A stretch of 37,043 nt of DNA from SAR86 cluster bacterium AG-313-N18 (lineage in GTDB: Bacteria > Pseudomonadota > Gammaproteobacteria > Magnimaribacterales > D2472), in contig QBVY01000010.1 in the NCBI GenBank assembly GCA_003283765.1, forward strand, positions 1 through 37,043. The letters are read 5' to 3'. Under the pieces are notes generated by a model, which ran no database searches, was not told the origin of the DNA, and saw only the letters and a program-made list of their open reading frames with translations. How positions within the stretch are numbered: the stretch's first letter is position 1; each line of letters starts with the position of its first letter. The position numbers and the translations under genes are program-made. Below, one piece after another: positions 1 through 37,043 of the stretch.

Positions 1-2
1 AT

Positions 3-164
3 AGACAGAACGCGATAATGGCTGCGCTTCAATACTTAACTAAAGAAAATATATTGGTAATATTGGGTAAGGGCCATGAAACTTTTATTGATATATCGGG
101 AAACAAAGTTCCATTTAATGACAGAGATTGTGTCTTAAAAATTTTAGGCAATGAAATTAATTAA
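3..164 (+). CDS. murE: MurE C-terminal fragment (UDP-MurNAc-tripeptide synthetase), cut by window edge
   Basis: An open frame from the window edge to TAA at 162-164 encodes the last 53 residues of a Mur ligase of the MurE type. The diagnostic stretch is ILGKGHET followed by a VPFNDRD segment, matching the GKGHE and SDR region at the end of MurE. MurE adds the third amino acid (meso-diaminopimelate in most Gram-negatives) to UDP-MurNAc-L-Ala-D-Glu in the cytoplasm. It overlaps the murF start by 14 bp, the usual murE-murF coupling. The N-terminal half of a MurE lies on the opposite strand at 1460-2176, so these may be two parts of one gene separated by an inversion. The residues between the two parts (about 215 codons by comparison with E. 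coli MurE) are not in the window and may lie to the left of base 1. Confidence 0.85.
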   Translation, partial: RQNAIMAALQYLTKENILVILGKGHETFIDISGNKVPFNDRDCVLKILGNEIN

Positions 165-1506
165 AAATACACAAGATTTATTAACTTCTCTTAAGCTTGA
201 TGTTAAAACAAGCTTGCCAATTAGAAATTTTCAAATAGATTCTAGAGAGGTCACGAAGAACTCGGTCTTTTTTGGCCTGACTGGTTCTAATGAAGATGGA
301 AGTCTTTATGCCGAGGATGCTATAAAAAAAGGTGCATCTCTTGCATTTATAAAAGGGACTAAAATTTTAAATTCCTCGGCTCAACCATCAAAAATTATTC
401 TAGTAAATAGTCCTGAAAAGTATCTTATCGAGTCTGCTAAGATTGCAATGGGAAGATATAAGGGAAGGGTTATTGGTGTTACTGGAAGTAATGGTAAAAC
501 AACCACAAAAAATATTTTAAAGAACGGCATAAAAAATAGTTATGCTAGTTTTCAAAACTATAACAATGACATTGGTTTACCGCTTTGTGCTTTGGAATTA
601 GATTCAAAAAATAGCACAGCAATTTTTGAAATGGGTGCAACAAAATTAGGTGATATAGATCTTCTATCTAAAATAATTAAGCCCAATATCGGCATTATTA
701 CTCACATAGGCCATTCACATTTAGAGGGGCTAAATTCAGTTAGAGGGGTATTAAAGGTTAAATCAGAGCTTATCAGCAACATACAAAAAGATGGGGCTGC
801 AATTGTTCCTGATAGTAAATATCTTAATTATTGGAAAAAAATGAGGGATGACATTACTTTTTATACGTTTGGTGAGAAATCCTCAGCATCTTATTTCCCG
901 AGTCAAATTAAGATGACAAAACAAGGCTTGTCTTTTTATATCGAATCTATTCATTTGAAAAAAAGAATTCCAATAAAAACTAAGCTTTTAGGAATGCATA
1001 ATGTGTTAAACATTCTTGCTTCCTTTGCAGCTATAAATGCTGCTCAGTTGAATATAGAGGAATTTGCACATGGCCTCAGAGGCCTTGTAAACCCTCCGCA
1101 GCGCTTAGAGCTTAAAACATGGGTAAAGCAGTCACAGGCCATCGATGACACTTACAATGCTAATCCAGATTCCATGAGAGCTGCAATAGATGTTTTATGT
1201 CAATTTAATGGAAGAAAGGTTGCAATTCTTGGGGATATGGCGGAGCTTGGTAGATATAGAAAAAAACTACACATACGATTGGGAGACTATGCCAAAATAA
1301 ACGGAATAGATATTTTACTTGGATATGGAGATTTGATCCGGCATACAGTTCTTGCATTTGGTGATCATGGGTATTTCTTTAAAAATAAAATAGAGTTAAT
1401 TGATTTCTTAAAAAAAAATCTAGTAGGCAAAGAGACTATTTTATTAAAAGGATCGCGATCTATGCGAATGGAAGAAATTCTAGATTTATGGAGTTTTTAT
1501 TATTAA
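151..1506 (+). CDS. murF: MurF, UDP-MurNAc-tripeptide:D-Ala-D-Ala ligase
   Basis: MurF joins D-Ala-D-Ala to UDP-MurNAc-tripeptide, the last cytoplasmic ligase step in peptidoglycan precursor synthesis. The 451-residue product matches the family length. It has the N-terminal Mur ligase domain, the ATP-binding loop GVTGSNGKTTT at about residues 109-119, the central domain, and the C-terminal domain ending with GSRSMRMEEI. The start overlaps the murE fragment by 14 bp. The last few codons (WSFYY) lie at the strand-switch junction near 1495-1512, so the extreme C-terminus may not be native. mraY would normally follow; instead the sequence runs into antisense murE. The strand is opposite to ftsI and the rest of the dcw cluster, which is abnormal. 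Confidence 0.93.
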   Translation: MKLIKNTQDLLTSLKLDVKTSLPIRNFQIDSREVTKNSVFFGLTGSNEDGSLYAEDAIKKGASLAFIKGTKILNSSAQPSKIILVNSPEKYLIESAKIAMGRYKGRVIGVTGSNGKTTTKNILKNGIKNSYASFQNYNNDIGLPLCALELDSKNSTAIFEMGATKLGDIDLLSKIIKPNIGIITHIGHSHLEGLNSVRGVLKVKSELISNIQKDGAAIVPDSKYLNYWKKMRDDITFYTFGEKSSASYFPSQIKMTKQGLSFYIESIHLKKRIPIKTKLLGMHNVLNILASFAAINAAQLNIEEFAHGLRGLVNPPQRLELKTWVKQSQAIDDTYNANPDSMRAAIDVLCQFNGRKVAILGDMAELGRYRKKLHIRLGDYAKINGIDILLGYGDLIRHTVLAFGDHGYFFKNKIELIDFLKKNLVGKETILLKGSRSMRMEEILDLWSFYY

Positions 1507-2176
1507 GATTAGCAATAGATAATTTTGCATTAATATAGCTTGTTTCTGTTTTATGATAATCAAGATGATCAGATTGAATATTAAGTATGATGGTCTGAAA
1601 AAAAGCTAAGTTACATAGCCTTTTTTGTACTAGAGCATGAGAAGAGATTTCGAGAAAAACATATGTTTTTTTTTGAGGTCTGCATGCTTGCAAAATTGCA
1701 AACAACTCAAATATTCCAGGAGTTGTATTACCCTTGGTTTGTATACGATCATCATTGATAATTGCTCCAAGAGTGCCAATATATAATGAGGGTTTGTGAA
1801 GCTCCCTCATAATATTATGTGCCATAAATGCTGTTGTTGTTTTTCCATTAGTGCCGGTCACACCATGAAAAATAAAATCATCCTTAGACAACTCATGAAA
1901 TCGAAATAAGATTTCAGGTAACATATCCTCTAGATTATTGATGTAGTAAATTGGTATATCTATCTCTCCTTCAACTGCTTGATCACTAATGACACATGAG
2001 GCTCCTTTTTTTGTTGCCTCTTTTATAAATTCTTTTCCATGTGATGCTTCTCCTTGTCTAGCCACGAACAAAGAATTTTTATTTACATCTCTTGAGTCAT
2101 CAGTTATGGATTCGATGAAGCATTCGTCAAACACATTTGTTTCAATGAGGGACTTAATAAGAGGTAATTTATTCAT
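1460..2176 (-). pseudogene. murE: MurE N-terminal half, truncated at an inversion breakpoint
   Basis: This 238-codon frame follows ftsI with an 8 bp overlap, the normal place for murE. It has the MurE substrate domain, the P-loop GVTGTNGKTTT at residues 105-115, and the central-domain landmarks SSHALVQKR and SDHLDYH. Family similarity fades after the AKLSIA stretch (about codons 217-222). The remaining codons are antisense to the end of murF and end at a chance stop. Full MurE is about 480-500 residues, so the second half of the central domain and the whole C-terminal domain are missing here. The matching C-terminus is on the plus strand at 3-164. As written it cannot make a working MurE. It may be a real rearrangement or an assembly or amplification chimera. 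Confidence 0.85.
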
Positions 2177-3773
2177 CTAAATAATTTAGGACATCTAAAG
2201 AGATAGCTGCAAATAATGGAGCTGCAACACTACCACCAGAATAATTATTTAATCCTGGCTCATCGATGGTTACAAAAATCGTAAGTCTCTTAGATTTTAA
2301 TGGTGCTATTCCTGCAAAGGATGCTATGTATCTACTTTGATCATAGCCACCTTTAGAGCTGGCTTTGTGAGATGTACCCGTTTTTCCTGCAACTTCATAA
2401 TTTGATAGCCTTGCTAAGTTACCTGTTCCATCTGTAACAACTAATTTTAATGACTTCAGCACATCATGGGCAGCATCTTTGCCTATTACTCTCTGTTTAT
2501 ATCCATCAACATTATCTTTAAAAATTTTAAAATCTTTAAGATAGCCTTCGTTAGCAAAAACTGAATATGCTTGGGCTAGTTGTAAAGATGAAGCAGTCAT
2601 GCTGTACCCAAATCCAATACTTGCAATTTCATGATCAGAGATATTATCTCTTGAATTAATAACTCCATATGCAACTCCAGGAAAAAATATGTTTGGCGGT
2701 TTTGAAAGTCCAAATCCCTTATATCCTGAAATCAGTCCATCTATTCCAACTTCCAAAGCTAGCTTAGAAGCACCAACCTGACTAGATTTTGAAATAATCT
2801 CACTAACAGTTAGCATTTTGTAATTTTTGGGATCTGACACTGTTCTACCGCTTAAATTTATAAATCCTGGACTAGTGTCAATTATCTGATTGATAGAAAG
2901 TATGCCCATATCAATACCTTTTGCTAAAACCAACGGTTTTATTATTGATCCTGGCTCAAATGCATCAACCAGAGCTCTATTCCTTTGAATCTGTCTTTGA
3001 GAACTGTTGGGGTTATAAGAGGGATAGCTGGCTATAGCAAGGATTTCTCCAGAAATATTATCTAAAATTATAACGCTACCACCTTTTGCATTATTGGCTT
3101 CAACAAAGCTTGAAAGATGTTTATATGCATAAAATTGAACTCTGCTATCAATAGTTAACTTTTGATCAGAGCCCTTGATAACTTCTTGCGTTACTTTGGA
3201 TCTCCTGCTTGCATTTCTATAAATAGTTTCTCGCCCAGGTACTCCAGACAATTCAGCATCTAAAATATTTTCAAGCCCCTCCAAGCCAAAACCATCTTTC
3301 CCTGAAAATCCGATCAAGGTAGATATTTGTTCACCCAATGGATAGTAGCGCTTTTGAAATGATTCAATCTCAATATCAGAAAGTTTCAAGTTTTTAATAT
3401 TCTCATATTGTGAAAAATTTAGATTAGAAAAAATTAAGGTTTTTTTATTAATTTCTTTAATAGCAGGAAAATCTTTTTTTAAAATTAGAAAATCTTTTAA
3501 TTTTGTAAAATCTTCCTCTGAAAAATTTTTTAGAGCGTATAAATCATATTGATTGATCGATACCGCAAGAGGAAAGTCATTCCTATCAAGTATACTCCCT
3601 CGGGTAGCAGGTATTGACCTGGAGGTCTCGAGCATGCTCTCACCTTTAGACTTTAAGAAATCTCCTTCAATATATTGAAGGCTGAATATTCTAAAAACTA
3701 AGATTAGTAAACTAAGTAATAAAAATATATATATTAGGTAAGCCCGCCAACTATAACCAAAATTATTTTTCAT
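2169..3773 (-). CDS. ftsI: FtsI (PBP3), septal peptidoglycan transpeptidase
   Basis: FtsI is the class B penicillin-binding protein that crosslinks septal peptidoglycan with FtsW. The 534-residue product has a short cytoplasmic N-terminus, one membrane anchor at about residues 11-31, a PBP dimerisation domain starting around RSIPATRGSILDR, and a transpeptidase domain. Active-site motifs seen are SxxK as S276-I-I-K279 and KTG as K464-T-G. The SxN motif reads S330-S-Q332 instead of the SSN of E. coli FtsI, a conservative but uncommon change at an active-site position. The start overlaps the ftsL end by 11 bp, and murE follows with an 8 bp overlap, so this is a tightly coupled operon. Confidence 0.95.
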   Translation of the reverse strand: MKNNFGYSWRAYLIYIFLLLSLLILVFRIFSLQYIEGDFLKSKGESMLETSRSIPATRGSILDRNDFPLAVSINQYDLYALKNFSEEDFTKLKDFLILKKDFPAIKEINKKTLIFSNLNFSQYENIKNLKLSDIEIESFQKRYYPLGEQISTLIGFSGKDGFGLEGLENILDAELSGVPGRETIYRNASRRSKVTQEVIKGSDQKLTIDSRVQFYAYKHLSSFVEANNAKGGSVIILDNISGEILAIASYPSYNPNSSQRQIQRNRALVDAFEPGSIIKPLVLAKGIDMGILSINQIIDTSPGFINLSGRTVSDPKNYKMLTVSEIISKSSQVGASKLALEVGIDGLISGYKGFGLSKPPNIFFPGVAYGVINSRDNISDHEIASIGFGYSMTASSLQLAQAYSVFANEGYLKDFKIFKDNVDGYKQRVIGKDAAHDVLKSLKLVVTDGTGNLARLSNYEVAGKTGTSHKASSKGGYDQSRYIASFAGIAPLKSKRLTIFVTIDEPGLNNYSGGSVAAPLFAAISLDVLNYLDE

Positions 3774-4038
3774 AACTTATATTAATTACTTTCCTTATCT
3801 CCACCATCCCTAAGACTTCTTTTGCATGACGTTCAACTTTTGCTGGAGAACTAAGATGATAATATTCAGTTTTTAAATTAAAGTTTATTTCGGTCAATTT
3901 ATTATTTGCAACTTGGAGATAAGCATTGTTCTCATGCTCCTGGCTAAATTGCCATCTAATTTTTATAGTCTCAAGACATATACAAAATAAAATAAAAATA
4001 TTTATAAATAAAATATAAACCACGATATCTTTTTTCAT
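3763..4038 (-). CDS. ftsL: FtsL, divisome bitopic membrane protein
   Basis: A 91-residue protein with one N-terminal membrane segment (about residues 7-24) followed by a helical, coiled-coil-like periplasmic part and the typical ending SPAKVERHAKEVLGM. FtsL forms the FtsQLB complex that activates FtsWI. The call rests on size, topology, the C-terminal pattern and position between rsmH and ftsI; primary sequence of the family is weakly conserved. It overlaps rsmH by 4 bp and ftsI by 11 bp. Confidence 0.85.
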   Translation of the reverse strand: MKKDIVVYILFINIFILFCICLETIKIRWQFSQEHENNAYLQVANNKLTEINFNLKTEYYHLSSPAKVERHAKEVLGMVEIRKVINISYEK

Positions 4039-4928
4039 AGCTTTAAAAATACCCTCATGATTGCACTTCTTGAACGAGGATTCATTTTGATCTCATTGGG
4101 GGATGGTTTGATTTTCTTTTTGATGCATCTATATGTTTCTTTTACTGAGGTGTTAATTGGTATATCTTTTGGCGGTTCTTCAATTTCAGGTTTAAAAAAA
4201 TTTTTTACAATTCTATCCTCTAGAGAATGGAATGAAATAATTACAACTACTCCACCAACTTTCAGCACATTTTGTAACTTTGAGAGCGCTATTTTTAAAT
4301 GATATAACTCATTGTTTACATGTATTCTTATTGCTTGAAACGATTTTGTTGCTGGATGAGTTTTACCAGTTCTCTTAAGAACTGTCTCAATTATTTTTGT
4401 AAGTTCAATGGTAGATTGCAATGGTTTTATAGATCTAAATTTCACTATAGCTTTTGCAATTTTTCTTGATGATTTCTCATCTCCATATTCATATAGAATA
4501 TTACTTATTTCTTTTTCAGGAGCACTATTTAGCCACTCAGCTGCACTAAACCCTGAAGACATATCCATTCTCATATCCAAAGGTCCGTCACTTTGAAAAC
4601 TGAAACCTCTAAATGGATTATCTAAATGAGTTGAGCAAGTACCTAGATCAAGTAGTATCCCATCAAATCTCTGCTTGTAAAATAATGAATTAACCTCAGA
4701 ATAATTTGAGTGATAGATGCTAAAACGTGGGTCAGCAATATTTTCTTTTGCAAATGAGACTGCTTCTAAGTCTCTATCAACTGCATGAAGCCTCCCAAGC
4801 GGAGAAAGTCTATTTAGAAGTTCTTGAGAGTGGCTGCCTCGTCCAAAAGTAAGATCTAAATACGTTCCAGATAAATCATGCAGCAAGAAATCTAATGATT
4901 CTTCCAGCAGAACTGGAACATGAAGCAT
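4035..4928 (-). CDS. rsmH: RsmH, 16S rRNA m4C1402 methyltransferase
   Basis: RsmH (MraW) uses S-adenosylmethionine to N4-methylate C1402 of 16S rRNA. The product of 297 residues has the family start MLHVPVLLEESLDFL, the SAM-binding segment YLDLTFGRGSHS, the motif DGILLDLGTCSTHLD and the ending MNPRSRSAIMRVF. Length is slightly under the 313 residues of E. coli RsmH. It starts 4 bp after the ftsZ stop, so it is probably translated from the mraZ-ftsZ transcript. RsmI (6976-7797), encoded nearby, methylates the ribose of the same nucleotide. Confidence 0.95.
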   Translation of the reverse strand: MLHVPVLLEESLDFLLHDLSGTYLDLTFGRGSHSQELLNRLSPLGRLHAVDRDLEAVSFAKENIADPRFSIYHSNYSEVNSLFYKQRFDGILLDLGTCSTHLDNPFRGFSFQSDGPLDMRMDMSSGFSAAEWLNSAPEKEISNILYEYGDEKSSRKIAKAIVKFRSIKPLQSTIELTKIIETVLKRTGKTHPATKSFQAIRIHVNNELYHLKIALSKLQNVLKVGGVVVIISFHSLEDRIVKNFFKPEIEEPPKDIPINTSVKETYRCIKKKIKPSPNEIKMNPRSRSAIMRVFLKL

Positions 4929-4932
4929 CTTT

Positions 4933-6060
4933 TTAGTCTACTTGCTTTCTCATGAAGGTTGGCACATCAAGGAAATCTATATCCTCTGCAGACGATGTGC
5001 CACCTGACTCAACTGTTTGGTCGATTTTAGGTGCATCCAGACCTACTGGATTTAGTTGAACTGTTGCTCTTCTCGAATTATCAACAGCTAAAGTTGCTGT
5101 TTTTTGATTAACGCCTGTTGCCACAACAGTAACCAATAATTCTTCTTCATCCATCGAATCTTCCATTACAGTTCCATAAATTATAGTTGCATCATCAGCG
5201 GTAAAGTCTCTAATTACTGAATCAACTTCATCAAAATCTGCCATTGTCGGTGATTTTGCAGTTATATTTACTAAGATGCCTCGTGCATCCTTTAATTCAA
5301 TATCTTCAAGCAGCTCTGAGCTTACAGCTTGACTGGCTGCATCAATGCCTCTTTCATCAGCGGTTGATTGCCCTGTACCCATCATAGCGATGCCTTTTTC
5401 TGACATAACTGTCTTTACATCCGCAAAGTCAACATTAATGTATCCCGGCTTCATAATAATGTCAGATATGCCTTGAACTGCTCCTTTTAAAATATCATCT
5501 GCCTTGGCAAATGCTTCTTCCATCGATGTTTTTCTACCCAAAATATCCATCAATTTTTGATTTGGTATAGTAATTAAGCTGTCGACTTCCTCAACTAGCT
5601 CAGCTATTCCTTGTTCCGCTGCAGCTTTTCTTTTGTGTCCTTCGAAATTAAATGGTTTAGTTACAACTGCAACTGTTAAAGCTCCAAGCTCCTTAGCAAT
5701 TTCGGCAATTACTGGTGCAGCGCCAGTCCCAGTTCCGCCTCCCATACCTGCAGTTATGAAGATCATATCTGCACCAGCTAATAACTCTTCGATTGCAGCC
5801 CTGTCTCTTTCAGCTGCGGCCCTTCCTACCTGAGGATCTGCTCCAGCCCCTAAACCTCTTGTTACATTATCACCAAGCTTTAAAATAGTAGATCCTTTTG
5901 CTCTATCTAATGCCTGAGAATCAGTATTTGCGCAAATAAAATCTGCTCCCTGAATTTCATGGTTTATCATATGAATAACTGCATTTCCACCTGCTCCGCC
6001 GACGCCAATGACTTTAATTTTGGCTAATCCAGCATTTTCTTCAATTATTTCCCAATTCAT
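4933..6060 (-). CDS. ftsZ: FtsZ, tubulin-like cell division GTPase
   Basis: FtsZ polymerises into the Z ring at mid-cell and recruits the divisome. The 375-residue product is full length: the N-terminal nucleotide-binding part with KVIGVGGAGGNA, the tubulin signature MGGGTGTG at 106-113, a short variable linker, and the conserved C-terminal peptide FLDVPTFMRKQ that binds FtsA and ZipA in other species. A strong ribosome site (AGGGG) lies 7 bp before ATG. Position is unusual: it sits between mraZ (12 bp upstream) and rsmH (4 bp downstream). In most gammaproteobacteria ftsZ closes the dcw cluster after ftsQ-ftsA. Here its expression is probably tied to the MraZ-controlled promoter. Confidence 0.97.
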   Translation of the reverse strand: MNWEIIEENAGLAKIKVIGVGGAGGNAVIHMINHEIQGADFICANTDSQALDRAKGSTILKLGDNVTRGLGAGADPQVGRAAAERDRAAIEELLAGADMIFITAGMGGGTGTGAAPVIAEIAKELGALTVAVVTKPFNFEGHKRKAAAEQGIAELVEEVDSLITIPNQKLMDILGRKTSMEEAFAKADDILKGAVQGISDIIMKPGYINVDFADVKTVMSEKGIAMMGTGQSTADERGIDAASQAVSSELLEDIELKDARGILVNITAKSPTMADFDEVDSVIRDFTADDATIIYGTVMEDSMDEEELLVTVVATGVNQKTATLAVDNSRRATVQLNPVGLDAPKIDQTVESGGTSSAEDIDFLDVPTFMRKQVD

Positions 6061-6071
6061 TTTCTACCCCT

Positions 6072-6539
6072 TTAAAAAGATATTGTTTTTAGTCTCTCTG
6101 GTAATACAACCTCAAGAATTTCAGTTGATAAAGCGCCGCCTGTTTGTCTCATTTCCCAGTTTTTACCATTCCAAACTTCAAATTTATTTCCCATACCAAT
6201 AAATGATACTTTTTCAGCTTTGCTGATTTCTGCATATTCTCGAAGTTCTAATGGCAAAAGTACTAGCATTCTACCTTTGGGATCAAATGAGCTAACGCTA
6301 GCATTCCCTAGAATTGTCCATTGTAAGTTTCTTACGATTGGATCAAGACCCTGCAATGATTGCAGTTCACTGGATATGCTATTCCAAATTGAGCCAGGAT
6401 ATATTTTTAATGCTGGATATTGAGGGTCTTTTGTTACAACAATACTTTCTTCATTTTGAGAAAGAAGTTGATCTCGATATTTAGCCGGAATAGCTAGCCT
6501 TCCCTTTGCATCTATCGAAATTGTTGTAAAACCAAACAT
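6072..6539 (-). CDS. mraZ: MraZ, transcriptional regulator of the dcw operon
   Basis: MraZ is a ring-forming DNA-binding protein that controls its own operon. The 155-residue product has two tandem SpoVT/AbrB-like repeats, each with the DxKGR signature: IDAKGRLAIPAKYRD at the N-terminus and FDPKGRMLVLLP in the middle. It is the first gene of the mraZ-ftsZ-rsmH-ftsL-ftsI-murE' unit. Direct repeats 26-63 bp upstream of its ATG match the known type of MraZ site (see operator). No clear Shine-Dalgarno sequence is visible before the start. Confidence 0.93.
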   Translation of the reverse strand: MFGFTTISIDAKGRLAIPAKYRDQLLSQNEESIVVTKDPQYPALKIYPGSIWNSISSELQSLQGLDPIVRNLQWTILGNASVSSFDPKGRMLVLLPLELREYAEISKAEKVSFIGMGNKFEVWNGKNWEMRQTGGALSTEILEVVLPERLKTISF

Positions 6540-6564
6540 AATGTATGTAAAAATTTATTACTAC

Positions 6565-6602
6565 ACACTTTATACTACATTTAACACACTTTTACACACT
6601 TT
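6565..6602 (-). promoter_or_regulatory. MraZ operator: four direct repeats of AAAGTGT type, about 10 bp period
   Basis: On the minus strand, AAAGTGT occurs at 6602-6596, 6592-6586 and 6571-6565, with a weaker copy (AAATGTA) at 6582-6576. Starts are 10, 10 and 11 bp apart, so all copies face the same side of the helix. Known MraZ sites are short direct repeats with the same periodicity: TGGGN repeats in E. coli, and AAAGTG[T/G] with 3 bp spacers in Mollicutes. The copies here fit the second form. The array sits between the rnpB 3' end and the mraZ ATG. The autoregulatory role is inferred. Confidence 0.75.
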
Positions 6603-6607
6603 TTTTT

Positions 6608-6614
6608 AAAAAAA
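6608..6614 (-). terminator. U-tract after RNase P RNA, possible terminator
   Basis: Seven U residues follow the mature 3' end of rnpB on the minus strand after a short ACCUCA tail. The closing P1 helix of the RNA could serve as the hairpin, but no separate GC-rich stem is seen, so read-through into mraZ is possible. Confidence 0.4.
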
Positions 6615-6616
6615 TG

Positions 6617-6950
6617 AGGTGAGTTGATCTATAAGCCGGATTCTGTATTAAATGACCATCTATCTAGGCAATATGTCACCATATTACTCAAGCAACCTAC
6701 CCGAATCCTAGACGAGTAGCCTAAACGGATTCCTATTTGGTTTTGCTTCAAAGTGGGGTTTACACTGCCATATTTGTTACCAAATACGCGATAGGCTCTT
6801 ACCCTACCATTTCACCCTTACCAATTTCTTGGCGGTATATTTTCTGTTGCACTTGCCGTAAGCTCACGCTCCCCAGGAGTTACCTGGCACTCTACTCTAT
6901 GAAGTCCGGACTTTCCTCTAACAAATTGCTAGCAGTCATCCGATCAACTC
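6617..6950 (-). ncRNA. rnpB: RNase P RNA, bacterial class A
   Basis: The catalytic RNA that removes the 5' leader of pre-tRNAs. About 334 nt, slightly shorter than E. coli (377). Conserved blocks read on the minus strand: GAGGAAAGTCCGG (6918-6906), GCCAGGTAAC with CCTGG, GGGTGAAATGGTAGGGTAAGAGC-type core (ending 6795), the AAACCCCACTT and CCAAATAGG segments, GGGTAGGTTGCTTGAG (6702-6687), and CAGAATCCGGCTTATAGATC at the 3' end. The ends pair as P1: GAGTTGATC at 6950-6942 with GATCAACTC at 6629-6621. The 3' ACCU tail matches E. coli. Its location between rsmI and mraZ is as in Pseudomonas. A plus-strand reading frame over it (6737-7072) is spurious. Confidence 0.97.
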
Positions 6951-6951
6951 G

Positions 6952-6963
6952 ATTATATTTTAA
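6952..6963 (-). promoter_or_regulatory. Likely rnpB promoter -10 region
   Basis: Directly before the 5' end of rnpB the minus strand has overlapping -10-like hexamers: TAAAAT (about 6962-6957) and TATAAT (6957-6952). TAAAAT sits 6 bp before the predicted first base at 6950, the normal spacing. TATAAT would start inside P1. No good -35 is visible. The element lies just past the rsmI stop. Confidence 0.4.
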
Positions 6964-6975
6964 TACCTTTTACAT

Positions 6976-7797
6976 TTATTTAGAAATGCCTAAGAGGAAT
7001 TTGTATACTTCTTGCTTGGAAAAAGAGCTAACTTTAGCTATTAGTTTTGATGCATCTGTTGGAGATAAATAATCAAGAAATGGACGGCAAAAATTTTCAT
7101 CTAAATTTAAAGCTCTGCTGGAAAATGAGCGTGGATAAACAAGAATCACAAACTCTCCTAACAGAGTTATTTGATTATTTTTGATAAGAGCCAAAACTTC
7201 ATCAATGGTTCCCCTGTAAATTGATTCATGTTCCTTGGTCATCTCGCGGCAAATTGCTAATTGAGTATCTGGGCTGAGATTCTCAGAAAAAATTGAAATG
7301 GTTTTGCTAATCCTCTTTGCAGATTCAAAAAAAATAGTTGTTAAATCAGAATTTTGTAACTTGATCGCAATTTTTCTTTTTGCCTCATGTTGTTTTGGTA
7401 AAAACCCATTAAAAGAAAACTTATCTGTTGGTAAGCCTGAGAGAATCAAAGCATTTATGACTGCAGAGGGCCCTGGAAGGACTGTAAAAGTAATCCCCTC
7501 TTCAATGCATTTTTGAATCAATGGATACCCTGGATCAGATATAAGTGGCGCCCCGGCATCAGAAAGAAGCGCCAAAGTTTTTCCATCTTTAATGAGCTTA
7601 ATTATTTCATTACTAGCTTCATTCTCATTATGCTCATGGAATGGTTTGGTGTTCTTTTGAATATCAAAATGCTGTAAAAGTTTTGCAGCAACCCTGGTAT
7701 CTTCTGCAAAAATCTTATCTACTTCCTTTAAAGTATTAATTGACCTCAATGAGAAATCATTTAAATTACCAATTGGACTACAAATTATATAAAGCAT
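6976..7797 (-). CDS. rsmI: RsmI, 16S rRNA 2'-O-ribose C1402 methyltransferase
   Basis: RsmI methylates the ribose of C1402 in 16S rRNA, the nucleotide whose base is methylated by RsmH. The 273-residue product has the tetrapyrrole-methylase fold signatures: IICSPIGNLNDFSLRS at the start, FAEDTRVAAKLL, the HEHNENE motif, the glycine-rich DAGAPLISDPGYPL, and VLPGPSAVINAL. Length compares well with E. coli RsmI (286). The ATG is only 12 bp from the lpoA ATG on the other strand, an arrangement also found in E. coli (yraL/yraM), though there with more space. rnpB follows downstream on the same strand. Confidence 0.95.
   Translation of the reverse strand: MLYIICSPIGNLNDFSLRSINTLKEVDKIFAEDTRVAAKLLQHFDIQKNTKPFHEHNENEASNEIIKLIKDGKTLALLSDAGAPLISDPGYPLIQKCIEEGITFTVLPGPSAVINALILSGLPTDKFSFNGFLPKQHEAKRKIAIKLQNSDLTTIFFESAKRISKTISIFSENLSPDTQLAICREMTKEHESIYRGTIDEVLALIKNNQITLLGEFVILVYPRSFSSRALNLDENFCRPFLDYLSPTDASKLIAKVSSFSKQEVYKFLLGISK
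7766..7793 (+). promoter_or_regulatory. Candidate lpoA promoter inside the rsmI 5' end
   Basis: TTACCA at 7766-7771 and TATAAA at 7788-7793 are 16 bp apart and point to a start near 7800, leaving about 10 nt before the lpoA ATG at 7810. The hexamers match consensus at 4 and 5 of 6 positions. Because only 12 bp separate the two start codons, a promoter for lpoA has to overlap the rsmI coding sequence. Confidence 0.35.
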
Positions 7798-7809
7798 GAA
7801 ATTAAGTTA

Positions 7810-8913
7810 ATGGTTTTTAAAAAAAATAAATATTTAACACGTCTTACAGCATTGATTATCTTAGCATCTTGCTCTATAACATCTAAAAATTTAAATCTGA
7901 ATTCAGCTAAATTCACCAAAGAAAATATCTCAAAAGACTTCCTTGAGATCTATGATTATCAAAGCTACTTTGATGATGACCTAGAAAAAATACAAGCAGC
8001 TATTGATGAAGAAGTACTAGATTCAAGGAAGTTGAATGACGCAAAAATTCTAAAAAGGAATTATCAAAAAATTTTAAAGAAAAAAAATTATTCCCTAAGA
8101 CTTAAACCAAATCATAAATACTCAAATGAGATTATAGAGTTAATCTATAAGCTCAATCTTCCAATAAGTATTGTTTGGGATGAAAAAAAACAAATTATTC
8201 TCCCCAAAAATTTGCTTTCTCAAAAGGTTAATGGTTTCTGCTCAAGTATTTATGATGATGCAATTTTGTCAATTAATGAGGAGATAAACAAAAACTCTAA
8301 TTCAGTATTAATTATTTATTCTGAAAAATATAAACCCATGATTGAAAACCTTGAACAAGGCAATAAAAACCTTCTATCAATAAAATATGCTTCAACAAAT
8401 TTTCAAGAATTCTCTGCCAAGACCTTGGGGATTGAATTAAGTGAAAAACGCTTCAATAAAATTGCTAACCTGAACCCAAATCAAAAATTAAATTTTAGTC
8501 CCCGACCAAGATCTGATTTCAAGCAAATAATAATTATGTTAAATCCTCAAGAATATAAATCAATGATTCCAGCTCTAAGGTATCACGGAGGAAATAATTT
8601 TAAATATTTAAATTTTATTTCATCGCTAGAAGAAATAAGCGCTCCTTTTCAGCTTCTAGACTATGAAGATTCGTTGACTCCAATATCTACTTATCTAACA
8701 TCAAAAATTAAGAATGATGAATTTGTGTCGCTGGAAAAGTTCCTAGAGTTAGGGGTGTTGCATGAATGGTTAACTGTTCAAATTTTAAAGCAAGCTGGTG
8801 TTCAATCAGCAAAAATAAATGGAGTTACTGGAAGTATTTTCTATCAATCTGATTCATGCACCAAAAGAATAATTCCTTTACAGAAAATTAGCGCGAATTT
8901 AATTTCGTCTTAA
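7810..8913 (+). CDS. lpoA: LpoA-like outer membrane lipoprotein, short form (PBP1A activator)
   Basis: LpoA is an outer membrane lipoprotein that reaches through the periplasm to activate PBP1A. The N-terminus is a type II signal: positive residues, a hydrophobic run and lipobox LASC with the lipidated Cys near residue 22. The C-terminal end (NGVTGSIFYQSDSCTKRIIPL) follows the pattern of the E. coli LpoA end, which has a GNTGKL turn and a CVIERKLP segment. At 367 residues it is much shorter than E. coli LpoA (over 650), so the N-terminal TPR-like domain is reduced to a short helical lysine-rich region or is missing. Divergence from rsmI supports the identification. Convergent with sspA, overlapping by 4 bp. 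Confidence 0.75.
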   Translation: MVFKKNKYLTRLTALIILASCSITSKNLNLNSAKFTKENISKDFLEIYDYQSYFDDDLEKIQAAIDEEVLDSRKLNDAKILKRNYQKILKKKNYSLRLKPNHKYSNEIIELIYKLNLPISIVWDEKKQIILPKNLLSQKVNGFCSSIYDDAILSINEEINKNSNSVLIIYSEKYKPMIENLEQGNKNLLSIKYASTNFQEFSAKTLGIELSEKRFNKIANLNPNQKLNFSPRPRSDFKQIIIMLNPQEYKSMIPALRYHGGNNFKYLNFISSLEEISAPFQLLDYEDSLTPISTYLTSKIKNDEFVSLEKFLELGVLHEWLTVQILKQAGVQSAKINGVTGSIFYQSDSCTKRIIPLQKISANLISS

Positions 8914-9518
8914 TCCCTAAGATCTCTCTCTATTAAAGAAAGGCTGTCCTGGAAGCTTGGTCTGGCAAATATTTTTGTTTGATAATCCAATAAAGGTTTA
9001 AGGTGCCTATTTAATGGTAGATTGATCCCAAGAGAGGGAAGTCTCCACAAAATAGGGGCTAGATAGCAATCTATTAAAGAAAAGTCTTCACTCATAAAAA
9101 AATCAAATTCTTTAAAGGTTGGAGCAACTGTGCTTATTTCATTTAGCAGCTCTTCCCTGACGATTAATAGTTCTTTTTCAGAAAGCTCTTTAGCAATTAA
9201 GGTATCTACTAGCGGGCACCATTCTTTATCTATTCTCAACATTAGTGTCCGGCTATTAGCTCTGGATACTGGATAAACTGGAAGAAGTGGAGGATGCGGG
9301 AAACGCTCATCTAGATATTCCAACATTACCCCTGCATCATACAAACCTAAGTCTCTATCAGCTAAAATGGGAAGAGTATGATAAGGATTAAGGGCTAACA
9401 CCTCCTCTGGTGCCTCCTCATTTGTGGTTTCTCTTATTTCACAAGCTATATCTTTTTCAGCAAGAACGATTCTTACTCTGTGGCTATAGTGGTCGTCTTT
9501 GTCAGAATATAAAATCAT
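8910..9518 (-). CDS. sspA: SspA, stringent starvation protein A (GST fold)
   Basis: SspA binds RNA polymerase and adjusts transcription under starvation and acid stress in E. coli. The 202-residue product has a thioredoxin-like N-terminal domain starting LYSDKDDHYSHRVRIVLAEKDI, with the NPYHTLPILADRDLGLYDAGVMLEYLDERFPHP pattern (split here as NPYHTLPILADRD and LYDAGVMLEYLDERF), then an all-helical C-terminal domain. There is no catalytic Cys or Ser in the usual GST position, as is typical of SspA. It follows petC at 25 bp, the standard petABC-sspA order. sspB, often next, is not present here. Confidence 0.93.
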   Translation of the reverse strand: MILYSDKDDHYSHRVRIVLAEKDIACEIRETTNEEAPEEVLALNPYHTLPILADRDLGLYDAGVMLEYLDERFPHPPLLPVYPVSRANSRTLMLRIDKEWCPLVDTLIAKELSEKELLIVREELLNEISTVAPTFKEFDFFMSEDFSLIDCYLAPILWRLPSLGINLPLNRHLKPLLDYQTKIFARPSFQDSLSLIERDLRD

Positions 9519-9543
9519 GTTCCCTCTTTGTTTTTAATTAAAT

Positions 9544-10341
9544 CTAATGATAATCTTTTTGGTATTCTCTAAATAGCAGATAAGCAAGCGCTGTAAAAAC
9601 TACGAAAAATAATATTGCATACCAACCCATTCTCTCTCTATCTGATCTGCTTGGCTCTCCAACGTAGGTCATAAAATTTACAAGGTTAAATATAACCTCA
9701 TCAAACTCTTCAACGGATAAAGTACCAGAGCCTTGAACAGTTTTAAGATAACCACACTTTTCTTCAGTGATATCGTTACCCATCTCATCTCTTCTTACTC
9801 CACCATTGCTAGCTATCATTGGTACATCCTTGCAAGATAGTATTTGCAGACCTTGCATAGAAGCCAAAACATTTGGCATTGCTGCACCAGGATACACCAT
9901 ATTATTCACCCCATAAGGCTTTGATGAGTCTTCATAAAAAGTTCTTAAGTATGTGTAAACCCAATCTGATCCATGCAATCTTGTAACAAGCGTTAGATCT
10001 GGAGGAGCTATACCAAACCAAGTCTCAGAAACAGCAGGTTCCATTGATCCGGTCATTCTATCGCCAAGCTTGACATTTGCACCAAAAACTAAATTGTCAC
10101 TAAAAATTTCTTCAGGAATATCTAGGTCTTTTGCAATTCTTCCCCATCGAGAATACTTCAATGAATGACAACCATAACAATGATTGATAAAAGTCAGAGC
10201 GCCCAATTGAAGTGACTCCATATTATTGAGCTCAGGCTTGAATGAGTCGCATTCTCCGTAATCACCGCATGGAGCTCCACCCGCTGCAACAGCTTCTTGA
10301 GAGCCAATGAATAAGAAAGCTACTAGTAAGAATTTCTTCAT
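9544..10341 (-). CDS. petC: Cytochrome c1 of the bc1 complex
   Basis: The membrane-anchored c-type haem subunit of complex III passes electrons from the Rieske protein to soluble cytochrome c. The 265-residue product has a cleavable Sec signal (KKFLLVAFLFIGSQEAVAA), the haem attachment motif CYGCH with following SLKYSRWGR, a Met-containing region (PGAAMPN) that supplies the sixth ligand, and a C-terminal anchor (WYAILFFVVFTALAYLLF). Its ATG overlaps the petB stop by 4 bp, showing translational coupling in petA-petB-petC. Confidence 0.96.
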   Translation of the reverse strand: MKKFLLVAFLFIGSQEAVAAGGAPCGDYGECDSFKPELNNMESLQLGALTFINHCYGCHSLKYSRWGRIAKDLDIPEEIFSDNLVFGANVKLGDRMTGSMEPAVSETWFGIAPPDLTLVTRLHGSDWVYTYLRTFYEDSSKPYGVNNMVYPGAAMPNVLASMQGLQILSCKDVPMIASNGGVRRDEMGNDITEEKCGYLKTVQGSGTLSVEEFDEVIFNLVNFMTYVGEPSRSDRERMGWYAILFFVVFTALAYLLFREYQKDYH

Positions 10342-11555
10342 AACCTTTCTGGTACTGGCTTTGTTTTTTCGATAGAAGTATAAATCGGCATTAATAAGAA
10401 AAATGCAAAATAGATTATAGTTCCAATGATACTAAGTGTTGTTCTTAGAGCTGTTACAGGCACAGTGCCTAACCATGCCAGCATAAGCCAACTAATAATA
10501 AATATAGTCATTGCGATCTTGCTAAGAATACCCTTGTACCTAATAGAAGCTGCTTTACTTCTATCAAGCCATGGTACAACGAATAGTATGGCTATAGCAG
10601 CACCCATTACTACAAGACCGCCAAGCTTATCAGGCACCGCTCTTAACATTGCGTAGTATGGTGAGTAATACCATACTGGGGCAATATGTTCAGGAGTGCT
10701 TAATGGGTTGGCTTCTTCAAAGTTAGCTAGCTCCAACATATAGCCGCCACCTTCAGGAAAGAAAAACATGATAATTGAAAAAACAATACCAAATATTCCA
10801 ATGGCTACCAGTGCGTTCAAAACTTTGTATGGAAAAAATGGGACGCTGTCCAACGGAACTCCGTCTTCATCTAAATGCTTCTCAATATCCACTCCCTCTG
10901 GATTCCCTGCTCCGACTTCATGCAAGGCAACCAAATGCATAAATACAAGCGCAATTAATATTAAGGGCAGAGCTACAACATGTAATGCAAAGAATCTTGA
11001 AATGGTTGCGCCAGAAATATAGTAATCACCTCTAACCCAAATTTCCAATGACTCACCAATGTAAGGAATGGCACCAAATAGAGAAATAATAACTTGGGCA
11101 CCCCAATAAGACATTTGACCATAAGGCAAAACATATCCTAAGAAACCCTCAGCCATCATTACAAGATAAATAGTCATACCAAAGACCCAGACTAATTCTC
11201 TTGGTTTGTGATAAGAGCCATATAACAACCCCCTAAACATGTGAAGATACACAACAGCAAAGAACATTGAAGCACCAGTCGTATGCATATATCGAATCAC
11301 CCAGCCATATTCAATGTCTCGCATAATATATTCAATAGAGGCAAAGGCACCTTCTTCAGTGTTCTCATACCCAAACATCAACCAAATACCTGAAACGATT
11401 TGAATAATTAAAACTACTGATGCCAAAGCACCAAACATATACCAGAAATTTACCTTCTTAGGGACAGGGTGTTTTGATAGATGGCGTTCATATGTATTTA
11501 CAATAGGTAAACGAGCGTTAATCCAATTAAAAAATCCTGATGATTTTTGAGTCAT
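10338..11555 (-). CDS. petB: Cytochrome b of the bc1 complex
   Basis: The core membrane subunit of complex III, with two b haems and the quinol oxidation and quinone reduction sites. The 405-residue product has about eight membrane segments. Haem-ligand histidines are in the MHTTGASMFFAVVYLHMFRG helix and in the ALHVVALPLILIALVFMHLVALH helix. The Qo site motif reads PVWY (in HIAPVWYYSPYYAMLRA); this form, in place of PEWY, is known from beta- and gammaproteobacteria and supports the taxonomic reading. The ATG shares a base with the petA stop (TAATG). It is followed by petC with a 4 bp overlap. Confidence 0.97.
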   Translation of the reverse strand: MTQKSSGFFNWINARLPIVNTYERHLSKHPVPKKVNFWYMFGALASVVLIIQIVSGIWLMFGYENTEEGAFASIEYIMRDIEYGWVIRYMHTTGASMFFAVVYLHMFRGLLYGSYHKPRELVWVFGMTIYLVMMAEGFLGYVLPYGQMSYWGAQVIISLFGAIPYIGESLEIWVRGDYYISGATISRFFALHVVALPLILIALVFMHLVALHEVGAGNPEGVDIEKHLDEDGVPLDSVPFFPYKVLNALVAIGIFGIVFSIIMFFFPEGGGYMLELANFEEANPLSTPEHIAPVWYYSPYYAMLRAVPDKLGGLVVMGAAIAILFVVPWLDRSKAASIRYKGILSKIAMTIFIISWLMLAWLGTVPVTALRTTLSIIGTIIYFAFFLLMPIYTSIEKTKPVPERL

Positions 11556-12139
11556 TATGCAGTGCCTCTTTCTTCCCCTATTGTTAATATACTTCCGTCA
11601 AAATAATGAGGCGGAACCTTTAAATTAGTTGGAGCAGGAACTCCTTTAAATACTCTCCCTACAATGTCAAACATTGATCCGTGGCAAGGACAGAAAAATC
11701 CACCTACCCATGACTCGTCCCAAGGCTGAGACTCTATTTCAGGATAATATTTCGGAGCACATCCCAGATGGGTGCAAACTCCAGCAATAACAGTATATTC
11801 GTCTGAAGTTGATCTTGTTGGATTAACATCTCTATATGGTTCTTCTATCTTAAGAGATTTTGGATCATCTAATTTTGATTCCACTTTTGAAAGACTGTCC
11901 AAAGCTGCTTTACTGTGTCGGATAACAAAAACTGGCTGTTTTCTCCATGAAACCTGAATTTTTTGTCCAACTTGCATTTTTGAGACATCAACCTTTACTG
12001 GGCCACCAACCGCCTTGGCTTTTGCGCTTGGATTCCAGGAAGCAACGAAAGGAACTACTCCGAATGATGCACCGACTGCTCCGACAGCTGAGGTCATACC
12101 TATAAGTACTTTTCTTCGCGTGGTAATTTTTTCTTCCAT
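11555..12139 (-). CDS. petA: Rieske iron-sulfur subunit of the bc1 complex
   Basis: The 2Fe-2S subunit of complex III moves between cytochrome b and c1. The 194-residue product has an N-terminal twin-arginine region (TTRRKVLIG) with the hydrophobic stretch that stays as membrane anchor, and a C-terminal Rieske domain with cluster ligands CTHLGC and CPCHGS. Tat-dependent insertion is expected. It starts 44 bp after the rpsI stop, so transcription may continue from rplM-rpsI or start in that short AT-rich gap. Confidence 0.96.
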   Translation of the reverse strand: MEEKITTRRKVLIGMTSAVGAVGASFGVVPFVASWNPSAKAKAVGGPVKVDVSKMQVGQKIQVSWRKQPVFVIRHSKAALDSLSKVESKLDDPKSLKIEEPYRDVNPTRSTSDEYTVIAGVCTHLGCAPKYYPEIESQPWDESWVGGFFCPCHGSMFDIVGRVFKGVPAPTNLKVPPHYFDGSILTIGEERGTA

Positions 12140-12183
12140 TAAAGCCTATATTGGGATGAACGGTAATTTTTAAATATAAGAAA

Positions 12184-12576
12184 TTAGCGCTTGGAGAATT
12201 GAGAGCTTTTTCTTGCTTTCTTTAATCCTGGCTTCTTTCTCTCAACTTTTCTATCGTCTCTTGTTAAAAACCCTGCAGATTTTAGCTGTGGCCTAAGACT
12301 TTCATCAAATTCAAGTAAAGCTCTTGAGATGCCATGCCTAATTGCTCCAGCCTGACCAAAGCTTCCTCCACCCTTAACCATAGCCTTAATATCTACCTGC
12401 TCATCTAGCTCTGTTAATTTCAATGGTTGCATTACTAACATTTGAGCAACTTGCCTACCAAAATAATGAGATAATTCTTTATTATTAACTAATATTTTGC
12501 CTTTTCCTTTTGAAAGATAAACTCTGGCAGATGAAGTTTTCCTTCTACCAGTTGCATAATGGATAGATGCGCTCAT
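12184..12576 (-). CDS. rpsI: Ribosomal protein S9
   Basis: Small-subunit protein uS9, whose C-terminal tail contacts P-site tRNA. The product of 130 residues begins [19 protein letters not shown] and ends in the basic tail [13 protein letters not shown] chose ATG at 12576, which overlaps the rplM stop as ATGA and gives the same length as E. coli S9. An in-frame TTG at 12591 would add five residues but lies inside rplM and is not needed. Confidence 0.97.
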
Positions 12577-13007
12577 AGTTTTGGCTCCCAAATTTGAGGT
12601 TCTTGTGATTCATGAGGATGGTTATCTCCCTTATATACTTTGAGCTTTTTAAACATTTGCTTGCCAAGTTTATTTTTTGGAAGCATTCCTTTTACAGCTT
12701 CTTCTAGAATATATTCAGGTTTGTCTTCAATAATGTCTTTGAAAACTTTAGTCTTCAGACCGCCAGGGTAAAGTGAGTGTGTGTAATATTTTTTATCATC
12801 AAACTTTTTTCCAGTTACCCGAATTTTTTCAGCATTAATGACTACTACGTAGTCCCCACCGTCAGTATGTGGAGTAAAGGTAGGTTTGTCTTTGCCCCTA
12901 ATACGATTAGCTATTTTGGTGGCCAGACGTCCTAAAATTTTGTCTGAAGCATCTACAACATACCAATCATGTTGAGCGTCTTCTTTTCTGAGTGAAAGAG
13001 TTTTCAT
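12573..13007 (-). CDS. rplM: Ribosomal protein L13
   Basis: Large-subunit protein uL13, an early assembly protein binding 23S rRNA; in E. coli it represses its own rplM-rpsI operon. The 144-residue product (142 in E. coli) has the family features [43 protein letters not shown] and the [12 protein letters not shown] segment. It overlaps rpsI by 4 bp. A candidate promoter lies 36-64 bp upstream. Confidence 0.97.
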
Positions 13008-13042
13008 TACTTTTTATGTTTAAAGAAAAAAATTAGATGCGA

Positions 13043-13071
13043 ATGTTAATGTTTACGCGCTATTTAATCAA
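13043..13071 (-). promoter_or_regulatory. Candidate rplM-rpsI-pet operon promoter
   Basis: Minus strand TTGATT (13071-13066) and TAACAT (13048-13043) are separated by 17 bp, each matching the sigma-70 consensus at 4 of 6 positions. The predicted start gives a leader of about 29 nt before the rplM ATG at 13007. This is the only sizeable gap upstream of the operon. Confidence 0.45.
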
Positions 13072-13080
13072 TATTTTAAT

Positions 13081-14139
13081 TCATTTAGTTTGGTTTTTCT
13101 CTAAATTTTGAAGATATTTAGTTGATGCTATTTGATGGAGTCTACTCTCAGTTCTTACCCATAAATGATGTAACTGATCTCCAGAATACAAATTAATCAT
13201 TAAATTGAGATCATAAAAACATTTTAGTTTTTGATTTTCTTGATAGGCGATGTCAATAAAGCTTATGAATCTTCTTATTTTATCAATATGATCATCATTA
13301 CAAGCATGAAAATTACTAATAAATACCCATTCAAATGTTTTAACAATTTCAATAAAATCCTTGCTTGCACATGGCGCTGAAAAAAAGTCCTCAAAAGAAA
13401 GCCAGAGAGCTTTATCAGAACAGCCCAAACAATTAAATTTTCTGTTATTTACTATAAATAGAGTCTTGTCAGTAATATCTTTATTAAAAGTTCTGTGCAA
13501 AAAATCTTTTACACTATCAAGGTTATTCCCATCTTTACCAGAACTATCAAACTTAGAAATTTTTTTAAGTCTATAGTCCTCAGCGCCCAGTAGATGATGA
13601 ATAAAAAAGTTTTCGTTAATAAAATTGATAGTTTTTATAAATTTAGCTCTTTGAAGACCATCTTTATAGAGATTGTCTGGGTGTGAATTAGATGAAATGA
13701 ATAGTCTGGTTCCTTTTTTTGATAATGCTTCAAGTATTGTGCCTACAATCATTGCATCAGCAATATCCTCAATCTGAAACTCATCTATAAAAATAATCTT
13801 GAAATCATTCGAAAGATTCTTAACAACCTTCAATAGTGGATCACGTTTTCCAGAAAATTCAGATAATTTTTTATGAATAAGTTGCATGAATTCAATAAAG
13901 TGAAATTGGCCTGAATGAGAAAAATATGAATCTTGAAGACCTTGGAGCAGCATTGTTTTGCCTCTTCCAACTGGACCCCATAAGTATAAATTTCCAATTG
14001 AATTGTTTTTAGAAAAAAATGTAGGTGGTTGATAGATTGAATCTTGTTTAATAAACTTCTCTAGAAATGTAGTTTGAGCATTATCAAGCGTTATACCCTG
14101 AGTAGATAAATTCTTAAGCATAACTTTTATATCCATCAT
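13081..14139 (-). CDS. zapE: ZapE, AFG1-type cell division ATPase
   Basis: ZapE is an ATPase of the AFG1 family that acts on FtsZ rings and is needed under stress in E. coli. The 352-residue product has Walker A GPVGRGKTML at 55-64, Walker B IIFIDEFQI around 115-123 with D119-E120, a sensor region FISSNSHPDNLYKDGLQR, and the C-terminal AFG1 pattern. Position upstream of rplM-rpsI agrees with E. coli and Pseudomonas. Start codon choice is uncertain: ATG at 14139, the next ATG at 14136, or a later one at 14121. Only 20 bp separate it from divergent degS. Confidence 0.92.
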   Translation of the reverse strand: MMDIKVMLKNLSTQGITLDNAQTTFLEKFIKQDSIYQPPTFFSKNNSIGNLYLWGPVGRGKTMLLQGLQDSYFSHSGQFHFIEFMQLIHKKLSEFSGKRDPLLKVVKNLSNDFKIIFIDEFQIEDIADAMIVGTILEALSKKGTRLFISSNSHPDNLYKDGLQRAKFIKTINFINENFFIHHLLGAEDYRLKKISKFDSSGKDGNNLDSVKDFLHRTFNKDITDKTLFIVNNRKFNCLGCSDKALWLSFEDFFSAPCASKDFIEIVKTFEWVFISNFHACNDDHIDKIRRFISFIDIAYQENQKLKCFYDLNLMINLYSGDQLHHLWVRTESRLHQIASTKYLQNLEKNQTK

Positions 14140-14159
14140 ATTATTGATTTAATGATCAT

Positions 14160-15164
14160 ATGAAATTTTTTAATAATAAGCTTTCAAGAATAAATTTTTT
14201 AATCTTGGTTGGTATTCTGACATATCTTTATATAAATATGTCTAATGGTGATGGTTATGTAGGAGCAATTGCAAAAGCATCTCCCTCTGTCATTAACATC
14301 AGCTCTAAGAGCAACATTGAAACTAGGTCATTTGATGGAAGACTACCAAATAACCTTATGGGCTCTGGAATTATTATTTCTAATGATGGCTATATTATTA
14401 CCAATCTTCATGTAATTAAAGGCGCTAGAATTATTGAAGTAGAGCTAGATGATGGGCAAGTTTATCCTGCCTCCTTGATTGGTTTTGACGAAAGGTCTGA
14501 TCTTGCGGTGATCAAAATTACTCCAATGGATTCATTAAAGCCTATTAAGGTATCAAACAGCTCATCAGCTCAAATAGGTGACCAAGTAATTGCTATTGGG
14601 AATGCATTTGGTTTAGGAAAAACTTTTACTAGTGGAATTATTAGCGCTACTGGAAGAGATTATGGAAATCCATATCTTGAGCTTATTCAAACTGATGCAG
14701 CAATTAATCCAGGAAATTCTGGTGGAGCCTTGATCAATCACAAAGGCAATCTTATTGGAATGAATACAAAAATTTTTTCACAAACTGGTTCTTATGCTGG
14801 AATTGGCTTCGCTCTTCCAGCTAACAAAATGATTGAAGTTGCCTCAGAGATTATTCAATATGGGTCAGTTAAACGGTCATGGATTGGAGATTTTAGAGTG
14901 AAGGTGAAAAGGTTTTTATTAAACAATAAACCTACCTATGGTCTTGAAATATTGGAACTCAGAAACTATGGGCCACTTTTTAATAGTGGAAAAATAAACC
15001 AAGGGGCAATCATCCTATCCATTAATAAAGAATCACCGACATGGGAAAATTTAACTAGCGCTTTAAAAAACTCATTTCCAGGAGATGAGATTGAGTTCCA
15101 AGTATTGCAGAACTCTTATGTTAATGATTACAAAGTCATAACAGAGGCCATTCCCGCTCAATAG
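14160..15164 (+). CDS. degS: DegS-type inner membrane serine protease
   Basis: DegS senses unfolded outer membrane proteins through its PDZ domain and cleaves the anti-sigma factor RseA. The 334-residue product has an N-terminal membrane anchor (residues about 10-26), a trypsin-like domain with catalytic triad H84 (TNLHVIKGA), D114 (ERSDLAVIK) and S187 (NPGNSGGAL), and a single PDZ domain after about residue 235. One PDZ and an uncleaved anchor separate it from DegP/DegQ. AlgW, the Pseudomonas homologue, sits at the same genomic place. Whether sigma-E and RseA are present cannot be seen here. Confidence 0.9.
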   Translation: MKFFNNKLSRINFLILVGILTYLYINMSNGDGYVGAIAKASPSVINISSKSNIETRSFDGRLPNNLMGSGIIISNDGYIITNLHVIKGARIIEVELDDGQVYPASLIGFDERSDLAVIKITPMDSLKPIKVSNSSSAQIGDQVIAIGNAFGLGKTFTSGIISATGRDYGNPYLELIQTDAAINPGNSGGALINHKGNLIGMNTKIFSQTGSYAGIGFALPANKMIEVASEIIQYGSVKRSWIGDFRVKVKRFLLNNKPTYGLEILELRNYGPLFNSGKINQGAIILSINKESPTWENLTSALKNSFPGDEIEFQVLQNSYVNDYKVITEAIPAQ

Positions 15165-15165
15165 G

Positions 15166-15972
15166 TCAATTGTCTTTCCAGATGGGATCTCGCTTCTCTA
15201 AAAATGAGGTAATTCCCTCCTTTGCATCATCTGCAAGGGAGTTTTCAGTCATTACTTTTGAAGTGAATTCATATGCTTCCGAGAGACTCATTTCATACTG
15301 TCGATAAAAAGCTTCTTTACCAATTTTTACTGTAGATAGAGGCTTGGTTGCAATTTTCTCTGCAAGATGCATAACACTGTCATTTAGTTTTTCAGCGGAG
15401 ACATGATCATTAATTAGGGATATTCTCTTGGCTTCGGCTGCATCAACCATATCGCCCGTAAGAAGCATTTTCATAGAATCTTTTTTGCTAACATTTCTTG
15501 AAAGTGCGACCATGGGAGTTGAACAAAATAAACCGATATTTACTCCAGGCGTTGCAAATTTTGATTGATCAGACGCAATGGCTAAGTCGCAACTAGCAAC
15601 TAACTGGCAACCAGCAGCAGTTGCAACCCCATTGATTTCTGCTATGACTGGTTTTGAGCATGCAGTTATCGCTTGCATTAATGAAGAGCATAAATCAAAA
15701 AGATCTGAAAAATATTCCCTCCCACCATCTGCATTGGCTCTGGCTTTAGTTATATCTTTTAGGTTATGCCCTGAACAAAAAACATCACCAACGGCTGCAA
15801 TGATGATTACTTTGATTGAATTATTTGATGATGCATCAGATATACATTGATGAAGTTGATGCATCATCTGATCCGAAAGAGCATTTTTATTATCAGGATC
15901 ATTCAGAATCAAACGCAGAATGCCGGGCTGAGTTTGATCAATCTGTAAAATATCTTTTATCTTTTTGTTCAT
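15166..15972 (-). CDS. Crotonase-fold protein, ECHDC3-like
   Basis: A 268-residue enoyl-CoA hydratase/isomerase-superfamily protein. The CoA/oxyanion segment VFCSGHNLKDI and the EINGVATAAGCQLVASCDLAIA core are clear. In place of the PEI segment with the first catalytic Glu it has TPGVNIGLFCSTP (Gly at 143), and the second catalytic Glu position reads Lys (SMKMLLTG). The same TPGVN-GLFCSTP pattern is found in the ECHDC3 group, whose reaction is unclear. So CoA-thioester binding is likely, but classical hydratase activity is not. It lies 11 bp after the CoA-binding protein and is convergent with degS with one base between stops. Confidence 0.85.
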   Translation of the reverse strand: MNKKIKDILQIDQTQPGILRLILNDPDNKNALSDQMMHQLHQCISDASSNNSIKVIIIAAVGDVFCSGHNLKDITKARANADGGREYFSDLFDLCSSLMQAITACSKPVIAEINGVATAAGCQLVASCDLAIASDQSKFATPGVNIGLFCSTPMVALSRNVSKKDSMKMLLTGDMVDAAEAKRISLINDHVSAEKLNDSVMHLAEKIATKPLSTVKIGKEAFYRQYEMSLSEAYEFTSKVMTENSLADDAKEGITSFLEKRDPIWKDN

Positions 15973-15983
15973 AATCTGATTGG

Positions 15984-16382
15984 TTAATTTTCAAGAATTT
16001 TTTTTGGACATTGATTCATCACAACTTTTAATCCAGCATTAACACCTAAGGATTCTGCTTCCTCGCTGTAAAGGCCTTCTTGTGTCCATAAGATTTTCGC
16101 TTTAATTTTTATTGCTTCATTTGCAATGCTGGGGATGTGTTCTATTGCTCTGAATACATCTACCATATCAATTTTTTGCTTTATAGTCTCGAGACTTAAA
16201 TAGCATTCTTGACCTAAAATTTTAGTATTAACTAAATTTGGATTCACTGGAAATATTTCATAACCATAATCTTGAAGAAATTCCATAACCTTATAACTAT
16301 CTCTTTCTTGATTAGCACTGGCTCCAACTATTGCAATTGAATTGACGTCACTCAATATTGATCTTAAATACTCTTTATTCAA
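15984..16382 (-). CDS. CoA-binding domain protein (YccU-like)
   Basis: A 132-residue single-domain protein of the Rossmann-type CoA-binding family: SIAIVGASANQERDSYKV near the N-terminus, FPVNPNLVNTKILGQECY in the middle, and VVMNQCPKKI at the end. Stand-alone members have no established reaction in bacteria. The only in-frame start that keeps the first beta strand is TTG at 16382, since the next ATG is inside the nucleotide fold and a stop lies just upstream. It begins 6 bp after the MTHFR-like stop, so translation is probably coupled. Confidence 0.85.
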   Translation of the reverse strand: MNKEYLRSILSDVNSIAIVGASANQERDSYKVMEFLQDYGYEIFPVNPNLVNTKILGQECYLSLETIKQKIDMVDVFRAIEHIPSIANEAIKIKAKILWTQEGLYSEEAESLGVNAGLKVVMNQCPKKILEN

Positions 16383-16388
16383 ATTTTT

Positions 16389-17249
16389 CTATTTAAAACG
16401 TGAGATTATTCTAGCTGAGCTCTTCTCGCAGCTAGGACCCATAAGATGAACCCCATCAATGCATGGCAGATTCATAATTTTTTCAATTAGCTCTTGGCAA
16501 ATTTCTTCACCTGTTTCTGCTGGCGATCCGCTATTTTCAAGGCGCTGAAGAATTTCATCAGAGATGTTTACTCCCCATAGATTTTTACGCATCCAGTCAC
16601 CCTGTTTTGCTGATTTTAATGGCCCCATGCCGATTATCACCTTACAATCTACAAAAGAGCCTTGCTTATTTAATTTATCAGAATATTTTTTAATAACGTC
16701 ATAGTCAAAACAATATTGAGTTTGAACAAAACCTGCTCCCTTTGATATTTTTGCAACTAATTTATCCAATGCATCTGGTTTTGAAATTTGAGTATATAAA
16801 TCATCGGCAGCACCTGGATAAATGGGTAGTGGGTTTTTGATTGCAGTCCCATCAGATAAATTGCCTTCTGCAATAACTTTGCACAATTCAATTAATCCAT
16901 TACCATTAAATTCATTTACAACTGCGGGTCCATTCTTATCTGGTTGATCTCCACTTAAACAAAGAACTTTATTAATACCAACTGACAACGCTCCTAATAA
17001 TACAGACTCTAAGGCAATTTGATTTCTATCTCTGCCAGTTAGTTGCAAAATTACGTCTAAGCCACTTCTTTTAATCTCTGAGGCAACTAACAAGCTATTT
17101 AAACGACTCGTGCAGTTTGGCGAATCTGTTACATTAATAGCATCTGCAATACCAATAAGCTCTTCGACCTGTTGTACACATCCTTTTAAATCAGTTGTTA
17201 CCTCAGGCGTTGTTTCTGAGGTAAATATAAAATCATCGGTGTTAAACAT
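16389..17249 (-). CDS. Methylenetetrahydrofolate reductase family protein, non-canonical
   Basis: A 286-residue TIM-barrel protein of the MTHFR family (FAD-dependent reduction of methylene-THF to methyl-THF in typical members). Seen: ETTPEVTTD at the N-terminus, the LQLTGRDRNQIALESVLLGA segment, VLCLSGDQP, and FVQTQYCFD. These resemble the MTHFR forms linked to C1 or methyl-transfer pathways more than E. coli MetF, so the exact role is open. I chose ATG at 17249: GGAGAG at 17261-17256 gives ideal spacing. An upstream GTG at 17279 would add ten residues. It heads the set MTHFR-like, CoA-binding, crotonase. Confidence 0.82.
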   Translation of the reverse strand: MFNTDDFIFTSETTPEVTTDLKGCVQQVEELIGIADAINVTDSPNCTSRLNSLLVASEIKRSGLDVILQLTGRDRNQIALESVLLGALSVGINKVLCLSGDQPDKNGPAVVNEFNGNGLIELCKVIAEGNLSDGTAIKNPLPIYPGAADDLYTQISKPDALDKLVAKISKGAGFVQTQYCFDYDVIKKYSDKLNKQGSFVDCKVIIGMGPLKSAKQGDWMRKNLWGVNISDEILQRLENSGSPAETGEEICQELIEKIMNLPCIDGVHLMGPSCEKSSARIISRFK

Positions 17250-17255
17250 TTTTAT

Positions 17256-17261
17256 CTCTCC
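17256..17261 (-). promoter_or_regulatory. Shine-Dalgarno that decides the MTHFR-like gene start
   Basis: GGAGAG on the minus strand is 6 bp before ATG 17249. It is one of the strongest ribosome sites in the window and argues against the upstream GTG at 17279. Confidence 0.7.
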
Positions 17262-17354
17262 AGCAAAAATTGCAATCACAGAAATAATTTATAAATTCAA
17301 GTTTATTTCTATTGATGCACCTAAATATGATAATTGTTTCTGAGAAAAGAGCTA

Positions 17355-18614
17355 CTAATTAGGCAACCTAGTAATATCCGCTCCAAGATATGATAACTTC
17401 TCCTCAATCCTTTCATATCCTCTATCAATGTGATAAATACGATCTACAATTGTCTCACCCTTGGCACATAAACCGGCTAAAATTAAGCTTGCAGATGCTC
17501 GAAGATCTGTTGCCATCACTGGCGCTCCATTTAGCGATTTAACTCCCTTAATAAATGCATTGCTGCCTTTTACCGTGATATCACAGCCCATTCTATTGAG
17601 CTCTTGTACATGCATAAATCTATTTTCGAAGACATTTTCTGTCACAACTGATGAACCATCTGATAATGCATTCAAGACAGTAAATTGCGCTTGCATGTCT
17701 GTTGGAAATCCTGGGAACGGAGCTGTTGAAATATCAACTGGCAAAATAGAATCATTTTCCATGATCAATTGGATAGTATCATTACCAACTATAACTGAGG
17801 CTCCACTTAATTTTAATTTATCTAAAATATTATTCATGCGAGGAGCTTGGACGTTTGAGATGGTTACATCACCGCCCGTAATAGCGGCTGCAATTAAATA
17901 AGTTCCAGCCTCTATCCTATCTGCTGGGATTGAAAATTTTGTGCCATCAAGGCTCTCAACACCTTCAATAATAATTTCGTCAGTTCCAGCCCCAATAATT
18001 TTGGCACCCATCGAATTAAGAAAGTTTGCTAAATCCTCAACCTCAGGTTCTTTTGCAACATTTCTTAAAACGGTCTGACCTTTAGCAAGAACTGCAGCCA
18101 TCATGATGTTTTCTGTTCCAGTTACAGAAACCCCTGGAAAATTAATTTCACATCCAATTAATTTTTTAGAAGTAGCCTCAATATAGCCATTTTTTAATTC
18201 AATTTTAGCTCCAAGTTTTTCCAATGCATCTAGATGAAAGTCTACTGGCCTTGTTCCAATCGCACAGCCTCCAGGGAGTGCAATTCTTGCAAATCCATGA
18301 CGAGCCACAAGCGATCCAAGAACCAAAATTGAGGCACGCATAGTCTTGACTAACTCATATCTAGCCTCAAAGTCATGCAATTTGGATGTAGAAATAATAA
18401 AATCCATGCTCTCATTAAGGGTTATATCAGCCCCCATAGAGCCTAAAATTTCAAACATAGTGGTGATGTCTTGCAGGTAAGGTAAATTTTTAAAGGTGAT
18501 AGGTTTATCGGTTAATATTGTGGCTGCCAGCATTGGCAGGGCTGCATTTTTTGCTCCAGAACAAGAAATTGATCCTGAGAGTTTTTTACCACCAACAATC
18601 TTTAATTTTTCCAT
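17355..18614 (-). CDS. murA: MurA, UDP-GlcNAc enolpyruvyl transferase
   Basis: MurA moves enolpyruvate from PEP to UDP-GlcNAc, the first committed step of peptidoglycan synthesis and the fosfomycin target. The 419-residue product equals the family length. Seen: the N-terminal SGAKNAALPMLAA segment, the catalytic loop LPGGCAIGTRPVD with Cys117 (the fosfomycin-reactive Cys), ADRIEAGTYLIAA, and the end segment DLRASASLILAGL. It follows ibaG by 2 bp, as in other gammaproteobacteria. Confidence 0.97.
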   Translation of the reverse strand: MEKLKIVGGKKLSGSISCSGAKNAALPMLAATILTDKPITFKNLPYLQDITTMFEILGSMGADITLNESMDFIISTSKLHDFEARYELVKTMRASILVLGSLVARHGFARIALPGGCAIGTRPVDFHLDALEKLGAKIELKNGYIEATSKKLIGCEINFPGVSVTGTENIMMAAVLAKGQTVLRNVAKEPEVEDLANFLNSMGAKIIGAGTDEIIIEGVESLDGTKFSIPADRIEAGTYLIAAAITGGDVTISNVQAPRMNNILDKLKLSGASVIVGNDTIQLIMENDSILPVDISTAPFPGFPTDMQAQFTVLNALSDGSSVVTENVFENRFMHVQELNRMGCDITVKGSNAFIKGVKSLNGAPVMATDLRASASLILAGLCAKGETIVDRIYHIDRGYERIEEKLSYLGADITRLPN

Positions 18615-18616
18615 GA

Positions 18617-18838
18617 TTATGCTATCTCAGATGGAGATTTTGTACTGAGACTCAGAGCATGCAGTTCACCTGTTTGAAAGTGCTCTTTCAAAAGGCTTAA
18701 AACCAACTTATGTCTTTGAAGAGATGATAAACCCTCAAATTGTTTGCTTACAATCAAGACCTTTGAATTGCAATCTTCTCCATCAAAAGATATCTCAGCT
18801 TCAGGAAGTTTTGATTTAAGAAAATTTGTTATGTCCAT
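18617..18838 (-). CDS. ibaG: IbaG/BolA-family protein
   Basis: A 73-residue BolA-fold protein. BolA-type proteins bind 2Fe-2S clusters with monothiol glutaredoxins. Seen: the DGEDCNSKVLIVS strand with a Cys, the FEGLSSLQRHKLV motif, and the LHALSLSTKSPSE end typical of the IbaG branch encoded before murA. It starts 21 bp after mlaC. Usually mlaB lies between mlaC and ibaG; no such frame is present here. Confidence 0.92.
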   Translation of the reverse strand: MDITNFLKSKLPEAEISFDGEDCNSKVLIVSKQFEGLSSLQRHKLVLSLLKEHFQTGELHALSLSTKSPSEIA

Positions 18839-18859
18839 TTGATCATTCCTAACAGAAGA

Positions 18860-19474
18860 TTATTCAAGATTAGCATCAGAGGTCCAATGCTCTATGATCT
18901 CATCGATATTCTCATTATGCTCTTTTGCAAGAGCCTGGAATTGATTTCTAAAAGTAAGGCCTAAATTCACTCCATTTACAATTATATTAATTATTAGCCA
19001 GTTGCCGTTTTTATCTTTTCTAACTTTATAGGTTATTGGGTAGATATTGCTAGAAGTAATTAAATTTTGCTGTACATCCTCAGTTCTTTTGAACTCTGAT
19101 ACTTCAGGAAAAATAGTAATAATTTTTTGATCGCCCCATTGAGCCAAGGTTGAGGAATATGTGTCGAGCAAAGAAGTTTTGAAAGATTGAATAAATTGAA
19201 GTCTTTGCGATGCAGAGGCAGCGAGATAATATTTTTTACCCATAACACTTGCGCCAACCCTTCTAAAATCGACCATTGGTTCAAACACTTCATTTATTTT
19301 GTCTTTAAATAATTCTGGGTCTTTGGTGTAAAGCTCTTGATTATTTCTAATAATAGAAACCATTTCTTGTGCTTGGGAATCAATAAATTGTTGAGGGTTT
19401 GATGCGCTGACCACGTTGATCTGAAAGCAAAGAATTCCAAGAAAAAAAGCTAGAGATTTCAAAGTAGTTTTCAT
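18860..19474 (-). CDS. mlaC: MlaC, periplasmic phospholipid carrier
   Basis: MlaC carries phospholipids between the outer membrane MlaA complex and the inner membrane MlaFEDB transporter. The 204-residue product has a Sec signal (residues 1-24, ending in VVSAS), the tolerance-protein fold with DFRRVGASVMGKKYY, and the strand pair YKVRKDKNGNWLIINIIVNGVNLGLTFRNQF. It has its own near-perfect extended -10 directly before ATG. mlaFEDB are not upstream; kdsD begins in the opposite direction 39 bp away. The transporter may be encoded elsewhere. Confidence 0.93.
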   Translation of the reverse strand: MKTTLKSLAFFLGILCFQINVVSASNPQQFIDSQAQEMVSIIRNNQELYTKDPELFKDKINEVFEPMVDFRRVGASVMGKKYYLAASASQRLQFIQSFKTSLLDTYSSTLAQWGDQKIITIFPEVSEFKRTEDVQQNLITSSNIYPITYKVRKDKNGNWLIINIIVNGVNLGLTFRNQFQALAKEHNENIDEIIEHWTSDANLE

Positions 19475-19480
19475 ACAGGT

Positions 19481-19489
19481 ATTATAACA
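19481..19489 (-). promoter_or_regulatory. Extended -10 promoter for mlaC (possibly leaderless)
   Basis: TGTTATAAT on the minus strand is a perfect extended -10 (TGnTATAAT). Six bases separate it from ATG 19474, so the predicted transcription start falls at the A of the start codon. On the plus strand the same bases form a TATTAT hexamer (19480-19485) that could serve kdsD. Confidence 0.55.
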
Positions 19490-19513
19490 TTAGTAAAAAA
19501 CTATGAATGCAAT

Positions 19514-20488
19514 ATGAAAGACAAGAATTTTATTAACTCGGCTTTGAAGGTTATTGAGATAGAGTCAAAGGCTGTTATGGGTTTAAGCAATCAAATACAT
19601 TCAGATTTTGATGATCTATGCTTAAAAATTCTTAGTATCAAAGGAAAATTAATTTTAATGGGCATTGGTAAATCTGGACACATAGCTCAAAAAATCTCGG
19701 CGACATTGTCAAGCACCGGAACTTCATCTTTTTTTATCCATCCAACTGAAGCAGCGCATGGGGATCTAGGAATGATAAGCAAACAAGATGCTATCTTACT
19801 TTTATCTAATTCAGGAGAAACAAAGGAACTCATTGAGATTTTACCTGCGTTAAAACGCTCAACCTCAAACATCTTTACTCTAACCAATAACAATCAATCC
19901 ACTATTGCAAAGGCTGGAAAAATTAATTTAGTAATAAATGCAGATGAGGAAGCTTGCCCATTAGATCTAGCTCCAACCTCCTCAACTACAATTGCTTTGG
20001 TGTTTGGAGATGCTCTTGCAATCGCTTTATTGGAAGCTCAAGGTTTTAGTAAAGAAGATTTTGCAAAATCTCATCCAGCCGGGCAACTTGGCAAAAAACT
20101 CACGACAATGGTTCAAGATTTGGCAGTCATGAGCGATAAAGCTCCGATGGTTGATCAGGCCACTTCTTTAAAGGATGCATTGATAGAAGTTACAGAAAAA
20201 AAACTTGGAGTAACTTTAGTTACACATAATAAAAAAGTGACTGGAATTTTTACTGATGGTGATCTAAGAAGGTGCCTGAGCAATGAAGTAGATTTAAATA
20301 AGACTCCAATCAAGGATGTCATGACTCATAACTTCAAAAGCATTAAAAGCAATGCTCTTGCCATCGATGCTGCAGAAGTCATGGAAAAAAATAAGATTTT
20401 TAGCTTGGTTGTTGATTCGGAGACAAACAAAGGTAATAACATAGGTCTCATTACAATGCATCAACTTTTAGAAGCGGGGATTATTTAG
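19514..20488 (+). CDS. kdsD: KdsD, D-arabinose 5-phosphate isomerase
   Basis: KdsD makes arabinose 5-phosphate from ribulose 5-phosphate for Kdo synthesis in LPS. The 324-residue product has an N-terminal sugar isomerase (SIS) domain with GIGKSGHIAQKISATLSSTG, the PTEAAHGDLGM segment and LLSNSGETKEL, followed by two CBS domains. E. coli KdsD is 328 residues. It is the first gene of kdsD-lptA-lptB-rpoN-mgtE. kdsC (the phosphatase) and lptC, which normally follow, are missing from this spot. Confidence 0.95.
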   Translation: MKDKNFINSALKVIEIESKAVMGLSNQIHSDFDDLCLKILSIKGKLILMGIGKSGHIAQKISATLSSTGTSSFFIHPTEAAHGDLGMISKQDAILLLSNSGETKELIEILPALKRSTSNIFTLTNNNQSTIAKAGKINLVINADEEACPLDLAPTSSTTIALVFGDALAIALLEAQGFSKEDFAKSHPAGQLGKKLTTMVQDLAVMSDKAPMVDQATSLKDALIEVTEKKLGVTLVTHNKKVTGIFTDGDLRRCLSNEVDLNKTPIKDVMTHNFKSIKSNALAIDAAEVMEKNKIFSLVVDSETNKGNNIGLITMHQLLEAGII

Positions 20489-20497
20489 AAAAACGAA

Positions 20498-20899
20498 ATG
20501 TTAATAAGGTGCAAAATTTTATCAATTATATTTGGATGTTTATATTTACCTATTTTAATTTCAGAGGAGAGCGCTAGCTTTCAAAATATTTCGATTCAAT
20601 CAGATAAAGTTACTATTGACAAAAAAACGAAGCAATTAACTTTTGAAAATAATATTAGAATAAATATCGATGGCTATATTATAAAAGGCTCTGATGCCCT
20701 TCTGAGTCAAAAAAATGAGAAATTAGAAATATATGGAAACCCAGCAACCATTAAATCCAGCACGATAGATGGTGAGGCGGAAGTATTTGTAATATATCCA
20801 AATAAATCAATGAATTTAATTGGAAATGCAAAGCTTTTAAATAATAGCAATTCAATAACATCTAATCTTATTGCATATCAAATTAGCCCAAATGAATAG
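20498..20899 (+). CDS. lptA: LptA, periplasmic LPS transport protein
   Basis: LptA forms the periplasmic bridge carrying LPS from LptC to LptD. The 133-residue product has a signal peptide (about residues 1-22) and an OstA-type beta-jellyroll: IQSDKVTIDKKTKQLTFENNI, IKGSDALL, LEIYGNPATI and the DGEAEVFVIYPN strand. It is shorter than E. coli LptA (185), lacking the C-terminal tail, but the fold core looks complete. It begins 9 bp after kdsD and overlaps lptB by 8 bp. Confidence 0.88.
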   Translation: MLIRCKILSIIFGCLYLPILISEESASFQNISIQSDKVTIDKKTKQLTFENNIRINIDGYIIKGSDALLSQKNEKLEIYGNPATIKSSTIDGEAEVFVIYPNKSMNLIGNAKLLNNSNSITSNLIAYQISPNE

Positions 20900-21617
20900 C
20901 GACCGAATAAGTCTTGCCAATATTGAAAAGACTATTGGCTCTAAAAAGATTCTTTCAAATTTAAGTTTTTCAATTAGTGCAAATGAAATTGTTGGTTTGC
21001 TTGGTCCAAATGGAGCTGGCAAAACAACAGCTTTTTATATAGCTGCTGGTTTAATTTTTCCCAATCAAGGCAGAGTATTTATTAACAATAAAGATGTCAC
21101 AGAGATGCCTATGCATGGTCGATCTAACTTAGGCTTAGGATATCTACCTCAAGAGGCATCAATATTTCCAGATTTAAGTGTTGAAAGCAATCTTTTGGGA
21201 ATAGCGGAATTGTCTAATAAAGATAAAGAGCAAACAATCGAAAAAGTGACAAAAATTATCGATGAGTTTGATCTAAAAACAATTCTTCAAATTAAGGGAA
21301 GAATGCTATCTGGAGGCCAGAGGAGGAAAGTTGAGATTGCTCGTACTTTAATATGTGAGCCTAGCATCATGCTTCTGGATGAGCCTTTTGCTGGCATTGA
21401 TCCAATTGCTGTTGAGGAAATAAAAGAGTTACTTCAAGAAATTTGCAAGAAGGATATTTCAATTTTAATTACGGATCATAATGTTAGAGAAACCTTAAGC
21501 TTGTGTCACAAAGCCATTATCCTTAGCGAAGGAAGGATTATTGCTCAAGGAAATGAGAAAAGCTTAAAAGAGGATGTCCATGTTCGGCAAAAATATTTTG
21601 GTAAAATGTTTTCTTAA
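20892..21617 (+). CDS. lptB: LptB, LPS export ABC transporter ATPase
   Basis: LptB powers LPS extraction by LptFG at the inner membrane. The 241-residue product has Walker A GPNGAGKTT, Q-loop YLPQEASIF, ABC signature LSGGQRRKVE, Walker B IMLLDEPFAGID and the switch His in ITDHNVRET. I chose ATG at 20892, inside the lptA end, giving the length of E. coli LptB. An in-frame TTG at 20871 would only add residues inside lptA. rpoN follows at 3 bp. Confidence 0.96.
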   Translation: MNSDRISLANIEKTIGSKKILSNLSFSISANEIVGLLGPNGAGKTTAFYIAAGLIFPNQGRVFINNKDVTEMPMHGRSNLGLGYLPQEASIFPDLSVESNLLGIAELSNKDKEQTIEKVTKIIDEFDLKTILQIKGRMLSGGQRRKVEIARTLICEPSIMLLDEPFAGIDPIAVEEIKELLQEICKKDISILITDHNVRETLSLCHKAIILSEGRIIAQGNEKSLKEDVHVRQKYFGKMFS

Positions 21618-21620
21618 AAG

Positions 21621-22886
21621 ATGGCGATTAAGCTTGTAAGAGAATTCAAACAAAGCCAGCAGTTATCAATAACTCCTCAATTAAAAAAATCAATAGACCT
21701 TCTTCAGCTCTCAAGGCTCGAAATTATCAATAAAATTAACCATGAGATAGAAGATAATCCTTTTTTAAAAAGGGATTTTGATAATGAGTTAGCTTCAGAT
21801 TTTAATGATATGGATCTTTTAGAGAATTTATCTAATGAATTAACTTTACAGGATCATCTTAAAAGTCAATTAAAGGATATCAAGCTTAGTAATTCAGAAA
21901 AAAAAATTGCATTAGTAATTATTCAGTCCTTAGAGGAGAATGGGTTGCTTCAAATAGATCTTGATGAAATAGAAGAGTTGATGGAATACGCTTATTCTAT
22001 AAAAGAGATTGAAAATGTTCTAAGCAACATCATTCATGATCTAGAGCCAGCCGGGGTTGGCGCAAGAAATTTTAAAGAAACAATTTATATACAATTAAAA
22101 AAACAAGAAATTCCAGCCCAGGAATTAGAAATTGTTAATAAAATTCTTTTTAATCCTAAATTTTCTGGCTTTGAAGATGCTAAAGCTCATTTAACGATAC
22201 ATCACTCTGAACAAACTCTTGAGTCAATAGTTGAGAAAATTAAAAAATGCGATCTTTCACCGGGTTTAGAATTTCAATCTACGTTCATTATCCAACCTGA
22301 CTTAGAGGTGATTCAAGATAATGATCAAAAGTTTAATGTCCAGTTTAAACGAGATAACTTTCCTTTAATTGGTCTTGACGAAGATTTAGAAAAATTAGTT
22401 AAAAATAAAAAAAATAATGCAAGCAAAGAGCTAAAAGAAAAGCTAGGAGAAGCAAAATGGTTGATTAGGGCAATCAACAAAAGAAATGAAACTGTTCAAA
22501 ATGTAGGTACATTGATTTGCAAAATGCAGGCTGATTTTTTATCAAATAAATCTGCTGAATTAAAACCTGTATCAAATATTGAACTTGCAAAAAAGTTAAA
22601 AATTAGCGCATCAACTGTGTCTAGGATCTTAAGATCAAAATACATACAAACACCTAAGGGTGCTATTTCCATGAAATCACTCTTAGCCAGCTCTGTATCT
22701 AAAACTAGAAAAGTTACTCCCATGCAATTAATGGAAGAAATTCAAAAGATAGTTGAAGAGGAGAGAAAAAAATTAAGTGATCAGAAGATTTCAGATCTCC
22801 TAAATAAACGCGGTTTTAATTTGGCCCGTAGGACAATTTCAAAATATCGAAAAAAAATAAATTTACCAAGTTCTAGAAATAGATAA
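21621..22886 (+). CDS. rpoN: RNA polymerase sigma-54 factor
   Basis: RpoN directs transcription at -24/-12 promoters and needs AAA+ activators. The 421-residue product has region I with the Gln/Leu-rich start QSQQLSITPQLKKSIDLLQLS, the core-binding domain with EPAGVGARNFKETI, a helix-turn-helix region (LKISASTVSRILRSKY) and the RpoN box ARRTISKYRK at about 402-411. Somewhat shorter than E. coli RpoN (477), mainly in the acidic region II. It sits in the usual lptB-rpoN order, but hpf, ptsN and rapZ, which usually follow, are absent; mgtE follows. Confidence 0.97.
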   Translation: MAIKLVREFKQSQQLSITPQLKKSIDLLQLSRLEIINKINHEIEDNPFLKRDFDNELASDFNDMDLLENLSNELTLQDHLKSQLKDIKLSNSEKKIALVIIQSLEENGLLQIDLDEIEELMEYAYSIKEIENVLSNIIHDLEPAGVGARNFKETIYIQLKKQEIPAQELEIVNKILFNPKFSGFEDAKAHLTIHHSEQTLESIVEKIKKCDLSPGLEFQSTFIIQPDLEVIQDNDQKFNVQFKRDNFPLIGLDEDLEKLVKNKKNNASKELKEKLGEAKWLIRAINKRNETVQNVGTLICKMQADFLSNKSAELKPVSNIELAKKLKISASTVSRILRSKYIQTPKGAISMKSLLASSVSKTRKVTPMQLMEEIQKIVEEERKKLSDQKISDLLNKRGFNLARRTISKYRKKINLPSSRNR

Positions 22887-22916
22887 TTCATAATCTAGTG
22901 AGTTAGAATTGAGGGT

Positions 22917-24272
22917 ATGAATGAGATTACCCCTCACCACTTTTCGTCTGAGGATCTGCTTGAAAGGATTCAGGGCAAACAAGTTGAGCCCTCCATCAAC
23001 CAAATTAAGAGAATCTTATCTGGCATGCATCCCTCAGAGGTAGCACATAGCATAGAATCTCTGCCGCCTAAGGAAAGGAAATTTTTGTGGTCACTGATTG
23101 ATACTCAAGATGAGGGAGAGATTATTGCAGAGCTGCATGATGAAATTCAACAAGAGCTTATCTCAGAAATTTCTCCAGAAGAACTAATTGCTATAATTGG
23201 TGACTTAGAGCTTGATGAAATTGTTGACATTCTTCAAATTCTTCCAAATCAAAAAACAAAAAATATATTATCTGCAATGTCACAAAGGGATAGGCAGAGA
23301 ATTCAAGAAGCCCTAGAATATCCAGAGGACTCAGCTGGCGGGCTTATGAATACTGATATTATAAGTGTTAGGCCCAAGCATAACCTCGAAGTTGTCATGA
23401 GATATCTTCGTGCTCAGCGAGAGTTACCAAAAAATACTGATCAAATCTTTGTCGTTTCAAGAGAAAATAAATATTTAGGCTCCTTGCCAATTTCTTTAAT
23501 CGTTGTATCAGATCCTAGTCTCAACGTAAGAGAACTAATGGAAACTGAAACTCAACCATTGGACGCACATTTAAATGATAAGGATGTATCAAGATTATTT
23601 GAACAAAATGATTGGGTATCAGCGCCAGTAATAGATGATGAATCAAAATTGATAGGAAGAATAACTATTGATGATGTTGTTGATGTGATAATGGAAGATG
23701 CAGATCAAAATTTTCTTGGAATGGCTGGTGTTGCTGAGGATACATTTGCTGCGCCAGCAAGAGCTGCAAGAAGTAGAATTTTATGGCTATCAATTAATCT
23801 ACTTACAGCTTTCATAGCATCTATGACAATCAGTTTATTTCAAGCAACAATCGATCAAATTGTATATTTGGCTATTCTGATGCCTATTGTTGCAAGCATG
23901 GGAGGAGTTGCTGGCACTCAAACTTTAACGATTATGATTCGAGGGCTGACACTGCAACAAATCAATAAATCGAATCTAAAATGGTTATATAAAAGAGAAA
24001 TAGCAGTATCAATTGTTAATGGAATCCTACTATCAATCCTAGTTGGCGGAATAACCTATCTCTGGTTTGATAACATCATCATTGCAACTCTTATTTGTGT
24101 CGCTATGGTGATAAACTTAATATTTTCAGCAATTGCAGGCATTTTTATACCTATAATTTTACGAAAATTTAATCAAGATCCAGCGATTGCTGGAAGTGTG
24201 GTTGTAACGACAGTAACTGATGTAATAGGTTTCTTCTCTTTTCTTGGTCTAGCTACTGTATTTCTTGTTTAA
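22917..24272 (+). CDS. mgtE: MgtE family magnesium transporter
   Basis: MgtE is a Mg2+-gated magnesium channel of the inner membrane. The 451-residue product has the cytoplasmic MgtE N domain (residues about 20-130, helical), a pair of CBS domains (about 135-260; contains EYPEDSAGGLMNTD), and five membrane helices from about 285, including the pore region AILMPIVASMGGVAGTQ and the end segment VVVTTVTDVIGFFSFLGLA. In Pseudomonas a gene of this type lies in the same neighbourhood. Its 3' end overlaps that of yhdP by 20 bp. Confidence 0.95.
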   Translation: MNEITPHHFSSEDLLERIQGKQVEPSINQIKRILSGMHPSEVAHSIESLPPKERKFLWSLIDTQDEGEIIAELHDEIQQELISEISPEELIAIIGDLELDEIVDILQILPNQKTKNILSAMSQRDRQRIQEALEYPEDSAGGLMNTDIISVRPKHNLEVVMRYLRAQRELPKNTDQIFVVSRENKYLGSLPISLIVVSDPSLNVRELMETETQPLDAHLNDKDVSRLFEQNDWVSAPVIDDESKLIGRITIDDVVDVIMEDADQNFLGMAGVAEDTFAAPARAARSRILWLSINLLTAFIASMTISLFQATIDQIVYLAILMPIVASMGGVAGTQTLTIMIRGLTLQQINKSNLKWLYKREIAVSIVNGILLSILVGGITYLWFDNIIIATLICVAMVINLIFSAIAGIFIPIILRKFNQDPAIAGSVVVTTVTDVIGFFSFLGLATVFLV

Positions 24273-27200
24273 CTCTTTTTAATTTTGGTTCTGAGATAGT
24301 ACCAAGAACTTCATATTGATAATTAGTAAGGTTATTTATATCTTCTTCAAATATTTCATTTATTACTGCTGAACCAGCAACGGCTGGAAGCCCGCCAAGA
24401 ATTGCAGCATACCATGGTAGATTTTCTCCAACTCGAATCCTCAAATCCAAGTTAAGATCTAAATCATCTAGATTATTTTTAGAGTTTTTATTGATCTGAC
24501 CAACCCACTTCATTTTAGCTGCATTTGTTTCAATGAATAATGGTGATGCAAGCCTAAGCTTTGATTTGCTAAATAATAAATCGCCTTCAACCCTTCCTAA
24601 TTGCGTAGAAGTAAACTCATCAATAGAAAGATCCAAGTTTGCTAGCTTGCCAAGGATATTTCTTAAATTTAGAACACCAAGCAAATTAAGAGCCAGTGAA
24701 TCGGAAATGGAATCTTTGATTACTAAATCTTTCAAAATAAAATTACTCTCTCCCTCTATGTGACTTAAAGTTGAGAGCTTTTTCCATTGAAGATTTACAG
24801 ATCCATTAAAATAAGAAAAATCTGCTAAATCTGTTAAGTATGGAATTTTATTCGAATCTTTAATAAGAAAATCTCCTCTAATTTTATAGAGAGGCTTAGC
24901 CTTGTTAGTTGAAAAATATGCACTTGAAGTATTTTGTAAGGGTTTAATAGAAATTAAATTCGAAGTTAATTTAATGTTATTGGCTGAAAAATTCTTTTGA
25001 TCATTTATAAGATAAACGTCAAGATCTTTGATCTTAAGTTTGCTAAAAGAAGAATTTTTTACGATAAGTCTTGAATTTATTGTAATATCAGAGCTTGATT
25101 GAGACGAATTAATAAATGCTATATCAGGAATAGTAGAGTCCTTTATTTCTATTCTTATAAAACTTGTCTGATCCATCTTGAAATTTAAATTTAGGTTATC
25201 TGCAATTAAATTTCCCCTAATTTCAGAGTTGTTAAAATCAAATAACCCGGAAAGTTCAGAAAAATTATTATTAAAAAATTTAAAATTTTTAACATCAAAG
25301 GCTAATTTATTGAATTTTAATAACGTTGGCTCCTGGTTAGAAGGCAAAAAAGAAATTAATTGCTTGTTATCAATAAATTGCAAAGAGAGATATATATTTA
25401 ATCCAGACTCAACATTAAAATCTTTGTAGAGATCAGGAAGTTTTTTACCTATTGAAATGTATCCATTATATTTTTTAAGATCTTTAATATGCATATCTAA
25501 CTTTTGATTCCTAATTTTCAGTGATGGATTTGAAAAATTGGTAATTAGAATTTCTGTGGGCAATCTTATTAACTTATTTTTTGAAAGCTCATTAAACGGT
25601 GAATTTAGTTCAATATTTTTTAGATCAGAGTTTACTCTTAATACCGGCAGAGAATCTTTTTGAATATTCAGGTCTATCTTAAAAAAATCATCGCCAGAAA
25701 CTTGAAGATACGATGAATCTTCAATGAAATTCTCTGGATCTAAATTGATATCCCCAGAGAAAGTTAAATCATATTTTTTTATTAAGCCTGAGCCCAAAAG
25801 ATTAACCAACATTTCCTTTTCCATAAATATTGATGGTAGTAATCCATGGATTAGATCTAAGTCAATAATAAAGATGTTCGCCTTATCAAATTGAATCTTG
25901 TGAGACTGTAATATTGGTAAAAAAAATTTTTTTGTTTTTACTGAAATAGCATTATTGAATTTCAAATCTGATAGCAATATTTGGCCTTTATGCAATGCGT
26001 GTAAGTCAGGCAAATTAAAGCTTTCATCTCCTAGACTTAATACACTCTTCAGATCAATTGATTTCACATCATGTTGAGAATAAAAACTGAGCTTTTGAGT
26101 TTTATAATTAATTGACCCATAGACCTTATCATAGGAAAAATTTGAGACTTTTCCGGAAGGAGAAAAAATATATAGATTTTCACTATCAGCCTCAATTATT
26201 GGTCTATTGAAATCAATTTGTGAATCTTCGTTAAGCGCTAATTTTGCTTCATTGATTAATATTTTTGTTTTCAAATATGCCCTAAGGCCAGTTCTGGGGA
26301 TAGAATAATTTAAATAAATTGAATTTTTACTTCCAAAGTTAATACTTGTATCTATATAGGTGCTCGCCCCCCTCAAGGATTTTGGAAGCGAAAATGTAAT
26401 TAAGTCTTTTGAAATATCACTTCCTTTAAGCTCCACAGATAAAGTATTTATTAGCTCAGGATTTACCCTCAAAGCAAGATCAATCCCAGAAGATTTATTT
26501 TTAATACGAGCTTTTAAATCAAACGCAGTGCCAGAAAAAATTCCCATCCCAGAAATTGATGCTGGAATAAAATTTTGATTATAATTTTTTAATATGGAGT
26601 AATCGGAATTTACTAAAAATTTTATATTGTTTCCATAACCAGAAAATTGTCCGCTAAGATTATTAATTTCCTTAAAATAAATATTATTAAGATCTAGGTC
26701 CTGAACAAATCCTGAATATTTTGGAAGAAAAGCATCGAATGATATAAAAAAATCTTCAATAACTAAATTAGAGATCTTCAATGCTTTGCTTTGTAAAAGC
26801 TGATTTGAAAGAAAAAATCTTGGAACTGCTAGAGCTTTTTTATGAAGGTTAATTTGAATGGGATGCTCTTCATCTATTATTGGATGCAAAAATTCAGTTA
26901 ATTTTAATGTGCCTATATTTTCTTTAGACTGGAAATGAAAAGAACCTTTATTTTGATTAATTGATAATGATTGAAGAATTAAGTTATTGGACTTAAAAGA
27001 ACCTTTAATATTTGATTGGTTAGACTGCAATTCACCAATTGCATTTAGCTGGAATGCAAAATCTTTTATGGGCAAAGCATTAGAAGCTGGAATGAAATTA
27101 AGCCACTCATATGAATGAAGATTTAATGAAAAGCGATAAGAACTCTCAAAACCATCAACAGCAATAGTACTCAATTTATTGTTATGGAAAAAACTAAGTT

Positions 27201-27693
27201 GACCAGAAATTGATCTTGAAAAGTCTCCAAAAAGATTGCCATTGATTTCAAATATTGAATCATCTCTTTGGTATATAAACTTTTCAAATGACAGCAAAAT
27301 TTCATCACTAAAATTAACAATTGAACTTGGAGATGAATTGCTGTTTTGTATCTTTGAATTATCTAAGTATCCGTCTTTTATAACGATCTTATTGATATTA
27401 AAAAAGTTGAAAAGATTTTGGGGTTTCAAAGACAGTCCTAGCTCTAATTTTTTGGCCTGAATTAGCACTCTATCATTGTGCAATATATAAATATTACTAA
27501 AGATTAAATTTCTATTTAAAACATTTCCAGAACTTTGAAGTTTAGAAAACTCTATTGAATGAGTGGTTAGAATATGCCGATCAATAACTTCAATTATGCT
27601 CAAAGGAGAGAAAGCTAGGATTGTAAGAAAGAAGAAAAATATCCAACTGATAATGCCTAGGCAAATTGAAGAGATGCTCAATAGCTTTTTCAT
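24253..27693 (-). CDS. yhdP: YhdP, AsmA-like envelope lipid transport protein
   Basis: YhdP belongs to the AsmA-like group of long bridge proteins that help carry phospholipids to the outer membrane. The 1146-residue product has one N-terminal membrane segment (about residues 5-32), a very long repetitive beta-strand body, and a conserved C-terminal AsmA-like domain with SLALNLLGVLNLRNILG, LTSPLFIETNAA-like (here RLASPLFIETNAAKMKWVG) and the WYAAILGGLPAVAGSAV segment near the end. E. coli YhdP is 1266. It follows mreD by 3 bp, so it is in the mreBCD transcription unit. Confidence 0.92.
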   Translation of the reverse strand: MKKLLSISSICLGIISWIFFFFLTILAFSPLSIIEVIDRHILTTHSIEFSKLQSSGNVLNRNLIFSNIYILHNDRVLIQAKKLELGLSLKPQNLFNFFNINKIVIKDGYLDNSKIQNSNSSPSSIVNFSDEILLSFEKFIYQRDDSIFEINGNLFGDFSRSISGQLSFFHNNKLSTIAVDGFESSYRFSLNLHSYEWLNFIPASNALPIKDFAFQLNAIGELQSNQSNIKGSFKSNNLILQSLSINQNKGSFHFQSKENIGTLKLTEFLHPIIDEEHPIQINLHKKALAVPRFFLSNQLLQSKALKISNLVIEDFFISFDAFLPKYSGFVQDLDLNNIYFKEINNLSGQFSGYGNNIKFLVNSDYSILKNYNQNFIPASISGMGIFSGTAFDLKARIKNKSSGIDLALRVNPELINTLSVELKGSDISKDLITFSLPKSLRGASTYIDTSINFGSKNSIYLNYSIPRTGLRAYLKTKILINEAKLALNEDSQIDFNRPIIEADSENLYIFSPSGKVSNFSYDKVYGSINYKTQKLSFYSQHDVKSIDLKSVLSLGDESFNLPDLHALHKGQILLSDLKFNNAISVKTKKFFLPILQSHKIQFDKANIFIIDLDLIHGLLPSIFMEKEMLVNLLGSGLIKKYDLTFSGDINLDPENFIEDSSYLQVSGDDFFKIDLNIQKDSLPVLRVNSDLKNIELNSPFNELSKNKLIRLPTEILITNFSNPSLKIRNQKLDMHIKDLKKYNGYISIGKKLPDLYKDFNVESGLNIYLSLQFIDNKQLISFLPSNQEPTLLKFNKLAFDVKNFKFFNNNFSELSGLFDFNNSEIRGNLIADNLNLNFKMDQTSFIRIEIKDSTIPDIAFINSSQSSSDITINSRLIVKNSSFSKLKIKDLDVYLINDQKNFSANNIKLTSNLISIKPLQNTSSAYFSTNKAKPLYKIRGDFLIKDSNKIPYLTDLADFSYFNGSVNLQWKKLSTLSHIEGESNFILKDLVIKDSISDSLALNLLGVLNLRNILGKLANLDLSIDEFTSTQLGRVEGDLLFSKSKLRLASPLFIETNAAKMKWVGQINKNSKNNLDDLDLNLDLRIRVGENLPWYAAILGGLPAVAGSAVINEIFEEDINNLTNYQYEVLGTISEPKLKRVKQEIQ

Positions 27694-27696
27694 ATT

Positions 27697-28191
27697 CTAA
27701 AAAATACTTCTTCGAAAAGCTCTCATAATGAAATAAAGCCCTACCCATAAGACAGCATTAATTAGAAAGCTGAGTATTAAGACAAGATAAGAGTAATTAT
27801 AGGGAGATAGCAAAAGGTACTTACATGCTGTGTAGAATGTAGACGAGCCTGAGAAGAAAACCGATAACTGAAAATAAGAAAAAATTCTAAAACGAAAAAC
27901 ATATAAGTGAATGATGTAAGAGGTTGCGATAAAAAAAAGCATATTGAAACCAATCACATTGGAAAAAAGCAAATCAGCAACTAGCCCGTAAAATAATGCT
28001 GCTGAGCTATGCAATTTCTCTGGCATTGCAAAAACCCAATATGTGAAAATTAAAAAACCAAAATTTAATTCCAAAAATAATTTTATAGTTAGGGGATTCA
28101 AAGAATCATCTAACCAAAATCCTAAAATAATAGTTGAAAGAATGATTAGGTGATTGCTAAATTTCATCAGCTTCTTCACCCATAATCCCAT
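27697..28191 (-). CDS. mreD: MreD, rod-shape membrane protein
   Basis: MreD is an inner membrane protein that works with MreB, MreC and RodA in side-wall synthesis. The product of 164 residues is almost entirely hydrophobic, with five or six membrane segments and the FYGLVADLLFSNVIGFNMLFF motif typical of the family. I chose ATG at 28191, which has GAGGA about 8 bp upstream; an ATG at 28167 (156 residues) and a TTG at 28206 are alternatives. It overlaps mreC by 35 bp. Confidence 0.88.
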   Translation of the reverse strand: MGLWVKKLMKFSNHLIILSTIILGFWLDDSLNPLTIKLFLELNFGFLIFTYWVFAMPEKLHSSAALFYGLVADLLFSNVIGFNMLFFIATSYIIHLYVFRFRIFSYFQLSVFFSGSSTFYTACKYLLLSPYNYSYLVLILSFLINAVLWVGLYFIMRAFRRSIF

Positions 28192-28999
28192 AGAAGGTTT
28201 CCTCAAGGGGGTTTGCTTTTAAGGTTATTAAAACCTCGACCTCATCAATTGAAAATGAATCGATAGCTGAGATAAACCCAATTTCTATATCTTTCAAAAA
28301 AATGCCGCCTAATCCAGATGTATAGACAGTATCACCAATTTGATAATTAAAATTTTTGTTAGTTTTATTTACCTTGCAAGAAATCAACATTGGCTTACCT
28401 TTGCCCTTAGCATCACAATACAAAAAATTCGATTTGATGGGTAATACGTGATTGAAATCAGAGAAAAGAATCACTTCAATAAAATTTAAATAGCTATCTT
28501 TTATTTGGCCTATAAATGATTCGCCTGCAAAGACTGGAGAATTTTTGCCTACTGAAACATTTTCATCATTTCGTAAAAAAATTCTATGCGTTGAGCAACA
28601 AAGATAGTTTCGCAAATCTATTGAAGCTATTTCATAAATAGCAACATCCTTATTTTTAAGCGAGTTAATCAAATCCTTGTGAAAATTAATAATTTGGATC
28701 TTCTCTTGATTATCCTTTTTATTAATAAAGTCCGTTGTTCTGATTTTGAGAATTTGTTCTTTGAGTTCCTTATTCTCTTGTATAAGGTTCTTATTTGCAT
28801 GAAAAGAAGAAAATGTTGCACTGATGCCTTCGAATATCCCTCTGGAAATCATTTGAGCATAAAGGGTAGAAGCTGTAACAAAACCCCTCAGAGGAGCAAA
28901 CGCTCCATAGCTAATATCGCTGAATAACAATAATGCTGAGAGAAAAAAGCTAATTGCGTAATTTCTTACGGGAGTATATGTAGGCGTAGATCTCGCCAT
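28157..28999 (-). CDS. mreC: MreC, rod-shape periplasmic scaffold
   Basis: MreC links MreB to PBP2 and RodA. The 280-residue product has a short cytoplasmic N-terminus, one membrane segment (about residues 12-31), a coiled-coil (residues about 65-105, ENKELKEQILKIR), and the beta-barrel domains ending with the DTVYTSGLGGIFLKDIEIGFI segment. It follows mreB at 10 bp. Confidence 0.93.
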   Translation of the reverse strand: MARSTPTYTPVRNYAISFFLSALLLFSDISYGAFAPLRGFVTASTLYAQMISRGIFEGISATFSSFHANKNLIQENKELKEQILKIRTTDFINKKDNQEKIQIINFHKDLINSLKNKDVAIYEIASIDLRNYLCCSTHRIFLRNDENVSVGKNSPVFAGESFIGQIKDSYLNFIEVILFSDFNHVLPIKSNFLYCDAKGKGKPMLISCKVNKTNKNFNYQIGDTVYTSGLGGIFLKDIEIGFISAIDSFSIDEVEVLITLKANPLEETFYGIMGEEADEI

Positions 29000-29009
29000 A
29001 TTCAGTTAA

Positions 29010-30059
29010 TTATTCTGTTGAAAGTAAATCAATATTGTACTTGTCAATAATTTCAAGAGCCTTACCACCGCCTCTTGCTACACATGTTAATGGGTCTTCG
29101 GCGCAAATCACAGGAATTCCAGTAGAAGAAGAAATTAATTTATCTAAATCTCTCATCAAAGCCCCTCCTCCTGTAAGAACAATACCTCTTTCCGCTATGT
29201 CTGCTGCAAGCTCTGGTGGAGAAAGCTCAAGAGCGTTTCTGATAGCCCTTACCATCCCAGATAAAGGATCTCTCATTGCTTCATATACTTGAGAGCTTTT
29301 TAATGTAAAAGTTTCCGGGATTCCTTCAGCTAAATTACGCCCAGTTACATTCATTTCTAGATCCTCAGAATCAGGAGATGCGCAACCAATGGTATGTTTA
29401 ATTTTTTCAGCAGTTGATTCTCCAATAACGCAACCATAGTTCCTTCTAACCCAAGAAGTGATTGAACTGTCCATGAGATCGCCACCAATTTTTACTGACT
29501 CAGCATATACAACACCATTGAGAGAAAGAATTGCGATTTCGGAAGTTCCCCCTCCAATATCAACAACCATATTACCGTTAGCCTCTTCAACGGGAAGACC
29601 TGCACCAATAGCAGCAGCCATTGGCTCCTCTATTAATTTTACATCTCTTGCTCCAGCACCCAAGACAGACTCTCTAATAGCCCTTCTTTCAACCTGTGTA
29701 GATCTACAAGGAACACACACAAGAACTCTTGGGCTCGGTTTAATAAATCTTTGCTCATGAACCTTTGCTATAAAATGTTGGAGCATTTTTTCTGTGACTT
29801 GAAAGTCAGCAATTACTCCCTCTGATAAAGGTCTAATAGCTTTAATATTGCCAGGCGTTCTTCCAAGCATTTTTTTAGCCTCATGCCCAACCGCAACAAC
29901 TGTTTTTTGACCTCTGCTTTCACGAATTGCCACCACAGACGGCTCATTAAGTACTATTCCTATGTCCTTCGTATAAATTAATGTATTCGCAGTACCTAAA
30001 TCTATTGATAAATCATTAGAAAATAAGCCTCGAACAGTTTTAAATAGGTTGAAATCCAC
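29010..30059 (-). CDS. mreB: MreB, actin-like rod-shape determinant
   Basis: MreB filaments orient side-wall peptidoglycan synthesis. The 349-residue product has the actin-fold phosphate loops [11 protein letters not shown] and [12 protein letters not shown], the adenosine motif [13 protein letters not shown], and near-universal identity features such as [15 protein letters not shown] and [18 protein letters not shown]. The start is GTG at 30059, with GGGA about 9 bp upstream. It heads the mreB-mreC-mreD-yhdP unit and diverges from gatC across a 73 bp gap. Confidence 0.97.
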
Positions 30060-30132
30060 TATGATATTCCCTGTAAATTCATTTTAAGATGCTTTTAGTT
30101 TAATATTGCGCATCAGAAATAAATAATATCAT
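30060..30132 (+). other. Divergent promoter gap mreB/gatC
   Basis: This 73 bp AT-rich spacer must hold promoters for both gatCAB and mreBCD-yhdP. Minus-strand TAAAAT (5 of 6) could be the mreB -10; plus-strand TAATAT (30101-30106) could be the gatC -10. No convincing -35 is seen for either. Confidence 0.3.
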
Positions 30133-30414
30133 ATGGACCAAGAAACAGTCAGAACTATTTGCTATCTAGCAAGGCTTGAAATAGATCAAAAGAAGTCTAA
30201 TAAAATACAAAAAGATCTTGAGACTATTATAGAGCTTATTGGAGGCTTGCAAACTATTGATACTTTAGACATTGAGCCTCTTTATAACCCACTTGAGATG
30301 ACAGCCTCCACCCATGAAGACATCGTTAACTCTGATAATGAAAAAGAAAAATTTCTGAAAAATGCGCCTGCATCAAATGAGGACTACTTTCTTGTGCCGA
30401 GAGTTGTTGAATGA
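30133..30414 (+). CDS. gatC: Asp/Glu-tRNA(Asn/Gln) amidotransferase subunit C
   Basis: GatC stabilises the GatA-GatB complex, which makes Gln-tRNA and/or Asn-tRNA by amidating mischarged Glu-tRNA(Gln) or Asp-tRNA(Asn). The 93-residue product has the family start TVRTICYLARLEI, the LETIIELIGGLQTIDTLDIEPLYNP pattern, and the ending YFLVPRVVE. It overlaps gatA by 4 bp. Confidence 0.95.
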   Translation: MDQETVRTICYLARLEIDQKKSNKIQKDLETIIELIGGLQTIDTLDIEPLYNPLEMTASTHEDIVNSDNEKEKFLKNAPASNEDYFLVPRVVE

Positions 30415-31871
30415 GCATACAATTCAAATCTATTGTTGAGCTTCGAGGAATGCTTGATGAAAAGTTAATTTCTGCTTCAGAACTAACCCAAGAAACCCTT
30501 CAGCTGGCTAAAAAATACCAAGAATTAAATTGTTTTGTAACAATGAATGATGAAGTTGCAACTAAAAAAGCTAGCGGTATTATCCCTAGTGATGAGATCT
30601 CTTCATGGCTTGAAGGAATGCCGTTAGCGCAAAAAGATTTATTCTGCACAAAGGGTCTAAGAACAACTTGCTCCTCTAAAATCCTTGCAGATTTTATTCC
30701 TCCATATACCGCAACAGCTGTTGAAAAACTTGAGGATGCTGGTGCCATTACAATCGGTAAAACAAACATGGATGAGTTTGCAATGGGCTCCTCCAATGAA
30801 ACAAGCTTTTTTGGCAATGTTCACAACCCTTGGAAGAAGGGATATGTCCCAGGTGGAAGCTCAGGCGGATCAGCTGCAGCGGTTGCTGCCGGGATTGTGC
30901 CAGCTGCAACTGGAACAGACACAGGAGGATCAATTCGTCAGCCTGCTGCACATTGTGGGATCACAGGATTAAAACCAACCTATGGTAGAGTTTCAAGATG
31001 GGGAATGATTGCATTTGCTTCAAGTCTTGATCAAGCAGGACCACTAGCTAGAACTGCTGAAGACTGCGCTATATTGTTAAATTCAATGTCTGGATATGAC
31101 TCAAAAGATACCACTTCATTAAACTCAGATGTTCCTGATTTTCTAGCGAATATTAATCAACCTATTGATGGCGTAAAAATAGGAATTATCAAAGAATTTA
31201 ATCTAGGTGAGTTAGATTCTGAAGTTCAAGCTCGATTTGAAGAGTCTATAAAAACTTATGAAAAGCTAGGGGCACAGTTTGTAGAAGTTTCACTTCCAAA
31301 TATTTCAGCCTCTGTTCCAACATACTACTCAATTGCTCCAGCTGAATGCTCATCAAATTTATCAAGATTTGATGGTGTCCGTTTTGGGCATAGAGCAGAA
31401 AATACTGATGATTTAAATGATCTTTACATTAAATCAAGAAGTGAAGGCTTTGGGGATGAGGTCAAACGCAGAATTTTAATTGGCACATATGCATTGTCCG
31501 CAGGCTATTATGATGCTTACTACAAAAAGGCACAACAAGTTAGAAGACTAATTAAGAATGATTTCGATCATGTGTTTCAATCCGTTGATATTTTAATGAC
31601 GCCTACCTCACCTAACACTGCTTTCAAATTTGGAAGTAAGGGTACGCAGAATCCTGTTGAGCTTTACCTTGAGGATCTTTTTACAATTTCATCTAATTTG
31701 GCAGGCTTGCCTGCGATTTCTATTCCACATGGACAAGTTAACTCACTCCCTGCTGGACTGCAATTAATTGGAAATTTTCTAAAAGAAGATCAACTTCTTA
31801 ATGCTGCTCATCTTTTTCAGAAAAACTCAGACTTTCATCTTGCCCAACCTAACTTAGAGGATTTTTCATGA
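30411..31871 (+). CDS. gatA: Asp/Glu-tRNA amidotransferase subunit A
   Basis: GatA is the glutaminase of GatCAB, releasing ammonia that is channelled to GatB. The 486-residue product has the amidase signature: catalytic Lys in LAQKDLFC, the cis-Ser in PGGSSGGSAAAVAAG, and the nucleophilic Ser in TGTDTGGSIRQPAA. Length fits the family. It overlaps gatB by 4 bp (ATGA). Confidence 0.97.
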   Translation: MSIQFKSIVELRGMLDEKLISASELTQETLQLAKKYQELNCFVTMNDEVATKKASGIIPSDEISSWLEGMPLAQKDLFCTKGLRTTCSSKILADFIPPYTATAVEKLEDAGAITIGKTNMDEFAMGSSNETSFFGNVHNPWKKGYVPGGSSGGSAAAVAAGIVPAATGTDTGGSIRQPAAHCGITGLKPTYGRVSRWGMIAFASSLDQAGPLARTAEDCAILLNSMSGYDSKDTTSLNSDVPDFLANINQPIDGVKIGIIKEFNLGELDSEVQARFEESIKTYEKLGAQFVEVSLPNISASVPTYYSIAPAECSSNLSRFDGVRFGHRAENTDDLNDLYIKSRSEGFGDEVKRRILIGTYALSAGYYDAYYKKAQQVRRLIKNDFDHVFQSVDILMTPTSPNTAFKFGSKGTQNPVELYLEDLFTISSNLAGLPAISIPHGQVNSLPAGLQLIGNFLKEDQLLNAAHLFQKNSDFHLAQPNLEDFS

Positions 31872-33298
31872 ATTGGGAAACTGTTATAGGGCTCGAAACC
31901 CATGTTCAATTATCAACAAAAACAAAGTTATTTTCTAGGGCTTCCACTACTTTTGGGGCTAATCCAAATACAAATGTAAATCTTGTTGATTGCGGTCTTC
32001 CAGGAGTTTTACCATCGATCAATAAAGAAGCATTTTACAAAGCAATTAGATTGGGCATGGCCATAAACGCCCAAATCAATCAAACCTCTATTTTCGATAG
32101 GAAGAACTATTTTTATGCTGATCTGCCAAAGGGATATCAAATTACCCAAATGGATTTGCCGATTGTTTTAGGTGGGTCAATAGAAATATTTTTAGATGGG
32201 ACAACCAAAAAAATAAATATAACTCGAGCACATTTAGAGGAGGATGCGGGTAAATCAATTCATGATGAATATGATGGTTTTTCTGCAATAGATCTTAATA
32301 GAGCTGGAACTCCTCTATTAGAAATAGTTTCTGAACCAGAATTATCAAGTGCAAAAGAGGCTGTTGCATATATGAAAGCAATGCATCAGCTCGTAACCTA
32401 TTTAGATGTATCTGATGGGAATATGGCTCAAGGCTCTCTTAGATGTGATGCAAATGTATCCATCAAAAAAAATGGTGACAAAGAACTTGGTACAAGAACA
32501 GAAATTAAAAATATTAATTCTTTTAAATTCATTGAAAAAGCTATTAATTTTGAAATTAAAAGACAAATTAAGGTTCTTGAAAGTGGAGAAAAAGTTACCC
32601 AAGAGACACGACTTTACGATAGCGTTAAAGATGAAACCAGGCCGATGAGATCAAAGGAATTTGCAAATGACTACAGATATTTTCCAGAACCTGATCTTTT
32701 GCCAGTTATTATTTCCGATGAAGAAATGTCAAAAATAAAAGATGAATTTCCAGAACTGCCAAACGAAAAAGAAGCTCGCTATCAAAAACAATTTAAATTA
32801 TCAGCTTATGATGCTCAAATTATTGCTTCTTCTAAATCGATGGCTGATTTTTTTGAATCTGCGGCAAATCAAACAAAAAACTACACTTTGTTATCAAATT
32901 GGTTAATAGGAGAGGTAAGTGCGTATCTCAACAAAGAACTCATAGAAATAAGTGAATCAAAGTTGAATGTAGATAATTTAGCAATGTTGATTAATCGAAT
33001 TGATGATCAGACGATTTCCGGGAAAATTGGAAAGACTATATTTGAGGAAATGTGTATCAACGGAACTTCGCCTGATGAAATCATCGAATCTAAGGGTTTG
33101 AAACAAATCTCTGATGATGGCGCTATTGAACAAATTATTGATACTGTGATCAAAGATAATTCAGCACAAGTTAAAGCCTATCTTGAGGGAAAAGATAAAC
33201 TCTTTGGCTTTTTTGTTGGGCAAGTCATGAAATTAACTCAAGGCAAAGCTAACCCAACATCTGTAAATACAATCTTAAAAGAAAAATTAAAAAAATAG
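31868..33298 (+). CDS. gatB: Asp/Glu-tRNA amidotransferase subunit B
   Basis: GatB activates the mischarged aminoacyl-tRNA and adds ammonia. The 476-residue product begins with the family pattern VIGLETHVQLSTKTKLFSRAS, has the zinc/Mg site region [28 protein letters not shown], and the helical YqeY-like C-terminal domain ending in the LFGFFVGQVMKLTQGKANP segment. It is convergent with the fatty acid hydroxylase-family gene, with one base between stops. Confidence 0.97.
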   Translation: MNWETVIGLETHVQLSTKTKLFSRASTTFGANPNTNVNLVDCGLPGVLPSINKEAFYKAIRLGMAINAQINQTSIFDRKNYFYADLPKGYQITQMDLPIVLGGSIEIFLDGTTKKINITRAHLEEDAGKSIHDEYDGFSAIDLNRAGTPLLEIVSEPELSSAKEAVAYMKAMHQLVTYLDVSDGNMAQGSLRCDANVSIKKNGDKELGTRTEIKNINSFKFIEKAINFEIKRQIKVLESGEKVTQETRLYDSVKDETRPMRSKEFANDYRYFPEPDLLPVIISDEEMSKIKDEFPELPNEKEARYQKQFKLSAYDAQIIASSKSMADFFESAANQTKNYTLLSNWLIGEVSAYLNKELIEISESKLNVDNLAMLINRIDDQTISGKIGKTIFEEMCINGTSPDEIIESKGLKQISDDGAIEQIIDTVIKDNSAQVKAYLEGKDKLFGFFVGQVMKLTQGKANPTSVNTILKEKLKK

Positions 33299-33299
33299 C

Positions 33300-34154
33300 C
33301 TACCGTTTAAAAGGATCAAAAGTCATTGATATAACATTATTTGAGGTATCTCCTTTAACCCCAATATTTTTTAGTTGCTCTTTATTGTCTTTTGGCCAAT
33401 AAAAAGTCTTAAAAATATGATCCCAAACAATAAGATTATTTCCATAATTATGATTTGCTATGTCTGGGTTAAAGTTATGATGCCACCTATGCAGCTCTGG
33501 CCCAGAAAAAAAATAATTAAGAAGTCCTTGATCTTGCTCAGCATTAATGTGTTGCCAGTATCCATGAACAGTGCTAAAAATAGTCACTAAAGCAATAATT
33601 TTACCTTCAGCCCCTAAAAGCAATAAAGGCAAAGCTCCGCTAACTTGGAGCAATGTAACATCTAGATAATGAAATCTTGTTGCATTAAACCAGTAAAGCC
33701 TCTCAGGATTATGATGAATTTTATGAAATCGCCATAAAAAAGGTATTTCATGACACCCTCTGTGAAACCAATAAAGCCCAAATTCTGAAATTACTAATGC
33801 AAGAGCTAATTGAAAAACAATATTTGAATCTGAGGGCCAAATATTAAAACCTCCCCCAGAAAAGCTAATTGCAATAGAGGCAATAAAAATTTGCAATAAT
33901 TGACTTTGTAATAAAATATAATTTACAACGAAAAGGGAAGCATCTGGAAAAAAATTTTCCTTAAAATTGGGTTTCCAATCCTTAAATAAAGGTATAAAGA
34001 ACTCACCCAATACTGTAAAAAAAATTGAGCCTAAGGCAGCAAAAAATAAGATTTGTAATTCACTATATGATGCATACTCAATCAAAAAAATAGATGTGCC
34101 AACGATCGAGGTGATACAAATTATATATCCAAATCTAGAGAAAACTAATTGCAT
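33300..34154 (-). CDS. Fatty acid hydroxylase/sterol desaturase family membrane protein
   Basis: A 284-residue integral membrane protein with about five hydrophobic segments and the di-iron histidine clusters of the fatty acid hydroxylase superfamily: HRGCHEIPFLWRFHKIHH in the middle, a further His in VHGYWQHINAEQ, and LHRWHHNFNPDIANHNYG toward the C-terminus. Members hydroxylate or desaturate lipids, sterols or carotenoids using O2; the substrate cannot be read from the sequence. It overlaps the upstream dehydrogenase by 10 bp, so it is the last gene of a three-gene unit. Confidence 0.88.
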   Translation of the reverse strand: MQLVFSRFGYIICITSIVGTSIFLIEYASYSELQILFFAALGSIFFTVLGEFFIPLFKDWKPNFKENFFPDASLFVVNYILLQSQLLQIFIASIAISFSGGGFNIWPSDSNIVFQLALALVISEFGLYWFHRGCHEIPFLWRFHKIHHNPERLYWFNATRFHYLDVTLLQVSGALPLLLLGAEGKIIALVTIFSTVHGYWQHINAEQDQGLLNYFFSGPELHRWHHNFNPDIANHNYGNNLIVWDHIFKTFYWPKDNKEQLKNIGVKGDTSNNVISMTFDPFKR

Positions 34155-35170
34155 AAATCAATCATAACCTTTGAGGCTAAATTCCCATCTTTTGCTAGCT
34201 CAAATGCCTTTTTGTGGTCTTGGATTTTGCATTTATGACTTATAAATTTAGCTTGATCAATCATATCTTTTGATAATATTTTTAAAGATTCAAGAAATTC
34301 TTTATTTGAATAAGCCATAGAGCATGTAATTTCTAGCTCGCGCATCAAAACTGATCTAAAGTCTATTAAGGCTTGTTCCTGATGCAAACCAGTAATCACA
34401 ATCCTTGTATGTTTTTTCGAAAGATTGATAATATCGCCAATCAATTTATGATTTCCAGTGCAATCGATAAACACATCAGTATTTGAAACTGGGACACCAA
34501 ATACCTCTTCTTCACCGTGAAATTCTTTTAATGCATTAGTAAAACTTGCCCAATCATCATATGCTTTTACTGCCTTTAAGCCGTTTGCATTTACGACTCT
34601 TAAATTATGAAGATCGACTGCGATTATATTTTTATACCCAAAATAGCTTAATAATGTAACTACAGAAAATCCAATACAGCCCAAACCACAAACAGCCACT
34701 TTAGAATCTATCTTTAAATTTGAGCGATTAATTGTTCTCAGAGCGACTGCAAAAGGCTCTATCAATGCTCCTATCTCGAAAGACATATCATCTGGCAATT
34801 TAAAAATACTTTCATTTAAAACAGCATTTTTTACTAGCAAGAAATTTGTCATGCCTCCTTCGGATCCGCCATTACCTATGCTGTTATTATTTCCCATGGG
34901 ATTGATAGCTACTCTATCATTAACATTAATATCCTTGATATCAGACCCAATTTCAATAACCACTCCTGACATCTCATGCCCAAGTGGCATTGGCTCATTT
35001 TGGGGGCCAATTAATCCACCTGATGACAGGTAACTCAAATCAGTGCCGCAAATACCGCAGAATTTGATACCAACAATTAAGTCGGTTGACCCCAAAGAAG
35101 GATACTCAACTAAATCAAGAGATAATGTATCAGGGCCTTGAATATTAAGTTGATGATTTTTTTGATTCAT
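34145..35170 (-). CDS. Medium-chain dehydrogenase, zinc alcohol dehydrogenase family
   Basis: A 341-residue MDR-family oxidoreductase. The catalytic zinc region has CGICGTD (C41) and GHEMSG (H65-E66). The NAD-binding fold shows VAVCGLGCIGFSVVTLL. The lobe that in most members holds four cysteines for a structural zinc (about residues 80-110) has none and reads NPMGNNNSIGNGG instead. A polyol, threonine or butanediol dehydrogenase-like role is possible, but the substrate is unknown. It overlaps the MBL gene by 26 bp and the hydroxylase gene by 10 bp. Confidence 0.88.
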   Translation of the reverse strand: MNQKNHQLNIQGPDTLSLDLVEYPSLGSTDLIVGIKFCGICGTDLSYLSSGGLIGPQNEPMPLGHEMSGVVIEIGSDIKDINVNDRVAINPMGNNNSIGNGGSEGGMTNFLLVKNAVLNESIFKLPDDMSFEIGALIEPFAVALRTINRSNLKIDSKVAVCGLGCIGFSVVTLLSYFGYKNIIAVDLHNLRVVNANGLKAVKAYDDWASFTNALKEFHGEEEVFGVPVSNTDVFIDCTGNHKLIGDIINLSKKHTRIVITGLHQEQALIDFRSVLMRELEITCSMAYSNKEFLESLKILSKDMIDQAKFISHKCKIQDHKKAFELAKDGNLASKVMIDLCN

Positions 35171-36437
35171 TTAATTTATTTTTTGTTTCTTTTATTTCAT
35201 ATTCTAACCACTTAATTATCCAGCGATTTGAATTTTTTTGTGCTTCTTTAAGTAAAATTTTATGAATTTTTAAATACATTTTTAATGCTTTTTCATTATT
35301 GTCTGCTGAAATAACAATTTCAGACAGGTGAATGGCTTTGAAATATTCATTCTTGTTTATTAGCTCTTTTATTTTGTTAAGCGCTTTTTCTTCCTCAATT
35401 AAATCATTTAATTCCGGGAAAATAGTTTTAGGAGAGTAAGAATAAAGTTCTGTTGTTGAACTATGCCTAAACCATCCTGTGTAACCCTCATAAATTGATC
35501 GAATAGCCCATTGAACTGTTCCATACCCCTCACCTACTGATAATTCTTCTGGTAAAACTATCTCTTGCATTAATTCATACATATCTTTCCCAGTGTTAAT
35601 GCCTTCTACTGTTTTAGCATGTATATATTCCACTGCATCATGAAGATTTTTCACCTCTTTGCGTATTAATTGTTGTCCTTCAATTGGTTTAAAGTGACCT
35701 GTAATTAATAACTCTGGATTAAGGTCTAAAACTTTTTGGCACATATCGAGATATGGAATTGCAAATCTAATCCTGTCTCCTCGTATAGTGCAAAAATTTG
35801 GAATATGTGGAAACAAAGGTCCAAATGCATTTCCTGAAAAAAGAATTTTATGTTGGGGCAGATAAAGCAAGAGAGCATCTAGGGTTTCTCCGCCTGGAAC
35901 AGAATATAGCTCTAAATCAAGTCCTCCTAAAGAAAAATGATATTCATCCTTGAACAATATATCCGGCTCAGCAATTGATTGAATATCTTTGAAGCCCATC
36001 TTCTCTGATTTAGCTATGGCGCCATTCATAAGATCAATCATTTCACCAAAAAACTTATAGGCATTTAATACTCTTCCACCTTGGGTTAATGAATCAAAGG
36101 ATTGATGTTCGATAATGTTCTCTTGTGCAATTAGAGTTGCGTCAGGATTATATTCTTTAAAAAAGCCTGATCCACCGACATGATCCACATGACCTTGTGT
36201 GTAGATAATATATTTAATTTTTTTGTTATTTACTTGATCAAAACAATTTTTATGAATTGGGGCTTCTACACCTAATCCTGTATTGATTAAAATATTGCCT
36301 TCTGATGTTTCTATTAAATAGCTGTTGCTAGCACCTTCAGATAAATGGATAAAATCATTAATTTGAAATGGTTTTGACTGGTTTGCAGGTTTTATATCTA
36401 AAGAACCAGGCCTCTTATTGATAAGTAAAGATTCCAT
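35145..36437 (-). CDS. MBL-fold hydrolase, alkyl-sulfatase-like
   Basis: A 430-residue metallo-beta-lactamase-fold protein with an alkylsulfatase dimerisation-type region. Seen: ILINTGLGVEAP, the metal motif TQGHVDHVGG (Q81-G-H83-V-D85-H86; first His of HxHxDH replaced by Gln), LLITGHFKPIEG with a later His, and the helical IRSIYEGYTGWFRHSSTTELY segment typical of the SdsA1-related dimerisation domain. The C-terminal 70 residues form a helical extension. I chose ATG 36437; an upstream in-frame GTG (36443) would add two residues. It likely hydrolyses a sulfate ester or other ester; not certain. First gene of the unit, divergent from the SDR. Confidence 0.82.
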   Translation of the reverse strand: MESLLINKRPGSLDIKPANQSKPFQINDFIHLSEGASNSYLIETSEGNILINTGLGVEAPIHKNCFDQVNNKKIKYIIYTQGHVDHVGGSGFFKEYNPDATLIAQENIIEHQSFDSLTQGGRVLNAYKFFGEMIDLMNGAIAKSEKMGFKDIQSIAEPDILFKDEYHFSLGGLDLELYSVPGGETLDALLLYLPQHKILFSGNAFGPLFPHIPNFCTIRGDRIRFAIPYLDMCQKVLDLNPELLITGHFKPIEGQQLIRKEVKNLHDAVEYIHAKTVEGINTGKDMYELMQEIVLPEELSVGEGYGTVQWAIRSIYEGYTGWFRHSSTTELYSYSPKTIFPELNDLIEEEKALNKIKELINKNEYFKAIHLSEIVISADNNEKALKMYLKIHKILLKEAQKNSNRWIIKWLEYEIKETKNKLNESKKSST

Positions 36438-36448
36438 ATTCACATGTT

Positions 36449-36454
36449 ATTATA
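36449..36454 (-). promoter_or_regulatory. Candidate -10 between MBL gene and SDR
   Basis: TATAAT on the minus strand lies 11 bp before ATG 36437; the plus strand reads TATATT at 36451-36456, 5 bp before the SDR ATG. Only 24 bp separate the two start codons. No -35 is visible for either. Confidence 0.3.
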
Positions 36455-36461
36455 TTTATTC

Positions 36462-37043
36462 ATGAGCAACATCTCTTTTGATTATTCTAATACAGATATT
36501 CTTGTTACAGGTGGGACAAGCGGCATTGGTAAGGCAATTGCAGAGGCTTATTTAGCCTCAGGAGCAAACGTAACAATTACAGGAACAAAAGCATCTAAAG
36601 AGGACTATGATGATATTCCAAAAGAGCTTTCTTACATTAAATTAAATCTAGAAGACAAAGAAAATATTGATAATATTAAAAAATCTATAAAAAAATTAGA
36701 TATTCTTATTAATAATGGTGGCTTAAGTTTTCCGGACGGAAAAAGTGAGGATGATCCAGATATCTTTGATAGAGCTGTATACATTCACCTTAACAGCTTT
36801 TATAGATTGTCCAGTGAACTTCAACCTAGTTTAATGAAGTCTAATTTCAAAGGAGGAGCATCTATTATTGGTATAGCTTCAATGACATCTTTTTTTGGTA
36901 TGCCAATTGTTCCTGGTTATGGAGCCGGTAAAGGAGGTTTAGTTCAGCTTATAAAAACTTTATCAATGAAATGGGCTGAACAATCAATTCGTGTAAATGC
37001 AGTGGCTGCTGGATATATAAAAACGCGAATGACAGAACCAATT
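36462..37043 (+). CDS. Short-chain dehydrogenase/reductase, 3' end outside window
   Basis: The first 194 residues of a classical SDR: NAD(P)-binding TGGTSGIGK at residues 16-24, the NNGG variant of the NNAG motif (LINNGGLSF), catalytic Ser in IGIASMTS, and YxxxK in GYGAGKGGL, then VNAVAAGYIKTRM, so the active-site set is complete. Substrate unknown. ATG at 36462 was chosen; an in-frame ATG at 36444 would add six hydrophobic residues. It diverges from the MBL-ADH-hydroxylase unit and probably belongs to the same metabolic module. Confidence 0.9.
   Translation, partial: MSNISFDYSNTDILVTGGTSGIGKAIAEAYLASGANVTITGTKASKEDYDDIPKELSYIKLNLEDKENIDNIKKSIKKLDILINNGGLSFPDGKSEDDPDIFDRAVYIHLNSFYRLSSELQPSLMKSNFKGGASIIGIASMTSFFGMPIVPGYGAGKGGLVQLIKTLSMKWAEQSIRVNAVAAGYIKTRMTEPI

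Follow-up and report, generated by a model that had tools for sequence, protein, structure and literature searches.

The two ends of murE lie on opposite strands at the start of contig C10, with murF between them. The question is whether the sampled cell carried such an arrangement in its dcw cluster, or whether it arose after the DNA had left the cell. The window analyzed here is the complete contig, 37,043 bp long, with a contig end at base 1. The assembly to which it belongs comprises 1,198,394 bp in 45 contigs and is estimated to be approximately 73.5% complete. The junction in question sits 1.5 kb from the end of the contig, and the region around it contains no Ns.

Gene pieces at the contig start

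The preliminary description had put halves of murE on opposite strands at the contig start. Gene calls, their strands and the alignments with relatives all confirmed this (Table 1).

Table 1. Features at the start of contig C10 and at the head of its dcw cluster (window coordinates)
Feature	Position	Strand	Remarks
murE 3' end	1..164	+	last 53 codons (approximately 434–486) and stop at 162–164; cut by the contig end
murF, native part	151..1492	+	codons 1–447 and a single base of the next
Artificial tail of the 238-aa murE frame	1460..1492	-	antisense murF, 10 codons and stop
Putative chimeric junction	1492/1493		end of murF abuts murE codon 228 in reverse complement
Artificial end of the 451-aa murF frame	1493..1506	+	antisense murE and a chance stop
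murE codons 1–228	1493..2176	-	usual place after ftsI
ftsI	2169..3773	-	intact, collinear flank; PF00905, 203 bits
ftsZ	4933..6539	-	between mraZ and rsmH
RNase P RNA gene	6616..6951	-	between rsmI and mraZ; RF00010, 310.3 bits

The plus-strand piece, read earlier as C-terminal murE codons at 3–164, was indeed the end of the gene, its codons being numbered here after a relative with a 486-aa murE. By tblastn, all 17 relative loci had a murE 3' end that was 53–85% identical to it. The matches spanned 50–53 residues in 16 of these loci; that in L116, cut short by the contig end, spanned 37. Codons 229–433 were absent between the two pieces of the contig.

The family model TIGR01143 identified the next frame as murF (367.5 bits, against a cut-off of 288.6). 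It overlapped the murE tail by 14 bp (in the 151–164 region), exactly as in G022, the closest relative over murE and murF. The frame had been given as murF at 151–1506. Its identity stood, but not its end: homology to relatives stopped at 1492, and the final four residues came from antisense murE. The murF of near relatives ends with W-K-stop at this place, and that of G022 has 448 aa and the C-terminal residues DLWK.

The minus-strand half of murE had been assigned to 1460–2176. Both its strand and its place after ftsI proved correct, but only the part from 1493 onward is native, and the last 10 residues of the frame are antisense murF. No counterpart of this tail was present in the murE of relatives. 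Similarly, the break had been estimated at about codon 225; it does fall in the middle of murE, with the native codons running to 228. The best models for this half were NF001126 (182.7 bits) and TIGR01085 (172.1 bits). Neither score reached the cut-off for the whole protein (373 and 257.3, respectively), as expected from the truncation of the gene. The half aligned with codons 1–227/229 of murE in 17 of 17 relatives (11–228 in L105).

There were no internal stops in the murE halves or in murF. The dN/dS ratios against G022 were approximately 0.15 for the N-terminal half of murE, 0.26 for the C-terminal piece (53 codons) and 0.15 for murF. Judged from these ratios and the intact frames, the three pieces show no decay, and their pattern is that of functional genes.

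The junction and its counterparts in relatives

Seventeen same-genus genomes (16 loci and G040) had the N-terminal half of murE on the same fetched stretch as murF, and in all 17 the two lay on one strand. Where the contig extended to ftsI (15 loci and G040, 16 in all), this gene shared their strand. The murE of 17 relatives was one open frame of 470–487 aa; six of the 23 other genus genomes gave no match. In G003 the contig ends inside murE, which is on a single strand as far as it is present. In G006 and G017, the murE 3' end and murF were on one strand, and the N-terminal half was missing. Comparison with related genomes, which the preliminary description had proposed as a check, gave murE and murF on one strand wherever both could be compared. 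Downstream of murF, G022 has mraY (TIGR00445, 423.7 bits) and a MurD-like ligase, the murD score of which (198.2) is below the cut-off (211.95).

The segment 1100–1900, which spans the junction, was used as the query against 26 genus genomes, with the best 20 candidates per genome scored. The junction was not seen in any of the 25 other genomes. Both pieces were found in 16 of them, collinear in the genome in every case; four gave one piece and five gave none. In G022, window positions 1102–1492 matched the end of murF and positions 1493–1900 matched murE on the opposite strand. These two pieces lay on one contig, separated by 2,105 bp, and in the query they abutted at 393/394 with neither a gap nor an overlap. 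In the more distant G008, G014 and G007, the alignment on the murE side began up to 9 bases earlier, and identity at the join was inexact.

In counting microhomology at the junction, the missing sequence of this species was replaced by that of relatives. Thirteen relatives were entered and two were dropped (L114, in which the script misplaced the murF end, and L139, in which none was found). The remaining 11 all gave 0 bp. This bears on the possibility that the head-to-head join was made by the assembler from two true contigs, with no chimeric molecule involved. Assembly by overlaps or k-mers requires shared sequence, and none is predicted at the join, nor are there Ns. Such a misassembly would fit the position at a contig end and the fragmentation of the assembly. 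Contigs of several relatives also end in ftsI–murE, a region that may assemble badly. We regard it as improbable and, given the lack of shared bases, prefer a physical chimeric molecule over an error in the assembly graph.

G022 was the nearest relative on both sides of the junction, at 84–90% identity per 250-base step over positions 1–3000 (G015 tied in two steps). The same affinity on either side suggested that the two sides probably came from one local molecule. The preliminary description had also raised a mixed population, and this now appears less likely. That the halves came from different co-binned strains or species is hardly credible. The affinities of the contig are mosaic (G022, then G011, then G020), as a mixture would have it, but they shift at approximately 3.25 and 4.25 kb and not at 1492, and identity to the common nearest relative is similar on the two sides.

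Compared with G001 over the whole contig, all 35 other window genes tested kept their order and orientation, and the murE/murF break was the sole break in orientation seen (rows at 45% identity or less were excluded from the collinearity table). G020, G022 and G008 were also collinear over the stretches fetched, with one exception: in G008, ech, coab and metF (labels assigned here) were not found between degS and murA.

Other features along the contig

The nearest relative varied along the contig. G022 (84–90%) was nearest over most of the first 3.25 kb or so (murF–murE–ftsI), and G011 (88–93%) at approximately 3251–4250. From approximately 4250 to 28500, G020 was nearest over most of the sequence compared. 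Beyond 9 kb, the steps were compared with four relatives. The mosaic suggests homologous recombination around ftsI–murE, or else a mixed assembly.

Contigs ended within ftsI–murE in eight of the 26 genus genomes (G000, G003, G004, G006, G015, G017, G018 and G021). By eye, this looks like clustering above chance.

At its head, the dcw cluster has ftsZ flanked by mraZ and rsmH. The usual position of ftsQAZ is near the end of the cluster. Thirty of the 35 ftsZ matches were fetched in a survey of ftsZ neighborhoods. mraZ adjoined ftsZ in 19 of 19 genus loci, the present one included, and rsmH came next in 18; L178 is cut inside ftsZ. In two other families of the order (f2 and f3), ftsZ was directly before ftsI in 11 fetched loci. 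G027 (f2) has the order mraZ-rsmH-(ftsL-like)-ftsQ-ftsA-ftsZ-ftsI-murE-murF, in which ftsQ is a weak match below the cut-off and the ftsL-like gene is assigned by position and length only. G026 (f4) has ftsZ-rsmH-ftsI, with no mraZ match. Having ftsZ flanked by mraZ and rsmH is a lineage trait of the genus, separate from the murE/murF junction.

Positions 6501–6750 were 89–99% identical in 14 relatives, compared with 70–94% in the steps 6001–6500 and 7001–7500. The RNase P RNA gene (Table 1) accounts for this unusual conservation.

Origin of the junction

A genuine inversion, in the cell or strain sampled, would have split murE by turning approximately 2.1 kb (murE codons 229–486 and murF). 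The lone sequenced junction resembles one end of such an event, and uncorrupted halves are also predicted if the event was very recent. A reciprocal junction was looked for. One junction was present; neither the second junction nor murE codons 229–433 nor mraY was found in the 73.5%-complete assembly. In a DNA comparison with the 3' half of the G022 murE, the only match in the assembly was window 1–169, and there was no match to PF00953 (MraY family). C10 itself stops within the gap that begins inside murE.

murE is essential, and a split murE would be lethal. An inversion would have destroyed the sole copy found. No second murE turned up in the assembly, and no second copy of window 1–1506. 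The sole other Mur_ligase_C match, on C34, was considered as a second murE and rejected, as family models identified it as mpl. A scan of contigs for murE relatives gave 80 loci, all distant (at most 41% identity in the rows listed), and these were not used. Phage records gave no match to window 1–2700, and no relatives of the murE half were found in the viral contigs searched.

The inversion was also not seen in the 25 other genomes searched, and both pieces were recovered from 16 of these. In G022, the one relative tested, there were 30 pairs of inverted repeats; none of the 25 longest had its arms at the two breakpoints. In the window, likewise, no pair able to drive an inversion lay at both breakpoints among those listed. 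We therefore consider a genuine inversion very unlikely. A recent or phase-like inversion splitting murE in this lineage, with the contig ends of relatives in ftsI–murE reflecting structural polymorphism and not assembly trouble, is more doubtful still.

All comparable relatives have murE in one piece, and an artefact is thus the most likely origin. We interpreted the junction as an inverted chimera made in vitro at the contig end, not a genuine genomic feature, with a probability of about 85%. The preliminary description had leaned toward an artefact and named a foldback or amplification chimera as one of its branches. The one-strand arrangement in relatives, the failure to see the junction in the 25 other genus genomes searched, the position at a contig end and the lack of matches to murE codons 229–433 and mraY in the assembly all support that branch. 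The living cell very probably had a single, ordinary ftsI–murE–murF–mraY run.

Such an intramolecular chimera could arise during the copying of DNA in vitro, in single-cell multiple displacement amplification (MDA) or a similar procedure. By the most likely route, a 3' end extended as far as murE codon 228 would have been displaced. The displaced end would have primed again 2.1 kb away, where the end of murF lay on a neighboring strand of opposite polarity. Copying would then have run back through murF into the 3' end of murE, where the contig stops. Priming in the opposite direction would give an identical product, and the order of these steps is inferred. The chimera was probably retained in the assembly since the true continuation was poorly covered.

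The second segment is inverted with respect to the genome, and the joined points are less than 10 kb apart (2,105 bp in G022), as in inverted chimeras. Microhomology at the join, which is usual but not obligatory, was 0 bp by the count above. Inversions of such short range are the main product of MDA: among 475 chimeras from single-cell MDA of E. coli (Lasken and Stockwell, 2007, PMC1855051), 406 were inverted, and in 337 of the inverted ones the join points were less than 10 kb apart. According to the same figures, 93.5% of the inverted chimeras under 10 kb had complementary bases, and junctions with one or no base pair also occurred. The rate given there is not small, with a chimeric junction roughly every 22 kb of MDA DNA. 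For a single-cell workflow applied to three benchmark cultures, 1.5 misassemblies per 100 kb are given (PMC11247762).

Other contig starts of the same assembly were compared. Twenty other contigs were screened over their first 6 kb by the layout of open reading frames, and four (C6, C8, C13 and C14), picked for opposite-strand or overlapping neighbors, were compared with six relatives. None of the four showed an inverted junction where relatives matched. The start of C8 matched in one piece in all six relatives. That of C6 matched in one piece in four, was split across two contigs in G022 and had no match in G014. The start of C14 was in one piece in G020, G001 and G040; in G008 and G014 it matched as two pieces on one strand, and G022 gave no match. 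G020, G001 and G008 matched the first 3.2–3.9 kb of C13 without a change of strand, and approximately 3.9–5.6 kb had no match; G040 gave only a short repeat-like match, and G022 and G014 gave none. These four starts do not support the idea that chimeras are frequent at the contig starts of this assembly. The lack of a second example among them, together with the zero predicted microhomology, counts against the chimera.

If not flagged, the contig would be annotated with a broken murE and a mis-ended murF. It could then be cited as a case of loss of peptidoglycan synthesis or of rearrangement of the dcw cluster. Bases 1–1492 are to be handled as a misjoined piece.

In its form, the junction resembles the inverted chimeras that Lasken and Stockwell (2007, PMC1855051) describe from MDA: points 2.1 kb apart are joined in inverted orientation, and the remainder is collinear. 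It differs from most of those described there in its 0 bp of predicted microhomology. Against the canonical ftsI–murE–murF–mraY segment of the dcw cluster, the contig start departs in the interruption of murE at codon 228 and the reversal of the remainder, where relatives are continuous. On the other hand, the gene pieces themselves, the short overlap between murE and murF and the order with ftsI are the same as in relatives.
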